Below are positions 1 to 64,000 of a stretch of DNA of 64,000 bases, one piece after another (positions within the stretch are counted from its first letter, which is position 1; every line of letters starts with the position of its first letter). The position numbers and the translations under genes were made by a program. The notes under the pieces were generated by a model that was not told where the DNA came from, did not search any database, and worked only from the letters and a program-made list of their open reading frames with translations. The DNA is from Bacteroidota bacterium (GTDB lineage Bacteria > Bacteroidota > Ignavibacteria > Palsa-1295), in NCBI GenBank assembly GCA_030706745.1, contig JAUZNX010000004.1, positions 62,001 through 126,000 of the forward strand, in the 5' to 3' direction.

Positions 1-509
1 ACGATACATCAGTGACCACTGAACTTCTGCTCGGCGGTGAAGGGATGGGCTTCAAAGTGGCGATGTCGGCGCTGGACCACGGTCGGCTCGGTGTGGCGGC
101 CGGTGCTCTGGGCGTGCATCAGGCGTGCCTCGATGCGTCGCTGGCGTTTGTCCGGTCGCGCAAGCAGTTCGGTCAGCGCATTGGCGATTTCGAGATGGTG
201 CAGTCCACGATCGCAGAGATGAAGGCGTCGCTCGATGCGTCACGGTTGCTCGTCTATCGCGCCGCGTGGTTGAAAGATCAGGGTCAGCCCACAAAGCTCG
301 AAACATCCATCGCGAAGTACTTCGCAACGGAAGCTGCGGCTAAAGCTGCATCGGACGCAGTGCTACTCCACGGTGCACGCGGCTATTCGAACGAGTATCC
401 GGTCGAGCGATATTACCGTGACATCAAAGGACTTCAGATTTACGAGGGGACGTCGTACATTCAGAAGATTGTAATAGCTCGAGAGGTGATCGGCAAGCCA
501 AACGGGTAA
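1..509 (+). CDS. Acyl-CoA dehydrogenase, C-terminal part (cut by left edge)
   Basis: FAD-dependent dehydrogenase that introduces the 2,3-double bond into acyl-CoA substrates. Only about 169 C-terminal residues are visible; the frame is open to the left edge (codons from base 3), so the GTG at 12 is probably not the start. Seen: the family run FKVAMSALDHGR, the signature RKQFGQRIGDFEMVQ, and near the end YEGTSYIQKIVIAREV, which carries the Glu (YEGT) that acts as catalytic base in many family members. The substrate chain length cannot be told from this part. It converges on the membrane-protein gene that ends at 529. Confidence 0.93.
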   Translation, partial: DTSVTTELLLGGEGMGFKVAMSALDHGRLGVAAGALGVHQACLDASLAFVRSRKQFGQRIGDFEMVQSTIAEMKASLDASRLLVYRAAWLKDQGQPTKLETSIAKYFATEAAAKAASDAVLLHGARGYSNEYPVERYYRDIKGLQIYEGTSYIQKIVIAREVIGKPNG

Positions 510-528
510 GGGCGATCTCCAGGTCGTC

Positions 529-2181
529 CTAGTTGGTCTTCGTGTGTCTTCGTGTCCCGAGCAAGAAGACACATAGGGCTACGAAGGCCCCAAGACTGAT
601 CCAGCGTCCTAAAGTCTCCGATGAAGACTCCGTAAGCTGTGTTGTGACTGTGTGATGACCAGCAGGAGCTTTGAGTGTCAAGCGTCCGAGTGAGTCGGGG
701 CTTGTTAGCATACTGCTGCCTTCAATATTCGCTTGCCACAGTGGCCAATACGCCCGATGCAGTGTCAATGTCACGTCATTGGGCGAATCATAGACAATGG
801 TATCATGATAGGCAACATGTGTCGCGTTCAAAATTGTCGCGCCTTTTACAGTCCAGCCAGTATCCTGAGCCATTCGAGCTTTGGCAAGCGAGTCATATGG
901 CGGCGACCAGCGTGTGGCATACTCAGGCGGATCGTCGGGCAAGCGAATTTCGCGCGCTCGAAGATGGATGCCCGAAAGCTGAACGATGATCAGTGGGACC
1001 ATGCACAGCGACCACAACAAAACGACGTATGACGTTGTGCGCCAATGTTCTCGGCGGCTGAGATGATCGGCCCAAACCACCGCCATGAGAACCAACAGCA
1101 CGCTATTTAACCGTGCCGGAAGCTGGATGATGGTAAACGGAAAGACGTGAAGAAAGGGGTAAATCGAAAACGGCGGTATCTGCAGCACAACGACGCCAGC
1201 CAGCAACCAAAACCATGACGAGAAGCGGTCGTCGCTCCTGAATGCGTTGCTTCGTGACCGCACGGTAACGAGCAGTCCCAATCCGCCGAGTAGCATCAGA
1301 AGTCCGTAGGCATTGATCATTACTGCCTGCGAAGTGAAGATGCCAAGAATCGGCGTGCTCTGCATAAACGGAAATGGCATCCAGAGCCGGGCAAGCTGCG
1401 CACTGTGATAATACGTTGCGACCGGCCACAGATAGAAAGCCGCGAGAAGTAAACCGACCGTTGCCGCACTCGTTAACAAACCCGTCTTGAACAATTGACC
1501 TTCCCGATCTACTACTAAGTACGTTCCAAGCATGAGCAGCACGCAAGCGGCAGTCGGAAGATTAGTGATGAACAAGAGAGCAATTGATACGCTCAGCAGC
1601 AGGAAGCCAATCGGACTAAATCGCCGCGTTGCTTTTCGCTCCCGGAGGATCATATCCAATCCCCAAAACGCAAGTGGCACAAACATGAACGCGACATGCT
1701 CGGAGAATGCGGCTCGCACCGTCATATTGAAGAAACGATATGGTGCGAATGCAAATATGACTGATGCGAGGAAGAGCATCGACTGCGGTGCGTTCGCATT
1801 CCGCCATCGCAGATAGAGATACATCGCGAGACCTGAAAGCGCGAGTGTAAGCAGTGTCACAATCTTGATGAGTGTCATCGCGCCCACGGCAGGCAGGAGC
1901 AACCCCACCGCGCTCGAGATCATGTACGCAAGCGGCGGATAGAGATAGAAGGATGGCGCGCCGAAACCATGGTATGAGTTTGGAAGCCACCTTGGATAGA
2001 GCATACCCGCCTGCCACAGGTGCCGCCACTCGCTCACCCAAAACAGATGCGATGGGCTGTCGTAGCCATCGAACGGCATGGCAATGAACGCGCCGATTTG
2101 TGCCACGGCCACGAGGATGAGTGCGGCGATGGCGATCCGATCAAGTTTACTTAGGGAGGCGGGCGGAAGCGCGCGATTCAA
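529..2181 (-). CDS. PTPS-related multispanning membrane protein (copy 1)
   Basis: Integral membrane protein of about 550 residues with roughly ten hydrophobic segments, resembling the '6-pyruvoyl-tetrahydropterin synthase-related' membrane family (GT-C-like architecture). The N-terminal motif is family-like: GYDSPSHLFWVSEW, then LYPRW, GFGAPSFYLYPPLAY. A C-terminal soluble part (HRAYWPLWQ, then a short beta-rich end) resembles that of YfhO-like proteins. No ATG precedes the first membrane segment. I place the start at the TTG at 2181, which overlaps the stop of the upstream paralogue (TTGA junction); a longer reading from TTG at 2226 is possible. The substrate is unknown; a role in cell-surface glycan assembly is inference only. 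Confidence 0.75.
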   Translation of the reverse strand: MNRALPPASLSKLDRIAIAALILVAVAQIGAFIAMPFDGYDSPSHLFWVSEWRHLWQAGMLYPRWLPNSYHGFGAPSFYLYPPLAYMISSAVGLLLPAVGAMTLIKIVTLLTLALSGLAMYLYLRWRNANAPQSMLFLASVIFAFAPYRFFNMTVRAAFSEHVAFMFVPLAFWGLDMILRERKATRRFSPIGFLLLSVSIALLFITNLPTAACVLLMLGTYLVVDREGQLFKTGLLTSAATVGLLLAAFYLWPVATYYHSAQLARLWMPFPFMQSTPILGIFTSQAVMINAYGLLMLLGGLGLLVTVRSRSNAFRSDDRFSSWFWLLAGVVVLQIPPFSIYPFLHVFPFTIIQLPARLNSVLLVLMAVVWADHLSRREHWRTTSYVVLLWSLCMVPLIIVQLSGIHLRAREIRLPDDPPEYATRWSPPYDSLAKARMAQDTGWTVKGATILNATHVAYHDTIVYDSPNDVTLTLHRAYWPLWQANIEGSSMLTSPDSLGRLTLKAPAGHHTVTTQLTESSSETLGRWISLGAFVALCVFLLGTRRHTKTN

Positions 2182-3866
2182 CCGAGTGTTCCCTTTCTTC
2201 GAAATCCTACCCAAAAGATGGCACAAAGCGCCGCGCCGCTGGTCAGCCAGCCGGCCTGTTCAGCAGAGGACGTTGTGAGTTGGAGCGTTACGCGGTGGCG
2301 GCCTGGACCGATGGTAATCGTGAGCCGTCCTATGGTATCATACGATGTTCTGATGGATTCACCGTCTGAACTCACTTGCCATTGGGGCCAATAATTGCGA
2401 TGAAAGCTCACCTCATGCTGCTGCTGGAAGTTCAATACAAGGGAATCCGCATAGGCTGCCGTTCCCAACAACTGAACGGATTCATGCGAGTTGAGACCGA
2501 CGACAGAGACTTCGGGTAGCGTCCGAAAAGGTGCTAGCTCTTTATCCGTTGTTGTGTCTTGCGGTAATGCCCACTTTGGGACCATATATTCCCAAGTGCT
2601 GTCAGATGCAGCTGGATTATGGTGGTTGATTGAGAGTCCTGCAGCACGAGTCCCCATAACCAGAAAGAGCATGCACACCCAGGCGAGCGTAATCAGAGAA
2701 GCCGATCGAGAGGCATGGTATTGAAGATCCCTGGCCAGCAAAATGCTCACGACAGGCAGCAACAACATATCGAATCGCCATGGGAATTGCACGAGTACCG
2801 CCGGAGGAAAATACTCGAACATGAGACCACTGAGATAGGGACTTTGCACGAACAGTACAGCATAGATTGTCCACCGCCACGCGCGATTCGTCGCTTGGTC
2901 TGCAGCAGACCCACTCGAACGCGCAACAAGCAGCGCAGGCAACATCAGCAATGCCCCGACGATCGTAACCACTCCGAACAGATTGATAGTAATGTTCTTT
3001 AGAGAGAAAATGTCAAGCAGTGGAGTATTCGACTGCCCGAAGCGGTACGAGACCTGTTGAAACAACTCGTGTCGAATCGCACCCCCGAACAGAAGGGCCG
3101 GAAGCAGTGAGAATGCAGCAAGGCAAATGCCTAATCCCGCCGCCCCAAAGACAATCCAGATTAGCGAGCGACGCTCTCGCCGGTATTGAGCGACGGCATA
3201 GACTGCAAGCCCAACCAGACCGACGGTGCTCGCAGGAATGTTGGTAATCAGAAGTCCGAAACACCCCAGCGCAATAGTAAGGATGCTCCAGCGGTCTTTC
3301 TTGGCATCGATAAGAAGTCGATCAACTCCGAACAAAATAAGCGGAAGAAAAATAAAGGCGGTGTGTTCCGCTATGGCCCCGCGAACCTGTGTGTCGAGAT
3401 ACCGATAGGGTGCAAATCCATATAGCAGAGCCGCGATCCAGCTTCTCCATCCACTGATCTTCCGTGATCGCAGATAGAACAAGAATGAGCCCATTGAGCA
3501 TAGCGTCGCGAGGACCGTTACGACGCGAAAAACTGCATCCGCAGAAAATGAAGGAAGCACCGCGTATACAAGACTTGCGATGACATAAACGAGTGGTGGA
3601 TAAAAGTAGAATGCCGGCGACCCAAAACCATGGAGAGCCGAAGACAGCCAACGAGGATAGAGGATTCCTTGTTGCCACATCCGGTGCCACTCCTGAATAC
3701 GGAATATGTGGTTCGAAGCATCACCAGCCGGAGCGGCAAACAACATCACAACAGTCTGCATGATCGCCATCACCAGAAGTGACGAGGTGGCGAGCTTTTC
3801 GATGAGACTGAGTCCATCCCAGAAGGAGCGAATCGGACTGAATGGCGGAGGATCGTTGGGAGTCAT
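2178..3866 (-). CDS. PTPS-related multispanning membrane protein (copy 2)
   Basis: Paralogue of the downstream gene, 562 residues, same layout: a cytosolic N-terminus, a first membrane segment, then DASNHIFRIQEWHRMWQQG, LYPRW, GFGSPAFYFYPPLVY, many hydrophobic helices, and a C-terminal beta-rich tail with HRNYWPQWQ. ATG start at 3866, 18 bases after the stop of the E1 gene, so the three minus-strand genes are probably one transcript. The pair looks like a tandem duplication. Biochemical function is unknown; the fold family resembles GT-C glycosyltransferases. Confidence 0.8.
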   Translation of the reverse strand: MTPNDPPPFSPIRSFWDGLSLIEKLATSSLLVMAIMQTVVMLFAAPAGDASNHIFRIQEWHRMWQQGILYPRWLSSALHGFGSPAFYFYPPLVYVIASLVYAVLPSFSADAVFRVVTVLATLCSMGSFLFYLRSRKISGWRSWIAALLYGFAPYRYLDTQVRGAIAEHTAFIFLPLILFGVDRLLIDAKKDRWSILTIALGCFGLLITNIPASTVGLVGLAVYAVAQYRRERRSLIWIVFGAAGLGICLAAFSLLPALLFGGAIRHELFQQVSYRFGQSNTPLLDIFSLKNITINLFGVVTIVGALLMLPALLVARSSGSAADQATNRAWRWTIYAVLFVQSPYLSGLMFEYFPPAVLVQFPWRFDMLLLPVVSILLARDLQYHASRSASLITLAWVCMLFLVMGTRAAGLSINHHNPAASDSTWEYMVPKWALPQDTTTDKELAPFRTLPEVSVVGLNSHESVQLLGTAAYADSLVLNFQQQHEVSFHRNYWPQWQVSSDGESIRTSYDTIGRLTITIGPGRHRVTLQLTTSSAEQAGWLTSGAALCAIFWVGFRRKGTLG

Positions 3867-3884
3867 GGGACGCTGATGGTATGC

Positions 3885-5978
3885 TCAGAACGCCAGCAGT
3901 CGTTCGAGTGCAGCGCGAATATGCGAGGCTTGTGGAACAGAAGCTTCCATCAGCGTCGTGTTGTATGGCACCGGATGGTCCGGCGTGGCAAGCCGTTCGA
4001 TCGGCGCGTCGAGATGCCGGAAGGCCTCTTGCGAAATAAAGCTTGCAATCTCGGCGCCAAAGCCACAGGTCCAGTTATCTTCATGGAGCACCAGTACGCG
4101 ATTCGTTTTACGGACCGATGCGAGTACAGCATCTTTATCCCACGGGACGATTGTGCGAAGATCGAGTATTTCGACATCGAGTCCTTCGGCCGCGTGCGCG
4201 GCACGATCGACCATCGCGCCCCATGTCACGATCGTAGCGGCGTGGCCCTCGTTGTGAATGCGCGCCTTGCCAAAAGGAAGGACGAAATCATCGCCGGGGT
4301 AGTTCGTCCGTGCGTGGGAGGTATCCAGCAGCGCACGGTGCTCGAAGAAGAACGTTGGGTCATCGCCTCGCAATGCCGAGCGAAGTAGTCCAACCGCGTC
4401 TTCTGTGTTCGAGGGATATGCAATGCGCCAGCCGATGGTGTGCGCGAAGAATGCCTCACCGGAGACCGAATGCCACGGATCGCCGGTCTTCTTGCCAAAC
4501 CCAACGGGGATGCGCACGACCATCGGTGCGGAAAATTTCGAGAGCGTCCGCCAGCGCATGGTGCCGCAATCGTTGATCTGTTCGGTGGCAGGATCGGCAT
4601 ACTTGCGAAATTGAATTTCCGGCACTGGCTTGAGACCCGCAATGGCCATTCCGACCGAGCGGCCAATAATGCCTTCTTCGTTAAGCGATGTATCGAAGAC
4701 GCGGTCCGTGCCATAGCGGATCTGCAAATCGACCGTTGCACCATGCACGCCGCCCTTCGCGCCGACATCTTCGCCAAAAATCAGCAGCTTCGGATTCTTC
4801 TCAAGCTCCACCTCCAGGACCTTGCGAACGGCGTCCTGCAAATTCATTCTTGGACCAGCAACTTTGGTCTCATCAGTGTTTTGCGGCTCGTGCGAAAACA
4901 CATGACGTCCCACAATCGCCGCATCCGGCGCGGGTGCGGCCAACGCGCGATCGGCGGCAGCGCGGACTTCATGCTCGACTTCCTGCACGAGTTTATCCCA
5001 TGCGCTCTTGGAGTGCAACTTCGAATAGAACGATTCGAGCTTCGGTAATGGGTCGTGCGATTCTTCGATGGCGCGAAGCTCCTGCGATTTATAGCTCTGC
5101 GTATCAACGAATGAATGCCCCGAAAGCCGCGGTACTTCAACGCGAATCAGCGCAGGTCCCTGCCAGGCGCGAACATAGTCGACGGCCTCGCGAATGTGCT
5201 TCTCAGCTTCTTCGGGCTCATATCCACGGCACTCGAAAAGCTGCAAGTTTGAAAACGCGGCAAGATTGCGCGCGATGTTGCGCCCGGGCGTCTGGTAATC
5301 GCTCGTGACTGAAATGCCATAGCCGTTATCCTCGATGAAGAAGAGCATCGGCAATCCGAGTGTGGTCGCAATGTTCAGTGCCGCCCAAAAGCCGTTCGTT
5401 GCGGTCGAGCCATCGCCGCCGAGCGAGACGGTCATTGCGCGGTCGTAGCTCACGTCTCTTAACGTCTTCGCATAGTAGAAAATCGATTGCGCCCATCCCG
5501 CGCCGGGCGAGTATTGCGCGCCGACATCGCCGGAGGCCGGCAGCACCGTGCAGCGCTCGCGCGCGCGGAGCAGATGCACGACGCCAATGTCGCGGCCATC
5601 GGTCATCCCACCCGAACGTGCGAGCGAGCCGCGAAACGCTTCTTCAGCTGTGAGCCCTTGTCCCAGCACGAACGGCCGCGAACGATAATAGACGGTTGCG
5701 CCGTCATGCGGGTGCGTAATGTGCTCGGAGAGAATCGCCTGCGCCAGATCATGACCGCGAGCCGAAAACTGGTAGGTGACGAGCCCCTTCGGGGTCATCT
5801 CCTGCTCTTCGATGCGGTCGATCGCGCGTGACCGAAGTACCGTCCGGGCCACGCGGGTCCAGAATTCCATATTCGGAGTTTTCTCAGCGCTTACTGAGTG
5901 CGTACGATTCGGATCAACCCTGCTCTGCAAGCTTGCGAGAGGTTGGATGACATTGCGGACGACAGGATGCTTAGGCAT
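3885..5978 (-). CDS. 2-oxoacid dehydrogenase E1, fused alpha and beta subunits
   Basis: Thiamine-diphosphate-dependent E1 component of a pyruvate or branched-chain 2-oxoacid dehydrogenase complex, 697 residues. The alpha half (about 35-370) carries the ThDP motif as GGDGSTATNGFWAALN followed by EDNGYGIS. The beta half (about 375-697) has FGEDVGAKGGVHGAT, DTSLNEEGIIGRSVGMAI, PEIQFRKYADPATEQI and a transketolase-type C-terminal domain (ILDLRTIVPWD, VLHEDNWTCGFGAEI). The two chains, separate genes in most bacteria, are one polypeptide here. E2 and E3 are not in the window. The fused form is most like proteins annotated as 2-oxoisovalerate dehydrogenase, but substrate cannot be assigned from sequence alone. 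Confidence 0.9.
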   Translation of the reverse strand: MPKHPVVRNVIQPLASLQSRVDPNRTHSVSAEKTPNMEFWTRVARTVLRSRAIDRIEEQEMTPKGLVTYQFSARGHDLAQAILSEHITHPHDGATVYYRSRPFVLGQGLTAEEAFRGSLARSGGMTDGRDIGVVHLLRARERCTVLPASGDVGAQYSPGAGWAQSIFYYAKTLRDVSYDRAMTVSLGGDGSTATNGFWAALNIATTLGLPMLFFIEDNGYGISVTSDYQTPGRNIARNLAAFSNLQLFECRGYEPEEAEKHIREAVDYVRAWQGPALIRVEVPRLSGHSFVDTQSYKSQELRAIEESHDPLPKLESFYSKLHSKSAWDKLVQEVEHEVRAAADRALAAPAPDAAIVGRHVFSHEPQNTDETKVAGPRMNLQDAVRKVLEVELEKNPKLLIFGEDVGAKGGVHGATVDLQIRYGTDRVFDTSLNEEGIIGRSVGMAIAGLKPVPEIQFRKYADPATEQINDCGTMRWRTLSKFSAPMVVRIPVGFGKKTGDPWHSVSGEAFFAHTIGWRIAYPSNTEDAVGLLRSALRGDDPTFFFEHRALLDTSHARTNYPGDDFVLPFGKARIHNEGHAATIVTWGAMVDRAAHAAEGLDVEILDLRTIVPWDKDAVLASVRKTNRVLVLHEDNWTCGFGAEIASFISQEAFRHLDAPIERLATPDHPVPYNTTLMEASVPQASHIRAALERLLAF

Positions 5979-6209
5979 GGAAAGTCAGGCGAAAACGATT
6001 AGTCCAGCGCTCTCGCGCTGGTGGCACAAACAGCGCATACGGATGGGATAATTTCCTGGGCAAAATTTTCTGACAATGACCATTCCAAATGTTGTACTTT
6101 TGCAGCGGTGAGCGTGCTGCGGTGAGCGCTTGTTGCAGGTGAGCACTTCCAGCGGCGAGCCCGAGGAAAGCCTTCGCGCTTTGGCACCCTCAAGAAACAT
6201 ATTAATCCT

Positions 6210-7418
6210 ATGAGACCGCTTCTTTTATTCATTCTACTCCTCTTCCTTACTCCAACTGTTCAGGCGCAAGTCTGGCAGCAGGTGTTCGGCCCGCGTGGTG
6301 GGTCGGTCCGGGCGCTTGCGGCGGATGCAGGGCACATTTATGCCGGCACGGACAGCGGCGTGTTTGTTTCGGGCAACGGTGGCACGACGTGGGATCACGA
6401 CACCATCGGTCTCTCGACGCTCGCGGTGTATTCGCTCGCAGTGACGCAATCGGGCGCCGTGCTGGCTGGCACGAATGGGGGCGGAGTGTTTCGGTCGAGC
6501 GATCACGGCGCGCACTGGGCTAGCTCGAGCACGGGACTTTTCAGCGCAAAGAAAATTCTCTCGCTTGCCGTCGATCGCCACGGCAATGTGTTCGCTGGCG
6601 ATTCGGTGCAAGGTGTTTTTCTTTCCACAGACGATGGCCAGAGCTGGAATTCACGTAGCGCTCAGATGCCAGACTCGACCACATGGTCGCTCATGGTGAC
6701 TCCAAGTGGAATGCTCTATGCCGGAACGACGGGCTACATTTTGTTCTCGACCGATCTTGGCGACACTTGGACCCCATTCTCAACGCCGTACGGTAAGATC
6801 TATGGCTTGATGTCGGATTCGAGCAACGGCGTGTATGCCGGATCGGATCAAAACATCATCTATGAGACATACGCCGGTAGTTCGTCGTGGCGGTTCGCTC
6901 AGCCCACCGGCATCGGACTTATCTATCGTGGCATGGCGACGGATGGTCAAGCCCTCTATGCCGCCTCCACCGGCTATGGGCAAGGACTCGGTGTTTTCAA
7001 ATCGTCTAATGGCATACAATGGGACCAGATTGGACCAGGCACCGATCCCTCGATTTACTCGCTGGTTGCTACGCCATACGGCGATATCCTTGCGGGATCG
7101 ATGCACGGCTATATCTTTATGCTTTCCGGGCCGCCGCGATCTGTTTCGAAGTCTGGTTCGAATGGTCTCAGTGTGTCAGCCTATCCAAATCCATTTGCCT
7201 CGAACATACGGGTTCATCTCACGATGTCTGCAAGTCGTGTTCTGAGTCTCGCACTATATAATCAGATGGGTGAACGCGTCGCGTCATTGTATGATGGCTG
7301 GTGTCCGTCCGGCGAGCGGACAGTAGAGTGGACCCGCTCGATACCGCCGGGCAGCTATTTTCTCGTGATGCAGAGTGATTCAACGCGGACTGTTATACCA
7401 ATGGAATGTGCCAAATAA
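6210..7418 (+). CDS. Secreted BNR/propeller protein with T9SS-type C-terminal domain
   Basis: 402 residues. A signal peptide (about 1-20, cleavage near VQAQ) is followed by repeated propeller blades with Asp-box-like words (SSDHGAHW, STDDGQSW, STDLGDTW, SSNGIQW). The last ~85 residues form a domain starting SAYPNPFASNIRV and containing LALYNQMGERV and PPGSYFLVM, typical of type IX sorting domains of Bacteroidota. The protein is probably exported and carried through the outer membrane; its ligand is unknown. It is divergent from the E1 gene (231-base gap) and lies upstream of the phosphate island, with no evident functional link. Confidence 0.8.
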   Translation: MRPLLLFILLLFLTPTVQAQVWQQVFGPRGGSVRALAADAGHIYAGTDSGVFVSGNGGTTWDHDTIGLSTLAVYSLAVTQSGAVLAGTNGGGVFRSSDHGAHWASSSTGLFSAKKILSLAVDRHGNVFAGDSVQGVFLSTDDGQSWNSRSAQMPDSTTWSLMVTPSGMLYAGTTGYILFSTDLGDTWTPFSTPYGKIYGLMSDSSNGVYAGSDQNIIYETYAGSSSWRFAQPTGIGLIYRGMATDGQALYAASTGYGQGLGVFKSSNGIQWDQIGPGTDPSIYSLVATPYGDILAGSMHGYIFMLSGPPRSVSKSGSNGLSVSAYPNPFASNIRVHLTMSASRVLSLALYNQMGERVASLYDGWCPSGERTVEWTRSIPPGSYFLVMQSDSTRTVIPMECAK

Positions 7419-7453
7419 GGCAGAGATCGTGAAGTAATATTGCGGTGCTCAAG

Positions 7454-7471
7454 TGATAACTGTATGATAAC
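7454..7471 (+). promoter_or_regulatory. Candidate Pho box upstream of pstS
   Basis: Two exact direct repeats TGATAAC with an 11-base period (TGATAAC, 4 bases, TGATAAC). PhoB/PhoP-type response regulators bind tandem half sites at this spacing. The same half site at the same period recurs upstream of pstC. The regulator assignment is inference. Confidence 0.5.
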
Positions 7472-7612
7472 TGCGTTTGAGAAACCGCAGAGCCCCTCTT
7501 GCACCTATCACACCCGCGAACTATAAGGTGCGTTCGCTGATCTGTTAATTCACGGCTCCGCCGAAGTTCGCTTTTTTAGGCAGCTTCCCCAAATCACGAT
7601 AACCATACCCCT

Positions 7613-8623
7613 ATGATCTCAAAGATTTTGTCGCGTGCCGCTTTGCTCGCGATTGGAATAATCATTCTAAGCAGTCAAACGGTTGCGCTTCGGGCACAGG
7701 CGCTCAACGGTGCTGGCTCGTCCTTCATCTATCCCGCAATGACCAAGTGGGTCGATGAATACAAGAAGACGACTGGAACGAGTGTGAACTACCAATCGGT
7801 CGGTTCCGGCGCTGGTATCAACAACCTGATTGACGGCACGATCGACTTTGCCGGCAGCGATGCTCCGATGAATGCGGACGAGAAGGGCCGCGCAAAAGGG
7901 CCGGTCATTCATTTGCCGGCTGTGATCGGCGCCGTCTGCGTTTCGTACAATGTCGAAGGCGTGCAGAGCGGACTGGCTCTCACCGGCGATGATATTGCCG
8001 ATATCTTCATAGGTAAGATTAAATACTGGGACGATCCGCGACTCACGAAGAACAATCATGGGCTGAGACTCCCGCATGAGGCGATCTTCGCAGTCCACCG
8101 TTCGGATGGATCGGGTACGAACGCCATCTTCACGAGCTACCTTTCGAAGGTCAGCCCGGAATGGAAATCCAAGATTGGCGAAGGCAAGACCGTAACCTGG
8201 CCGGAAGCGAGCCTCGGCGGCAAGGGTAACGCCGGCGTGGCTGCGATCCTGAAGCAACATGCGAATTCGATCGGATACGTCGAACTCGCGTATGCAGTCG
8301 AGAACAAGATTCCGTATGCGCGGATCATGGGCCGCAACGGCCAGTGGATCTATCCGACGGTTGGCACAGCTAACCAGGCTGCAGCAGCCTCTAAGATTCC
8401 GGAGGATCTGTGCACGATGATCACGGATGCAAGCGCAGGCTACCCGATCACCGGTATTAGCTGGCTCATCGTCTATAAGACTTCGCACCAGCCGGCGGAA
8501 CTCAAGAAGTTTCTGAAGTGGACCTTGACCAAGGGCCAGGCGTACACCAATAGTCTCTACTATGCGGCCATTCCGGAAAGCATGGTCAAGAAGGAAATCA
8601 AGTTAATTGATTCGATCCAATAA
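7613..8623 (+). CDS. pstS: Phosphate ABC transporter substrate-binding protein PstS
   Basis: 336 residues. It binds phosphate in the periplasm and delivers it to PstCA. Signal peptide at about 1-29 (no lipobox Cys seen). Family motifs: LNGAGSSFIYPAMTKW near the mature N-terminus, YQSVGSGAGINNLIDGTIDF, GSDAPM, HRSDGSGTNAIFTSYLS (phosphate-contacting region), WPEASLGGKGNAGV and a C-terminal ALT-type helix. Followed by a strong hairpin (8648-8680) and then pstC. It is closely related to the second PstS at 12339, which is instead a lipoprotein. Confidence 0.95.
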   Translation: MISKILSRAALLAIGIIILSSQTVALRAQALNGAGSSFIYPAMTKWVDEYKKTTGTSVNYQSVGSGAGINNLIDGTIDFAGSDAPMNADEKGRAKGPVIHLPAVIGAVCVSYNVEGVQSGLALTGDDIADIFIGKIKYWDDPRLTKNNHGLRLPHEAIFAVHRSDGSGTNAIFTSYLSKVSPEWKSKIGEGKTVTWPEASLGGKGNAGVAAILKQHANSIGYVELAYAVENKIPYARIMGRNGQWIYPTVGTANQAAAASKIPEDLCTMITDASAGYPITGISWLIVYKTSHQPAELKKFLKWTLTKGQAYTNSLYYAAIPESMVKKEIKLIDSIQ

Positions 8624-8647
8624 GCCTTAGTGGATGCATGAGATCGG

Positions 8648-8680
8648 AGCGGAGGTCGGGTCGTTTGTCTGACCTCCGCT
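8648..8680 (+). terminator. Hairpin after pstS (terminator or processing site)
   Basis: A perfect 10-bp stem (AGCGGAGGTC with GACCTCCGCT) around a 13-base loop, 25 bases after the pstS stop. The tail is not T-rich, so it may attenuate or protect the pstS message rather than terminate fully, as is common where the binding protein is needed in excess. Confidence 0.55.
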
Positions 8681-8848
8681 TCAGATCCGATCCGGCAATT
8701 GTTCGATGGTTGGCTCGCCGCCGGCGATCATGAAATTGTCGCCAAGGATCTGCAAATGCCGGCCGCAACGTATTTCTTGTGTATTTCAAGCCACTCTGGA
8801 ACGCAAATGATCCCCATATCACGATTGCACTGAAAAGGCCTTCCGAAA

Positions 8849-8866
8849 TGATAATGATTTGATAAC
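8849..8866 (+). promoter_or_regulatory. Candidate Pho box upstream of pstC
   Basis: TGATAAT, 4 bases, TGATAAC: the same half site and 11-base period as at 7454, starting 53 bases upstream of the pstC start. It suggests pstCA has its own phosphate-responsive promoter in the 279-base gap after pstS. Confidence 0.45.
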
Positions 8867-8901
8867 GGAGTTTTCGAAACGGGCGCTGGTACCGGGTAGT
8901 T

Positions 8902-9939
8902 GTGGCCATCCGATCGATGGCAATGCAAGAGAGCAGTCTAAGTGTCGTGAAACCTCCGAGCGCAATTCGCCTGGGACTTGGTGCCGCCATTGGCCGGAAT
9001 TCGCAGATTGGTGACCGCGTCTATCGAGGCGTGCTCACCGTGGCCGCGATCAGCGTGCTGCTCATAATCATCGGGCTGCTGCTCGAGTTAGTCCTCGGTT
9101 CGCGCCAATCGATTGGCGCCTTCGGTCTTCACTTTTTAACGGACAGCAAGTGGGACCCAAACGGTCAGCACTTTGGTGCGTTGCCGTTTATCCTCGGTAC
9201 GCTGTATTCTTCGTTCTGGGCGTTGGTGATCGCGCTTCCGATCAGCATTTTTACGGCAATCTTCCTCTCCGAGATCGCGCCAGCATCGCGCAGGATGCGC
9301 TGGGTTGAGCGGCCGGTCTCGTTTATGGTCGAGTTACTCGCCGCAATTCCCAGCGTGGTCTATGGACTCTGGGGCGTGCTGATTCTCCAACCCTGGCTCG
9401 TAAAGTACATCGAGTCCCCGATCGCGAAGAGCCCCCTTTCAGCATTGCCGATTTTTGGCGATACCGCGAATGGATACGATATGTTGGCCGCATCGTTAAT
9501 ACTCGCGATCATGATTCTGCCATACATCACAGCAGTTTCGCGCGATCTCTTACGGGCCATTCCGCGCAGCGTTCGCGAAGGCTCGTATGCACTTGGCGCA
9601 ACCCGGTGGGAGACGATCAAAGGCGTGGTGCTGCCATACGCGCGCGCCGGGATCATCGGCGCCGTGATGCTCGGATTTGGCCGTGCGCTTGGTGAGACGA
9701 TGGCGGTCACGATGGTCATTGGTAACGCGCCGGTCTTCAAGACATCGCTCTTCAGTTCGGGCTATACGCTCTCAAGTGTGATCGCGAATGAGCTGGCGGA
9801 GGCGTCGGGTCTGTATCGTTCGGCATTGATTGAGATCGGGTTGTGCCTTTTCCTCATTACGCTCGTTGTCAATGCCGGTGCGAAACTCCTGATCTATTAC
9901 ACGGCGAAAGACCTGAACGCGACCGGAGGGAAAGTATGA
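8902..9939 (+). CDS. pstC: Phosphate ABC transporter permease PstC
   Basis: 345 residues, about six transmembrane segments; one half of the phosphate channel in the inner membrane. The binding-protein-dependent permease signature (EAA loop) is visible as REGSYALGATRWETIKGVVLP, preceded by DLLRAIPRS. The region RVYRGVLTVAAISVLLIIIG is the first membrane helix, and the long periplasmic loop after it (FLTDSKWDPN) is typical of PstC. The start is uncertain: GTG at 8902 or ATGs at 8917 and 8923. Its stop overlaps the pstA start (ATGA), indicating translational coupling. Confidence 0.93.
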   Translation: MAIRSMAMQESSLSVVKPPSAIRLGLGAAIGRNSQIGDRVYRGVLTVAAISVLLIIIGLLLELVLGSRQSIGAFGLHFLTDSKWDPNGQHFGALPFILGTLYSSFWALVIALPISIFTAIFLSEIAPASRRMRWVERPVSFMVELLAAIPSVVYGLWGVLILQPWLVKYIESPIAKSPLSALPIFGDTANGYDMLAASLILAIMILPYITAVSRDLLRAIPRSVREGSYALGATRWETIKGVVLPYARAGIIGAVMLGFGRALGETMAVTMVIGNAPVFKTSLFSSGYTLSSVIANELAEASGLYRSALIEIGLCLFLITLVVNAGAKLLIYYTAKDLNATGGKV

Positions 9940-10820
9940 CCGAGACTGCTTCACTGTTTCGTCCGACCGGGCGCTCGCGGTTTCGCCGAAGCCTGAGCGC
10001 GGCCATGGCGGGCATTTCGATAGCCGCCGCGATCATCGCCTGTGTGGCACTGCTCAGTGTGCTGGTCTATATTGTGATCAATGGTGTCGGCTCAATGAGC
10101 CTGAGTGTCTTTACCGAGGGTCCAGTCCCGATGGGCCAGCCCGGTGGCGGATTGCGCAATGCAATTGTTGGGACGCTGATCCTCATGAGCATCGGTTCTG
10201 TCATTGGACTTCCCATCGGTATCTTAGGTGGTGTGTATCAACTCGAAACGAACACGCGTTTCTCGCGAATACTCAGATTCTTTACGGACGTGTTGAACTC
10301 GATTCCGAGTATCGTCATGGGACTCTTCGCCTATCTTATCGTGGTGCTTCCAGTCGCTCAGATCTCGCCGGGACATGCGTTCTCCGCGTTTGCAGGTGGT
10401 GTCGCGCTTGGGTTTCTCATGATCCCGACGGTCATGCGAACAACGGAGGAAATTCTGCGCCTGGTCCCGACGACGTTGCGCGATGCCTCCCTGGCGCTGG
10501 GTGCGAGCCGCTGGCGGACGACCTGGAGTGTGATTCTCCCCGCGGCACGAGGTGGCATTGTTACGGGCGTGTTGCTGGCGCTGGCGCGTATTGCCGGGGA
10601 GACGGCCCCGCTGCTCTTCACCGCATTCGGCAATCTCGATTTCAACATGCGGTTGGACCGGCCCATCGACGCGCTGCCACTCAATATTTTCAATTATGCA
10701 ACGTCACCATACGAGAATCTTCACCATCTCGCACTGGCCGGAGCAATTATACTGCTGGCGATCATTCTCATCTTATCGTTGGCCGCACGATGGGCGTTGC
10801 GCGGGCACACGATGGAATAA
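9936..10820 (+). CDS. pstA: Phosphate ABC transporter permease PstA
   Basis: 294 residues from the ATG at 9936, which overlaps the pstC stop. Partner permease of PstC with six predicted membrane helices. The EAA loop reads LRDASLALGASRWRTTWSVILP, and LNSIPSIVMGLFAYL is the typical helix after the GGVYQLE loop. The gene that normally follows, the ATPase gene pstB, is not here: the next gene is an outer-membrane porin. Confidence 0.94.
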   Translation: MTETASLFRPTGRSRFRRSLSAAMAGISIAAAIIACVALLSVLVYIVINGVGSMSLSVFTEGPVPMGQPGGGLRNAIVGTLILMSIGSVIGLPIGILGGVYQLETNTRFSRILRFFTDVLNSIPSIVMGLFAYLIVVLPVAQISPGHAFSAFAGGVALGFLMIPTVMRTTEEILRLVPTTLRDASLALGASRWRTTWSVILPAARGGIVTGVLLALARIAGETAPLLFTAFGNLDFNMRLDRPIDALPLNIFNYATSPYENLHHLALAGAIILLAIILILSLAARWALRGHTME

Positions 10821-11041
10821 TGAGGCCATGAATCCAGCTTCACCGGGATTATCTGTTTCATAAGCCTTCGTTAACAATCACATAATGCCAAACAGGTATT
10901 TTTGTGGACGTGATGAAAATACGATTCAGTAACGCAATCATTATCTCACGCAAACAGCTTCAGAATCTGCTGCTCCGACGAGAGTTCGCCTTCCCGGACG
11001 GGACAATGGATTGCCCCCCAAGAAATCACTTAACCATTCAA

Positions 11042-12235
11042 ATGAAGAAACTTACTACTTCCTTTGCTTTCGCAATTCTCGCTGTGTGTCTGGCGCATTC
11101 CGCCTTCGCGCAGAATGCTGATTCGACGTTCAAGCCACATGGCCAGCTCGTCGGACAACTCTTCGCCGATTACTATTACATGATGTCGGCAGACACGGTC
11201 GGCTTTGGTGGTAAGGGTTATTATGAACCCGCCAAGAATTCCGGCTCCGCTTCCGTGAATGCGAACACGAAGTTTTTCCAGGCATTCGATGTTCGCCGTG
11301 TACAACTCGGTTATAATTATATGTTCACTAAGACAGTCACGGGCAAATTCTTGCTCGAGCACGAAAGCGGCGCGACCGGCGGTGACGTTCTTGGAGATAA
11401 CAAGCGTGGCATGTATGTGAAGGAAGCCAGCATCGCATTTGCGAACGCCATCCCGATGGGCACCGTGATCGTCGGCCAGCAGGCAACGAATGTGTTTTCG
11501 GTCGATGAGGGCCTCATGGGCTACCGTCCGATCGAGAAGTCACTCCTCGATATGCGCGGCATGAGCGAGGCCGGTTCGAACGATCTTGGGATTCAGCTCG
11601 TCGGCAATATCGATAAGGATAAGAACTTCGGCTATTCTGCTATGATCTCGAACGGCGTCGGTGCCAAAGACGAAACCGATAAGTACAAAGACTTCACCGG
11701 TGAGGTCAATGCGAAGTTCCTGGATCAGCATATCGTCATCGATATCGCCGGCGATTACATGGACAAGGCCACCCAAAAGAAGCTATACAACAAGACGAAT
11801 ACGGACTCCGCGACGAATGTTGACCAGTCGAATTCGCTCATCAAGTTCGCGGCGGCGTACACATCCAGCCAGGTGACCGTCGGCATCGTCTATGCGATGC
11901 ACACCCTTGCGGGCCAGAGCCTTTCCGTGGCCGGTACGGACGCAGTTCAGACCGGACTTTCCATCTTTGCACGTGGCGCCATCATCCCCAAGCAACTCAA
12001 CCTCTTTGCTCGCTACGACATGTTCGATCCCGATTCGAAGGCCAGCAGCGATAACTATCTGGGACCGAAAGAAAACTTCATCGTCGCCGGTCTCGATTGG
12101 ATTCCGGATGTCGATGCGCAAAATGTCCACGTGATGCCGAATATCTGGATGAACACGTTCAAGGACAAGAGTTCGGCCGCTAAGGACTTCGCAGGCATCA
12201 CAGTTGCCCGCCTCACATTTTCCTATAAGTACTAA
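11042..12235 (+). CDS. Outer-membrane porin, phosphate-island associated
   Basis: 397 residues from ATG 11042 (an in-frame extension upstream to 10904 lacks signal-peptide character). Signal peptide about 1-22 (cleavage after AFAQ). The mature part has the alternating aromatic beta-strand pattern of 16-strand porins and ends in a Phe/Tyr-rich strand (ARLTFSYKY), with features of the phosphate-selective porin O/P family (FDVRRVQLGYNYMFTKTVTG, LPDxxIxVG-like TVIVGQQATNVF). Placed between pstA and the second pstS, it probably passes phosphate through the outer membrane; this is inference from context. Confidence 0.75.
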   Translation: MKKLTTSFAFAILAVCLAHSAFAQNADSTFKPHGQLVGQLFADYYYMMSADTVGFGGKGYYEPAKNSGSASVNANTKFFQAFDVRRVQLGYNYMFTKTVTGKFLLEHESGATGGDVLGDNKRGMYVKEASIAFANAIPMGTVIVGQQATNVFSVDEGLMGYRPIEKSLLDMRGMSEAGSNDLGIQLVGNIDKDKNFGYSAMISNGVGAKDETDKYKDFTGEVNAKFLDQHIVIDIAGDYMDKATQKKLYNKTNTDSATNVDQSNSLIKFAAAYTSSQVTVGIVYAMHTLAGQSLSVAGTDAVQTGLSIFARGAIIPKQLNLFARYDMFDPDSKASSDNYLGPKENFIVAGLDWIPDVDAQNVHVMPNIWMNTFKDKSSAAKDFAGITVARLTFSYKY

Positions 12236-12258
12236 GCACCAACCTCATCAGAATGCAT

Positions 12259-12302
12259 GAAGGCTGAGGGATAGCGGATTCGATTCCGTATCCCTCACCT
12301 TC
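12259..12302 (+). terminator. Hairpin after the porin gene
   Basis: Imperfect stem of about 18 bp with two small bulges (GAAGGCTGAGGGATA.. against ..TATCCCTCACCTTC), 24 bases after the porin stop and 36 bases before the second pstS. Probably separates the two transcripts. Confidence 0.55.
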
Positions 12303-12338
12303 ATCATAAAAGTTTACTAATCATTCATACTGACCATC

Positions 12339-13385
12339 ATGCTTAGACGAGTTTCAGCATTTCTTACTATTGCGATCGCGGCAGTCTCGCTCGCAAGCGG
12401 CCTGCTCACCAGTTGTGGCGGCGGCAAATCGAACAACCCCGATTCCACCGCGACCGCGACGACCGGCCTGACTGGCGCGGGTTCCACGTTTATCAATCCG
12501 ATCATGACCCATTGGGCCGAGGAGTACCCGAAGGATGGCGGCGTCTCGATCAATTATCAGAGCGTCGGCTCGGGCGCCGGCATCAACAATCTAATCGATC
12601 ACACCGTCGATTTTGCAGGTTCGGACGCGCCGATGAATGCGGACGAACTTGCGCGTGCCAAAGCGCCGGTCATTCATGTGCCCGCCGTAATCGGTGCGGT
12701 CTGTGTGTCGTACAATGTTGCCGGCATTACCAGCGGACTCAAGCTTACGCCACAGGCCATTGCGGATATTTTCCTTGGCAAGACCCAATACTGGGACGAC
12801 AAGTCGATCGCGAGTGTCAATCCCGGCATGAAACTGCCACACGAGAAAATCTTCACGGCGCACCGGAGCGATGGCTCGGGCACTACGGCGATCTTCACCG
12901 ATTATCTCGCGAAGATCAGTCCCGAGTGGAAGACGAAGATTGGATCCGGGAAGACGGTCACGTGGCCGGAAGGCACGCTCGGCGGCAAGGGCAATGCTGG
13001 TGTCGCACAAATTCTTCAGCAGCATGCGAATTCGATCGGCTACATCGAGCTTGCCTACGCGGAGCAGAACAAGATTCCGTATGCGAGCGTCCAGAATTCG
13101 GCCGGTAACTTCATCGTACCCAGTGCAGACGCCGCAGCGGCCGCAGCCGAGGCATTTCCGATGCCGGATAACATGACGGCAATGATCACAAATACCTCAG
13201 CCGCGCAAGGCTACCCGATCACCGGCTTTTCGTGGATTATCACATACAAGGATAGCCCGAAGGCCGATGCCGTCAAGAAGTTTATCGCGTGGTCCACGAC
13301 CAAAGGCCAGGCAGATTGCAAGGCGTTGTACTACGCGCCCATTCCGCAGTCGGCGGCAGCAGCAGTGGCGGCAGAGCTGAAATAG
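12339..13385 (+). CDS. pstS: Second phosphate-binding protein PstS, lipoprotein
   Basis: 348 residues. Lipoprotein signal peptide with the lipobox near LLTSCGGG (Cys about residue 26), so the protein is membrane-anchored, unlike the first PstS. Motifs: TGAGSTFINPIMTHWAEEY, SVGSGAGINNLIDHTVDFAG, HRSDGSGTTAIFTDYLAKIS, GGKGNAGVAQILQQHAN. The high similarity to the protein at 7613 indicates duplication. A lipoprotein and a soluble form in one cluster could differ in affinity or expression; this is not testable from sequence. Confidence 0.93.
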   Translation: MLRRVSAFLTIAIAAVSLASGLLTSCGGGKSNNPDSTATATTGLTGAGSTFINPIMTHWAEEYPKDGGVSINYQSVGSGAGINNLIDHTVDFAGSDAPMNADELARAKAPVIHVPAVIGAVCVSYNVAGITSGLKLTPQAIADIFLGKTQYWDDKSIASVNPGMKLPHEKIFTAHRSDGSGTTAIFTDYLAKISPEWKTKIGSGKTVTWPEGTLGGKGNAGVAQILQQHANSIGYIELAYAEQNKIPYASVQNSAGNFIVPSADAAAAAAEAFPMPDNMTAMITNTSAAQGYPITGFSWIITYKDSPKADAVKKFIAWSTTKGQADCKALYYAPIPQSAAAAVAAELK

Positions 13386-13418
13386 AACCGAGATCCCAGT
13401 AAAGGCCGTTTAAAATTG

Positions 13419-13450
13419 AAAGGCGAATACTATAAATAGTACTCGCCTTT
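13419..13450 (+). terminator. Rho-independent-type terminator after second pstS
   Basis: 13-base arms (AAAGGCGAATACT / AGTACTCGCCTTT, one mismatch) around ATAAAT, followed by CTGTTCT. It closes the phosphate island. The rest of the 13386-13709 gap shows no convincing gene. Confidence 0.7.
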
Positions 13451-13709
13451 CTGTTCTCTCGCCCTGTTCTTTATGTGACTGTAGGAGGTCAAGATGAGAC
13501 GGATGATTTCATCATCCGCTGAAAAGACTCGTTTAAAGAGTGAGTTACTCTGTGCTTGATCTTAATACAATTCCACTGCCAACTGGTCTGGGAAGGAAAA
13601 AATGGCGATTCCGGCGTTCTTTGTGGGTTGAGGTAATTTCGCTTTGCATTTTCCATTACAAAATGCAAATCAAGTTGAGCTTATGAATCAGTCCCGGCAA
13701 GCCCGCGAT

Positions 13710-13976
13710 CTATCCCACGGAAAAATCTATCTCGCCGGGCTGTGTTTCGCGCTCTTCGCGGACAACGTTAGTCACTTGCGCCGCTCGCGGTCCGCGAGTA
13801 ACCGCTTGCACGAACTGTACAAGCGAGGCTTCATCGCCTTGCGCTTCGATCTCGACCGATCCGTCATTCGTGTTGCGGGCAAAGCCGGTGATACCTTGCC
13901 GCTCTGCTTCCCGCGCACAAAAATAGCGGAAGCCAACGCCCTGAACGCGACCGGAGACGACAAGATGGATTCGCAT
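13710..13976 (-). CDS. acyP: Acylphosphatase
   Basis: 88 residues, a full-length small acylphosphatase that hydrolyses carboxyl-phosphate bonds. The catalytic loop VSGRVQGVGFRYF includes the conserved Arg, and GFARNTNDGSVEIEAQGD contains the conserved Asn region. Start chosen at ATG 13976 because it directly precedes the first beta strand (MRIHLVVSG); an in-frame upstream ATG at 14024 would read through an inverted repeat. It follows the YfhO-like gene. Confidence 0.92.
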   Translation of the reverse strand: MRIHLVVSGRVQGVGFRYFCAREAERQGITGFARNTNDGSVEIEAQGDEASLVQFVQAVTRGPRAAQVTNVVREERETQPGEIDFSVG

Positions 13977-13985
13977 CAACTGAAA

Positions 13986-14046
13986 AATGATGAATGTAGA
14001 ATGATGAAACAAGTATGGAGCCATTCATCAGTCTACATTCATCATT
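13986..14046 (-). repeat. A/T-rich inverted repeat
   Basis: 23-base arms (13986-14008 and 14024-14046) match with one mismatch around a 15-base loop, built from short words such as ATGATGAA. It sits in the 75-base gap between the YfhO-like gene and acyP. Similar word-repeat hairpins occur at 28410 and 52356. Confidence 0.75.
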
Positions 14047-14051
14047 CAACA

Positions 14052-16793
14052 TTAGGCTTCAGGCGGCACGACCTCGACTTCGGGTTTCTTCCGCTTCCGC
14101 ATGTAGTAGAGACTACCGGAACCGACGATGAAGCCCAATAGCCCAATCACGTTCGTAAACAGCGAGACCGAACTGCCGGTCGCATATTGCGGATCGTAAT
14201 AAGTAAACTTCACATCGTGCTGACCCGCCGGCACGGCGATCGCGCGGAAGGCATAGTTGGCACGCCAGATTGGGGTTGGTTTGCCATCGATCGTTGCACT
14301 CCAATCGGGATACCAGGCATCCGACATGAAGAGTAGCCGGTTGCCGTTCGTGTGGGTCCGGAAGCTTACGTCTTCATTGTGGTACTGCATGGAGGTGACC
14401 GTTTCGCTCGAATCGATTGGTGCGGTCGAGAGTTGCGGCATGTCCTTCGGCGTATCGAAGAAATAGAGGACATCGCGCGGATTGAATGAGCCGTCGTGCA
14501 TCGCGTGAAGGATATCGAGCTTCGGCTTGACTTCGTAGCGATACGCAAAGAATGCCCGCGGCAAGGCCTGCGGATTCTCCCAGACGATAATCGGCTGCGG
14601 CGGCTTGCCTTGCTCGGTCGTGACCGGCTGCTCTCGCGATTGAAATGCCCCCCGGAAGCGCGCTTGATCGTCGGAGATCAAACCAGGTGCAATGATATAC
14701 TTCGTGTTCAGCAGATTCCACATGAAGGGATTGAAAATCCCGTTGCCCTGCATGTTGCCGGTTTCATCCACGACATCCTGAATCTCTCGCATCTTCGCGG
14801 CATGGTACCCGCCGGCAGTTTGCAGGCCATAGCTGACTAATGCGTTCGAGGGATTCGATTCTGTCAGATCCGTCACGCGATACAGCGAAGTATCGCGCTT
14901 GATATAATCAATGTAGTCGTGTGGCGTAAACGCCGACTGATAATCCTCGCGCGTCACGATATTCATTGGTCGTGTATCGACACGCCAGAGATCGAATATT
15001 GTCAGCAGAAAAATACCGACGCCAAAGATCAGCGGGGACGTCTTGCGCTTCAGGAAAAAGAAGACGAGTACGCATGCGCCACTCGCGAGGAGTGCACAAA
15101 TGAGCGCGTCGTTGGCCGCGGTGGATGCTGCGAAATCGGCAATGGCAGAAGCCGCCTGACCGTAATACCCGGCGGTCCGACTGTGCATGAAGCCATCATG
15201 GACATTCGACGTGATGGCGCTTCGACCAACCAGGGAAATTACCAGGAAGGCGCCAGCGATATACATCGCGCGCTTGAAATGCCCGAGAAGGCGCGCATCC
15301 TCTTCAGGATTTTTGAGCTTCCAGACACGGAGGATTTCCTCGAACGTGAGTGCAGCCAGAATTGGGAATGCAAGCTGCATCAATACGAGTGCCATCATTG
15401 GCGCTCTGAACTTATTGAACATCGGGAAATAGTTGAACATCGGCCGGAACAGAATCGACCAGTTGCCACCGAACGATAGCAGAAGCGCGACGAGGCTGAT
15501 GATCGCAAGCGGCGGCACGAGCCGCTCCCGTCGCCATAGCGTCAGGATGCCGATGATGGCAAAAAAGAAGACGACGATGCCCGTGTAGTTGGCGGCATCG
15601 GTGCCGTTCATTTGTCCCCAATACGTCTCGATCAGCTTGCCTTGCGCTTGCTCCAACTCACTGCCAGAGTATGGCATTTTGCCAAAGCCATAATACGCGG
15701 GGATGACGAACGTGATCATCTCGGCAGGCGAGAAGCTCCAGGCGGTCGCGTACGTCCAATCGAGTCCGCCGGAAGCGGTCGTTGCGTGATTCGCAGAGGC
15801 TTTGTTTTCCGGGTTGCTGGGGTCGCTGATGGGCGCGGCGCCGCGAATCGAGTACGGTTCGTATTCGAGCGAAGTCAGGTAGCGATCGGCCGACATTGCG
15901 AAGGCAAGTCCGACCATCAATAGCGCCAGCACGCCACTGCGCACCAGCGGACCGATACGCTTCGGCTTCGAATCGACCGGATGCGCGCTGAACAGCTCGA
16001 CCACAAGTGAGACGACGTAGTAGAGCAGCACCGCCAGGAAGATATAGAACGCCATCTGCGGGTGATTCGCCTCGAAGAGAAAATGAAATGACGTGGCCAA
16101 CACGGCGCACCACAAGACCACCCGCTGCCACTGCAACTTTGGAGTCCGAAGCTTTTCAATGCCCATGAAAATATAGGGCATCGTCATAATGGCGAAGATC
16201 TTTGTATTGTGGCCGATCATTACATACGTAATGATCCACGTCGAGAAAATGGCGCTGAAGGCCGCAAAGAGGGCGACAAGACGCGAAGTATTTCGCGTCG
16301 CCCGGAGCAACAAATACATGCCGACGCCAAAGATGAAGTAATGCCAGATATGCGGCATGACATCCGGGTTGGGCAACAGCGCGGATGGGATCGAGCGGAC
16401 AACATCGAATATCTCGTGCGTGAGATCGTAAGCGCGTTCCGGTGTGATGACGAACGCGAAGCTTGGCATCCCGCAAAAAATATTCGGGATCCACTGCGGA
16501 GTGTTATCGCCCTGTGCTTTGGATTGCTCGAGGAACGGCCGGAGCGCGTCGAACGCCTGATTATCACCCGCGCTGAAGGTATGCGTGGAGTCCAGCACGC
16601 CGCGGAAGAAAAACAGCAGCGAGCCGAAAAGCATCACAATCGCGACGGCGTCGCGCCACCGCTCCGGAATGAACGAGCCGGCCGTGCGGGCTGCGCCGTC
16701 CGCGCTCACCTTCATGGAGCCGATGTGCCTATCGGTTGTTGTGCGAGTGGGCTTGGATTGCGGAGCGTTGCGTTGCTTCGGAGCTGTGGCCAT
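14052..16793 (-). CDS. YfhO-like multispanning membrane protein
   Basis: 913 residues with about 13 hydrophobic helices and a C-terminal periplasmic/extracellular beta domain, like Bacteroidota YfhO family proteins (GT-C-like fold; Firmicute relatives are linked to glycosylation of lipoteichoic acid). Motifs include GDNQAFDALRPF after the first helix, NIFCGMPSFAFVITPERAYDL, and a C-terminal PDWSATIDGKPTPIWRANYAFRAIAVPAG with the final helices, characteristic of the family. A basic, proline-rich N-terminus (about 1-45) is cytosolic. The exact substrate is unknown. It probably shares a transcript with acyP. Confidence 0.85.
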   Translation of the reverse strand: MATAPKQRNAPQSKPTRTTTDRHIGSMKVSADGAARTAGSFIPERWRDAVAIVMLFGSLLFFFRGVLDSTHTFSAGDNQAFDALRPFLEQSKAQGDNTPQWIPNIFCGMPSFAFVITPERAYDLTHEIFDVVRSIPSALLPNPDVMPHIWHYFIFGVGMYLLLRATRNTSRLVALFAAFSAIFSTWIITYVMIGHNTKIFAIMTMPYIFMGIEKLRTPKLQWQRVVLWCAVLATSFHFLFEANHPQMAFYIFLAVLLYYVVSLVVELFSAHPVDSKPKRIGPLVRSGVLALLMVGLAFAMSADRYLTSLEYEPYSIRGAAPISDPSNPENKASANHATTASGGLDWTYATAWSFSPAEMITFVIPAYYGFGKMPYSGSELEQAQGKLIETYWGQMNGTDAANYTGIVVFFFAIIGILTLWRRERLVPPLAIISLVALLLSFGGNWSILFRPMFNYFPMFNKFRAPMMALVLMQLAFPILAALTFEEILRVWKLKNPEEDARLLGHFKRAMYIAGAFLVISLVGRSAITSNVHDGFMHSRTAGYYGQAASAIADFAASTAANDALICALLASGACVLVFFFLKRKTSPLIFGVGIFLLTIFDLWRVDTRPMNIVTREDYQSAFTPHDYIDYIKRDTSLYRVTDLTESNPSNALVSYGLQTAGGYHAAKMREIQDVVDETGNMQGNGIFNPFMWNLLNTKYIIAPGLISDDQARFRGAFQSREQPVTTEQGKPPQPIIVWENPQALPRAFFAYRYEVKPKLDILHAMHDGSFNPRDVLYFFDTPKDMPQLSTAPIDSSETVTSMQYHNEDVSFRTHTNGNRLLFMSDAWYPDWSATIDGKPTPIWRANYAFRAIAVPAGQHDVKFTYYDPQYATGSSVSLFTNVIGLLGFIVGSGSLYYMRKRKKPEVEVVPPEA

Positions 16794-16882
16794 GCGTCAG
16801 GTCGATTGAAGTGAATGTAGATTAACTTTCTGTAGGCGAAAATAGTGCAAGGGGAGAACCGATGAGGAGAGATAAACTCCGC

Positions 16883-18958
16883 TTAGACCTTCGCCAGGTA
16901 AACAGCCAAATCCGTCGTTCGCGGGATGCCGATCCGTTTGCGGATGCGGAACCGGTGGCTTTCAATCGAGCGAGGGGAGAGACAGAACAGTCGCGCGATC
17001 TCCTCCGACGTAAGGTTCATGCGCAAGAGGGAACAAACGCGCAACTCCATCGCCGTGAGCGTGGGATGCAGCTCGGCGAGCTTCTTCGTAAACTCCGGGT
17101 GCGCCGCCTTGAACTGCGTGTCGAATTTCGCCCAATCCACCGACTTGCATGGCAGCACCTTCAGTCGCTTGCGCAACTCCTTGGCCGCGCCGTCGGGCAA
17201 GGGGAATTTACGCATGATGCCGACCAAATCGGTGCGAATCTCTTGAACAAGCTCCGTTTGCGCGACGAGCTGCAGCATTGTGTTCGAAAGCTCGCGCTCC
17301 GTCTGCTCCCGTTTCATTTTTTCGATCTCCCTCTCCTTCTCTTTCTCCGCGATGGCCACGCGCATGTTGAACTGTTCGACCTTCTTCCGAGATTCTTCGC
17401 TAAAAACCTCCTTATTGAGTGCAAGATGCTTGGTTAGATGCTCGAAGGCAATTGCAAGCTGGCCGACCATAGAATATACGTTCGCAATCTCCTTGTGCGC
17501 TTCTGACGAGGTTTGCTTTTCGCCCAGTTCCTCGGACAATTTCACCGCTTCCGCGAGCGGTCGCAGAGCTTCCTTGGCCTTTCCTTGTTCAATAAGTACG
17601 CCTCCCAACTCAAGGAGTGTGGCGGCAACATCCTCGTTCGATTTGAGGATCTCTCTGCTAAATTGAACACACTCCAGCAGCCCACGGTGAGCTGCCTCGA
17701 GATTTCCCATTCTGCGCTCGACGATCGCGATGCTGCGCCTCCACACGCCCACCGCCCGTGGTGTGCCCAGGCCCGTGCTCTGATCCAAAGCACGCCGGAG
17801 ATATTCCACGGCGCGAGGATAGTCGCCAATTGCGCTGTAAATATCGCCGATGCTGCCGAGACAATCGGCGACAGCACTCATATCGCCGATTTCCTCGGCA
17901 ATCTCCATCGATTGAGCGAAGGAGTTTAAGGCATTGGAATGGTCGGAAACCCTGAAGTATAGCATTCCGAAGTCGAGGAGACTCCTCGAAATATACGCCT
18001 TATTGTTGAGATCCACAGCAAGCGCATGAAAGCGCACGTAGTATTCAAGTGCATGAGAATAGTCTGACAAGCGGAGGTATGCATCCCCAATACCTCCGAC
18101 GCTGTTTGCTGCAAGACTCTTATGGCCACATGCTTCGGCGAATGCAAGGGCACGGGTCATGTGGTCGAGCGCGCGAGGGTAGTCTCCGAGCATCAATAGG
18201 GTACTGCCAATATTGAGAAGACAGCTTCCGATCCCATCCTTATCCCCAATCTGCTCTTCAATCTCGAGTGCTCGAACGTAGTAATTCAACGACTGGGAGT
18301 AGTCGGCAAGGCAGCCATAGACATTTCCAAGGTTTTGAAGAATCGAAGCAACATACTGAGTGGCCTGAGCTTCTTCTGCAAGCGGAAGAGCACGATCATA
18401 GTGTTCTAATGCCGCCTCGTAGTTCGCAAGACGTCGCTGAACAACCCCCATATGGCAGAGAATTGAAGCGACGGATTTCTTATCCCCGGCTGCCTCCGCG
18501 AGTGCCATAGCTTGGGTAAGATGTTCTAGCGCGAGCCAGTTCTCGCCGATCAAACCGTGGATGATGCCGATTGTGTTGAGTGCTTCCGCTTGCCACCGTT
18601 TATCGCACGCTTGTTCGGCGCGATCTCGGGCAAGAGAAGCCGTCTGAAGAGCGCTCTGGTGTTCTCCGCGGCCACTCTGTCGTCGCGCCACTTCGTTAAG
18701 AATTCTGGACTGTAAGGCTAAATTCGATGCGGCTTCTGCATGAACCAGGGCGTTCTGAAAATTCGTGAGCGATTCGTCCCAACGACCGAGGCGCTTGCAA
18801 CACATTCCGAGAACACAGAGCGCTTGTGCCTCATCCTCATCTCGCTTGGTATTGGTTGATAGCACCTTATTCGCCAGTGCTTCCGCTCTAGCATATTCGC
18901 CCCGCCTGATCTGCTCCTCGGCCTTACTAAGCAGCGCAGCGATTTGGTCGTGAGTCAT
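16883..18958 (-). CDS. TPR-repeat regulator with C-terminal LuxR-type HTH
   Basis: 691 residues. About ten tetratricopeptide repeats fill residues 1-480 (recurrent A..Y..AL....AL.LAEE pattern, for example DYPRALDHMTRALAFAEACG). A coiled-coil follows (about 515-565, KEKEREIEKMKREQTERE), and the C-terminal ~55 residues are a LuxR/GerE helix-turn-helix: LTAMELRVCSLLRMNLTSEE, then ARLFCLSPRSIESHRFRI. No receiver or kinase domain is present, so signal input is probably through the TPR array. This domain order is frequent in Bacteroidota; target genes are unknown. Confidence 0.88.
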   Translation of the reverse strand: MTHDQIAALLSKAEEQIRRGEYARAEALANKVLSTNTKRDEDEAQALCVLGMCCKRLGRWDESLTNFQNALVHAEAASNLALQSRILNEVARRQSGRGEHQSALQTASLARDRAEQACDKRWQAEALNTIGIIHGLIGENWLALEHLTQAMALAEAAGDKKSVASILCHMGVVQRRLANYEAALEHYDRALPLAEEAQATQYVASILQNLGNVYGCLADYSQSLNYYVRALEIEEQIGDKDGIGSCLLNIGSTLLMLGDYPRALDHMTRALAFAEACGHKSLAANSVGGIGDAYLRLSDYSHALEYYVRFHALAVDLNNKAYISRSLLDFGMLYFRVSDHSNALNSFAQSMEIAEEIGDMSAVADCLGSIGDIYSAIGDYPRAVEYLRRALDQSTGLGTPRAVGVWRRSIAIVERRMGNLEAAHRGLLECVQFSREILKSNEDVAATLLELGGVLIEQGKAKEALRPLAEAVKLSEELGEKQTSSEAHKEIANVYSMVGQLAIAFEHLTKHLALNKEVFSEESRKKVEQFNMRVAIAEKEKEREIEKMKREQTERELSNTMLQLVAQTELVQEIRTDLVGIMRKFPLPDGAAKELRKRLKVLPCKSVDWAKFDTQFKAAHPEFTKKLAELHPTLTAMELRVCSLLRMNLTSEEIARLFCLSPRSIESHRFRIRKRIGIPRTTDLAVYLAKV

Positions 18959-18990
18959 GGGAGGGTATCACAACTGAATTTCAGTGGGGG

Positions 18991-19034
18991 GTAAAACAAA
19001 AGGCAGTGGCACAGCCGTTTCGGGCTGTGCCACT
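18991..19034 (-). terminator. Terminator of the PD40 lipoprotein gene
   Basis: A perfect 12-bp stem (AGTGGCACAGCC / GGCTGTGCCACT, 19005-19034) around 6 bases. Read on the minus strand it is followed by GCCTTTTGTTTT, 18 bases after the stop at 19052. Confidence 0.85.
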
Positions 19035-19051
19035 TCTTTGCAACACTCCGC

Positions 19052-20038
19052 TTATCGCTTCCAGTTTATGTTGCCGTTGATCGACATGCTCGATCCGATC
19101 TGGGTCGTATCGCTCGCGAAGGCATGGACCTTCCAAACGGAAGCGCCGTTGCTGGTTGCATAGATGAGGGCGCTATTGTTTGGCGACCATGTTGCCTGGC
19201 TACGTGTGACATATACACCGCCGAATGCTGGCGTTGCTCCCGTGACCGGATCGCAGTAGTACAGTGGCTGGTAATAGCCACCACCGATATTCTCGATCGC
19301 GAGTGTGTCTAATCCTGAACGCGACCATTCAATATTTCCTGACACGGCGACGCTGTCAATCAGCGTCCAATTGGAGGTGCTGAAGATAAGGACTTTCCCG
19401 TCGCTTCGTGGCACGGCCAACTTGGAATCATCGGGATTCCATGTCGGGCGTCCAAGCCCTACAGAGGAGCTGTTGGTGGAATAGATGGACGCAGGCGTCC
19501 CACCAGATTGAGAAACTACGTACAAGGCAGCAGGTTGACCCATGCTAACGTATGCAATCTTGCCCATCGATGTGGTTGACGACCAAGCTGGTCCCGGTCT
19601 TCCACATCCTGGAACGATGCATCGCAAATTGCTGCCAACCGGAACGCCCTTATTATTGACACTGACATCAATCGCGAAGATGGAGTCTGGCTTGCCCAAC
19701 GTGTATGGATAGTACCGTGCGAAGGCAATCGATCCACCCGTCGGAGACCAGACGGGATTGTACTGAATTCCATAATTGGTCGACGAATTCTGAATGATTG
19801 CGGTCTGATGGCTCAGGTCCGTATCTGCAACTACAAGAGAAGAGCCAACAATACTGCCATTTCGCATGATGTACTGGCCCCACGTCAACGCCGGATGCGC
19901 TGGTGTTGATGAGGTGCTATTCAACAGCATGGTTTGCGGCCCGGTCGGGGATGGGGAGTCCTGCCTGCAGGACCAGAGAAGAAAGAGTGAAGCCGTCGCC
20001 AGAAAACGTGCAAGACGGCGGGAAGACAGAGAAGTCAT
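19052..20038 (-). CDS. Lipoprotein with TolB/PD40-like propeller
   Basis: 328 residues. Lipoprotein signal (Cys at about 24 in LLWSCRQDS). The mature part has repeated PD40-type blades with the words PVWSPTGGSIAFARY, PTWNPDDSKLAV, ATWSPNNSALIYATSNG, which suggest a six-bladed TolB-like propeller. Probably an outer-membrane-facing periplasmic or surface lipoprotein; binding partner unknown. Confidence 0.8.
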   Translation of the reverse strand: MTSLSSRRLARFLATASLFLLWSCRQDSPSPTGPQTMLLNSTSSTPAHPALTWGQYIMRNGSIVGSSLVVADTDLSHQTAIIQNSSTNYGIQYNPVWSPTGGSIAFARYYPYTLGKPDSIFAIDVSVNNKGVPVGSNLRCIVPGCGRPGPAWSSTTSMGKIAYVSMGQPAALYVVSQSGGTPASIYSTNSSSVGLGRPTWNPDDSKLAVPRSDGKVLIFSTSNWTLIDSVAVSGNIEWSRSGLDTLAIENIGGGYYQPLYYCDPVTGATPAFGGVYVTRSQATWSPNNSALIYATSNGASVWKVHAFASDTTQIGSSMSINGNINWKR

Positions 20039-20355
20039 TGTCGTTAATGGTTTTGTGATCCGAAATTCCCCTCAACCTTCCTGCTCCTATAACGGGAGAG
20101 GAATCTTAGGTGTGGGGCATGTTTGAAATTCGAATACAAAAATATCGGGCGCGATCAAAAGGCCGTTACTGCAATAGTACGCAACGGGAAGATTTCTTGT
20201 GGGAAGGACTTGCGAGATCTTGTGCAGCCGAGAATGGCTCCGATACTGATATTGATGTCTGCCTCGCCCAAGTGGGTTCGCGTGCAACCAAACGCACATG
20301 CGACCCTTCGACACGCTCCCGCCTTGTCGGGTAGGCCCTGAGGGGCGACAGAATT

Positions 20356-20424
20356 GTAGCGCACGCTTTAGCTTGCGCGAGATTATCAAGTTCCGAGGCA
20401 CGCGCAAGCTAGAGCATGCGCCAC
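20356..20424. repeat. G/C-rich inverted repeat
   Basis: 24-base arms (20356-20379 and 20401-20424) pair at 21 of 24 positions around 21 bases; the arms contain the word TAGCTTGCGCG. It lies in the 750-base gap between the divergent PD40 lipoprotein and OmpA genes. No transposase is nearby; it resembles dispersed non-autonomous palindromes. Confidence 0.7.
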
Positions 20425-20497
20425 ACCGCCCGCCACGTCGGCCATGCCTTTTCTAAAAAAAAACAGGTGCCCGTACGATTAATTCGTCGCTTGCCTC

Positions 20498-20526
20498 TTG
20501 ACTTCTCGAGTTTGCGTCCGTATATT
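20498..20526 (+). promoter_or_regulatory. Sigma70-type promoter of leader A
   Basis: TTGACT (20498-20503), 17-base spacer, TATATT (20521-20526). The predicted start lies about 20532-20536, immediately before the conserved GGTGATAGGCACCC that begins the leader. Confidence 0.75.
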
Positions 20527-20538
20527 CAACCGAGCGGT

Positions 20539-20700
20539 GATAGGCACCCATGCTCATTGACAATCAAGGTGAGATCACTTATGATCTCACCGCCGCTGCC
20601 AATTGACAACATGGCGATTTTGATGCAGTGGATAGGGCATTCATTAAATGACAATTCAAAAGAGAGAATTAAAGTATTACTTTAACTTTGGGCACCTATC
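20539..20700 (+). ncRNA. Conserved 5' leader RNA, copy A
   Basis: A 162-base untranslated leader of the OmpA/PD40 gene. In order: GATAGGCACCC; a boxA-like TGCTCATTGACAA (20551-20563); a perfect 10-bp hairpin (20568-20591); a second boxA-like TGCCAATTGACAA (20597-20609); GGCGATTTTG; then the core with the palindromes TCATTAAATGA and TTAAAGTATTACTTTAA; and GGGCACCTATC (20690-20700). The two ends can pair as 3 + 6 bp with a CA/CA internal loop. AGGAGG follows at 20703. Copies are at 59241 and 42469. Function unknown; not matched to a riboswitch I recognise. Confidence 0.7.
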
Positions 20701-20786
20701 TCAGGAGGCAAGTGGCGACCGGAAATCGACCATCCTTTCTATCCGAAGGAACGAGCGAATTTCTCGTTTTAGCTGTTCGAAGCACG

Positions 20787-22286
20787 ATGCGCAACACTCT
20801 CGCACTCGCTTTCTTCTTGCTCGCTACGTCCGCAGCGCAAGCTCAATCCGCGATCGAAAAGCTTCCGCTCTCGATCAATGCGCCGGGACAGAGCCAACTC
20901 CTGCCGGTCATTTCCGCCGATGGGCGAACCCTCTATTTTACCCGCACCCGCATGGGATTGGATAGCGAAGTAGTCTTCGACGTCTGGATGAGTCATGTCC
21001 TTGGTGATACGGGCTTTTCGGATGCGGAATTCCTGGGCGGGAATCTTGCGAGCTCGTATGGCATCGCGGTCACGAGCATCGCGCCAGATAACAACAGCCT
21101 CTACCTCATCGGCAAGCTCAAGAGTGATTCGCCCCCGGATGAGCGCGTGTATGTTTCGCATCGGACGTCGAGCGGCTGGTCGATTCCGGAAGCAATCCAT
21201 ATTCCCGGTCTTCATGCACGAGGCATCTATACAGACTACAGCTTCGGTCCGGACCAGAAGACACTGGTGATGTCCGTCGATCGCGATTCGACGCTTGGCG
21301 ATCGGGACCTCTACGTGAGCTTCTATAACGAGACAGCACATACGTGGAGCATGCCGCTTTGGCTTGGTGCCGATATCAATAGCCACAGTGCGGAAATGAC
21401 ACCGTATCTTGCAAGCGATAACAAGACGCTCTATTTTTCGAGCGACCGATTCGGTGGGAACGGGGATGTCGATGTGTATCGGTCGTTCCGGCTCGATGAT
21501 TCGTGGCAGCATTGGTCGCGGCCGGAGGAGCTGGGAACGGGGATCAATCGAAACGGTCGGACGACATTTTACACAGAAGACGCGGAAGGCAAATTCGCAT
21601 ATTTTTCGTGGCGGGCATCCACAAGCGATCCGGCATACTTGTATCGGGCTCGCGTTTCGCATGGGCGAGCAGTTGCTCTGGTCCATGGCATTGTCAGCGA
21701 TGCCCATGGCAAGCCGCTCTTCGCGCGAGTGCGTTACGAGCGGCTATCGGATGGGAAAGAGTTGGGCAGCGCGCGTAGCGACCCATCGAGTGGAGCCTTT
21801 CAGCTTTCGCTGCCGGCGGGTGAAGATTACGCGCTTCGTGCCGAAAAAGACGGGTACTTCCCGACGAGCGAGCATATCGATTTGAGGACGCTTAACGTGT
21901 TCGAGTCACTCGATCGGGATTTGAAGCTTTCGAAAATTGAAGCGGGAACTGCGATCGCACTTCGGAATGTGTTCTTTGAAACGGACAAAGCAATGTTGCT
22001 GCCAGCATCCTTTCCGGAATTAGGGCGAGTAAAGGAATTGCTCCAGGCTCATCCCGAGTACAAGTTGGAGATCGCCGGACATACGGACAGTCTGGGATCC
22101 GAGCAGCACAACCAGCAACTTGGAAAAAGCCGCGCCGAGGCGGTGCGAGAGTATCTTGTTCAGCAAGGCATAGAGGGTAGCAGGCTCACTGCGAAATCCT
22201 ATGGATCATCGAAGCCGGTGGCAACCAATGCGACGGACGAGGGACGCGCAATGAATCGACGGGTCGAGTTCGTAATAGAACCATGA
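20787..22286 (+). CDS. OmpA-family protein with PD40 propeller and carboxypeptidase-like domain
   Basis: 499 residues from ATG 20787, which begins a good signal peptide (cleavage after AQAQ). Domains: PD40-type propeller (about 25-310, LLPVISADGRTLYFTRTR, MTPYLASDNKTLYFSSDRFG), a carboxypeptidase-regulatory-like beta domain (about 315-385), and a C-terminal OmpA/MotB peptidoglycan-binding domain (about 395-499, LEIAGHTDSLGSEQHNQQLG, then SRAEAVREYL, NRRVEF). It anchors the outer membrane to peptidoglycan. A strong AGGAGG at 20703 precedes an in-frame GTG at 20712, which would add 25 residues before the signal peptide; the true start is therefore open. Confidence 0.88.
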   Translation: MRNTLALAFFLLATSAAQAQSAIEKLPLSINAPGQSQLLPVISADGRTLYFTRTRMGLDSEVVFDVWMSHVLGDTGFSDAEFLGGNLASSYGIAVTSIAPDNNSLYLIGKLKSDSPPDERVYVSHRTSSGWSIPEAIHIPGLHARGIYTDYSFGPDQKTLVMSVDRDSTLGDRDLYVSFYNETAHTWSMPLWLGADINSHSAEMTPYLASDNKTLYFSSDRFGGNGDVDVYRSFRLDDSWQHWSRPEELGTGINRNGRTTFYTEDAEGKFAYFSWRASTSDPAYLYRARVSHGRAVALVHGIVSDAHGKPLFARVRYERLSDGKELGSARSDPSSGAFQLSLPAGEDYALRAEKDGYFPTSEHIDLRTLNVFESLDRDLKLSKIEAGTAIALRNVFFETDKAMLLPASFPELGRVKELLQAHPEYKLEIAGHTDSLGSEQHNQQLGKSRAEAVREYLVQQGIEGSRLTAKSYGSSKPVATNATDEGRAMNRRVEFVIEP

Positions 22287-22308
22287 TGTCTGCCGCCTTG
22301 CGAATTAA

Positions 22309-23868
22309 TCAGCGCGGATCATATTTATAGATGCGAATATAACCGATCGAATCAAAGAGGGAATAGTCGGCTCCATATTTCTTCGCATCCATGACCAATC
22401 GCTCGACGAGCGGCTTCCAATCAGCGAGATACTCGATCTTTTCCCGCGCAATGTACTGGCCAATTCCACCGGCCTCGATTGCAGCCAAGGCATCTCGATT
22501 GACTTTGCCATCGAGATTGATCACGTTCGGGGCGTAAAAACCTGCCGTGCCGGATTGGTCCATGCCGACCTGGCCCGTATGTTGCCGTGCCCACAATCCG
22601 ACGCGGTAGAAGTCCGATTTCGGTGGAGCGATGTACTCGTTGACGTAACGATAGATGCTAAAATAAGCTGCCATCAAAATGAAGACAACAACAGCGAACT
22701 TGCCAATGCGAGATGACCACTCGCGAACGGCTCTAGCGAGCAACGGAGTGAGCGCAGCAGCAAGAATAAGAATGAGAACACGAAAGGAATGCAAGTATCG
22801 GACAAGAAAATGCGGCGCGCTAAAGAAGAAATTATAGAAGATTAGGAGGAGTACGCTAAAGACCACTAACGGCGCGAGAACACGTAGATCGAACTGCGCC
22901 TTCAAATACTTGACAGCGTCCAATCGCTGAAGCAGGAGCATCCAGGCACAGCACAACGACAGGAATGAGGCAACTTCAAACCATGGCGGCCAGGCGAAGT
23001 AGACATGATTGAAGAAGATTGTCAGCATGTCAAAAAGAGCTGTACTGGTTTGGAGGAGGTTCTCCCCGATTGGCCGGCCGATCGATTCGGCTGCTCCGCT
23101 GATCGGCATGAAACTGCCGAATCTCGTGAAGCTGTATATCCACCACGGGAGACTGATTGTCCCGGCAACAACTACTGCAATTGCGACGAAGCCGAACGCG
23201 CGCATTCGAGTTCTCCACAGCTCGACAAGGGCAAAGCCAAGGACAAAAAGTGCGCTATCGACGCGCGCAAGCACCATCAGGCCAAGTGCTGCCCCAATCA
23301 AGCATGATCGTGATATATTCCAGCCGAGTTCGAGGACAACCTGAAAGTAGAGCAGAGTTGTCAGCAAAATGAGCGCGACCAGTCCGGTTTCGAGGCCGCT
23401 GCCGTTTTGGTCTGCGAGTGGGGCGATGATCGTCCAGAGGAGCGCACCAATGATCGGCGTGGAAATTCGTCTGCCAAACATTGTGAACATGAAGGAAGAG
23501 GTTTCGCCTGTATACTTTTGCATCCGCTTTAGCAGTAATGCGAGAACAATCGTAGATGCGGCCTGCACAAGAGCACCGACGAGAAACGTCAATCGAAGTC
23601 CAACCGAAGGATCGCTCGATATCCAGAATCCTGGTGCGTAGAGTAGGCAAATGAGCGCTTGTATGCCATTGGTCGGATGGATGCCATCGACTGTGAAGCC
23701 ATGACCCAACGCAAGATGCCGCGCGCAACTAAACAGATAGTAGGCGTCATCGAGATACGGTCGCGAGGCAATTTGCCACTCGCTACGAAACGCGAGCGCT
23801 ATTCGGGAGAGGAAGCCGAGCGCCGCGAGCCAGAGGATGGGTCTCCAATTTCGATCAACGCCGCGCAT
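22309..23868 (-). CDS. GT-C-like membrane glycosyltransferase candidate (copy 1)
   Basis: 519 residues with about ten or more transmembrane helices. The first extracytoplasmic loop has RPYLDDAYYLFSCARHLALG followed by HGFTVDGIHPTNGIQ; the acidic pair DD in this loop is the usual catalytic or metal site of GT-C enzymes using polyprenyl-phosphate sugars. The C-terminal loop (GFYAPNVINLDGKVNRDAL) is shared with the paralogue at 23855. The acceptor and sugar are unknown. Its start overlaps the upstream paralogue's stop by 14 bases, so the two are co-translated. Confidence 0.72.
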   Translation of the reverse strand: MRGVDRNWRPILWLAALGFLSRIALAFRSEWQIASRPYLDDAYYLFSCARHLALGHGFTVDGIHPTNGIQALICLLYAPGFWISSDPSVGLRLTFLVGALVQAASTIVLALLLKRMQKYTGETSSFMFTMFGRRISTPIIGALLWTIIAPLADQNGSGLETGLVALILLTTLLYFQVVLELGWNISRSCLIGAALGLMVLARVDSALFVLGFALVELWRTRMRAFGFVAIAVVVAGTISLPWWIYSFTRFGSFMPISGAAESIGRPIGENLLQTSTALFDMLTIFFNHVYFAWPPWFEVASFLSLCCAWMLLLQRLDAVKYLKAQFDLRVLAPLVVFSVLLLIFYNFFFSAPHFLVRYLHSFRVLILILAAALTPLLARAVREWSSRIGKFAVVVFILMAAYFSIYRYVNEYIAPPKSDFYRVGLWARQHTGQVGMDQSGTAGFYAPNVINLDGKVNRDALAAIEAGGIGQYIAREKIEYLADWKPLVERLVMDAKKYGADYSLFDSIGYIRIYKYDPR

Positions 23869-25378
23869 AAATAACGATTGAACCGATTGTTCGTACCGAG
23901 TCGTAAGTTACGCCCCTTTGTCGTATCGTCTGGATAATGGGTTTGACCCAATCGGCCCAGTCCGCGACGTACTGTATGCGAGTATCGATGATGTATTGAG
24001 CGATGTTCCCTTTTTTTTGCGCTTCGAGAGCATCAGCATTGACCTTGCCGTCAAGGTTGATGACATTCGGCGCAATGAAACCGGTAAGCCCAGTCTGCAT
24101 CATACCGAACGATCCCTGCTGTACTGCGGCCCAACGGCCGGTCCAGTAGAAGTCTTCTAAGATCGCAGCATGAGCGAAGAGTCCATAGTAATGTAGAGCT
24201 GAAAACAGAATTGCGGCGAATGCACCCGCCAGAGCACAAGCACGCAGTGCACGATGCCTGAATATCGCAGTGCCCGCACTTGCGCCAACTGAGAAGAGTA
24301 TGACGATAATGAGACGAAGTGGAGTCAAGTAGCGATCCAGAAAGTGTGCCGCACTGAAGAAGAGAGTGTAGTACACAATTAGGAAGACACTGAAGATCAG
24401 GAGCGGAGTTAATGGACGAAAGTCATATTGCTGGCGAATCCAGCTTCGCATTCGAGGCAAGCGAAAGGTGAGTATCCAGAGCGCCAAGAGCGTCGAGGTC
24501 GCGACTACTGTTACCCATCCTTGCCAGATACGATAGAAATGGTAGTAGAAGACGGTAAGATAATCGAAGAGTGCATTGCCGAAGAATCGGAAGTTCTCGG
24601 CATAGGGCCGATGCAGCGATTCCAGCTGGCCACTTGTCGGCATCAGATTATGGAATACGGCGAGATTATAAATCCACCAGGGTGCGGTGATGACGAGGGC
24701 CACGCCAAGATAAACCAGAATGGACCTCAGAGCAGCCCATTTGTTGTGAGCGAGATCGTAGATCGCGATAATGACAATCAGGATCGCGGCATCGATCCGC
24801 GCGAGCACGGTCAAGCCAAGCAAGACGCCGAAGCCAAACGCGCGAAGAAGGCTGCGACTCCGCGAAAGGATTTCATAATTAAGGAAACATGCGATGATCA
24901 GCGAAATAGTCAGGCCGGTTTCAAGACCATTAGTATTTTGGTTGAAACAAGAAATTGCGAGGCCCCAAACTGCGGCGGCGATGACGGGCGCTGCGTCGTA
25001 AGGCCTCGAGCGATCGCTGCGACGCAACATAAAAACAAACTCCGCCAGCAAATAACAACCGCTCGCGACGATGAGACCTTGTAGGATATATGTTAGGCGG
25101 AGACCAGCCAGCCGGTCGCCGGTGAAAAAAAAGAATGGAGCATAGAGTAGCGTGATAAGTGGTTGAACGCCGTTTGTAGGATGGATGCCGTCGACGCTGA
25201 ATCCATGGCCTTGCGAGATGTGCCAGGAGCAATTGAGGGCATAGTAGGCATCTTCGATGTAAGGCCGCGTCATTAAGATGATCTCGCTACGAAGGCCCAT
25301 CACGGCGCGCAGCAAGAATGTCAAGGATGAAATTGCGAGCACCCAGCGGCGCTCCGCAGGGCCGAGACGCGAGGACAT
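23855..25378 (-). CDS. GT-C-like membrane glycosyltransferase candidate (copy 2)
   Basis: 507 residues, paralogue of the next gene: RPYIEDAYYALNCSWHISQG, HGFSVDGIHPTNGVQPLI and GFIAPNVINLDGKVNADAL are all shared. Here the acidic pair in the first loop is ED. About ten membrane helices. It lies 3 bases after the stop of the ECF sigma gene, suggesting one operon sigma-GT-GT. Function beyond the fold family is inference. Confidence 0.72.
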   Translation of the reverse strand: MSSRLGPAERRWVLAISSLTFLLRAVMGLRSEIILMTRPYIEDAYYALNCSWHISQGHGFSVDGIHPTNGVQPLITLLYAPFFFFTGDRLAGLRLTYILQGLIVASGCYLLAEFVFMLRRSDRSRPYDAAPVIAAAVWGLAISCFNQNTNGLETGLTISLIIACFLNYEILSRSRSLLRAFGFGVLLGLTVLARIDAAILIVIIAIYDLAHNKWAALRSILVYLGVALVITAPWWIYNLAVFHNLMPTSGQLESLHRPYAENFRFFGNALFDYLTVFYYHFYRIWQGWVTVVATSTLLALWILTFRLPRMRSWIRQQYDFRPLTPLLIFSVFLIVYYTLFFSAAHFLDRYLTPLRLIIVILFSVGASAGTAIFRHRALRACALAGAFAAILFSALHYYGLFAHAAILEDFYWTGRWAAVQQGSFGMMQTGLTGFIAPNVINLDGKVNADALEAQKKGNIAQYIIDTRIQYVADWADWVKPIIQTIRQRGVTYDSVRTIGSIVIYARR

Positions 25379-25381
25379 GAA

Positions 25382-26038
25382 TCAAATCTTCCCTTCGAGC
25401 ATCTTGGCGAGTGCTGCGCGAGCCCTGTGCAAGTGGACTTTGACGGTACCCATCGGGAGATGTAGGACGCGCGCGATTTCCTCGTATTCCATATCCTCGT
25501 TGTGCCGCAACCGAATAATCCGCTTGTAGTTTTCCGGCAGTTGTTCGATCGCCTCCTCGATGAGCGCTGTTCGCTCGCCAGCCAGCATGACATCATCCGG
25601 CACCCAGGAGGAATCTGAAATTTCGAATTCGCGCGCCTCATCTTCATGTCGCGAACCGGGCATGGATGGCGGAGCACTGATCGAGAACGCGTTCAGCTTA
25701 CGCCGACGGAGATAGTCGATCGCATGGTTGGTCGCGATGCGATAGAGCCATGTGGAGAAGGCGTATTCCTCCGAGTAGGAGGTCAGGTGTAGCATGGCCT
25801 TGGTGAGCGCCTCCTGCACCAAGTCTTCTACTTCATCGCTTGGCGCGCTGCGGACCATGGGACGGATCAAGCGCTCGACCCCATGCTTATGGCGCTTGAT
25901 GAGCTCGTTAAATGCAAGTTGATCTCCGCCACGAGCGCGAACGACAAGCTGTTTATCTTCCGCTTGCTTTTGCGCCGACCGAGCGGCATCAGCTGCGTCC
26001 TTCCCGGTCGATCTGTCGCTATTCGGCGGTCGTGGCAT
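25382..26038 (-). CDS. RNA polymerase ECF-type sigma factor
   Basis: 218 residues. A variable N-terminus (about 1-30) precedes sigma region 2 (about 30-115, LIKRHKHGVERLIRPM, DLVQEALTKAMLHL, FSTWLYRIATNHAIDYLRRR). A linker rich in acidic residues follows, then region 4 (about 155-215, LPENYKRIIRLRHNEDMEYE and IARVLHLPMGTVKVHLHRAR). No sigma70 regions 1 or 3 are visible. There is no obvious anti-sigma gene beside it; the downstream genes are the two GT-C-like proteins. Confidence 0.92.
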   Translation of the reverse strand: MPRPPNSDRSTGKDAADAARSAQKQAEDKQLVVRARGGDQLAFNELIKRHKHGVERLIRPMVRSAPSDEVEDLVQEALTKAMLHLTSYSEEYAFSTWLYRIATNHAIDYLRRRKLNAFSISAPPSMPGSRHEDEAREFEISDSSWVPDDVMLAGERTALIEEAIEQLPENYKRIIRLRHNEDMEYEEIARVLHLPMGTVKVHLHRARAALAKMLEGKI

Positions 26039-26124
26039 AGAGGGTTGCAGAGAAGCGTGAAAGGTAACGTCTACGGGTACAATCAGTCCCCGTTACGACC
26101 TCATGCGTGATCCATGTCCCGAAA

Positions 26125-27147
26125 TTAAATGACGTCAATATTCTCCAAGCCGCCATAAACATGATACCACGGCTTCGCGTGCTGGTGTAGGATGGTATTT
26201 AGCGCTTCGATATTCTGCACGCCACGACCGCTCAGCCATTCCTCTAAAGCTGCTCGACCGCCTTTGCCATAGGCTGGAATCCCCTCCTGCCACGTAGCAC
26301 GGCCACACAGCACTCCACAGAAATCGGCACCGGCTTCGCCGGCAAGCGCGATGGTCTCGCGAAAGATTTCATCCGTCACACCGGCGCTGAGATAGATAAA
26401 CGGCTTCGTTGCGGCCTTGGAGACATCCTTGAACAATTTTTTCGCTTCATCCCGAGTCTGTGCCGCATCGCCACCCGCAAATGCACTTGTGCCGGAGACA
26501 TACTTCATGTTCACTGGCACTTCCACTTTCAGAATATCGACCCCGTAGCGGTCTTTGGAAAACTCCTCCATGTAAGCCGCAACATATTTTGGTTTGAGTC
26601 TGGCAAATTCAAGACCCTTCTCGTCATACTTGTCATCGTAGGCAAGCGGCTCGAGGAAAAACGGTTTATCGATGGCGCGGCACTCGGCGCCAATGCGCTC
26701 TAAGAATGCGTGCTTAATTGTGTTAATCTTGGGCGTGTCAAACGGATTGTAATAGAGCAAGATCTTGATTGCGTCCGCTCCGGCTTCGGCAAGCCGATAG
26801 ACGCTCCACTCGTCGAGCAAATCTGGAAGGCGGCCAGCCTTGCTTACATCGTAGCCGGTCTTTTCGTACGCGAGCAATACGCCAGTGCCCGGGGCGCGCG
26901 CTTTGACGGCGGGCAGGCCATATTCGGGGTCCATGAGCAGCGCAGTGGCGTGCGGCGTGAGGACTTTGGAGACAGAAACCTTGAATTCCGTCAGATCTGC
27001 GGGCGTGGCCTCGCGGCCCATCGCTTTACCGATCGACTTCATCAGCGAGCCCCGCTGGTCCATCGCCGCCGCGGCAATGACACCATCCGAGCCCGCGCAC
27101 GCCTGAATCCCCTGAAACTTCCCCTTCGTGATCTTGACTTTTGACAT
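26125..27147 (-). CDS. lacD: Tagatose-bisphosphate aldolase-like class I aldolase (LacD family)
   Basis: 340 residues from ATG 27147. LacD-type enzymes cleave tagatose 1,6-bisphosphate (and often fructose 1,6-bisphosphate) through a Schiff-base lysine. Visible: ACAGSDGVIAAAAMDQRGSL, ALLMDPEYGLPAV, DAIKILLYYNPFD, VDILKVEVPVNMKYVSG with the probable active-site Lys, and FIYLSAGVTDEIFRET. No lac or tagatose operon genes adjoin, so in this organism it may serve general glycolysis; that is inference. The upstream gene is divergent. Confidence 0.82.
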   Translation of the reverse strand: MSKVKITKGKFQGIQACAGSDGVIAAAAMDQRGSLMKSIGKAMGREATPADLTEFKVSVSKVLTPHATALLMDPEYGLPAVKARAPGTGVLLAYEKTGYDVSKAGRLPDLLDEWSVYRLAEAGADAIKILLYYNPFDTPKINTIKHAFLERIGAECRAIDKPFFLEPLAYDDKYDEKGLEFARLKPKYVAAYMEEFSKDRYGVDILKVEVPVNMKYVSGTSAFAGGDAAQTRDEAKKLFKDVSKAATKPFIYLSAGVTDEIFRETIALAGEAGADFCGVLCGRATWQEGIPAYGKGGRAALEEWLSGRGVQNIEALNTILHQHAKPWYHVYGGLENIDVI

Positions 27148-27240
27148 AGAGAGCGCAGAACACACGCGACCTGCTTGCGGCTCCCGGCATGAATAAGTAC
27201 TTAGAACTACCCACAGTTTCCTCTCGTTGCCCGATTGACT

Positions 27241-27744
27241 ATGAAGAGAGTCTGTTGGTTGATTTCCTTACTGCTCATTCTCAATGACATGGGTTCCTCC
27301 TCAGTGGCGAAGAGTCAATCTTTGCGTCCCTATGTGGGGATCAGTAGTTCGTTTGGCGGTGTCGCAATCAGGACTTGGTCAGGAGTCGGAGTGGAGGCAG
27401 GCGCACGATTTGGAATGATATTCGGAGGCCTTCAATATGGGTCCTACGGGCCGGTGGTAACCGATCCGGATGCGTGGTACGCAAGGACGAATAGTGAAGT
27501 CTATTATGGGTTCGACCTCGGTATTATTGTCATGCACGATTTATGGTTAGGTGCAGATATTCTGGAAAGTCATCCATCGGAAATTGAACCGTCCGTGCCC
27601 ACTATTGGCGGATCAGTAAGCTACAACCAGTCTTGGTGGAATATCGGGCCTGACGTGCGCTTAGAGTGCTGGGACCATGCGCTCTTCGGTATCGCCTACA
27701 CTTCCCGGCGAGGCCTGAAGACCGGTTGCGCATTTGTGTTCTAG
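27241..27744 (+). CDS. Hypothetical secreted beta-barrel-like protein
   Basis: 167 residues from ATG 27241. Signal peptide at about 1-24 (KRVCWLISLLLILNDMGSSS). The mature protein alternates aromatic and small residues (YVGISSSFGGVAIRTWSGVG, YYGFDLGIIVMHDLWLGADI) and ends in CAFVF, a terminal Phe pattern seen in small outer-membrane beta barrels. No family recognised. It ends 2 bases before the convergent rpe stop. Confidence 0.55.
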   Translation: MKRVCWLISLLLILNDMGSSSVAKSQSLRPYVGISSSFGGVAIRTWSGVGVEAGARFGMIFGGLQYGSYGPVVTDPDAWYARTNSEVYYGFDLGIIVMHDLWLGADILESHPSEIEPSVPTIGGSVSYNQSWWNIGPDVRLECWDHALFGIAYTSRRGLKTGCAFVF

Positions 27745-27745
27745 G

Positions 27746-28405
27746 TCACACCGTCGTCCGGCACAGCTCCCGCATATCCCGCATTATCGCCACCGGGTCA
27801 TCCGCGCCAAAGATGCCGGAGCCGGAGACGATGACATCCACACCGGCCTGGTGGACTTCGCGAATGTTATTCAATTTGATGCCGCCATCGGCTTCGATCA
27901 GGCATTGAAGCGAGTCGCGCCGAATCCAGGAGCGGAGTGTTTCGGCGCGACGATAAAGTGTCGGGATAAACGATTGTCCGCCAAAGCCGGGGTTCACACT
28001 CATCAGCAGGACCATATCCAGGTCCGGCAAAATCTCTTCGATAAATTCGAGCGGTGTTGCGGGGTTCAAAGCGACTCCGGCCTTCACTCCGAGCGATTTG
28101 ATGTGTTCAACCGTGCGGTTCAAATGCGGACACGTCTCGACATGCACCGTGATCACATCCGCGCCGGCCTTGACAAACTCTGGAATAAACTGATCGGGAT
28201 TCTCGATCATGAGATGGCAATCGAGCGTGAGACGCGTGATGGGGCGCAACGCTTCGACGATCAGCGGACCCACTGTGATGTTTGGCACGAAGTGGCCATC
28301 CATTACGTCAACATGCAGCCACTCTGCTCCACCCTCCTCCGCCATGCGGACGGCGGACTCAAGCCGCGCGAAATCGGCGCTCAGTAAGGAAGGTGCGATT
28401 ATCAT
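27746..28405 (-). CDS. rpe: Ribulose-phosphate 3-epimerase
   Basis: 219 residues, full-length TIM barrel interconverting ribulose 5-phosphate and xylulose 5-phosphate (pentose phosphate pathway). Motifs: IIAPSLLSADFARL at the N-terminus, LHVDVMDGHFVPNITVGP (metal-binding His and Asp), LDCHLMIENPDQF, VLLMSVNPGFGGQSFIP (phosphate loop) and EADGGIKLNNI with the catalytic Asp, then VSGSGIFG. Confidence 0.96.
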   Translation of the reverse strand: MIIAPSLLSADFARLESAVRMAEEGGAEWLHVDVMDGHFVPNITVGPLIVEALRPITRLTLDCHLMIENPDQFIPEFVKAGADVITVHVETCPHLNRTVEHIKSLGVKAGVALNPATPLEFIEEILPDLDMVLLMSVNPGFGGQSFIPTLYRRAETLRSWIRRDSLQCLIEADGGIKLNNIREVHQAGVDVIVSGSGIFGADDPVAIMRDMRELCRTTV

Positions 28406-28409
28406 CGGG

Positions 28410-28486
28410 AAAATATGAAAGATGAAGTATGAAAGATAAGATTAAGACAACAATCTAATTCATATTTCATACATCACGTCTCATAT
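28410..28486. repeat. A/T-rich imperfect inverted repeat
   Basis: Words such as AAAATATGAAAGATGAAGTA on the left and their approximate complements on the right fill the gap between rpe and the thioredoxin gene. Same style as the hairpins at 13986 and 52356; about three quarters of the arm positions pair. Confidence 0.5.
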
Positions 28487-28488
28487 TT

Positions 28489-29586
28489 TTACTTGAGGTC
28501 GACGATCTTGCCGTCAAACTTGTCCTTCTGCATCCGAAGTTGCTTTTGAAGTCTGCCATCTTTGACGGGATCGGTAAGTGCAAGTGCTTTATCTTCGAGT
28601 GCAGAGGCTTCAGCCTTATGGCCCTGCTGATAGAGCACTTCGGCCTGAGTATCCATATAGCTTGCACGTTCGGTATTATCTTTGGCAAGACTGACTGCTC
28701 GTTTGGCGTAGCTTTCGGCCTTATCCAGCGAGGCACCGCGCTCAGCCGCGGCCCACGCGAAGTAATTGAATGCCTGCGCATCGTCCGGACGTCGGACGGC
28801 CCACATGTCAATCATACGTTCGGCCTTTAGAAAGAGTTGAGGATCCTTCTGTCTCAGGTAGTGATCGATGATAATCATTATGGCTTGGGTGCCCTCACTA
28901 CGCATGGGATACTCGGTCACTGCTTTTTCAAGCTCGAGCACTTGTTGTTCGCCGGGCGAAAGAAATGCAACCTGATATACCGCTTCTTCCTTGAGATGCA
29001 ACTTGTTTTCAGGATCGTATTGAATAACGCGATCGTATGCCGCAAGTGCTTTCTCCTGATTGTGTTGTTGCTGGTACTTGGAAGCGGCAATCATCCACTT
29101 TGCTGGATCGGTGACGGGTGTTCCAGATTCGATTTCATCGATGACGGCCTTCGATCCACCGGAGGATGCTTGCTCGAGCGACCGCGCAAAGCTCGATGCA
29201 TCCTCATAACCGACCACCCGGTCGATCACTTCGCCATCGGGCGCGAAAAAGATGATCGTCGGATAACCACTGACTTTATACTGCTTCGCGAGTGCAACGC
29301 CTTCGCCATGCTCGGCATCGATCTTGATCGAAACAAACTTTGCATCGGCAATCTGGCCGACGTGTTCATCCGAGTAAGTATTCCGGTCGAGCACCTTGCA
29401 CCAGCCACACCAGCCAGTGTAGAAATCAACCATGACTTTCTTATGCTCGGTGGCGGCCAGTTTTTTTGCCGCCTCGAATCCGACTTCCCGGAAATGAACT
29501 TCAGAAATAGCTGGCCGTGCTGCGACCAGCATCAATAATGCTGCGATAGAGAGGTACTTCATGGAATTCGAACTGTTGGTTGTCAT
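28489..29586 (-). CDS. Thioredoxin-domain protein with TPR-like C-terminus
   Basis: 365 residues. A signal peptide (about 9-30) is followed by a thioredoxin-like domain with the redox motif VDFYTGWCGWCKVLDR (CGWC) and the cis-Pro region KVSGYPTIIFFAPDG. Residues about 160-365 are helical repeats that resemble TPRs (YAKRAVSLAKDNTERASYMD). Probably a periplasmic thiol oxidoreductase of the thioredoxin_7/DUF255-like type. The start at 29586 overlaps the upstream stop (ATGA); ATG 29562 fits the signal peptide better. Confidence 0.85.
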   Translation of the reverse strand: MTTNSSNSMKYLSIAALLMLVAARPAISEVHFREVGFEAAKKLAATEHKKVMVDFYTGWCGWCKVLDRNTYSDEHVGQIADAKFVSIKIDAEHGEGVALAKQYKVSGYPTIIFFAPDGEVIDRVVGYEDASSFARSLEQASSGGSKAVIDEIESGTPVTDPAKWMIAASKYQQQHNQEKALAAYDRVIQYDPENKLHLKEEAVYQVAFLSPGEQQVLELEKAVTEYPMRSEGTQAIMIIIDHYLRQKDPQLFLKAERMIDMWAVRRPDDAQAFNYFAWAAAERGASLDKAESYAKRAVSLAKDNTERASYMDTQAEVLYQQGHKAEASALEDKALALTDPVKDGRLQKQLRMQKDKFDGKIVDLK

Positions 29587-31577
29587 TTCTCGACCTGAAA
29601 ACTTGCAGTATGTTCGCCAGCGCCATCGCTCATGCGAATGAAATAAACGCCACTGGCAAGCGCCTGCGTGGAAAACGACAGCGTTGTGCTACCGGTTGCA
29701 ACAGTATGCCGCTCAATTATGCGCCCGAGAACATCAAGGATTTCCAGCTCTGCGTGATCACCGATGACCGGGGCATACATGAGTGTCAGGGAGCCAAGCT
29801 CCACTTGCACGCGCAGATATCCTGCCTGATCGGCTCCTGCCTGGACATCGAGGGACGGATCACGTCCGACAATGACCTGCGAGAGAGTGGTTGCCTCTGT
29901 ATCAAAGACTATCTTGTTGATGGTCTTGTTTACTTGCGCGGTAAAAAGCTGGGACTGCTTGTCATTCACAAACGTGACGAGCATTGTATCCAGACCCGAG
30001 ATGGCATAGAAGCGCAGTGGCTCCGTATAAATATGCGAGGGGTTCTGCGTCTGCGATATGTGGAAAAGAAGGTTATTGCCTGATTGTTTCCAGCCGATAT
30101 TATACTGCGGCCAGTCGGGCCAGAAAAGCCATTGGTTGAAGAATGTCGATAGCTCCATAGGCGCGAGCGCGCCGACGCGCGTCGTGACATAGTCCATGAA
30201 TTGGAAGGTGTTCGCCGTGGTGTAGGCGAATGCGTTCGAGTAATCGCGCAAAGTATTGAAGAACAAGGTATCATTGTTCAGAATGCGGCGCAACATGTGA
30301 AGCATGAGCCCCGGCTTGTTGTACACCGTCAAATAATTCTCAGCGAACATTCCTGCAACTGGCGGATTGTAGATCGCGATGTTGTTGACTATGGAGTTGT
30401 TGTACGGATGAAAGAACTCGTGTGCTTTGCCAGAGATAATGGAGTCGTAACCAATTCGGCCGCGACGGCTCTCCTCCCAGAGTGCCTCTCCGAGTGTAGC
30501 AAATCCTTCATTGAGCCAAATATCCGCCCAAGTCTCGCAGGTCGTCTTATCACCAAACCATTGATGGAACAGCTCATGCGCGATCACATCTTCATCGCGG
30601 CCATGAAGAATCGATCGATCGATCGTCGTCATCGTTTGATGCTCCATGCCGCCGTAGCCGAACGGCTGCACTGGCACTTGTCCATATTGTAAGAACGGAT
30701 ATTCCCCGAAGAGCCGGCTGAATGCTTCGAGCATCCCTGGGGTATTGCGGAATGCATACCGTGCATTATGCGCGATGCCGGTTGTGTCAGTCGCTGCGTA
30801 ATCCGCTGGCCAGGCAAAATAAACGACGGGTACACTGTCCAAAGGATTGGAAACGCGATGATAATAGTCACGCCACTCGGCCCAAGTGCTCGCGCTCGCA
30901 CACATCAGGTATGTAGCAATGGGTCGATCGCTTACCCAGTTGAATGTGAGTGATCCATCACCATTGGTGTCGGTCGACTGCAACGTACCGTTGGATTGTG
31001 CACTTCGTCCGGCCGGGACGGTAATACTAATAGAGGAATTGGCCTTCTGATAGGGATCGTCATTGCACGGCATCCATTTATGCGCGTCCGAGGGCTCGCT
31101 CATTGTGTAGGCCAGATCCTCTTCGACGAAGACGGAATCGCCAATGGGACCTTTGCCGACATAAAGTCCCTTTGGATAAAAGAACATCGCATCGTTCGTA
31201 TCGCTCGTTCGGGTGTAAAATATCTTGATCGGAAACGGCGACGGGTTGGGCGTACCTAATTGCACCGTGAGCGTATCGTCAACGGGCTGCGGAACTGGCG
31301 TAACAGACCTCCCGCTGACCGTTATCGAATCGATCCGCATCTCCATTGCGTCGAACACAATCTCGGATTGTGTTGTCGAGACCGTAATCTCGTTCATCCC
31401 GCTAAAAAGCTCATTCTTATTTCGAAACATCGGACGCCAATCCATCGAGAGCTTATAGGAAATGACGGTATAGGGGCGTTTGGATGGCAACACTTGCTGT
31501 TGGGCGAGGGCCATATTTGAGGCGGACGAGAACAGCAAGGGAATGCCCAAGATGGCGGCGAGAACACGATTCATCAT
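29583..31577 (-). CDS. M1-family metallopeptidase with T9SS-type C-terminal domain
   Basis: 664 residues from ATG 31577, which starts the signal peptide (cleavage after ALAQ). An N-terminal beta domain precedes the catalytic part: exopeptidase motif YGGMEHQTMTTI (His where aminopeptidase N has Asn) and the zinc motif HELFHQWFGD about 25 residues later with the third ligand in NEGFATLGEALW. A beta-rich C-terminus ends in a ~75-residue sorting domain (LEILDVLGRIIERH, LASGVYFIRMSDG). Probably a secreted or surface aminopeptidase. Co-transcribed with the thioredoxin gene (4-base overlap). Confidence 0.9.
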   Translation of the reverse strand: MMNRVLAAILGIPLLFSSASNMALAQQQVLPSKRPYTVISYKLSMDWRPMFRNKNELFSGMNEITVSTTQSEIVFDAMEMRIDSITVSGRSVTPVPQPVDDTLTVQLGTPNPSPFPIKIFYTRTSDTNDAMFFYPKGLYVGKGPIGDSVFVEEDLAYTMSEPSDAHKWMPCNDDPYQKANSSISITVPAGRSAQSNGTLQSTDTNGDGSLTFNWVSDRPIATYLMCASASTWAEWRDYYHRVSNPLDSVPVVYFAWPADYAATDTTGIAHNARYAFRNTPGMLEAFSRLFGEYPFLQYGQVPVQPFGYGGMEHQTMTTIDRSILHGRDEDVIAHELFHQWFGDKTTCETWADIWLNEGFATLGEALWEESRRGRIGYDSIISGKAHEFFHPYNNSIVNNIAIYNPPVAGMFAENYLTVYNKPGLMLHMLRRILNNDTLFFNTLRDYSNAFAYTTANTFQFMDYVTTRVGALAPMELSTFFNQWLFWPDWPQYNIGWKQSGNNLLFHISQTQNPSHIYTEPLRFYAISGLDTMLVTFVNDKQSQLFTAQVNKTINKIVFDTEATTLSQVIVGRDPSLDVQAGADQAGYLRVQVELGSLTLMYAPVIGDHAELEILDVLGRIIERHTVATGSTTLSFSTQALASGVYFIRMSDGAGEHTASFQVEK

Positions 31578-31654
31578 GAATGACCGACACATCCCAATGG
31601 CTAAAGGTTTCTGCAAGGCTCGGGAAACCCCGCTATTTACGATTTAAAAACTGA

Positions 31655-31684
31655 AAGGCACCGGGTTTGCCCTCCCGGTGCCTT
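31655..31684 (-). terminator. Strong hairpin between the SdpI-like and M1 genes
   Basis: A perfect 11-bp stem (AAGGCACCGGG / CCCGGTGCCTT) around 8 bases. On the minus strand it is followed by TCAGTTTTTAAA. It lies 329 bases downstream of the SdpI-like stop and 78 bases upstream of the M1 start. The 31685-32012 stretch holds no convincing gene. Confidence 0.75.
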
Positions 31685-32012
31685 CATTGTGAGAAGCTCG
31701 TTTGAAGCTTCAGGTGAGTCTCTAGTTTAGTTTGCCAGTTCGATTCAGATTAAAGACTGTGCCAATTCAAGAACTGACGTTTCCAGCTCGCAAACGCCAA
31801 TCTGTCGACGGGCTACCTGTCCCGTTCTCGGAATTCTCGATGGATCTGTGTCAGAATCAGACAAGCAATGGCCAATTCGCAACCTTGTACTTGGTCCCCA
31901 CTTTTCCACCCATGATACCACTTAACTAGATATCCAAAAATGGTAAATTTGAAATATGGCCGCAAATAGATTCACCATGCTTGGGCACGGACGAGCGAAT
32001 ATGAGGATCCAA

Positions 32013-32711
32013 TTATGAGCGGGGGACTCTCGCGAATGCGCGCTTGGTCCGCAAGAAGATCCAGAACGAATACGAAATCGGCAAGATGATTACGATGCCA
32101 AGATAGGCGATGAATACGGCCTGCGCTACGCTGGATGGTGCAATTAGATAGATCGGCAGGAATGCGATCGAGGAGATCACCCACAATGGTCCGGTCATTT
32201 TGTGAGTGAGCCGCCAATTTTCCGGATCCTCAAGCGTCCATGGTGTGCGCACGCCGATGAAGTAGTTCGGCTGAAGGCCTGGCAAGTAATGCCCAACGAG
32301 CATCAGTAACAATGCGATAGCAAAGATCGGCGCACGGTGCATGTCCACGATACTTGCGAACGGAGTCTCTATGCTGAGCGCAATCTCCATATTAATCACA
32401 AAGAAGATCAGAAAAAAGCTGGTGATAACGAGTCGCAATCTATGGATTGTATTTGAGGTCCCACCTTGCTTTTTGATTTTTGGGTCGATGCGTGAGGCCA
32501 ATCCCAGAAGTAGGGCGATCGCGACGTTGATGACCGGGAGCATGAATGCTCCGAAGTCCTTGGACATCCAGCCGTTAGCCTTGCCCCGCCAGCCCCAATG
32601 TGTCGGGACCTGTGCAGGCAACAAGCTCCAAATGAATGGGATGATTGCGAATGGTGCAATCAGAATAATCAACTGTAGCCACTCGCGCCGAATAAAGCGT
32701 CTGAAGGTCAT
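32013..32711 (-). CDS. SdpI/DUF1648-family membrane protein
   Basis: 232 residues from ATG 32711. About six transmembrane helices. The N-terminal DUF1648-like motif LPAQVPTHWGWRGKANGW and the C-terminal SdpI motif YFIGVRTPWTLEDPENW followed by RLTHKMTG are both clear. In Bacillus the family gives immunity to a killing peptide; in most bacteria its role is unknown, and nothing here suggests a toxin partner. Confidence 0.85.
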   Translation of the reverse strand: MTFRRFIRREWLQLIILIAPFAIIPFIWSLLPAQVPTHWGWRGKANGWMSKDFGAFMLPVINVAIALLLGLASRIDPKIKKQGGTSNTIHRLRLVITSFFLIFFVINMEIALSIETPFASIVDMHRAPIFAIALLLMLVGHYLPGLQPNYFIGVRTPWTLEDPENWRLTHKMTGPLWVISSIAFLPIYLIAPSSVAQAVFIAYLGIVIILPISYSFWIFLRTKRAFARVPRS

Positions 32712-33019
32712 GCGGTAATAAGGATAGCTGAACAAAAGAAATTCCTCCTGCGCTTGTCATGCCGCCAGACTTTTCGTCGGTAGGATAATTGAGTGTCCTT
32801 CGAAACTATTACGCCCGCATCGCGTTTTAACTTGCCGACACTCATCGAGAACAGTCGAGGGATCAGGCCCGAAGACACTGTAGCAACCGTTGAGAATTTC
32901 TTTAGGGAAACTCAAGCCCAGGTGCTAACTCCTGCCAACACCGTCGTGAGATGGTCTGGGAAAGATGAGCCGAAGCTTTGATGATGATTCTTGCCTCGCG
33001 GCACGCGATCTGTCACAGA

Positions 33020-33058
33020 CCTATTCGGTACCTCTTTCCGGATAGGATTTTTGCTTTT
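33020..33058 (+). terminator. Terminator-like hairpin upstream of the methionine genes
   Basis: A 9-bp stem (CCTATTCGG / CCGGATAGG, one G-U) around 9 bases followed by ATTTTTGCTTTT. No convincing gene lies just upstream on the same strand, so it may act as an attenuator within the met leader or end an unrecognised transcript. Confidence 0.6.
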
Positions 33059-33080
33059 AAAGCAGCCTACCGGATTGTGG

Positions 33081-33136
33081 CCGTGACCATTAGGTCACGG
33101 TTTGGACGCTCCGTCTCCGTGGCCTAATGGTCACGG
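33081..33136 (+). promoter_or_regulatory. Paired mutually complementary hairpins in the met leader
   Basis: Hairpin 1 (33081-33100) is CCGTGACC, ATTA, GGTCACGG; hairpin 2 (33117-33136) is CCGTGGCC, TAAT, GGTCACGG. The two 20-base units are reverse complements of each other at 19 of 20 positions, so they can form either two short hairpins or one long stem with a 16-base loop. It begins 106 bases before the trans-sulfuration gene. It does not match SAM-I or SAM-II riboswitches as I know them. Confidence 0.5.
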
Positions 33137-33186
33137 TTTCAATCCTCGGCCGTTCTCATGAGTGACACCTTAATACACGAACACTC

Positions 33187-34377
33187 ATGCAGCTCGAAAC
33201 ACGAACGATTCTTCGCACAACCAAGACCGACGACCAATACGGCTCGATCGGAACACCACTGTATCAGACTTCAAATTTTCGGTTTCGCGAAGTTGGTGAG
33301 TCCACCGGTTACGATTATACCCGGAGTGGTAATCCGACTCGTAAAGCCTTGGAGGATGTTCTCGCCGAACTGGAGGGCGGCGCCAGAGCCGTAGCAGTCT
33401 CCACTGGCATGGCAGCGATCGCAACCGTGCTTTCACATTTTCCCGTTGGTGCACATGTCATCGCGACGCATGATTGTTATGGTGGCACAGCCCGGCTGCT
33501 GAAGCTGTTCTCCGATCAAGGCAAGCTCGACGTGTCGTTCATCGATCTGAGCGATCTGCATTCGGTCCGAGCCGCGGTTAAGCCGACCACTGCGTGCCTT
33601 TGGATTGAAACGCCAAGCAATCCACTACTGCAGGTAGTCGATGTTGCCGCGCTTGTGAAGCTCGCAAAAGTCTATGGGGTGCTCGTTGCGGTCGATAATA
33701 CATTTTTGTCGCCATTCTTTTTTCAGCCCCTTGCGCTTGGCGCGGATGTCGTGGTCCACTCCACAACGAAATGGCTCAATGGTCACTCGGATGTCGTCGG
33801 CGGTGCGGTTATTTCGCGGACGCCGGAGTTAGGTGCGCGATTTCAATTCCTCGCCAATGCGCTCGGCACGACGACCGGCTCATTCGATAGCTGGCTGGTG
33901 CTTCGTGGTGTGAAGACGCTTCACGTTCGCATGAGACAGCACGAGTCGAACGCGCAGGCCGTCGCGGAGTTTCTCGCACAGCATCCACGAGTTGCCGAAG
34001 TGTTTTATCCAGGCCTGCCATCGCATCCGACACACGAGATTGCGAAAGCGCAGCAGTCGGGTTTCGGCGGAGTTGTTAGCTTTCGCGTGCGGAGTGAAGA
34101 CATCGAAGATGTCAAGCAAGTGCTGCGCTCCACACATCTCTTTACGTTGGCAGAATCGCTTGGCGGTGTCGAATCGCTCATCGAACAACCCGCACTGATG
34201 AGCCACGCCTCGATGACGCCAGAACTTCGCGTAGCCGCGGGCATCACGGACAATCTCATTCGCCTTTCAATCGGCATTGAGCATGTGGACGATTTGATTG
34301 CGGATCTCGATCAGGCGCTGGCCTCTGTTGGTAGTCATATCCTTCAAGACACGGTGGTGGAGGCAATCGCATGTTAA
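33187..34377 (+). CDS. metB: PLP-dependent trans-sulfuration enzyme (cystathionine gamma-synthase type)
   Basis: 396 residues of the Cys/Met metabolism PLP family. It joins an activated homoserine with cysteine or sulfide in methionine synthesis. Seen: YTRSGNPTRKALE, STGMAAIATVL, ETPSNPLLQVVDV, VDNTFLSPFFFQP, and the PLP lysine in HSTTKWLNGHSDVVGG (Lys about 196); C-terminal SLGGVESLIEQPALMSHAS. The next gene, metX, points to O-acyl-homoserine as substrate, so it could equally be a direct sulfhydrylase (MetY/MetZ). Its stop overlaps the metX start by 7 bases. Confidence 0.88.
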   Translation: MQLETRTILRTTKTDDQYGSIGTPLYQTSNFRFREVGESTGYDYTRSGNPTRKALEDVLAELEGGARAVAVSTGMAAIATVLSHFPVGAHVIATHDCYGGTARLLKLFSDQGKLDVSFIDLSDLHSVRAAVKPTTACLWIETPSNPLLQVVDVAALVKLAKVYGVLVAVDNTFLSPFFFQPLALGADVVVHSTTKWLNGHSDVVGGAVISRTPELGARFQFLANALGTTTGSFDSWLVLRGVKTLHVRMRQHESNAQAVAEFLAQHPRVAEVFYPGLPSHPTHEIAKAQQSGFGGVVSFRVRSEDIEDVKQVLRSTHLFTLAESLGGVESLIEQPALMSHASMTPELRVAAGITDNLIRLSIGIEHVDDLIADLDQALASVGSHILQDTVVEAIAC

Positions 34378-35390
34378 ATCACAACAAGCGACGAATCACG
34401 CTGCGCAATGCCACCTTTGTGTTACAGAGCGGTGTCTTGCTTCCTGATGTCGAAATCGCATTCGATACATACGGCGAGTTGGTTACGAATCGTTCGAACG
34501 TCGTACTCGTACTGCATGCACTTACAGGTTGGCCGTCGGCGCACGAATGGTGGGGCGGACTGATTGGAGAAGGGAAGCTTCTCGATCCCGCACAGCACTT
34601 CATTCTTTGTCCAAATCTTCTTGGGAGTTGCTATGGCTCTACTGGTCCAGAGTCGATCAATCCTAAAACAGGCACAGGGTACCTTGCATCGTTTCCCGAA
34701 ATCACACCGCGGGATATGGCGAAGGCTATATTGAGTTTATTGGACGAACTAGACATCGTGGACGTGCAGCTCGCGATTGGAGGTTCACTGGGCGGCATGG
34801 TCATCCTGGAGCTTGCTTCGCTTGCTTCGGATCGCTTCTGCGCTATTGTGCCGATCGCCGTCAGTGGTTCACAATCCGCCTGGCGCATAGCATTTGGCTC
34901 GACCGTTCGAAAGACCATCACCTCCTTCGATCCAACGCTGAAGGATCGTGACAAATTGAAGAAAGGCTTATGGCTTGCCAGACAGTTCGCCATGACGACT
35001 TACCGTTCGAGCATTGAATTCAACGAGCGGTTTGGACGCGAACTTATCGGTGACAAGTTTCAGGTTGAGACATATCTTGAGCATCAAGGCGATAAGATCG
35101 TCGAGCGCTTTTCACCATATTCCTATCTCACACTTGCGCGCGCTATGGAGTTATATGAACTTCCTCATTCGCTTCCGGATATGCAAGCATTGTTCGTAGG
35201 AGTATCGTCTGATGTCGTTTACGATACTAATGAAATAGCAGCCTTCGCCGCACGATTTCCTCGAGGAGAGTATCAAACGCTGGTGGCCCTGCATGGTCAC
35301 GATTCTTTCCTGATCGATACCGAAGCGCTGACCGAAATTGTGAAACCGTTTGTAGAACGAGTTACTCTTCGAGAGGAGCGTGTGGCATGA
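34371..35390 (+). CDS. metX: Homoserine O-acetyltransferase MetX
   Basis: 339-residue alpha/beta hydrolase that activates homoserine for methionine synthesis. Seen: VVLVLHALTGWPSAHEWW, CPNLLGSCYGSTGP, the nucleophile elbow GGSLGGMVILEL (Ser about 139), and the late GHDSFLID containing the catalytic His. Some MetX enzymes use succinyl-CoA, and the residues deciding this are not clear to me here. Overlaps its neighbours at both ends (7 and 4 bases), so translation is coupled with metB and hom. Confidence 0.93.
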   Translation: MLNHNKRRITLRNATFVLQSGVLLPDVEIAFDTYGELVTNRSNVVLVLHALTGWPSAHEWWGGLIGEGKLLDPAQHFILCPNLLGSCYGSTGPESINPKTGTGYLASFPEITPRDMAKAILSLLDELDIVDVQLAIGGSLGGMVILELASLASDRFCAIVPIAVSGSQSAWRIAFGSTVRKTITSFDPTLKDRDKLKKGLWLARQFAMTTYRSSIEFNERFGRELIGDKFQVETYLEHQGDKIVERFSPYSYLTLARAMELYELPHSLPDMQALFVGVSSDVVYDTNEIAAFAARFPRGEYQTLVALHGHDSFLIDTEALTEIVKPFVERVTLREERVA

Positions 35391-36421
35391 GCTATGATAT
35401 TGCTGAACCCACTACTCTCCGAGGCAAAGCGAGGAGTACTAAGCGACTGCGCCTCGGCTTATTCGGATTTGGCGTTGTCGGCACGGGTGTCTGGAAGATA
35501 TTAGAGGCGAAGCGCGAGGAATTCCATTCCCAATTTGGCGTCGAACTGACAATTGCTGGCATCTGTGTGCGCGAAATGGAAAAGCCGCGCGAAATTCCTG
35601 TTCCTTCGGCGATTGTTACTGACCGCAGGGAAACATTACTCGACGATGACTCAATTGATGTTGTGCTCGAACTCATCGGCGGACGGTATGAAGCGCAAGC
35701 AGTCATCGAGTCGGCGCTTCGCTCGCGAAAGCATGTGATCACTGCCAACAAGCTTGTGCTCGCACATGAGCTGCCGCGATTGCGATCCATCGCAGAGCGC
35801 AATGGCGTGAACCTGTATTACTCCGCATCCGTCTGCGGAAGTGTACCGGTGTTGCGAGCATTAGATGAAATCAAGCAAAGCGATACCATTGTGGGCATTC
35901 GCGGAATCGTCAACGGCTCCACCAATTTCATTCTCACAATGATGGGTCAGGTGAGCACCGATGGTGCGTGTGCAGAATATGAAGCGGCTATGTATGAAGC
36001 TCGTCGGCGCGGATTTCTCGAAGCCGATCCGACGCTCGACGTTTCCGGCGCGGACGCGGCACAGAAGCTATCGGTACTGATCTATCACGCATTTGGACGC
36101 CATGTCCTGCCACAGGAGATCGAGACCAACGGGATAGAGCACATCACAAGCGAGGACTTCGTGCGAGCACGATCCGGGGGGCAAACGTTTAAGCTCATCG
36201 CGAGTGCTGAACTAGATGCGTCGGGTTCGCTTCGAGCTTCGGTTAAGCCCGAGCTGATTTCAACGACCCATCTTTTCGCGCATACACGGGATGAGTTCAA
36301 CGCTCTTGAAATCCAGTGCCACAACGCCGGACCACAAGTCTTGTATGGCAAGGGCGCGGGCAGTCTGCCAACCGCTAGTGCCGTGGTGAGTGATTTGATC
36401 GAACTGCTGAAAGAGGAATAA
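35387..36421 (+). CDS. hom: Homoserine dehydrogenase
   Basis: 344 residues, NAD(P)-dependent reduction of aspartate semialdehyde to homoserine, common to threonine and methionine synthesis. A short basic N-terminus precedes the Rossmann motif LGLFGFGVVGTGVWKIL. The catalytic region reads KHVITANKLVLAHE, GIRGIVNGSTNFILTMM, GFLEADPTLDVSGADAAQKL. It lacks the C-terminal ACT domain of longer enzymes, so allosteric threonine control may be absent. The start overlaps the metX stop (ATGA). Confidence 0.94.
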   Translation: MSYDIAEPTTLRGKARSTKRLRLGLFGFGVVGTGVWKILEAKREEFHSQFGVELTIAGICVREMEKPREIPVPSAIVTDRRETLLDDDSIDVVLELIGGRYEAQAVIESALRSRKHVITANKLVLAHELPRLRSIAERNGVNLYYSASVCGSVPVLRALDEIKQSDTIVGIRGIVNGSTNFILTMMGQVSTDGACAEYEAAMYEARRRGFLEADPTLDVSGADAAQKLSVLIYHAFGRHVLPQEIETNGIEHITSEDFVRARSGGQTFKLIASAELDASGSLRASVKPELISTTHLFAHTRDEFNALEIQCHNAGPQVLYGKGAGSLPTASAVVSDLIELLKEE

Positions 36422-36472
36422 ATCACTTCAATTAGGAATGAGGAATTTGATATGAGGCGTGTTACGGTATGA

Positions 36473-37210
36473 ATGCCGGAAGAATTTTCCTTCGCCACAC
36501 CACAGGATAAGAAGCATTACGTCGAGCGGATGTTCTCTCGCATCGCCAGACGCTATGATTTCTTCAATCACTTTCTGTCGGCCGGATTCGATCGTGCCTG
36601 GCGCCGAAAAGCCATTCGATTACTGCAGGATCGGATGCTGAGTCCTGAACAGCCGCATATTCTCGACGTCGCTTGCGGTACCGGCGATCTGGCATTCGAA
36701 GCACTTCGGCAGATGCCCAATGCAGAGATCACCGCGATCGACCTGGCCGAACCCATGCTTGACCTTCTTCGATCAAAGGCGTCGGCGCGAAATCTCATGC
36801 TGATCGTCGAGCGTGGTGACGTTGAGGCGCTCGAGTTCGCTGATCAGACCTTCGATGGCGTTACCATAGGATTCGGTACTCGAAATTTTACAAGTCTTCC
36901 CATTGCCTTTCGAGAGATTCATCGCGTGCTGAAGCCGGGCGGTGTCTTTGTCAATCTGGAACTCGCTCGGCCGCGGGTCTTCCCCATGAAGCAACTCTAC
37001 CGATTCTATTTCGACTGGCTGCTACCAAGACTTGCGAAGCTCTTTGCTGGCGATGAATCAGCCTATCGTTACTTGCCGGATTCACTTCGAAAATTCCCGG
37101 ATCTCGAACCGCTTGCCAAATTGATTGAGGACGCTGGATTTCGTGATGTTCAATTCCAGACCTTGACCGCCGGTATTGTTGCGATACACTCCGGTATTCG
37201 GGCCGCTTAG
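36473..37210 (+). CDS. ubiE: Demethylmenaquinone methyltransferase (UbiE/MenG)
   Basis: 245 residues, SAM-dependent C-methylation in the last step of menaquinone synthesis. Family motifs: VERMFSRIARRYDFFNHFLS and FDRAWRRKAI at the N-terminus, SAM-binding LDVACGTGDLAFEAL, then GVTIGFGTRNFTSLP and LEPLAKLIEDAGFRDVQFQT. It lies 51 bases after hom and may share its transcript; a quinone gene at the end of a methionine operon makes sense only through SAM use, which is inference. Menaquinone fits the nuo genes at the right end. Confidence 0.94.
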   Translation: MPEEFSFATPQDKKHYVERMFSRIARRYDFFNHFLSAGFDRAWRRKAIRLLQDRMLSPEQPHILDVACGTGDLAFEALRQMPNAEITAIDLAEPMLDLLRSKASARNLMLIVERGDVEALEFADQTFDGVTIGFGTRNFTSLPIAFREIHRVLKPGGVFVNLELARPRVFPMKQLYRFYFDWLLPRLAKLFAGDESAYRYLPDSLRKFPDLEPLAKLIEDAGFRDVQFQTLTAGIVAIHSGIRAA

Positions 37211-37233
37211 ATCCTGATTCCTTTTAGATGCAA

Positions 37234-37264
37234 AAAGCCGTGACTATCTTGCAGTCACGGCTTT
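37234..37264. terminator. Bidirectional terminator between ubiE and the cytochrome gene
   Basis: A perfect 12-bp stem (AAAGCCGTGACT / AGTCACGGCTTT) around 7 bases, with T tracts on both strands, between convergent genes that end at 37210 and 37291. Confidence 0.85.
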
Positions 37265-37290
37265 CGACATGTGCCTCGAAGAGGCGAATC

Positions 37291-38247
37291 TTAATTCTTT
37301 GTAGATTTCGTGGAGGTCGTCGACTTCACGACAGTCTTCGCCGTGGCCGATTTCGTGCTCATGGCTGCATTGTTCGTTGCATCCGCACCCGTCGCAGGAG
37401 AGAGTGACTTCAACATGTTGTTGCGTTCCGCTTCCTTCTTGAAGGCACCCATGTATTCGACAAGCGAAGCAATCTCTTCATCGCCCAGCGGACCTTTATT
37501 CTTGGTGTGGAACCCGGGCATACCGGTGTTCGCAATACCATCTTCGATCATCGTCTTCCATTGCTTCGGCGAGTGCTTCATCATTGCCTCGCTGGCGAGT
37601 TCCGGACCTGGCTTGCCATCGGCCTTGGCGCCATGGCAGATGGCGCAATCCGCTTCGTAAAGTCTTGCGCCAAGTTCGCCTTTGCCCTTATCGACATGGC
37701 ACTTCGCACAATCACCCTGGAACATACCGTCCAAATGCATCGCGATCTTATGCGCGAGCTTGGACTTGACAACGCGGCCCTGAATGCGGACCATTGCGTC
37801 GGATTTTTCTTTCGAATTCGAAGTGATCGTCACGCTCTTGGAGATCGGGCCTTCCGGCTTACCATTGGCATCGAACGTCACATGCAACCGGCTCGTCTTG
37901 CCGGGTGGTATGCGGCTCATGTCCATCATCGCCGCCGTGCAACCACAGGAGGGATGTGTGCCGAGGATCACCAGTGTGTCGGTCCCAGTGTTGCTGATGT
38001 CAAAAAAGTGCTCGGCCTTCGTGCCTTGCTCGATGTCATGGAAATCGTAGCTGTCATCCTTGATCGAGATTTGTGCGCCTTTCTTCGTCGTATCAACTGG
38101 TACAGGCGTCGCAGCCTGCAGCGATGACGACAATGCAGACGATAGCCACTGGCCGGGGTTGAACTGGCCGCTCGGCACAAAGCTATGCAGGGCGACGACG
38201 GCCGCCAGAACGAAAGCCGGAAGTGCGTAAACGATGCGAGATTTCAT
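37291..38247 (-). CDS. DUF1573 protein fused to a di-haem-type cytochrome c domain
   Basis: 318 residues from ATG 38247, which opens a signal peptide or anchor (SRIVYALPAFVLAAVVALHS). A DUF1573 beta domain (about 60-160) has the motif GTHPSCGCTAA. It is followed by a cytochrome c region with two CxxCH haem motifs, CAKCH (about 180) and CAICH (about 201), and a possible Met ligand in GMPGFH. The C-terminus (about 285-318) is a low-complexity Thr/Lys/Ser tail. A periplasmic electron-transfer role is expected. It is preceded by a divergent leader copy at 38484-38598. Confidence 0.85.
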   Translation of the reverse strand: MKSRIVYALPAFVLAAVVALHSFVPSGQFNPGQWLSSALSSSLQAATPVPVDTTKKGAQISIKDDSYDFHDIEQGTKAEHFFDISNTGTDTLVILGTHPSCGCTAAMMDMSRIPPGKTSRLHVTFDANGKPEGPISKSVTITSNSKEKSDAMVRIQGRVVKSKLAHKIAMHLDGMFQGDCAKCHVDKGKGELGARLYEADCAICHGAKADGKPGPELASEAMMKHSPKQWKTMIEDGIANTGMPGFHTKNKGPLGDEEIASLVEYMGAFKKEAERNNMLKSLSPATGADATNNAAMSTKSATAKTVVKSTTSTKSTKN

Positions 38248-38483
38248 AGTCAGAATTACGTAAAGACTGAAAAAATTGACCGATCCAAGATGATCGCTCA
38301 TCCTCCCCAGGATGATTGCTCATCCCACCAGCGAGTCACAGTTCACTCGCGGCTAAAGAGTACAAAAAACTACGAGCGTTGGGTTCCACAATCACTTCGC
38401 CCCATGCCCATTTCGCACATTGTGATTATGAATTAATTTCTCTCTTAAATTCAAAGTTAATGAAAAGCCGCTTTTTTCTTCAC

Positions 38484-38598
38484 AAAATTGCCCGTTCTTG
38501 AGAATTCACGGTCTCTCTCTTTTGAATTGTAATTTAATGAACGGCCCCTCTTTCACATTCCATAATTCATATCTCATGCTTCCACAATAGTGGTGCCC
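38484..38598 (-). ncRNA. Divergent leader element, copy D
   Basis: Read on the minus strand: GATGGGCACC near the 5' end (about 38598), then GTTCATTAAATTACAATTC with AAAAGAGAG (about 38542-38516), then GAACGGGCAATTTT near 38490. This matches the core of leader copies A, B and C but lacks the TTAAAGTATTACTTTAA palindrome and a boxA-like motif. A second degraded core (TTTCATTAACTTTGAATTTA, then AGAGAGAAATTAA) follows at about 38468-38434. It precedes the cytochrome gene. Confidence 0.5.
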
Positions 38599-38689
38599 AT
38601 CTTAGCAATGGGAAAGAACCCACGCCCCGTACCCATGAGTTCCGGCTCTTTGGTCACCGAACGAACGCGCTCCCCCAGGTTGCACACGC

Positions 38690-40120
38690 TCACTCCTTCA
38701 CAAACCGCGCGCGGTGCGTGCCATCGCTCGCGTAATATACACCGGGGGAAAGCTTGGAGACGTCAAGTGCATCCCCAATTCTACGGACTTCACACGAGCG
38801 GTCGAGCGGATCAACGATCGTGAGCAGCAGACCGAACGACTCGATGTGGAGGAGCGAAGATGCGGGGTTCGGATAAACACTCGTTGCCTGCGACGTTTGC
38901 AAAGAACTCGATACGCTTGAGTTTCCGTTGCTGCTCAACCGAGCAAGAAACGCGGTCTTCCAATAATTGTTAAACATAAACGCTCCGATCATAGAGCCAT
39001 CAGCCGTGATGGTCGATCGAAACATTCCTATTTTGCCAGAGGATTTCGGATCGATCGAAGGAATAAATTGCTGGCTGTCAAGGGACCAGATTGACCCATA
39101 GTCGCTGGTGCGGTACATCCCAAAGCCGGCGTACAGCCGTGACGTATCCGACAACCGCGACATCATTGGACTTGAAATTGGTGACATATCGAAGAACCCA
39201 AAGGTCGCTTTCCCCGTGTCCACAATCCGATCCCAATGTTGGCCACCATCGAATGTGCGCGCGATCACGCCATTCTTCTGTCGATCTGAGGTAGTGTGAC
39301 TATTCCAACCAAGGACCATCAGGGTATCGGTGTTGCTGAATTGAGATTCGATCCAGCCGTTGAAGTATGTATGAAAGACCGTATCCCGCTCCGGCCAGAA
39401 GGGCACAAAAACTGAATCGACTGTGTGCCAGCCATCCGTGGTGGTATAAAGCGGAACCACGGTTTCGAGTAGTGAATCCGAGTAATACCCATTGCCGACC
39501 ACCCGATACTTGTTCCCGCCGTATGAATGGCAATAGAGTTGCCCTTCATAATCGGGAGATAAGTTGGGCACTGGTCCGTGGTAACAGTCTGGCGTAAACG
39601 GTACCTCTTCCCAGGAGCTCCCCTTGTGAATCAGGATCGTGATGGGTTTGATGCCAACAATAATACCGCTCTCTCGCGAGGAACAACTAATTTGGGAGAG
39701 AGTCGATTTAACGGGACTCGGCTCGACACCCCAATTCTCTCCACCATCATACGTTGACAAGATCAGTCCGCTATCGCCCACAGCAATTGCGCAAAGAGAA
39801 TCCGCCTGAGTCAGTGAGGTGATGAATCTGTTCGATAGGTGCGGGTCTTGCTTTCTCCACGTGCGGCCCGCATCGTCGCTTCTCCAAAAGAGGGTATGAT
39901 ACTGTCCGGAGACTGAATCCATCACCACGCAGCAGACGGTGCAGACATTCCCATGGGATGAAATCTGAAAGTTCCAGATATTGTCCGCTCCGGTTATAGT
40001 GTCCGTGATTTCCCACACGCACTGTGCTGCGCCAATTTTCGATATGATGAGCAGCAGACTGACAAGCATGATGATTCTCAACGTTAAGATTTGCCACAGC
40101 ACAATGTGGAATCGCTTCAT
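38690..40120 (-). CDS. Secreted BNR/YCF48-like propeller protein with ARFVKE tail (1)
   Basis: 476 residues from ATG 40120. A signal peptide is followed by propeller blades with Asp-box-like words (RSDDAGRTWRKQD, STYDGGENWGVEP, RTFDGGQHWDRI). The C-terminal sorting-type domain starts TSVYPNPASSLLHIESFG and ends LSPGVYYASDGTHRARFVKE. The last ~20 residues are nearly the same, in protein and DNA, as those of the gene at 42726. Probably T9SS cargo; ligand unknown. Confidence 0.8.
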   Translation of the reverse strand: MKRFHIVLWQILTLRIIMLVSLLLIISKIGAAQCVWEITDTITGADNIWNFQISSHGNVCTVCCVVMDSVSGQYHTLFWRSDDAGRTWRKQDPHLSNRFITSLTQADSLCAIAVGDSGLILSTYDGGENWGVEPSPVKSTLSQISCSSRESGIIVGIKPITILIHKGSSWEEVPFTPDCYHGPVPNLSPDYEGQLYCHSYGGNKYRVVGNGYYSDSLLETVVPLYTTTDGWHTVDSVFVPFWPERDTVFHTYFNGWIESQFSNTDTLMVLGWNSHTTSDRQKNGVIARTFDGGQHWDRIVDTGKATFGFFDMSPISSPMMSRLSDTSRLYAGFGMYRTSDYGSIWSLDSQQFIPSIDPKSSGKIGMFRSTITADGSMIGAFMFNNYWKTAFLARLSSNGNSSVSSSLQTSQATSVYPNPASSLLHIESFGLLLTIVDPLDRSCEVRRIGDALDVSKLSPGVYYASDGTHRARFVKE

Positions 40121-40545
40121 AATCTCAAGATGGAGCTTTGTGCTTGCGGGTGTCTGAGTGTACATAGTACTTGTTTACTAATGGAGATTGATTTAACCGA
40201 CCGAGCAAAGCTACAGCAAAATAGGAGCCATACATGCAAATCCTTTACGCCGCCCGAGCCGTCGATGGCCAAGAAGTAATAGCGATAGTGCAACCTTCTC
40301 CGAATGAGTAAGGCAATACTGGCGCCGCGCGTCTGACGCAGCAGTCAGGCACACGATTGAAAGTGCGAAAAGCAGCGAATAGCTCTTGAAACAACTCTTA
40401 GACATGAACATGGAAAACCACCTGTTAACCCGACACGGCAGGCAGCACCAAAGTTACACAGATCATTCTGCGAATTCACTGTGGGCTCTTCACTCCTTCA
40501 TAAACCGCGCGCGGCGCGTGCCGTTGCTTCCTCACGCATTTCAAA
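40121..40545 (-). other. Gene-poor gap with a possible short secreted peptide
   Basis: About 425 bases between two propeller genes. On the minus strand a 66-codon frame (40411-40211) opens with a signal-peptide-like stretch (SKSCFKSYSLLFALSIVCLT) but then shows no family or composition support; it may be a decayed lipoprotein start. A fossil C-terminal tail lies at 40490-40531. Confidence 0.35.
40490..40531 (-). pseudogene. Fossil C-terminal tail of a propeller gene
   Basis: Read on the minus strand this encodes GSNGTRRARFMKE and a stop, a degraded form of the DGTHRARFVKE end of the genes at 38690 and 42726. It is out of frame with, and just downstream of, the stop of the gene ending at 40546. 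No body of the parent gene remains. Confidence 0.65.
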
Positions 40546-42399
40546 TTAATGCGCGATCGTGAATTTGCACAGACCTGAAGCGCCGCCGAGCGTGGCAATC
40601 GCGGTGTAGGCGCCCGTCGTAAGGTTCGAAAAATCCGCCGTCGCAACCCAGGTGTTCGTCATGCTGGCAGCGAGGTCCTGCACTTGCTCGATCGTCCGGC
40701 CCGCGGCATCGCTGATGACAAGCGTGGGACTCGCACCATCCTCCGATGTCTGCTTCGACGTGATCGTAAAGTGAACCGTGCCGTTCGAAGGATTTGGCGA
40801 GGCCGTGATCGCGAGAGTGTTCTTCTGTGGTGTTCGGCGGCGGCTTAACCGAAAGCCGGTCATCGGCTCGCGAATCGTTTGCCGGTAACTGCGCCCAGCA
40901 CCCATGCCGCGGTCAGCGCCGAGCACATAAATATGTCGTGCATCCGGGAATGTCAGACTCCGGTAGGATGTACCCGGATGTGTGAAGAGCGGCTCGGGTG
41001 CCACCGGACGCCACCATCGGCCGCGGATCTGCGTCATCAATACTGTGCCGCTATCACCTACCGCATAGCCGACACTATCATTGACGAATCGTATCGCATG
41101 GAGGTCCTGCCTGGTTGGTGCATAGGAGCGGTGCCACGAGAGGCTGCTATCAACCGTAAACATGAGCGTACCGCTTCCACCACATGCATAACCATTCTTT
41201 GCGGATGTGAAACAGATCCGGCTAAGGCTCGCAAGACCACTTGTGGTAGTCGTCCAGGTTGCGCCGCCATCGGTGGATTGATAAATGGACGCCGTGTCGC
41301 TGTAGATCGTCGTATCGTGTGTGACATTATCCGTTAGCGTGGTCGTATCCAATCGTGTAACTGAATCCGCCAGTACGTAACAGGTATACGGATCGGGAAA
41401 GCTCGCGCTTCGAGCGTACTCGCCCCGGCGCATGGGGATGGCGCGTGTTGTCACCGATTCGAAGGTGGCCGTCGTAAGATACAATGCGGAATCGGTTGCA
41501 ACATAAATGTCGCTGTTGAACTTATTGCGCCAGCCGAATTCCACCATCGGGCGTTTCGTCCCAAGTAGTGAGTCGCATGCACGCCACGTCGATTCGCTCA
41601 CGATGACAAGCGATCCACTCGTATCGCCAACGAGCGCGGACGTATCGGAAATCATCAGCATCGCACTCACTGCTCGCAGGCCCGTGTGGGCTTCCTGCCA
41701 CGTCGTGCCGGAGTCATGCGTGAAAAAGACGAGACTATCGCGCACGATCGCTCCCGAGGCCGCAGAGAAAAAGTCAATTCCGGCTCCCCCTCCTGCGAAG
41801 CGAAGCGGAGACGGAAGGGGCGGTTGATGATCAATCATCCACTGGGAAGTGATTTCAGCGGAGCAGAACGGCGCCACATGCAATCGCCTCCACTGCGTCT
41901 TGCTCGTATCCGATACGTAGATCAGTCCTGGCTCACCGACGGCATAGCACACCGAATCCACTTGGGCGACGCTTCGAATTAAACCGCACGCTTCGGCTTG
42001 CGTATGTTGCGGTGCAGCATACGCATGGGCTTGTTGCACGCGAGTTGAAACGCGCGGTACTGCTAACGACGCCCACGTGCGCCCGCTATCGAGCGATATC
42101 AGCACGGCGATGCTGTCATAGTATACAAACGCAGTATCATGCTCGATCTCGAGCGCAGTGAGGCTCGATATGCCGTGGTACACCATGTGCCATGTGGCGC
42201 CCAAATCCGTGCTGCGAAGAATATCGCCCGGCTCCCGAATCATCACGAGCGCACCATCGCTCATGCCGGCAATCGCCACAAATGCATCCGCTCCAATTGG
42301 ATCCCAGGACTGCGCCATCGCACGCGATGGCATCGCCCACGATGCAGCAATGCTGCCGAGTAACGAGAGTCCGAACAATACCAGAAGCCGCCGCATCAT
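40546..42399 (-). CDS. Secreted BNR/YCF48-like propeller protein (2)
   Basis: 617 residues from ATG 42399. Signal peptide (cleavage near RAMAQ). Blades carry RSTDLGATWHMV, FTHDSGTTWQEA, STDGGATWTTTTSG, FTVDSSLSWHRS. The C-terminal domain (TASPNPSNGTVHFTI ... TTGAYTAIATLGG ... CKFTIAH) differs from the ARFVKE tails of its neighbours. Residues around PPLPSPLRFAGGGAG are encoded by a palindromic REP-like insertion (41779-41823). Expressed behind leader copy C. A GTG at 42423, preceded by AAGGAG, is an alternative start. Confidence 0.78.
   Translation of the reverse strand: MMRRLLVLFGLSLLGSIAASWAMPSRAMAQSWDPIGADAFVAIAGMSDGALVMIREPGDILRSTDLGATWHMVYHGISSLTALEIEHDTAFVYYDSIAVLISLDSGRTWASLAVPRVSTRVQQAHAYAAPQHTQAEACGLIRSVAQVDSVCYAVGEPGLIYVSDTSKTQWRRLHVAPFCSAEITSQWMIDHQPPLPSPLRFAGGGAGIDFFSAASGAIVRDSLVFFTHDSGTTWQEAHTGLRAVSAMLMISDTSALVGDTSGSLVIVSESTWRACDSLLGTKRPMVEFGWRNKFNSDIYVATDSALYLTTATFESVTTRAIPMRRGEYARSASFPDPYTCYVLADSVTRLDTTTLTDNVTHDTTIYSDTASIYQSTDGGATWTTTTSGLASLSRICFTSAKNGYACGGSGTLMFTVDSSLSWHRSYAPTRQDLHAIRFVNDSVGYAVGDSGTVLMTQIRGRWWRPVAPEPLFTHPGTSYRSLTFPDARHIYVLGADRGMGAGRSYRQTIREPMTGFRLSRRRTPQKNTLAITASPNPSNGTVHFTITSKQTSEDGASPTLVISDAAGRTIEQVQDLAASMTNTWVATADFSNLTTGAYTAIATLGGASGLCKFTIAH
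41779..41823. repeat. REP-like G/C-rich palindromic element inside a coding region
   Basis: TTCCGGCTCCCCCTCCTGCG on the left and GGAGACGGAAGGGGCGG on the right form an imperfect palindrome. It is read in frame in the propeller gene and resembles the elements at 48400 and 54681, so it is probably a tolerated insertion. Confidence 0.5.
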
Positions 42400-42425
42400 G
42401 ATGATGTGAACAGGGCACCGCACGC

Positions 42426-42464
42426 ACTCACTCCTTCACAAACCGCGCACGCCGCCATTGCCCG
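42426..42464 (-). pseudogene. Second fossil ARFVKE tail
   Basis: Minus strand codons read IGQWRRARFVKE then stop, immediately after the 3' end of leader copy C (42469) and before the start of the gene at 42399. The parent body is gone. The AAGGAG of the VKE codons may now serve as ribosome-binding site for the GTG at 42423. Confidence 0.65.
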
Positions 42465-42468
42465 ATGG

Positions 42469-42622
42469 AAATAGGTGCTCAAAGTTAAAGTAATACTTTA
42501 ATTCTCTCTTTTGAGTTGTCATTTAATGAACACCCTCTCCATTTGCGCAAGATCGCCTAAGTTGTCAATGAGCTAGTGAGCGACACCCGCCTTCATATTT
42601 TCCCCGAAAACGGTGCCTATCA
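42469..42622 (-). ncRNA. Conserved 5' leader RNA, copy C
   Basis: Read on the minus strand: GTGATAGGCACC (5' end, about 42621), a boxA-like TAGCTCATTGACAA (42573-42560), GGCGATCTTGCGC, GTGTTCATTAAATGACAACT, AAAAGAGAG, the palindrome TTAAAGTATTACTTTAA, and GAGCACCTATTTC at the 3' end. A plausible promoter is TTGCGC (42660-42655), 18-base spacer, TATGTT (42636-42631). Its middle aligns better to copy B than to copy A. Upstream of the propeller gene at 42399. Confidence 0.68.
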
Positions 42623-42725
42623 CCCGCAGAACAACATACAACATTCTACCACCATCGCGCAAGGTGCCCATCAAAGAATTCATAAAATTGTAGTGGCGGG
42701 ATGATCGGCAGAGCGCGGTATGCCC

Positions 42726-44873
42726 TCACTCCTTCACAAACCGCGCGCGGTGCGTGCCATCGCTTACGTAATAGACGCCGGGGGGAAGTGAGGAGATATC
42801 CAGCGTGCCATCGTGATTTGGAACACGATATGAGTGCCCGAGTGGGTCGAAAATGACGACGTGCGAAAGACTGCGAGAGATGGTAACAAAACTTGTGGCA
42901 GGATTTGGAAATAGATTCTCCTTGTTATGTTGCTCCAATATTCGTCCAATAACGACCTCATTTTGAGAATTGGAAGAGAATGTTCGGCGATAGAGAGAGG
43001 TTGGATATTCAACGATCGCGGTCGTATCGTCTATGAAGTACACGCCCGTAAGATTCTTTTGTCCGCTTACGCAAAAGGGCTTCGGAAAATCTCTTATCCA
43101 TGTTTTACCCGAATCGAATGTTTCGTAAAGCTCGGAATTGTGACCAGCTACGATTCCAAGCGATCCTCTTTTGTTGAACGCAATAGCAGAAAATAAACCT
43201 GTTGTAAAACCGACTTGTAGTGAATCCCATGTTGCACCGGCGTTTGTTGTTCTGAGAACGACTCCTCCCACATCGGCTCCGATGCCGAGATTGGGATCGA
43301 TAAACCATGTGCGGCAATTGTTCATTGGATCTCCCGGGATGGCTCGGTGTTCCCAAGTCTTCCCGTGGTCGTAGGTTCGAAAAAGTGTGTGTCCCGGAAG
43401 AGAATCCGAAGCATTCTTAATATGAAGATATGCGGAATCCTGCCCCCAAAATGAGCCGCCCACAGCGAAGGACGTGGTTTTATTCTTAACAACGGCACAC
43501 GAATCCCATAGACTCCAATGATAACCCTTATCGGTTGATGATGCAACGAGTCCATCACCCGAGAGGAAGAGCGTACCGTCGCTTCCCGTATCTGTCCGAA
43601 CCCACCTATGTTTAATCCACTGATCGTTAGGTAAGTAAGACCAGGTAGCCCCATTATTTGTCGTGTAAGAAGCCGAATATGAGCTACTCGATGATGTTAG
43701 AAGTACGCCAGTAGAATCGGAGTCAAAGTCGATTCCAATATATATCGCGTTACTATGCGTAATGTCATCTCGGTTGTGCCACGTGTATCCACCATTGAGA
43801 CTGATGTCCAAAGTAGAAGCAAGGCTGCGTAGCGAGCGACTGTTTCCACCAGCACGCGCGATGATACCGCTTTGAGGGCTCGATGAATTACCATACTGCT
43901 GAAGCAACCCACCAGTACTATCAGGCCGGAGCGGAACTTGTAACTCGTATATCGTCCCCTGCGGACCGCATAGAACGAGATTGCCATTTTGCCTGGGCCA
44001 ACAGTCATGAAAGTACTGAGGCACGAACACATAGCCGATAGATGTGAGCCGAGCACTGTTCCAGTTATGACCTCTATTGGTGCTAAACTCTAAGAAGAAA
44101 TTTCGATGAAGACTGATAATGACACTATCGTTCAAGTACTTAATGAAGGAGGGGTCAGTTACTTGGTTATCGACAACATATTTGTTCCATGTGGCGCCAC
44201 GATCGGTGCTGATCGCAACAAAAGAATCGAGTCCGAGTGCAATATCACCCGATGGAGAGACATCCATTGAACCAATAAAGTCGTACCACCCTGGATTATA
44301 GGGAAGTGTCATTGAAGACCAATTCGAACCACCATCCGTGGTTTCGTAAAACGCCATCGAATCTCCTATGACATAGCCATGCCTTCTGCCCTGAAAATAG
44401 AATTTCCGGAGTCGATGATGTTCGCCAATACTAATCGTGTTCCACGTTGCGCCACCATCGATGCTCCGTTCGATCAGTCCCCCTGCTCCGCAGGCTAATA
44501 GTGTGTCCTTCGATAGCGCAATCACATTCCATAGCGATTGTGTTGTCGGCACCGCATTGCACTCCCACGTCTTTCCGCCATCGAGCGTTTTGTAAACGCG
44601 TCCGGAATCTGCTCCGGCATAACCGATGAGTGGAGTCAGGAATGAAATGGAATTTAGCCCGCTTGCTGTGTCCAGCACTTGTGGCGTCCATGCCCGTCCA
44701 TCGTCGCTGCTCCATAATAGATAGCCTCCGCTGGTGGCAATGCAGATCCGGCCCTCACCGAATTGTTGACACGCCCGAAAATCGACATTGCCGATTGGCG
44801 TCCAATGCGGTTGTGAGTAGCAGATACTCGCAGCGAACAAGAAGCAAGTAAGGTAAAACGGCAAGCCTTTCAT
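42726..44873 (-). CDS. Secreted BNR/YCF48-like propeller protein with ARFVKE tail (3)
   Basis: 715 residues from ATG 44873 (GTG 44888 also possible). Signal peptide about 1-20 (cleavage after CYSQ). A long array of blades: SSDDGRAWTPQ, KTLDGGKTWECN, RSIDGGATWNTI, STDRGATWNKY, RTYDHGKTWEHR, ETFDSGKTWIRD. The C-terminal domain is LFPNPATSFVTISRS ... LPPGVYYVSDGTHRARFVKE. Largest member of the cluster. Probable T9SS cargo on the cell surface or released. Confidence 0.8.
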   Translation of the reverse strand: MKGLPFYLTCFLFAASICYSQPHWTPIGNVDFRACQQFGEGRICIATSGGYLLWSSDDGRAWTPQVLDTASGLNSISFLTPLIGYAGADSGRVYKTLDGGKTWECNAVPTTQSLWNVIALSKDTLLACGAGGLIERSIDGGATWNTISIGEHHRLRKFYFQGRRHGYVIGDSMAFYETTDGGSNWSSMTLPYNPGWYDFIGSMDVSPSGDIALGLDSFVAISTDRGATWNKYVVDNQVTDPSFIKYLNDSVIISLHRNFFLEFSTNRGHNWNSARLTSIGYVFVPQYFHDCWPRQNGNLVLCGPQGTIYELQVPLRPDSTGGLLQQYGNSSSPQSGIIARAGGNSRSLRSLASTLDISLNGGYTWHNRDDITHSNAIYIGIDFDSDSTGVLLTSSSSSYSASYTTNNGATWSYLPNDQWIKHRWVRTDTGSDGTLFLSGDGLVASSTDKGYHWSLWDSCAVVKNKTTSFAVGGSFWGQDSAYLHIKNASDSLPGHTLFRTYDHGKTWEHRAIPGDPMNNCRTWFIDPNLGIGADVGGVVLRTTNAGATWDSLQVGFTTGLFSAIAFNKRGSLGIVAGHNSELYETFDSGKTWIRDFPKPFCVSGQKNLTGVYFIDDTTAIVEYPTSLYRRTFSSNSQNEVVIGRILEQHNKENLFPNPATSFVTISRSLSHVVIFDPLGHSYRVPNHDGTLDISSLPPGVYYVSDGTHRARFVKE

Positions 44874-44903
44874 ACCACTGATGAACACGGATGAGTACTG
44901 AAA

Positions 44904-44940
44904 GTCTCGGTCATAGTCATTCCTGCACTATGACCGAGAC
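44904..44940 (-). terminator. Hairpin between the DUF1573 gene and propeller gene 3
   Basis: A perfect 14-bp stem (GTCTCGGTCATAGT / ACTATGACCGAGAC) around 9 bases, followed on the minus strand by TTTCAG. It starts 108 bases downstream of the DUF1573 stop. Confidence 0.7.
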
Positions 44941-45047
44941 GAATAGATAGTTACTGTGAGCATCCAACGTCAATGCAGTCGGGATCGCAGTGAATTACAT
45001 CGCCGAATATGACGGTGGCATTTGCCATGACCATAAGCCATGCCCAA

Positions 45048-45503
45048 TTATTGCTTCACTGAATGCTTGACGAAGGTATGAGTTCTGGCGGTGTCCGAAC
45101 CGGGGGCGGCGAAGAGGCGACCATAAAACCAAAAGCTTTTCTGTTCGGAATCCCGAGAATTCGAAAGGATCGAAACCTCCTTCTTAAATTCGCCAGGTGG
45201 ATGATTCTTTTCCGAGAATCGAATAAGAAGGGTTGTCTCTTTGCCGGGGGCGACCAGACTATCCTTGAGAGCAACAACAGTGCAACCACATGACGGATGG
45301 CCGCCGGTGATGTGAAGCGTTTCGTCGCCCTCGTTCCGAAGCACAATGGCATGCTCCACTTCCCCGATATTCGGCACTAACCCGAAGTTCGTGTTGCTCG
45401 TATCAATGACGAGGAGTGGACCATGATGCACTGGATCGCCAGGCGAAAAAGTAAATGCACTACACAGGGCTAAAACCGAGACAACCAAAATGATCTTTTT
45501 CAT
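45048..45503 (-). CDS. Small exported DUF1573 protein
   Basis: 151 residues from ATG 45503, the start of a clear signal peptide (KKIILVVSVLALCSAFTF). The mature part is a single DUF1573 beta domain with NTNFGLVPNIGEVEHAIVLR, GGHPSCGCTVVAL and a beta-rich end. It matches the DUF1573 half of the cytochrome fusion at 37291, including the SCGCT motif. It lies 26 bases downstream of propeller gene 4, probably in its operon. Function of the domain is unknown. Confidence 0.82.
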   Translation of the reverse strand: MKKIILVVSVLALCSAFTFSPGDPVHHGPLLVIDTSNTNFGLVPNIGEVEHAIVLRNEGDETLHITGGHPSCGCTVVALKDSLVAPGKETTLLIRFSEKNHPPGEFKKEVSILSNSRDSEQKSFWFYGRLFAAPGSDTARTHTFVKHSVKQ

Positions 45504-45529
45504 AAGCCTTTTTTGAAATTGGTATGAAG

Positions 45530-47167
45530 CTAGTGCTTGACAAATCGCGAACGTGAATGACCATCGCTCACGTAATACACTCCTGCCGGAAGCCTGGAGA
45601 CACTGAACGTACGAGAGTTTTGGGGAACACCACATGCGCGCCCCAAGGCGTCGGTGATCGTGAGTGCCGCCTGTGCGCCATCCACGGTAAGTTCGCCCGA
45701 CGCAGGGTTTGGGTAAATCGTAAGCATGGCAGATTCTGGCGCACGCGCGCTAACGTCTGCAGTGGTGTGGTGTACAATGAAAATCCTTTGCGCCGTATTG
45801 CTTTCGTTCGTGGCGTTATACGCCGTTAAGTACATCTGATATTGCACTCCCCGCTGTGTTGGATTTGTATCCAGCAAATTGCTCAGGTGATACGATGTGG
45901 TTGTGATGTTCGTATCCCTCACAATCAGCGTGTCGTTTTGGGCAACGACTGAGCCCACGATTGTAAGGGAATACCGCGTTGCGCCCGGCACTGGATCCCA
46001 CGTAATATCGAACGTCCGCGGCACGTCCGGCGGACTGAAGTGTGGATAGGTGATATTCGGAAGCCTTAGGATCCCATTGGGATGGTAAATTAGGACACCC
46101 CCATCCGATGAAGGAATCATGGCATGGTTTACATCTGGATAAGCCACATCTGTAAGTTCATCGATGTCTTGAGCATCTGCAGTGTAGTCTGAACTCATTT
46201 CAGTCCAGGTAGTACCTCCATCGGTCGTTCGCAGGATTAACCCTTCGTAGCCACACGCCAAACCGTGAAGTGAGTCGGCGAAGGCGATACTATTCAGCCC
46301 ATCATGGACTGTGACATGCCGCGTGAGTACACGAGCCCAGGTGATGCCGCCATCGGTGGTCTTGTCGATTGTGGAGGTCTCTTCAAGCGTGTTGAAATCG
46401 ATGATCATTCCCGAAGCGAAGCCCACTTTCGAATTAATGAAGGCGAATTTCGTTGCGAGCGTATTCGCTCTCAACACGGTGTCCCAGGTGATTCCGAGGT
46501 CTGTCGTTCGATAAAGAACACTATATGGATCGCTATTGAGGGCAGCCACCAACAGTGTGATTGAATCGAGATAGGTGATGGCGGGGTTGACCGGCCTATA
46601 AGTCGGTCGCTGATATTCAAACGGAGGTGTCGGGGTAGATCGCCATGAAGCTCCGCCATCCGATGTGAGCATTGCACGATTGGAAAGATAGGTGACGGTG
46701 TCGCCGACAAGGATCACGATATGGTTGCTATCGAGTGCCGCAATCGCCGTGATGAAATTGCCCGGCTCATTCTTCACATAAGAACCCATGGTTGTATCTT
46801 TCCATGTCGCCCCGTCATCCGTGGAGCGAACAAGATGCCCGACTGCATGGTCGTTGCACGCGACAAGAATCATGTTGTGAGTGGGATGGACAAAGCCTAT
46901 ATAGGAATAGGAGTATCGTAGCAGATATTTTGGTGAGTCCACCATGACGAACTTCCACGTGTTGCCGTAATCGGTCGTCAGCGGTTCGAAATCGGATACA
47001 CCGTCCGCAATCAGGTATTCGTTGGAATCAAGAGCGACAATTTGCCCTTGAACTCCAATGGTGCGTGATCCGAGCAGCGGCCGGTGCAGCCAAAACGATT
47101 GTGCGGATGCGATGGCTGGCAACGAGTACAAAAGCATCATCAAAAGCAGAATTCGTTTGGTAATCAT
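45530..47167 (-). CDS. Secreted BNR/YCF48-like propeller protein with RFVKH tail (4)
   Basis: 545 residues. Signal peptide with cleavage after SAQS. Blades: RSTDDGATWKDT, TSDGGASWRSTP, RTTDLGITWDTV, KTTDGGITWARV, RTTDGGTTWTEM. A fibronectin-III-like region (about 370-460, ITWDPVPGATRYSLTI) precedes the C-terminal domain TIYPNPASGELTVDGAQ ... LPAGVYYVSDGHSRSRFVKH. Probable T9SS cargo, first gene of a pair with the DUF1573 gene. Confidence 0.8.
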   Translation of the reverse strand: MITKRILLLMMLLYSLPAIASAQSFWLHRPLLGSRTIGVQGQIVALDSNEYLIADGVSDFEPLTTDYGNTWKFVMVDSPKYLLRYSYSYIGFVHPTHNMILVACNDHAVGHLVRSTDDGATWKDTTMGSYVKNEPGNFITAIAALDSNHIVILVGDTVTYLSNRAMLTSDGGASWRSTPTPPFEYQRPTYRPVNPAITYLDSITLLVAALNSDPYSVLYRTTDLGITWDTVLRANTLATKFAFINSKVGFASGMIIDFNTLEETSTIDKTTDGGITWARVLTRHVTVHDGLNSIAFADSLHGLACGYEGLILRTTDGGTTWTEMSSDYTADAQDIDELTDVAYPDVNHAMIPSSDGGVLIYHPNGILRLPNITYPHFSPPDVPRTFDITWDPVPGATRYSLTIVGSVVAQNDTLIVRDTNITTTSYHLSNLLDTNPTQRGVQYQMYLTAYNATNESNTAQRIFIVHHTTADVSARAPESAMLTIYPNPASGELTVDGAQAALTITDALGRACGVPQNSRTFSVSRLPAGVYYVSDGHSRSRFVKH

Positions 47168-47258
47168 GGTACTTGAATTTAAGATCGCACTAATAGTAAA
47201 ACACGCGGAAGTCCCTTAAGTAGCGGTCGGGGAAATCCCCCCGACCGCGACAAGTCGA

Positions 47259-47975
47259 TTAATGCATCCAGGATGGGCAGCCGGAAGGATCGCCGCTCGG
47301 CCCTTGTGGCGAGCAACTCGGATTCCATCCCGGCGCTCCAGCACACGGAGGTGTTTGACCGCCGGGGGTGCACTGCCACGTTGTATGCACGCTCCGATCA
47401 TAGCAAAGTTTGCGAACATGCGTTGTTGGAGTTTCACAGACCCAGTAGGCATCAATGCACCATCCATGGGCGTCGCAAATCTGCCAATTCCATTTACTGC
47501 AGTAAGCCCAGCAGTTGATGAAGTTTTCGTTCCATTGGATGGTGTTTCCATGACAGGTGCTACAATCCCCTGGGCACGGGCATGGACCTCCGCTTGGAAA
47601 GCCCGCCGGATTATTATCCATGAGCCACTGGCTTGCGGTTTGCAGTATTGTTGAGTCAAATGGGGCACACCCAGGATCGCAACATACGCCAGTAACTGCG
47701 TAGTCGAAGTTATGGGAGCTCGTAGAGCGGTAGATATAGCATATTTTTACAAAGCACGAGTCGCCATAGGCATCTACAGGGATAAATACACAGGTATCGG
47801 CTCCGTTCCAGGGAATTGGCGTGGTGTCATATTGCGCATCATCTAGTGGCACCTTTGGGCAATCACATGTCGGACATTGCGCGCGCGCGCCTATGCTAAG
47901 AAACATCATGCTACAACAAAGCAGCATCATAGCGGCGAAGGCCGCGAGTCGAGTATTGATTCTTTTAGCTTTCAT
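47259..47975 (-). CDS. Cysteine-rich secreted protein of unknown function
   Basis: 238 residues from ATG 47975. Signal peptide (about 1-31, cleavage near RAQC). The mature part holds over 20 Cys, mostly in pairs or CxxC words (CPTCDC, CCDPGC, GPCPCPGDCSTCHGN), plus many Trp and Pro, suggesting a disulfide-bonded or metal-binding extracellular protein. One CSTCH resembles a haem c site, but its setting (Gly/Pro-rich, single) gives no cytochrome fold support. No family recognised. Confidence 0.6.
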   Translation of the reverse strand: MKAKRINTRLAAFAAMMLLCCSMMFLSIGARAQCPTCDCPKVPLDDAQYDTTPIPWNGADTCVFIPVDAYGDSCFVKICYIYRSTSSHNFDYAVTGVCCDPGCAPFDSTILQTASQWLMDNNPAGFPSGGPCPCPGDCSTCHGNTIQWNENFINCWAYCSKWNWQICDAHGWCIDAYWVCETPTTHVRKLCYDRSVHTTWQCTPGGQTPPCAGAPGWNPSCSPQGPSGDPSGCPSWMH

Positions 47976-48079
47976 AGCTGTTTCGATATTTGTGGATTGA
48001 TGTCCCGCCGAGCGAAGCTGGACGGGATTAACTGACAATCTTCGGAGGCCGGGGTGCAAACTCCGGTCTTTTTTGTTTC

Positions 48080-48505
48080 TCATTGCCGCACCGGTCCGTT
48101 CGTCCCAGCTTCGTTTGCGATCTCAATGAGGCTCGGCGATTGCCACGCGACCTTGACCCATACGCCACTCGGAAGCTGCACGTTGCCGGAGTTCGGGTAG
48201 TTGACATTCACTCCGTTGACAGTTGCCGAAATCGCTGCGAAGCAGATGTTCTGCTCGTAGAAGCCGGTCGTTGTGACGTTGAAATCTTGCGAGCTACTCG
48301 TCCCAGACACGGTCACGGTTCCGAGGGAGTCCGTGGATGCATTATCGACGGTGAAGGTATAGCAAGTGGGTACGGGAGCGGTTGAGGGCGTGAGTGCGGG
48401 GGAGACCACCCCCCAGCCCCCTCCTACTGACGTAGGAGGGGGAGTACGAGGGGAAGCTGCCGTGACCACAAGAGCTATCGAAAGAGAGAGCACTGTTTTT
48501 TTCAT
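48080..48505 (-). CDS. Small secreted protein with an in-frame palindromic insertion
   Basis: 141 residues. Signal peptide about 1-18. Residues about 19-39 (PRTPPPTSVGGGWGVVS) are encoded by a REP-like element (48400-48453). The rest (about 45-141) is a Thr/Ser/Val-rich beta domain (FTVDNASTDSLGTVTVSGTS, NVQLPSGVWVKVAW). Function unknown. Upstream of the Cys-rich gene on the same strand. Confidence 0.55.
   Translation of the reverse strand: MKKTVLSLSIALVVTAASPRTPPPTSVGGGWGVVSPALTPSTAPVPTCYTFTVDNASTDSLGTVTVSGTSSSQDFNVTTTGFYEQNICFAAISATVNGVNVNYPNSGNVQLPSGVWVKVAWQSPSLIEIANEAGTNGPVRQ
48400..48453. repeat. REP-like palindrome inside a coding region
   Basis: A perfect 11-bp stem (CCCCCTCCTAC, 48417-48427, with GTAGGAGGGGG, 48432-48442) around TGAC, flanked by CTGGGGGGTGGTC on the minus strand. 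The same flank follows the palindrome at 54694 (TTAGAGGGTGGTC), so both belong to one repeat family. Confidence 0.75.
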
Positions 48506-48688
48506 GGGAAGAGCGTTTAGTTGTTTGCGAGATTTTCTGAATCGTAATGGGGCGTTGGCGGCCCCGAACGAGGCTGCTTCGCGTTGACACAGCGCAAAAC
48601 TCGGAAGAGAATTGTCAATTTGCCGTTACCAAAATCGCACTTTTTTCCCGAGTGTTTTGGTTCTTATAGACAACATAAATTCGCTCTT

Positions 48689-50236
48689 ATGCCTCAGGAG
48701 TCCTCAAAAACGCTGATCGAAACCTTTGAACTGGTTCATTTTTTCCAAAAACTTGCGCCAAAAAAAGTTTTGGGCAGGTTCAAGGATTCGAAAGACCGTG
48801 CGTTCTCGCTCTATTCCATTATTGCGAGAACTCGCCATGGACTCACGGACGATGAGGTGAAGCAGCTTGCCGGGATGACCCACTCCCAGTATCAACGAGC
48901 TATTTGGAAGCTAAAAGCCGCTCTCGTCGATTCCGTACTTGAACTCGATCTCTCTTTGGGCAACTATTCCGATCTGGCACAACGGCTCTTTGCGCTTGAT
49001 CTTGGACATGCACGGGTGCGCATCCTCCATCGATTCGCGGCGGCATACAGCGCGAACGCGGAGGCGAAGACCTGGCTCGAAGAAGCAAAAGAATTGGAGC
49101 AGTGGCATCTTGCTATTTCATTGCTATCACCGCTGCTCAACTGGGCTTCACTCTCGGGCGACAAGAAAGAATACGACCGTCTCCGGGCCGAGCGGCGGCG
49201 GTTCGCCACCCTTCAGTCCGCCCTTCTAGATGGTGATGAAGCAAGCCAGCGGGCAACGATGGTCTTTGCCAAAAGCGGCGCGGAGCATCCTGAGATCCGC
49301 CCGATGCTCGATGCTGCGATCGCACAATTGGCCCCAATCGTGCGGGAACACGGTACGTTTATGCTGCAAGAGAAACTACTTCTGCTTCGCAAGATGGCGC
49401 AGCAAGTCACGACGGACTACAATGAGGCGCTGGCAATCTGCGATGAAACGGAAAAACTGCTCAGCGACTATCCACTCTTTGCAAACCGTTCTCGCAAAAG
49501 CCGCAACGCGCTCACTCGGTTGATGTGCTATGTCCAAACGCGCCGAATCAGGGATGCACAATATGTCATCGAAACTTCGCTCACGCTTTTTGACGAAGGG
49601 GATCAGAACTGGCATACGTTTCAGGAGTGGCACTTCATCTTGCTCATGCACATGGAGCGGTTTGAAGAGGCGCACGCCTTGATGGCCAAAGTGATGGGCC
49701 ATTTCACCTTTGGCTCGCAGACTGAGGGTACTCGGGACAGGTGGAATCTCTTCCGAATTTATGCGGACCTCTTCACTGGCCGCGTGGTACCGGGCGAAAA
49801 GAAGCGAATGGACGAGAAGACGGGCGGACTACTGCAGCGTCTGCTGAGGCAGTTTCCGAGTTTCAAAGGCGACTATGAAGGCTACATGATGGCTGCGATC
49901 GTGCTGGAACTACTGATCGCACTCGACCGCAGAGAAGATCAAACATATTTGTTCGAGAGAGTCGAATCGCTCAAGGTCTACAAGTCGCGACACCTCGATC
50001 GAGAAACCCAGAGCAACATCTTCATCTCGCTCATGCAGCTAATGGTGGAGCACGATCTCGATGTTGCAGAGATCAATCGGATCGCCGCGCCCATGCTCGT
50101 GCGCATGATGGCGATCAAGACCATCGACAGGTTGCAGGCGCAGCAAGTCCTGCACTATGAAATGCTCTGGGCTAAAACGATGGAGTTGCTGCCAGCGTAT
50201 GTTGCCGCACTTGCAGAGCGCCGCTTGCGGCAATGA
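48689..50236 (+). CDS. Hypothetical helical-repeat protein
   Basis: 515 residues from ATG 48689; the open frame extends further up but lacks a better start. No signal peptide. An N-terminal helical part contains FKDSKDRAFSLYSIIARTRH, then a HTH-like segment (LTDDEVKQLAGMTHSQYQRA). The remainder is a long alpha-helical solenoid rich in Leu, Glu and Arg without clean TPR consensus. It looks cytosolic; a regulator or scaffold is possible. Not recognised. Ends 2 bases before the convergent gene. Confidence 0.6.
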   Translation: MPQESSKTLIETFELVHFFQKLAPKKVLGRFKDSKDRAFSLYSIIARTRHGLTDDEVKQLAGMTHSQYQRAIWKLKAALVDSVLELDLSLGNYSDLAQRLFALDLGHARVRILHRFAAAYSANAEAKTWLEEAKELEQWHLAISLLSPLLNWASLSGDKKEYDRLRAERRRFATLQSALLDGDEASQRATMVFAKSGAEHPEIRPMLDAAIAQLAPIVREHGTFMLQEKLLLLRKMAQQVTTDYNEALAICDETEKLLSDYPLFANRSRKSRNALTRLMCYVQTRRIRDAQYVIETSLTLFDEGDQNWHTFQEWHFILLMHMERFEEAHALMAKVMGHFTFGSQTEGTRDRWNLFRIYADLFTGRVVPGEKKRMDEKTGGLLQRLLRQFPSFKGDYEGYMMAAIVLELLIALDRREDQTYLFERVESLKVYKSRHLDRETQSNIFISLMQLMVEHDLDVAEINRIAAPMLVRMMAIKTIDRLQAQQVLHYEMLWAKTMELLPAYVAALAERRLRQ

Positions 50237-50238
50237 AG

Positions 50239-51090
50239 CTACTTGCCAGGCTCTCCGATTAGCCAGGTATTACTCTTCCCGGCACGCTCTTCCATCTTCG
50301 GTGCGTTCGGACCGGGCCAGGTGTATTGCATGTAGTACCGCGTGCCGTCTTTTAGGTAGTAGTGATCGTGCTTCTGCCCGCCGAAGCCAAAAACTTCGCC
50401 GAGAGGGACAAAGCCACTTGAAATATTACCGCTCAAGGTATCGCCTTCTGACATTACAGTGTCCAGCGTCAATGGTCCTGCAATTACTGGCACCCTGGGC
50501 CAACTTGAACGGAGTGCACCCACTGCAGGATGGCCGTCACTGATAAAGACCGCGTTACCACCGATCAAACTGTCCGGGTCGAAATGAATGCAGGCTAGAG
50601 AGTTAGTCGTTTGTCCTGACCAAACAATCCCCGGATCGAGATCGTGGTCCCAGCCTTTGAGAAGAATCCCGTTGTCTCGAACAACAATATGGCCATGAAT
50701 GACATCGCCCTTCGCACCAAAGACAGGGCCGTCGCTCTCAGATATCGTGAGATCGGGTTGGGAAAAGATCAATGCGGTATCGAGATCGATTGGTGGAATT
50801 TCAACATGAGGAATATCGCCCGGTGTGCCCACCTGAGCTGGTGGCAATAATTTGAACCTGTCAAGTTCTGGCAAAGCCATCGATTGGACGTTACGATCGC
50901 GCATGAACTCGCCAAGCTCAGGCAGCTCAAGGATCTGACCGCTTAGGGCCGTCGTAGGTTGAAGATTTAACTTCTGCAAGCCGCCATCAGCGGCGGGGAC
51001 GCGCCACCCCTGCGCGAGTGCTGTCGAAGTAGTGAAGCCGACGACTAGAACCGCAATGAGAAATGCTCGAACCGTCTCAAAACGATACAT
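50239..51090 (-). CDS. Hypothetical exported protein
   Basis: 283 residues from ATG 51090. Signal peptide about 1-26 (cleavage after ALAQ). The mature part has a Leu/Pro-rich segment (LQPTTALSGQILELPELGEF) and a beta-rich domain with HIHGH-like words (DVIHGHIVVRDNGILLKGWD) and KHDHYYLKDGTRYYMQYTWP. No family recognised. The ribosome-binding site GGAGGA (51103-51098) partly lies in the stem of a hairpin. Confidence 0.55.
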   Translation of the reverse strand: MYRFETVRAFLIAVLVVGFTTSTALAQGWRVPAADGGLQKLNLQPTTALSGQILELPELGEFMRDRNVQSMALPELDRFKLLPPAQVGTPGDIPHVEIPPIDLDTALIFSQPDLTISESDGPVFGAKGDVIHGHIVVRDNGILLKGWDHDLDPGIVWSGQTTNSLACIHFDPDSLIGGNAVFISDGHPAVGALRSSWPRVPVIAGPLTLDTVMSEGDTLSGNISSGFVPLGEVFGFGGQKHDHYYLKDGTRYYMQYTWPGPNAPKMEERAGKSNTWLIGEPGK

Positions 51091-51100
51091 GGCCAAATCC

Positions 51101-51125
51101 TCCGGCCTATCGAAAACAGGCCGGA
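51101..51125 (-). promoter_or_regulatory. Hairpin overlapping the ribosome-binding site
   Basis: On the minus strand TCCGGCCT (51125-51118), a 9-base loop, AGGCCGGA (51108-51101), then GGA: a perfect 8-bp stem whose last three bases are the first half of GGAGGA. It could modulate initiation of the gene starting at 51090. Confidence 0.4.
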
Positions 51126-51224
51126 AGCGATTAATTCCCGATCAAAATTCTCGATTTCCTTGCGTACACCCAAAAAATGTGCGATATTTGTATTGGAAAT
51201 TTTAATCCCTGTTTGCACTTTAAC

Positions 51225-51620
51225 ATGGAAAGCAATATGCTACAACATACCCTACGTTCTCGCGTGGCTTTGGGTCTCGCGCTTGCGGCACTCGGCATGA
51301 TGCCGATGCTGGCAAGTTGCTCGAACAAAGCGACCGAAGAACAGATGAAGACACTGCATCAACTCGATCAGCAGCGCGATGGATTGCGCAACGACCTCCA
51401 GAGCGCCCAGAACAACTTGCGCGATGCCCAGGGCAAGCTTGCCAGCGCCGACCGCGATCTGGCCGATTGCACCTCCGATACCCGAGCAGCCCAAGAGGGA
51501 CTTACCCGATGGCCAAATGTTTGGGCTGACTCTGCCGATTGGCGCCTTGCTCCTCCGCCTGCTCCCGCGCCTGAAAAAGCGATGAAGGGCAAGAGAATGA
51601 TGAAGAAATCTGCGAAATAA
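51225..51620 (+). CDS. Small lipoprotein with coiled coil
   Basis: 131 residues from ATG 51225 (an earlier frame start would overlap the likely promoter TTGCGT, 17 bases, GATATT). Lipobox near LASCSN (Cys about 32). A heptad-rich segment (about 35-85, LHQLDQQRDGLRNDLQSAQN) suggests an Lpp-like or Pal-N coiled coil; the tail is Pro/Ala then Lys-rich (KGKRMMKKSAK), which may contact peptidoglycan. It precedes the LysM gene by 14 bases, so the two probably act together in the periplasm. Confidence 0.68.
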   Translation: MESNMLQHTLRSRVALGLALAALGMMPMLASCSNKATEEQMKTLHQLDQQRDGLRNDLQSAQNNLRDAQGKLASADRDLADCTSDTRAAQEGLTRWPNVWADSADWRLAPPPAPAPEKAMKGKRMMKKSAK

Positions 51621-51634
51621 GAAAGGACACGACC

Positions 51635-52354
51635 ATGAAAAAAACACTACTTATCGCCACGGCGTCCTTATTCTTTGCAACGGCGGCGTTCGCGCAGTAT
51701 CCGGAGGATTTCACAAAGGACCAGGCCGATTCGACCATTAAACTTCGGAATACCGAAATCGGCGATTTGAATTCGCAGGTCTCGAAAACCAAAGCCGATG
51801 CCGCAAAGGCATCCACCGATCTCGAGCAGCGCATGGCCGACAACACCAAGTGCCGCGAGAGCCTCTATGCCATGCTTGGCAGCGACCGCAATGGCTACAA
51901 TGCCTACCGCGAGCAGCTTGCACGTGAAGAGCAGGAGCTTTCCGCTCTGCGTAGCATGACACCAGCGCAGCAAGCCGAGATGAGCGACCGAATGAAGGCG
52001 CTCGAAACATCCATCCGTAGCTTGCGCGATAACAAGCTCGTGCTGATTCCAGACCACATGCGCCGCGTTAGTGCGCTGTCGAACGGGTATATTCAGTTCA
52101 AGCGTGGCATGATCCCGCCGAACACGACCTACACGGTCGGAACGTGGCGGAAGGATCGCGATTGCCTCTGGAACATCGCGAAGAAGCCGGACATCTACAA
52201 CGATCCATTCGCATGGCCGAAGATCTGGCGCGCGAACCAGGAGCTCATCCATAATCCGGATGTCATCCAGCCGGGCTGGCAGCTTACCATCAACAAGACC
52301 GCTGTCACCGAGCAGGACAAAGACCTTACCGGTTACAGGCACCGAAAGCATTAA
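51635..52354 (+). CDS. Exported coiled-coil protein with LysM-like domain
   Basis: 239 residues. Signal peptide about 1-20 (AAFAQ). A coiled coil (about 35-130) is followed by a LysM-like module at about 166-222: TYTVGTWRKDRDCLWNIAKK, then FAWPKIWRANQELIHNPDVI, then PGWQLTI. LysM modules bind N-acetylglucosamine of peptidoglycan. Co-transcribed with the upstream lipoprotein; together they may form an envelope-anchoring pair. Confidence 0.8.
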   Translation: MKKTLLIATASLFFATAAFAQYPEDFTKDQADSTIKLRNTEIGDLNSQVSKTKADAAKASTDLEQRMADNTKCRESLYAMLGSDRNGYNAYREQLAREEQELSALRSMTPAQQAEMSDRMKALETSIRSLRDNKLVLIPDHMRRVSALSNGYIQFKRGMIPPNTTYTVGTWRKDRDCLWNIAKKPDIYNDPFAWPKIWRANQELIHNPDVIQPGWQLTINKTAVTEQDKDLTGYRHRKH

Positions 52355-52355
52355 T

Positions 52356-52446
52356 CAATTACGAATGACGAATTACGAATTACGAATGGGAATGCAAGCC
52401 CTCCGAAATTCCTTCATTTGTAATTCGTAATTCTTAATTCGTAATT
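52356..52446. repeat. Inverted repeat of ATTACGAA words
   Basis: 33-base arms (about 52356-52388 and 52414-52446) pair at about 29 positions; each arm is three copies of a word like AATTACGAA. It lies directly upstream of phoH and includes sequence up to 4 bases before its GTG, so it may influence phoH translation. Confidence 0.7.
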
Positions 52447-52449
52447 ATT

Positions 52450-53442
52450 GTGGAGGTAATCGAGCGTAAGTTCAAGATTTCGCCGGGCGATCCGGTCGCC
52501 ATTCTCGGTCCGGCCGATCAGTATCTCCAGTTAGTCGAACAGAAGTTCGATGCGAGCATTGTCGCCCGCGGGGATACCATCACGGTCCGTGGCAATCCCG
52601 AGGAAGTCGCACAGGTCGAGCGCGTCTTCAAAGAGTTGAATTTCATTCTCTCCAAGACCGGTCGGCTATCGCTGCGTGATGTCACCACCATTCTCGATCT
52701 GATTGAGACCAGTCCCAACGAGGCAATCGTTCGCGACGATCTCGAGTCCGTCATTCTCTTCGCGCACCACGATGCCATCCGCGCGAAGACCCCGACGCAA
52801 AAAGAATATTATCAGGCCGTCAAGCGCAACGACATCGTCTTTGCCATTGGTCCTGCCGGGACGGGCAAAACCTATCTCGCCGTCGCGATGGCGGTTTCCG
52901 CGCTGAAGAATCGCGAGGTCAACCGCATCGTGCTCGCAAGACCGGCGGTCGAAGCGGGGGAGAGCCTCGGGTTTTTGCCGGGCGATCTCGCACAGAAAGT
53001 CGATCCCTATCTTCGTCCGCTCTACGATGCATTGCAGGAGATGCTCACGGCCGAGAAGACCAAGACGTTTATCGAACGTGGCACGATCGAAGTTGTACCG
53101 CTCGCTTACATGCGTGGCCGCACGATCAACAGCGCGTTCGTTATCCTTGACGAAGCACAGAATGCCACGCCGATGCAGATGAAGATGTTCCTCACGCGTC
53201 TGGGTGCCGGTTCCAAAGCGATCATCACTGGCGATCAAACCCAGATCGATTTGCCGAGCCGCCAGCAATCGGGACTGATTCAAATCCAAAAGGTCCTGCA
53301 CGAAGTCCCCGGAATCGACTTCGTCTATTTCAATAAGGGCGACGTGGTCCGGCATAAGTTGGTCAAAGATATTATCGAGGCCTACGAGAAATTCCACGAG
53401 CTGCCCGGTCACACCAGCGAAGACGAGCGGACGAAAGATTAG
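52450..53442 (+). CDS. phoH: PhoH-family ATPase
   Basis: 330 residues starting with GTG 52450. The N-terminal ~100 residues form a KH-like/R3H-type RNA-binding module (VTVRGNPEEVAQVERVFKEL), followed by the P-loop ATPase: Walker A GPAGTGKTYLAVA (about 134-146), ARPAVEAGESLGFLPGDL, Walker B FVILDEAQN (about 230) and GDQTQIDLP. PhoH-like proteins are linked to RNA metabolism and stress. It usually adjoins ybeY, which is absent here; the next feature is the CRISPR array. Confidence 0.93.
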   Translation: MEVIERKFKISPGDPVAILGPADQYLQLVEQKFDASIVARGDTITVRGNPEEVAQVERVFKELNFILSKTGRLSLRDVTTILDLIETSPNEAIVRDDLESVILFAHHDAIRAKTPTQKEYYQAVKRNDIVFAIGPAGTGKTYLAVAMAVSALKNREVNRIVLARPAVEAGESLGFLPGDLAQKVDPYLRPLYDALQEMLTAEKTKTFIERGTIEVVPLAYMRGRTINSAFVILDEAQNATPMQMKMFLTRLGAGSKAIITGDQTQIDLPSRQQSGLIQIQKVLHEVPGIDFVYFNKGDVVRHKLVKDIIEAYEKFHELPGHTSEDERTKD

Positions 53443-53534
53443 GCAGATACCGCCACAGAGAAACCGTCCAGAAAATCAATCAGCCAAATTGTGTGTTGTT
53501 ACACCAGCACAGGGCAGTGGATACCGACGTGAGT

Positions 53535-54273
53535 GCTGTGATCTGCTTTCAGATTGTTTTTTAGAGTTCTACGGTTTTAAGTTACAGTGCGAGTTTCATC
53601 CGTCACAAGCAGCTGTGATCTGCTTTCAGATTGTTTTTTAGAGTTCTACGGTTTTAAGCCTGAGCCTGTAAATCGGCTACAATGGCCGGCTGTGATCTGC
53701 TTTCAGATTGTTTTTTAGAGTTCTACGGTTTTAAGCAGGAGCTTCGCGAAACGGCCACAGAAGATGCTGTGATCTGCTTTCAGATTGTTTTTTAGAGTTC
53801 TACGGTTTTAAGCCTACGATGGAAGCTATTGGGACAACCCCGGCTGTGATCTGCTTTCAGATTGTTTTTTAGAGTTCTACGGTTTTAAGTGGCCGCTGCC
53901 GGCTGTGATCGTGGACATGGCTGTGATCTGCTTTCAGATTGTTTTTTAGAGTTCTACGGTTTTAAGCACGAGCACGGCGAAGTTGCGCGTGCCACGGCTG
54001 TGATCTGCTTTCAGATTGTTTTTTAGAGTTCTACGGTTTTAAGGCTGCTCGACTCGATCCAGTATGCTGTTCAGCTGTGATCTGCTTTCAGATTGTTTTT
54101 TAGAGTTCTACGGTTTTAAGTGCAGGTCATGGGTGAAGTAGCCAGAGAGGCTGTGATCTGCTTTCAGATTGTTTTTTAGAGTTCTACGGTTTTAAGTTCC
54201 GAGTCTGCGATTGCATGAGCGGCGCGGCTGTGATCTGCTTTCAGATTGTTTTTTAGAGTTCTACGGTTTTAAG
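53535..54273 (+). CRISPR. Type II-C CRISPR array, 10 repeats of 47 nt
   Basis: Ten identical 47-base repeats beginning GCTGTGATCTGCTTTCAGAT and ending GAGTTCTACGGTTTTAAG, starting at 53535, 53612, 53689, 53766, 53843, 53920, 53997, 54074, 54150 and 54227; nine spacers of 30 bases (spacer 8 is 29). The first 22 bases of the plus-strand repeat pair with the tracrRNA at 59097, so crRNAs come from the plus strand, towards cas2 and opposite to cas transcription. No degenerate terminal repeat marks the leader-distal end. Long 47-base repeats starting G(C/T)TGTGAT are known from Bacteroidota II-C systems. Confidence 0.98.
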
Positions 54274-54341
54274 ACGATGACAGCAAGTGCTTTGGACACA
54301 ACGAATTACGGGCACAATTAGAAAGTAAAAAAGGAGCGCAT

Positions 54342-54680
54342 TCAGAACATCTCGAGTTGCTGCGGCGGCCGCTCGCCCTCCACGGCGGACTGACCATCGA
54401 ATATCTCCATCAGTCCGAACTGCTTATCGGTGATCGTGAGTATCCCGACTTTGCCCTTCGGCGGCAAGGCGTAACGCACGCGCCGCTTGTGGACCTCAGC
54501 ATTCTCGCGCGAGAACGAGTGCCGCATATAGGTCGAGAACTGGAATTGCGTGAAGCCGTCCTTGAGTAGCGACTTCCTGAATTTCGTGTATTCCTTCCGG
54601 TCCTTCTTCGTCAAAACCGGAAGGTCGAAGAGTACCATGGTCCACAAGGTGCGATATTCGTTAAAGCGTGAGTTCTGCAT
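54342..54680 (-). CDS. cas2: CRISPR-associated endoribonuclease-like Cas2
   Basis: 112 residues from ATG 54680. Ferredoxin-fold partner of Cas1 in spacer acquisition. The first beta strand [10 protein letters not shown] carries the conserved Asp; [20 protein letters not shown] and [18 protein letters not shown] follow. The last ~20 residues are polar. Its start codon follows immediately after the conserved flank of a REP-like palindrome that also supplies the end of cas1. Confidence 0.94.
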
Positions 54681-54722
54681 GACCACCCTCTAACCCCCTC
54701 CTTGAAAAGGAGGGGGAAACTT
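54681..54722. repeat. REP-like palindrome at the cas1/cas2 junction
   Basis: A perfect 10-bp stem (CCCCCTCCTT, 54694-54703, with AAGGAGGGGG, 54707-54716) around GAA, plus the flank TTAGAGGGTGGTC on the minus strand. It encodes the final residues FPPPFQGGG of Cas1 and its stop. Confidence 0.78.
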
Positions 54723-55673
54723 CCAATTATGTAAGAGTTGCGGATTATTTGGTTCGGTCCCAAACGGAAATTCAGGATAGAGAATCTTGCGGCGCTCGCC
54801 TAAAAAACAAAACGCGAGCGAGGCCGCCGTGCGCTGCATCGCCACGTGGAGCGGCCGACGTTTGCCAGCCATCACCACATCGAGTGTCGCAAGGGAAAGA
54901 AGCTGCTGCTTGATCGACTTCGATAGCTCCGTGAAGTCCTCACCATTCCGTACGATTTCGAGCACGATCGCATCCAGGAACGGACGGTAAGGTTCCATAA
55001 TGTCGTCCGCCAACGGATACGCGTTGTATTTATTGCGGTGGTGAATCCCCAATGTCGGAAGCATCCCACTGGCAACCAGCGCCTGGGCCGTCATGGAGCG
55101 CAGCACCGCATAGCCGTAATTGAGAAGGTTATTCGGGGGATCGCCGTCCCGGTCGCGCCGGAAGTTTAGCTCTGCCGGAAAAAGATTCGCCCAATAAAAG
55201 ACCGCCGCGCGGCCTTCGATGTTTGCCGTATCGCCCGAACGAACTTCGGATGCCCACTTCAGCATGTTCTCCGATGGCGTGCCCGAGATAGCGAGCAGTG
55301 ATGCCTGATTTCGGACTTTGAAGTCGATCGTTTGCGCCCACAACTGCTTTCGCAATGGTTTCGGGGACCGAAGCTGATACTTAAATCGCTCCGGCTGCAC
55401 GCCGCTGCCGGCCAATGGCAGAAACATCCCGCAGGGCATGTGACGGTCATCGCAACTCACGACCGCCACGTTCGCTGCCATGAGATCGCGCAGGAGCGGT
55501 TGCGTGATCGTGATCTGCCAGTGGTCCAGCAAGATGCAGCCGATGTCCTCGATCGGAACACACGTCGTCTCGTCGTGCTCGTCCTCTTCGGTAAGCCGAC
55601 GCTCGACGACAAGTTGATTGTCTTTCGTCGAGAGGTATGCGGCGTTGCCGAAGTAAAGTGTGCGGCGGATCAT
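54690..55673 (-). CDS. cas1: CRISPR integrase Cas1
   Basis: 327 residues. Metal-dependent integrase inserting new spacers with Cas2. The N-terminal beta domain starts IRRTLYFGNAAYLSTKDNQL; the helical catalytic domain has NIEGRAAVFYWANLF (Glu), NLLNYGYAVLRSMTAQALVA, GIHHRNKYNAYPLADDIMEP (His and Glu) and RPFLDAIV. The last nine residues come from a REP-like palindrome, so the ancestral C-terminus may have been lost. Its start overlaps the cas9 stop by 4 bases. There is no csn2 or cas4, consistent with subtype II-C. Confidence 0.96.
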   Translation of the reverse strand: MIRRTLYFGNAAYLSTKDNQLVVERRLTEEDEHDETTCVPIEDIGCILLDHWQITITQPLLRDLMAANVAVVSCDDRHMPCGMFLPLAGSGVQPERFKYQLRSPKPLRKQLWAQTIDFKVRNQASLLAISGTPSENMLKWASEVRSGDTANIEGRAAVFYWANLFPAELNFRRDRDGDPPNNLLNYGYAVLRSMTAQALVASGMLPTLGIHHRNKYNAYPLADDIMEPYRPFLDAIVLEIVRNGEDFTELSKSIKQQLLSLATLDVVMAGKRRPLHVAMQRTAASLAFCFLGERRKILYPEFPFGTEPNNPQLLHNWKFPPPFQGGG

Positions 55674-58600
55674 GGAACTTGCTTGATGTTGCCGAGAATA
55701 CCTAACTCGACTTTTACGGCTCGAATTGAATTAGGAGAGACCTGGAAGAAATTCACGTTCCGATCTTTATCCTCAAACTTGCTTATGTTATGCCTATCGA
55801 GATAGATAATCCCATTGACGTCAAATTTCCGTACGGTGCATAACCTCTGGAAAAGATTGACTTGATTATTCCAGTCGATTTCGTCCGGGGAGTCTTTGAA
55901 TGTGACAACCGTATCCTTTTGCATGAGCAATAGCCAAAGCGATAGACCGTTCTTCTCGGCAGGCGCCACGGCCTTGCCAGTCCTTGCGCGCTCAGCAGCC
56001 ATGAAGAAGGGGATCGTGTCGTATGCCCGCTTCTTTGCTTGTGGTTCTCCATAGATGGCCATGCAATAATTCGAACCCGAATCCACAAAGAGCTTTGGGT
56101 TCTCTTTCGGCCGAAGCTGAATAAGATTCGTAGCCGGTTCAGTCACTCGGACCGAATGGACGGGAATCCGTTTCTTGCCGTCCTTGCTGGTCAAGAACAT
56201 TGGCTGCTGCATCGCTTCCTTGATCTTCGCTTCACCACCGTAGCGTTCGATGTGGTCTTTCACAACTTGTCGAAGAGCCAGATCGACGATCTTCTCGATC
56301 TGCTTCATCTTGTCGAGCGAAGCCAGTGGCTTGCGAATGACGTACTCCAATTGGCCCGTGTGTGAGTTCATTATCTGGCCGAAGACAGACTCGGCATGGA
56401 GCGCACCCCGGATAGCAACGCTCCGTTGAATTGTCTGCGCCCCGGATTTGGGATGAGAATAGCGGTACTTGTTATTCTTCGATGTGAGAAGCCGCTTCTC
56501 ATTTCGGTATGAGATGAGCATCCCCGAAAGAAAAGCTTCCAAGTCCCGGCGATGGTCGTGATACGGGCCGGGTATGCCTCCGGCGGAAATTTCGCCGGTC
56601 GCAGGATTCGCATATTGCAGACTGAGTGGATCGTGCTCATCCGCTTCCACAGACACGCCCAATCCGGCCGCACGTACCAGCTCCCGCCCAGCAGGAGTAT
56701 GGAGCATTTCTAATAAATTATCACTGAGTCGCCGATGAGGATCGAAGGCGCTTGCCTGGCTCAGCAAATTAATCCACCAGTTGTCTGTGTTTGCGATGAC
56801 AAATGCATCGACCGCGTGATGCCGGTGGTCGTTGCGGCTCTTTTCATTATCGCCATCGGTGTTAAGGATTGTGTTGAGGCCCCAGAACCGCCGCAGTATG
56901 GACGTTACCTGGCCATCGGTCGCGCGAACGTCCCTGCACACTCGGCGGAGGACATCCCGTGTGGCGCGTGCGATCATCGCGGTGCTTTCGATGCTCCCAG
57001 GTCTGAATTCCTCGAATTCCTCTTGCAGCATCCGCTCTTGCTTTATATGGGGCAAGGTCTTTATCCTCTCCTTGAACTGACGCACTGCCTCGGCACCCTG
57101 CTTTTCAAAAAACTTGATCGGTGTATCGTTGCCTTTCTTCGCATTGAACTCTCGTTCGCACAGCGTCTTATTCCGGAACGAGTTATCGAACGACTTGCTA
57201 TACGGGACAATATGCTCGATCTCTATCTCCGCGCTGAAGAGCTGGCCGAGCGTGATAGTCTTTCCTGTGTATGGCGAGATCCTTCCGCATTCAAGCCAGA
57301 GTTCGTATTTCTGTTTGTCTGATGGCCTAACCTTCTTGACGAATTTTGCGAACTCCTCGATATCGATGGAAGCGTTTATCCTTCGGAGATCCTCCTGTGC
57401 GAACTCCATCTCCAGCCACAGCTCAAATTTCGTAATTTGACTGCGCGAAATATCAGCCCATTGCATCCTTCGTTTGAGAAACTCTCTATATTCTTCGCGC
57501 TGCCTGTCCTTATCCTGATTGTTTCGCCGCATCTTTTCGCGGACCTCCTTGGGCATCCGCATCGAGCGTGCGAACTCGATCCGGATTTGATCGGGCCGTC
57601 CCTCTTCCTGGATGATTGCGTTTACCAGCGCGACGGTTTCGCTGACAGCGCGCATGACCATTGGATTGCGTAACTGCTCGATCTCATCATTCGGCTTGCG
57701 AACGATCTTGTCTTCCATAGCGCGTTCCTTGCCTTGCGTCTCTTCATCGAACGAATGGTGGTAGCCAGCGGCCTTGCTGGCTTCGGAATAGTCGAGACCG
57801 TCTCTTAGGAACGGCAGCATCTTCTCGATCGCTTTGTGGCTGATGCGCGAATAGTCCGGTTCAAGCGAGATTTCGCCGAAGGCTTCGGCAGCCTCATCGG
57901 ATAGCCCGATATTCCTCTTACCCCACTTCGCAAGCCAACTCTCATCCGGCGCGAAATAGAGCACGTGCCAAATATGGTCTCTCTTCGCTTCCGGGAGTGC
58001 CTGCCATGCCTCGGCTCCAATTGCCTTGATGATATTCGACGCCGTGGTATTTCCCTTGATCTTGTCGATGTCATTGAAATACGCGGCCCGAGAGAGCTTA
58101 AGATGCGCCTTCGCTTTGGGGACGGTGAGCAAATCCGTCTCGGCAAGGACGGAGGCAAGCGTCTTTTTTTCATCGAGTGTCAGCGAACCCAGGTGACGTG
58201 TGGCATCTGTTACACGTATACGGCTCAGCGTTTCCCAAATGCGAAATTCCTGGAATCGCAACGAGCTTCTGGGAGCGACTCTCTTGCTTGGTTCGAACCG
58301 ACACTTACCCACTCGACCCTTTTGCGATTTGAGCGGCCGCTGATAGTAGATGCACCGTTCTTTGATTTCGCGCCGGCGTTCTTCAGTCAAAAGGTCTGGA
58401 TAAAATCGTGCCTGCGATTTCCAGATCGCGTCGAATTCTTCTTCGTACATCGAACGATGCACAAAACGTTTTCTTATCCGCTCAATCGGCTCATCGGGAT
58501 TGTGCCAGTTCTCCTTTGTCTCGTTCGCGTCGTACAGCGAGAAGTAATATTCCCCGAGAGTTCGGAAGCCGAGATCGTGGACCTTCTGCTTCAACTCCGA

Positions 58601-59044
58601 CATCTGAAGTTTGATACCTGTTTCATCGTCTCCATCCTTGGGAGCGGCCTTGCGATTGCTCTTGAAGCCTCGCCGCTGATTCAGGTGGAGCAGGACACGA
58701 CCAATCTCTTTGAGCTCGAGTTTCTGGTCGAGCCCCCGAACTCGAAGTCCGTAAAGTGCTTGTGCCGATGGCATTTCGAGCCGGTCGGGTAGCATATTGA
58801 GTTCGAGCAGTATTCGCCGAAGCTGTTTGCGCCGCAACTTGTATCGATCGTAACCGCGCCGGATGCCGCGAGCGGTCCTTCGTGCGGCATTCTTCGATTC
58901 CTCCGTGGCACTCTTCGCGAACTTATCCTCCTGTACGCCGACAGGAAAGATCCGGACGCCGGAGCGGATGATGCGGGACTTATCTTCCATAAGACACCAG
59001 CCGATTGAGGTTGTGCCGATGTCGAGACCTAGGGTTCGAGCCAT
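55670..59044 (-). CDS. cas9: CRISPR effector nuclease Cas9 (subtype II-C)
   Basis: 1124 residues. RNA-guided DNA endonuclease. RuvC-I LGLDIGTTSIGW (Asp 8); Arg-rich bridge helix about 54-78 (RRTARGIRRGYDRYKLRRKQ); recognition lobe about 80-470; RuvC-II IRIEFARSM (Glu 490); HNH IEIEHIVPYSKSFDNSFRNK (His 611, Asn 625); RuvC-III DHRHHAVDAFVIA (His 743, Asp 746); PAM-interacting part about 850-1124. All catalytic residues are intact. Length and the cas9-cas1-cas2 operon without csn2 indicate II-C. The PAM cannot be read from sequence. Confidence 0.98.
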   Translation of the reverse strand: MARTLGLDIGTTSIGWCLMEDKSRIIRSGVRIFPVGVQEDKFAKSATEESKNAARRTARGIRRGYDRYKLRRKQLRRILLELNMLPDRLEMPSAQALYGLRVRGLDQKLELKEIGRVLLHLNQRRGFKSNRKAAPKDGDDETGIKLQMSELKQKVHDLGFRTLGEYYFSLYDANETKENWHNPDEPIERIRKRFVHRSMYEEEFDAIWKSQARFYPDLLTEERRREIKERCIYYQRPLKSQKGRVGKCRFEPSKRVAPRSSLRFQEFRIWETLSRIRVTDATRHLGSLTLDEKKTLASVLAETDLLTVPKAKAHLKLSRAAYFNDIDKIKGNTTASNIIKAIGAEAWQALPEAKRDHIWHVLYFAPDESWLAKWGKRNIGLSDEAAEAFGEISLEPDYSRISHKAIEKMLPFLRDGLDYSEASKAAGYHHSFDEETQGKERAMEDKIVRKPNDEIEQLRNPMVMRAVSETVALVNAIIQEEGRPDQIRIEFARSMRMPKEVREKMRRNNQDKDRQREEYREFLKRRMQWADISRSQITKFELWLEMEFAQEDLRRINASIDIEEFAKFVKKVRPSDKQKYELWLECGRISPYTGKTITLGQLFSAEIEIEHIVPYSKSFDNSFRNKTLCEREFNAKKGNDTPIKFFEKQGAEAVRQFKERIKTLPHIKQERMLQEEFEEFRPGSIESTAMIARATRDVLRRVCRDVRATDGQVTSILRRFWGLNTILNTDGDNEKSRNDHRHHAVDAFVIANTDNWWINLLSQASAFDPHRRLSDNLLEMLHTPAGRELVRAAGLGVSVEADEHDPLSLQYANPATGEISAGGIPGPYHDHRRDLEAFLSGMLISYRNEKRLLTSKNNKYRYSHPKSGAQTIQRSVAIRGALHAESVFGQIMNSHTGQLEYVIRKPLASLDKMKQIEKIVDLALRQVVKDHIERYGGEAKIKEAMQQPMFLTSKDGKKRIPVHSVRVTEPATNLIQLRPKENPKLFVDSGSNYCMAIYGEPQAKKRAYDTIPFFMAAERARTGKAVAPAEKNGLSLWLLLMQKDTVVTFKDSPDEIDWNNQVNLFQRLCTVRKFDVNGIIYLDRHNISKFEDKDRNVNFFQVSPNSIRAVKVELGILGNIKQVP

Positions 59045-59084
59045 GAGATGCTCCTTTCTTACTCCAAAACTACGAAAACTTTCG

Positions 59085-59092
59085 TATATTTG
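59085..59092 (+). promoter_or_regulatory. tracrRNA promoter (-10 type)
   Basis: TATATTTG fits both a sigma70 -10 (TATATT) and the Bacteroidota TAnnTTTG element, about 5 bases before the anti-repeat. No good -35 or -33 box is seen. Divergent from cas9. Confidence 0.6.
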
Positions 59093-59095
59093 TAG

Positions 59096-59176
59096 ACAAT
59101 CTGAAAGCTCATCATAGTAAAGATGATTCTACAGGCTTCGGCCTTGGCCCTGGTTCGTCCGGGGCTTTTCTTTTTT
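59096..59176 (+). ncRNA. tracrRNA of the II-C system
   Basis: The anti-repeat starts with CAATCTGAAAGC (59097-59108), exactly complementary to repeat positions 11-22. A 2/2 mismatch (TC) follows, then ATCATAGT pairs with the first 8 repeat bases using two G-U pairs: the usual upper stem, bulge and lower stem. A nexus-like hairpin GGC-TTCG-GCC (59134-59143) follows, then a terminator stem GCCCTGG / CCGGGGC (59147-59165) and TTTTCTTTTTTT. About 80 nt, divergent from cas9. Confidence 0.93.
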
Positions 59177-59199
59177 TCTCATATTTGTTCGCCCGGCTC

Positions 59200-59228
59200 T
59201 TGACATTGCACTTTCGGCGCCGTATATT
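59200..59228 (+). promoter_or_regulatory. Sigma70-type promoter of leader B
   Basis: TTGACA (59200-59205), 17-base spacer, TATATT (59223-59228): a consensus -35 and near-consensus -10 with the same spacing as the promoter of leader A. It starts about 25 bases after the tracrRNA terminator. Confidence 0.82.
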
Positions 59229-59240
59229 AGATAGTGGGAT

Positions 59241-59357
59241 CACGGGCACCCATTGCTCATTGAAAGCAGAGGCGATTTTGCGCGAAGGGAGTGGGCGTTC
59301 ATTAAATGACAATTCAAAAGAGAGAATTAAAGTATTACTTTAACTTCGGGCACCTAT
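59241..59357 (+). ncRNA. Conserved 5' leader RNA, copy B
   Basis: A 117-base leader of the diadenylate cyclase gene. Order: CACGGGCACCC, boxA-like TGCTCATTGAAAG (59254-59266), GGCGATTTTGCGCGAAGGGA, GCGTTCATTAAATGACAATT, AAAAGAGAG, palindrome TTAAAGTATTACTTTAA, CGGGCACCTATTTC. The 45-base core is nearly identical to copies A and C. It does not look like the ydaO c-di-AMP riboswitch. Followed by AAGGAG and a 15-codon reading frame. Confidence 0.72.
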
Positions 59358-59376
59358 TTCTTATTGAAGGAGAGTG

Positions 59377-59424
59377 ATGAAGCACAAACGCGCGGCACGA
59401 GTGAAGACGTGGCAAGGTTCATGA
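59377..59424 (+). CDS. Possible 15-residue basic leader peptide
   Basis: ATG 59377 is preceded by AAGGAGAG at ideal distance and reads MKHKRAARVKTWQGS then TGA. The next gene starts at 59435, 10 bases later, without a good ribosome-binding site of its own, so the short frame may couple its translation. Six of 15 residues are Lys or Arg. Coding status is inference. Confidence 0.4.
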   Translation: MKHKRAARVKTWQGS

Positions 59425-59434
59425 TGACCAACTG

Positions 59435-60277
59435 ATGGACCTATTTCGTATCGGCATTCTAAACGTCACTTGGGTGGATGTCATCGACATCCTGCTCGTG
59501 GCGTTTCTCTTCTATCGGCTGTACGTCGCGATGCGCGGGACGATTGCGGCGCAGATCTTTTTGGGTCTGTTGCTGGTCATCGCCGGCTCACTGGTTGCGC
59601 GCGCGGCGGATATGAAGGCGCTCTCCTGGTTGCTCAAAACGCTGACGGACATTTGGGTCATCGCGCTCATCGTTCTGTTCCAGCCGGAGCTTCGGCGATT
59701 GCTGCTGTTCCTTGGCCGCAATCCAGTGGTGAAATTCTTTATCCGGTTTGACGTGAAGGAGTATGCCGCGCTGATCGTCGGTGCGCTGGAAGAACTCAAA
59801 CAACGGGGTGAGGGCGCGCTTATTATTGTTATTCGCACGACGGACATCAAGCTGTTCGTTGATACCGGCTTGCCGATCCGCGCGCTGGTTTCAAAGGAGT
59901 TGCTCGTTTCGATCTTCAATCGGAAGAGCCCGCTCCATGATGGTGCTGTGGTCATCAAGGACCGCTACATTGAAGCAGCCCGTTGCACGCTGCCACTGAC
60001 ATCGGTCGAGAAGGTCGGCAACAGGATGTTGGGTACCCGACACCGGGCGGCGCTCGGGATTTCGGAGCAAGCGGATGTTGTGTCGCTCGTTTTGAGCGAG
60101 GAGACTGGCGAGTTCGCGATTGCGCAAGCTGGGCGGCTTTATACAGGACTTACGGCCGAGGAGATGCAGACGCGTCTCTCCCAGGCGATTACGACTGCAA
60201 GTTCCACGAAGGCAGCGCCAGCGGAGTTCTCGAATCGAGACTACGCACTCGAAGCACGGGAGGCATTCGACCGGTAG
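59435..60277 (+). CDS. cdaA: Diadenylate cyclase (CdaA/DacA type)
   Basis: 280 residues. It makes cyclic di-AMP from two ATP. Three N-terminal membrane helices (about 15-85) precede the DAC domain: SPLHDGAVVIKD (DGA about 169) and GTRHRAALGISEQADVV (RHR about 202) are the catalytic motifs, followed by VSLVLSEETGEFAIAQAG. It stands alone, without the cdaR and glmM neighbours seen in Firmicutes. It lies behind leader copy B and a possible leader peptide. Its stop abuts the stop of the convergent gene. Confidence 0.94.
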   Translation: MDLFRIGILNVTWVDVIDILLVAFLFYRLYVAMRGTIAAQIFLGLLLVIAGSLVARAADMKALSWLLKTLTDIWVIALIVLFQPELRRLLLFLGRNPVVKFFIRFDVKEYAALIVGALEELKQRGEGALIIVIRTTDIKLFVDTGLPIRALVSKELLVSIFNRKSPLHDGAVVIKDRYIEAARCTLPLTSVEKVGNRMLGTRHRAALGISEQADVVSLVLSEETGEFAIAQAGRLYTGLTAEEMQTRLSQAITTASSTKAAPAEFSNRDYALEAREAFDR

Positions 60278-60685
60278 CTACGCCGCTTGTGCCTTTGGCT
60301 TTCGCAGTTTGCCAACGAGCATTGAGACGAGTCCCGAGATCAACCCAAAGAATGCGCCGAATATCGGGCCCATGTATATCATCGCCAATGCTCCCGTGCC
60401 CCAGGGCGCGTTCGCAAATTGCTTTGCTTCGTCCATGTGATTGGCAAGATAGGTATCGTGCAATGCTGCATGGATGAGTCCGATCCAGACGCCGCTCACA
60501 ACACTCACACAGAAGGCGTGGAGAAAATACTTACCCTTCGGGACGCGGCTTGTAATGACCCAGGCGTTGAACGCAAAGATCACGAGCCAAACGAGCGGCT
60601 CGATGGTCGAAGGAATCACGCTGACGGTGAGAACGGCCATCGCCACGCCGATCAAGGACAAAAGAAAAATGAGCTTCCAGTTCAT
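60278..60685 (-). CDS. Small membrane protein, unknown function
   Basis: 135 residues from ATG 60685, about four hydrophobic helices (LIFLLSLIGVAMAVLTVSVI, LVWLVIFAFNAWVI, FLHAFCVSVVSGVWIGLIHA, MIYMGPIFGAFFGLISGLVS) and a basic C-terminus. It lies 24 bases after nuoD, perhaps in the same transcript, but it resembles no complex I subunit. Confidence 0.6.
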   Translation of the reverse strand: MNWKLIFLLSLIGVAMAVLTVSVIPSTIEPLVWLVIFAFNAWVITSRVPKGKYFLHAFCVSVVSGVWIGLIHAALHDTYLANHMDEAKQFANAPWGTGALAMIYMGPIFGAFFGLISGLVSMLVGKLRKPKAQAA

Positions 60686-60709
60686 CGAAGACTCCACTCT
60701 TGAAATTAC

Positions 60710-61999
60710 TTACTTATCCGCTTCACCCATAATCGGATCGATCGAGCCGATGATAGCGACGATGTCGGAGATCATGGCGCCTTCGAGCAGGCGGGAAAGT
60801 CCCTGCAAATTGACGAAGCTTGGGCTACGGATTTTACTGCGCCACGGGAAGCCGGTGCCGTTCGAGACCAGATACCAGCCCAACTCACCCTTTGCGGCTT
60901 CGATGCCATTGTATGCTTCGCCAATGGGTGCCGCCTGGCCGAAGTTCACCAGCATGAAATCGTTGATCAAGTCTTCCATCTTTGAATAGACCTGACCCTT
61001 GCGTGGGAGGACTTTCTTCACGTCGCGGGCAAAGTAATCGCCCTTCGGAAGTTTATCGAGACATTGCCGGACGATCTTCGCGGACTCTGCAATTTCATAA
61101 AAGCGGCACCAGTAGCGCGCAAGTACATCGGACTCGGTGCGTGTAATGACATCGAAATCGAGTTCGCTATACACCAGATACGGATTGTCGCGTCGAAGAT
61201 CGATGGGCAGACCAGCAGCGCGAATGTTCGGGCCGGTCCAACCAAGATCGAGAGCCTCATCCTGTGGCATAACGCCAATGCCGCTGGTCCGCTCGAGAAA
61301 GATCCTGTTCTTGTTGAGCATTGCGCCGATGTCCTTCATCGCATCGGGCAAGCCTTCCAGGAATGCGTTGATCATTCGAATGGAGTCCTCACCGATGTCC
61401 TGCGCCATTCCACCAATGCGCATATAACTCACCGTGAAGCGGACGCCTGTGAGCACATCGAAAATATCGTAGAGCTTCTCGCGCTCACGCAACGCCCACA
61501 CAAAAACCGTGAGTGCGCCAACATCCATCGCGAGCGCGCCGAGCGCCATGAGGTGCGAGGAGATGCGGGCTAATTCGCAGCAGATTACGCGCGTGTATTG
61601 TGCGCGCTTCGGAAGCTCGATCTTCATCAGCTTCTCCACCGCCATGACATAGGCCACATTGTTCGCGACGGGCGAAATATAATCGAGTCGGTCCGTGTGC
61701 GGGATGAACTCGTGATACGTCATATTCTCCGCGAGCTTTTCATAGCCACGGTGAAGGTAACCGAGTTCGCTTTCGGCACTAACAACGGTCTCGCCATCCA
61801 AACGGAGCAGCACGCGGAGTACGCCATGCGTTGCCGGATGCTGTGGGCCCATGTTGAGGACCATCTCGTTTTCGAGCGAGTCCTCATCCTGCGAGACCGT
61901 CGTGTCCTTCGACATCAACGTTTCGAGAATGCGCTGGCGCGGCGGTACTTCCTGGAAGGCTGGTTGCTCGATTCGTACTTCTTCGTCGATGAGAGCCAT
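60710..61999 (-). CDS. nuoD: NADH-quinone oxidoreductase subunit D
   Basis: 429 residues, the 49-kDa subunit of complex I that helps form the quinone site. Motifs: NMGPQHPATHGVLRVLLRLD, AESELGYLHRGYEKLAE, CCELARISSHLMALG, GVRFTVSYMRIGGMAQD and the C-terminal DIVAIIGSIDPIMGEADK (ends in DP-type motif). A ~40-residue N-terminal extension precedes the conserved part. Fourth in the nuoABCD operon, 10 bases after nuoC. Confidence 0.97.
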   Translation of the reverse strand: MALIDEEVRIEQPAFQEVPPRQRILETLMSKDTTVSQDEDSLENEMVLNMGPQHPATHGVLRVLLRLDGETVVSAESELGYLHRGYEKLAENMTYHEFIPHTDRLDYISPVANNVAYVMAVEKLMKIELPKRAQYTRVICCELARISSHLMALGALAMDVGALTVFVWALREREKLYDIFDVLTGVRFTVSYMRIGGMAQDIGEDSIRMINAFLEGLPDAMKDIGAMLNKNRIFLERTSGIGVMPQDEALDLGWTGPNIRAAGLPIDLRRDNPYLVYSELDFDVITRTESDVLARYWCRFYEIAESAKIVRQCLDKLPKGDYFARDVKKVLPRKGQVYSKMEDLINDFMLVNFGQAAPIGEAYNGIEAAKGELGWYLVSNGTGFPWRSKIRSPSFVNLQGLSRLLEGAMISDIVAIIGSIDPIMGEADK

Positions 62000-62009
62000 A
62001 AAAATCTGA

Positions 62010-62522
62010 TTATTCTCCTCGGTTCGCTACATCGAATCTGGGGTCGGCATCCTCATGGTGTGGCAGCGGGATTGAGCCCGGAATGCCCATGAGCGGAAAG
62101 TCCTTGCGCAACGGATGATATTCGAAATCTTCCGGCATGTACATGCGGCGCAAGTCGGGGTGATTGTCGAAGATCACACCGAACATGTCGTAAGTCTCGC
62201 GCTCATTCCAGTTGCAGCCCTCCCAAACGGAGCAGAGCGAGGGCACGTGCGGATCGCGCTCCTCGCAACGGACCTTGAGAAAGATGCGCTGCTTGGTCTT
62301 GGGATTGCGGATATTGTAGGAGACTTCGAACCGCTCCTTCTTCTCCATTCGGTCGTGACCGAATGCGTCCATCAAATGGAGGAATCCGAACTCATGCTTC
62401 AATCGCTTCGCGACATCGAGAATGCGTTCGCGTGAAACAATGGCGCCTTCGTCGCCGGCAATATCGACGTGGACGAAATTCAGGGAGGCGTCGGTCTCTT
62501 TGAGTTGCTCGAAGCTAAACAT
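62010..62522 (-). CDS. nuoC: NADH-quinone oxidoreductase subunit C
   Basis: 170 residues, the 30-kDa subunit of complex I on the peripheral arm. Motifs: LHLMDAFGHDRMEKKERFEV, DPHVPSLCSVWEGCNWNERE, TYDMFGVIFDNHPDLRRMYM, then the FPLMG end. Separate from nuoD, unlike the NuoCD fusion of enterobacteria. Confidence 0.96.
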   Translation of the reverse strand: MFSFEQLKETDASLNFVHVDIAGDEGAIVSRERILDVAKRLKHEFGFLHLMDAFGHDRMEKKERFEVSYNIRNPKTKQRIFLKVRCEERDPHVPSLCSVWEGCNWNERETYDMFGVIFDNHPDLRRMYMPEDFEYHPLRKDFPLMGIPGSIPLPHHEDADPRFDVANRGE

Positions 62523-62531
62523 GCTGGGGTC

Positions 62532-63125
62532 TTAGACAGTAATAATCTTGCGCTCGCCGTGCTTGGCTGGCATCGCCCATGTGGCCGGACCTTCGATGAC
62601 CGGGATCGGAATCTCGATCGGTTGCTGATTCGAAGCAGAGTCGATAATAGTGCCGCGCTTGAAAGGACGGTCGTGCTTGATTTCGTCCTGGATCATCATC
62701 AATCCTTTTAGGAGTGAATCCGGTCGCGGCGGGCAGCCGACGACGTAGACATCGACAGGCAAAAACTGATTGATGCCCTGTACGACAGAGTAGGTCCGAT
62801 AGATTCCGCCCGATACCGTGCAGACACCCATCGCAATTACCCACTTTGGCCCTGGCATTTGATCGTAAATCTTTCGTACGACCTTCGACATTTTGTAGGT
62901 CACTGTGCCGGCCACGATCAGAAGATCGGCCTGACGTGGCGAGAACCGGAATACTTCCGAGCCAAAGCGCGACACATCGTAGCGCGGCCCGGCGAAGTGC
63001 ATCATTTCGATTGCACAGCAGGAAATGCCCAGCGGCATCGGCCATACCGCATTACGCCGCGCCCAGTTTACAAGATCATCGATCTTGCTGGTTATGAATC
63101 CTTCCGATTGCAGTTCTTCGATCAT
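62532..63125 (-). CDS. nuoB: NADH-quinone oxidoreductase subunit B
   Basis: 197 residues, the PSST subunit holding the N2 [4Fe-4S] cluster next to the quinone site. The Cys ligands are visible in [18 protein letters not shown] and [10 protein letters not shown]; further family words are [20 protein letters not shown] and WVIAMGVC. The usual start is preceded by only 6 bases after nuoA. Confidence 0.97.
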
Positions 63126-63131
63126 AAGTCG

Positions 63132-63488
63132 CTAGTCCCATTCCAGCGCGCCTTTTTTCAGGATATAGATGTATCCTACGAAAAGTAGCGCGATAAAGAT
63201 AAACATCTCCCAGAGGGCAAAGGCTCCTAATTTGCTGAACGTGACGGCCCACGGATAGAGAAAGACAAGCTCGATGTCGAAGATGATGAAGAGCATTCCG
63301 ACCACGTAATACTTGATCGAAACGCGCTCCCGCGTCGTGCCGACCGGGATCATGCCCGATTCGTACGTCGAGAGTTTCTGGAAGTTAGGCCGGCGCGGGC
63401 CGATCCAACGACTGAGAGTGACCATCATCACGCCGAATCCTATGGCGATGATGAGCATGAGGGCTATCGGAATGTAGTTCTGAAGCAT
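63132..63488 (-). CDS. nuoA: NADH-quinone oxidoreductase subunit A
   Basis: 118 residues, three membrane helices. Typical ND3-like features: YESGMIPVGTTRERVSIKYY in the conserved loop (no Cys at the usual ECG position; here ESG) and FIIFDIELVFLYPWAVTF. First gene of nuoABCD. Confidence 0.95.
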   Translation of the reverse strand: MLQNYIPIALMLIIAIGFGVMMVTLSRWIGPRRPNFQKLSTYESGMIPVGTTRERVSIKYYVVGMLFIIFDIELVFLYPWAVTFSKLGAFALWEMFIFIALLFVGYIYILKKGALEWD

Positions 63489-63568
63489 GGTTTCACGTTA
63501 ATCTTATACAAAAATACGACATATTGGGGGCTCGCGACCGATACTGGTATTCTCCAGTCCCTCGCTCC

Positions 63569-64000
63569 TTAGTCCAGGAACTCCAATTTCTCGATCGCGT
63601 GTGCTTCCAGTGTGGCAACATTATAGCTTTCGGCGACTTTGCCGGCGATCCGCACAGCTTCCGCCGTGGAGAGTTGCGTGTAATATTGGCGGTACTGCTC
63701 GGGCCAGACGACTACGTCCATCATGCCGCTCTTGTCTGAGAGATTCAGCATCAGCATTAGTTCGCCGCGCTTCGTGCGAACGGCCTTTGTCGCGGCCTTT
63801 GCGCCCACAACCGTTACGCGCTTGCCGATATGCCGAGCGAGATCGCTGGCGCGCACCGTACCCTCCGCATACTGCTTAAGGAAATCGCATGGATGATTCG
63901 TCACGGAATATCCGAATGTGTTGCGTTCCAACCGGAATTGATAGAGTGGATCGTAATCGCTCAGGTGCTGAAGTGAAATGTGAGAAAGATCATCCGCAAA
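63569..64000 (-). CDS. dnaE: DNA polymerase III alpha subunit, C-terminal end (cut by right edge)
   Basis: The last 143 residues of a frame open to the right edge. Reads HISLQHLSDYDPLYQFRLER, then NTFGYSVTNHPCDF and an OB-fold (TVVGAKAATKAVRTKRGELM, then LMLNLSDKSGMMDVVVWPEQ), matching the C-terminal nucleic-acid-binding part of DnaE. Replicative polymerase; the catalytic part lies outside the window. Confidence 0.85.
   Translation of the reverse strand, partial: FADDLSHISLQHLSDYDPLYQFRLERNTFGYSVTNHPCDFLKQYAEGTVRASDLARHIGKRVTVVGAKAATKAVRTKRGELMLMLNLSDKSGMMDVVVWPEQYRQYYTQLSTAEAVRIAGKVAESYNVATLEAHAIEKLEFLD

Follow-up and report, generated by a model that had tools for sequence, protein, structure and literature searches.

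Repeats upstream of unrelated genes in a Kapabacteria genome: probably a dispersed promoter-leader cassette with a putative LexA operator

The closest described systems are LexA-controlled promoters, some of them on repeated DNA, boxA leaders, and interspersed repeats such as BIMEs, REP/RAYT, MITEs and mobile promoters. Bacteroidetes proper have a non-canonical LexA (PMC8565304), and the LexA regulon of Balneolaeota includes recA, Pol IV and a radical-SAM gene (PMC7739468). Repeated DNA with a LexA box in its promoter has been described for ISCR (PMC13393415), and integron integrases likewise have a LexA-controlled promoter (PMC3108266). In gamma-proteobacteria boxA is also found in 5' UTRs other than those of rRNA, with the consensus GYTCTTTAANA (PMC5725501). 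No paper on LexA in Kapabacteria was found in the literature searched, most subscription journals being outside the reach of the search.

The window is the whole stretch of DNA that was analysed, 64,000 nucleotides from a Kapabacteria genome of 3.81 Mb (G000). The first-pass annotation had described a repeat with three copies in it, here called A, B and C, and all the motifs it named were found in the order and on the strands given there. Following the 5' GGCACC these are a boxA-like GCTCATTGA[CA]A, GGCGATYTTG, TTCATTAAATGACAAYTCAAAAGAGAG, TTAAAGTATTACTTTAA and G[AG]GCACCTAT. Chance origin of the repeated words is excluded, TTCATTAAATGACAA with at most two mismatches having 4 matches in the window against 0.14 expected, and TTAAAGTATTACTTTAA having 6 matches (3 palindromic sites, both strands) against 0.03 expected. 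The promoters proposed before two of the copies, TTGAC(A/T)-17-TATATT, are present before A and B, and copy C was found to have one of its own. The downstream genes had been named as OmpA/PD40, cdaA and a propeller protein, and Pfam agrees, giving the last as sortilin/BNR. The features are given below in positions of the window.

20466-20471, minus strand: inverted GGCACC box (CGGGCACCTGTTTT read on this strand) before the -35 of copy A; promoter type 'P2'
20498-20526, plus strand: copy A promoter, -35 TTGACT, 17-nt spacer, -10 TATATT
20531-20548, plus strand: putative LexA operator of copy A, placed at the transcription start; GGCACC (20543-20548) is the right half and the left half is degenerate; score 20.0, where lexA, recA and dinB training sites reach at least 15
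20552-20563, plus strand: copy A boxA-like GCTCATTGACAA
20640-20666, plus strand: copy A invariant core TTCATTAAATGACAATTCAAAAGAGAG
20669-20685, plus strand: copy A palindrome TTAAAGTATTACTTTAA
20690-20702, plus strand: copy A 3' box GGGCACCTATCTC, a weak operator-like right half
20787-22286, plus strand: OmpA/PD40 protein gene downstream of copy A
38500-38602, minus strand: degenerate fourth copy, GATGGGCACC at 38597 and TTCATTAAATTACAATTCAAAAGAGAG at 38541
40549-42399, minus strand: sortilin/BNR beta-propeller protein gene downstream of copy C
42474-42479, minus strand: copy C 3' box AGCACC (GAGCACCTATTTCC)
42485-42501, minus strand: copy C palindrome
42504-42530, minus strand: copy C invariant core
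42562-42573, minus strand: copy C boxA-like GCTCATTGACAA
42612-42629, minus strand: copy C putative LexA operator at the start, right half GGCACC at 42617-42612; low matrix score on the flanking columns, -2.9
42633-42662, minus strand: copy C promoter, -35 TTGCGC, 18-nt spacer, -10 TATGTT
42663-42668, minus strand: copy C upstream GGCACC box (TTCTTTGATGGGCACCTTGCGC) before the -35; high SOS-box score of 22.4
59200-59228, plus strand: copy B promoter, TTGACA, 17-nt spacer, TATATT
59233-59250, plus strand: copy B putative LexA operator (AGTGGGATCACGGGCACC), right half GGCACC at 59245-59250, score 16.8
59255-59265, plus strand: copy B boxA-like GCTCATTGAAA
59298-59324, plus strand: copy B invariant core
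59327-59343, plus strand: copy B palindrome TTAAAGTATTACTTTAA
59349-59354, plus strand: copy B 3' box GGCACC (CGGGCACCTATTTC)
59435-60277, plus strand: cdaA (diadenylate cyclase) gene downstream of copy B

The arrangement of copy A, with an inverted GGCACC before the promoter, recurs at C3:237732, C3:259185 and C10:18409. In the degenerate fourth copy there is no clear -10 and no TTAAAG palindrome. The window also contains a CRISPR-type array at 53552-54244 (plus strand; about ten direct repeats with a common GCTGTGATCTGCTTTCAGATTGTTTTTTAGAGTTCTACGGTTTTAAG of 47 nt, spaced by 77 nt) and a SAM riboswitch (RF00162, 59.9 bits) at 32839-32971 (plus strand), before ORFs at 33187-37210.

Sequence and pattern searches of the genome yielded 40 copies of the element by BLAST and at least 42 by a DNA scan with a simple gene caller. 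The 42 copies are intergenic, apart from 2 inside small doubtful ORFs. A TATRTT-like -10 is positioned 14-17 nt before [AGT]GCACC in 34 of the 42, nearly always at 15-16, and the other 8 are without a recognisable box plus -10. Throughout the scanned DNA the distance from TATRTT to RGCACC was 15 or 16 nt in 38 cases, the remaining distances between 5 and 30 having 2 cases each at most. The -35 hexamer varies (TTGACA, TTGACT, TTGCAT, TTGCGC and others), keeping a spacing of 16-18 nt to the -10. The spacers themselves fall into several types which cannot be aligned with each other, while hexamers and spacing persist, and this is the pattern that would be expected for working promoters.

Behind promoter and box the leader is composed of the boxA-like TCATTGAMA, a variable stretch often carrying short ATGAAATATGAAG-type repeats, the core, the palindrome and a second GGCACC. 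Nearly all of the 27 core positions are invariant, which is partly an effect of selection, as the copies were selected by this 27-nt core. In the palindrome the arms are conserved and the loop is variable (30 copies). Short tandem words, for example ATGAAATATGAAGTATGAAATATGAA and GATGAAGGATGAAGG, with overlapping ATGA stop-start codons, occur within the leaders in many intergenic regions of G000. A second repeated unit (GACACCGTAACTGTTTCATGAATATTTTCCGAAAACGTAATATAAAATTATATAGCGTGTC) replaces the usual box before the core in four copies; intergenic examples of the unit are C10:121300, C6:115856, C2:350457 and C3:87953. Several housekeeping genes have a Bacteroidota-type promoter-like TATTTTTG nearer to the gene start than the element.

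Each copy had been placed upstream of a gene in the sense direction. This holds within the window but not genome-wide, where 26 copies are followed by a gene on their own strand and 14 by one on the opposite strand (n = 40; binomial p 0.08). In tandem regions only, 12 same-strand copies are found against 5 opposite ones (p 0.14), and 9 of the 40 copies are in convergent regions, against a background share of about 7% among intergenic regions of at least 100 bases. Given these orientation counts and convergent placements, the element is not simply a leader.

The element also occurs in the congeners 'Candidatus Kapaibacterium sp. Chersky.7_45' and 'Ignavibacteriae Ki2-D3_bin-1418'. At sucC 4 of 5 genomes compared have the element or a unit related to it; so do both G000 and G001 at rplY, at the ompA-like gene and at two convergent loci, and both G000 and G002 at a cytochrome gene. 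Between congeners it is absent at the cdaA, serine palmitoyltransferase-like, nfeD, adk, cobO, CCA-adding enzyme and rsmB loci. At shared orthologous sites the sequence of the element follows the species and not the site, which suggests that copies have been homogenised within genomes. A viral origin was considered and rejected, no match being found in viral contigs. The contig of the window has, beyond the limits of the window, about 1950 consecutive N (C4:187443-189395), apparently masked or withheld DNA.

The promoter plus 5' box was searched with the pattern TATRTTN{7,10}TSATRGGCACC in genomes of the genus and beyond, using the reversed pattern as control. Matches were found in 7 of 7 genus genomes and in one genome of another genus of the family, none in the 33 others, and none with the reversed pattern. 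Every match has a 10-nt gap. Because several of them directly precede genes for Pol IV, LexA and DNA methyltransferases, an SOS operator was suspected, and this prediction was then tested on the lexA, recA and Pol IV loci of the whole family. The putative operator has the form RGCACC with a left half RTGCT six bases upstream, perfect sites being GGTGCT-N6-RGCACC. LexA sites of Fibrobacter are also TGC...GCA palindromes.

At lexA, RGCACC with the RTGCT left half follows the -10 in 10 family loci from three genera, a count that leaves out the G006 locus; some read GTGCTTTTATGAGCACC. The lexA promoter of G000 itself, TTGACT-N17-TATATT-N16-GGCACC...GGGCGTTCATTAAATGACAATTCAAAAGAGAGAA, amounts to an entire copy of the element and includes the core. 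For recA, RGCACC follows the -10 in 6 of 10 genomes and GGTGCC-N6-GGCACC is found upstream in 2 more, and for Pol IV (dinB) the box follows the -10 in 8 of 10. PA0069-type radical-SAM genes, first found by scanning G000 and named from NCBIfam, have the box upstream in 13 of 14 cases, some with the perfect GGTGCT-N6-RGCACC. The recA, Pol IV and radical-SAM sites, too, come from several genera. A GGTGCC-N6-GGCACC palindrome stands before recA in five congeners (L314, L315, L312, L311 and L309; near-perfect in L314 and L315) and is a candidate high-affinity LexA site. The LexA of G000 is canonical: it is a TIGR00498 equivalog with LexA_DNA_bind and Peptidase_S24 domains, and by eye its sequence shows VTAGEP with an Ala-Gly bond and the serine motif GESM.

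A weight matrix was made from 24 lexA, dinB and recA sites, with GGCACC itself left out. Compared with 1163 GGCACC controls from coding DNA, all 34 element boxes exceed the 95% quantile and 30 of them the 99% quantile, where the p-values overstate independence since the copies are related to each other. Left half, spacer and right flank each score above the controls. Right half and spacer are strong in the copies, and the left half is degenerate in most of them, with a mean score below zero, yet above controls. A -10 plus box is found within 400 nt upstream of only 21 of 821 genes, 16 of the 21 with the core.

The GGCACC box that the element has in common with the lexA, recA, dinB and PA0069 radical-SAM promoters points to a LexA (SOS) operator, and the 5' GGCACC is best explained as such a DNA operator, presumably acting at the transcription start. 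The repeats are probably copies of a dispersed cassette of promoter and leader, derived from an SOS promoter and carrying a putative LexA operator, which would most likely put dozens of unrelated genes under LexA, rather than a regulatory RNA. From the sequence data we infer that LexA binds and controls the copies and that DNA damage induces them. RNA polymerase would start from the TTGNNN-N16-18-TATRTT promoter, and LexA bound to the operator 15-16 nt 3' of the -10 would block initiation. In the copies the operator would be made up chiefly of its right half, RGCACC, and the TGATR spacer, the ideal form being GGTGCT-N6-RGCACC; affinity for LexA may be low because the left half-site is degenerate in most copies. 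The additional GGCACC boxes upstream of the -35 and at the leader's 3' end may contribute. As in the known SOS pathway, DNA damage would lead to RecA-stimulated self-cleavage of LexA and release of the promoter. Transcription would then pass through the boxA-like motif, variable part, core and palindrome, a leader some 100-200 nt long, and go on into the adjacent gene; in roughly one third of the copies it would instead enter the 3' end of a gene of opposite orientation. These 14 of 40 copies count against the LexA model, as do the 8 of 42 copies that lack a recognisable box plus -10. So does the implied SOS control of housekeeping genes such as sucC or rplY, which would be odd, several of them having the promoter-like TATTTTTG closer to the start.

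Other readings of the repeats were weighed against LexA control. The first-pass annotation took them as a conserved regulatory RNA family, and its repeated promoter plus 5' leader upstream of unrelated genes is real. A long leader with conserved positions and palindromes would suit a structured RNA or riboswitch, but the RNA part of the claim found no support: a search of Rfam, which had been proposed as a check, matched no known family at gathering thresholds or with E up to 1, folding of 21 copies was no better than that of shuffles (mean z -0.38), and RNAalifold on 17 copies gave eight pairs, joining the boxA-like motif with the core, nearly all invariant and none compensatory. With Rfam, folding and covariation all null a riboswitch or ncRNA was rejected; the unrelated genes and the antisense placements, about a third of the copies not being before a sense gene, also speak against a structured RNA, which we regard as highly improbable. 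Less remote, but still quite unlikely, is a leader peptide, by which the core would start a short ORF (ATGACAATTCAAAAGAGAGAA, MTIQKRE...) translated upstream of the main gene. An SD-like GGAGAGG precedes the core, the ATGA start is A-rich, in-frame stops are at 0.035 against 0.06 and 0.08 in the other frames, G002 copies end with MNTQLRE-stop, and overlapping mini-ORFs before cdaA reach the gene start. Against this, codon 10 is free, two copies have stop codons and one is frameshifted, the end of the ORF is unlinked to the gene start in most copies, a Pfam search gave no match, and the kept arms and variable loop of the palindrome suggest a constraint on DNA or RNA. A conserved leader peptide was rejected, the reading frame not being consistently maintained, as was translational coupling of ORF1 to the gene, seen only before cdaA and a few others. 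The boxA-like motif was correctly recognised as such: the rRNA leaders of four related genomes (G002, G006, G007 and G008), read in these relatives with the 16S gene absent from the G000 assembly, have a matching GTGTTCATTGAMA about 340-370 nt before 16S, and TCATTGAMA comes soon after the start in 29 of 42 copies. On this reading the leader RNA would recruit an rRNA-type antitermination complex (NusB/S10), by which polymerase crosses the untranslated leader; boxA has the gamma-proteobacterial precedent cited above, and the idea is compatible with the LexA model. The motif may be a real antitermination module of the leader, but it was chosen for its resemblance to boxA, and it is not the heart of the matter because it is missing from lexA's own copy and from the G002 elements, and from 13 of the 42 copies; as an explanation of the element we hold it to be rather doubtful. 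Duplication of an rRNA leader was rejected, the rest of the element being absent from these leaders.

A passive or selfish repeat, a MITE- or BIME-like mosaic derived from an SOS promoter, spread by transposition or recombination and mostly non-regulating, is unlikely in our judgement. It would account for the two orientations, for the share of convergent placements, for the presence of the element in one congener and its absence from another at cdaA, serine palmitoyltransferase-like, nfeD, adk and cobO, for the mosaic recurrence of whole promoter modules of several unlike types, and for the inverted GGTGCC/GGCACC ends, which are confined to the P2 type. The plain MITE that the first-pass annotation had set against its own reading did not emerge, however: by eye no terminal inverted repeats or target duplications are shared, left ends differ between promoter types, no transposase belongs to the element, hexamers, spacing and box are conserved though promoters and spacers diverge, and sites at sucC, rplY and others are common to species. 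Y1 transposase genes do lie near some elements (G000 C2, C3 and C10; G002 C1, C24 and C44), but the palindromes flanking them are unrelated to the element, and REP/RAYT mobilisation was rejected. Genomes G000-G006 have 5-11 Y1 transposase genes each, several with palindromes of their own such as CGGAAGCGCTGCTTCCG or AGGTGCAAGCTCCTGCTTGCACC.

If LexA does control the copies, an operator-promoter unit has been multiplied like a repeat, and a stress regulon could expand, or be diluted, by the spread of ready-made regulated promoters. Tentatively, an SOS promoter, which was probably the lexA promoter or one closely related to it, may have been copied through the intergenic regions of the genus and have rewired dozens of housekeeping and envelope genes (sucC, rplY, cdaA, ompA-like) to LexA, the antisense copies acting as LexA sinks or damage-induced antisense promoters and the leader joining operator and rRNA-type boxA. 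Read-through by boxA, a leader peptide and titration of LexA by antisense copies are speculative. The analysis provides a predicted LexA operator for a lineage in which no SOS description was found in the literature searched, and it raises the question whether DNA damage affects cdaA (c-di-AMP) and central metabolism in Kapabacteria.

In comparison with boxA leaders (rRNA leaders and the suhB 5' UTR), TCATTGAMA of the element matches the rRNA-leader motif of its family, but it is not in all copies and its function is predicted. Like BIMEs, REP/RAYT, MITEs and mobile promoters, the element is intergenic, multi-copy, mosaic, limited to the genus and promoter-bearing; unlike them it has no shared ends or target duplications, its promoter spacing is conserved, and it differs from the palindromes next to Y1 genes. 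With ISCR and integron integrases it shares repeated DNA whose promoter has a LexA box, here a putative one, but these regulate their own transposase or integrase, and the element has no such gene. The motif GGTGCT-N6-RGCACC is unlike the published LexA motifs CTGT-N8-ACAG, GGA-N5-TCC, CTAA-N5-TTAG and TTACACATATTTTWTACATA (papers compared: E. coli and Bacteroidetes, PMC8565304; Balneolaeota, PMC7739468). As in hosts of a RecA-LexA regulon, G000 has a canonical LexA and RecA. The putative operator lies, as in LexA/SOS promoters, at the start of the sigma70-type promoters of lexA, recA, Pol IV and the radical-SAM gene, and unlike known SOS promoters the element has been multiplied to about 40 related copies, which have a long leader in common.
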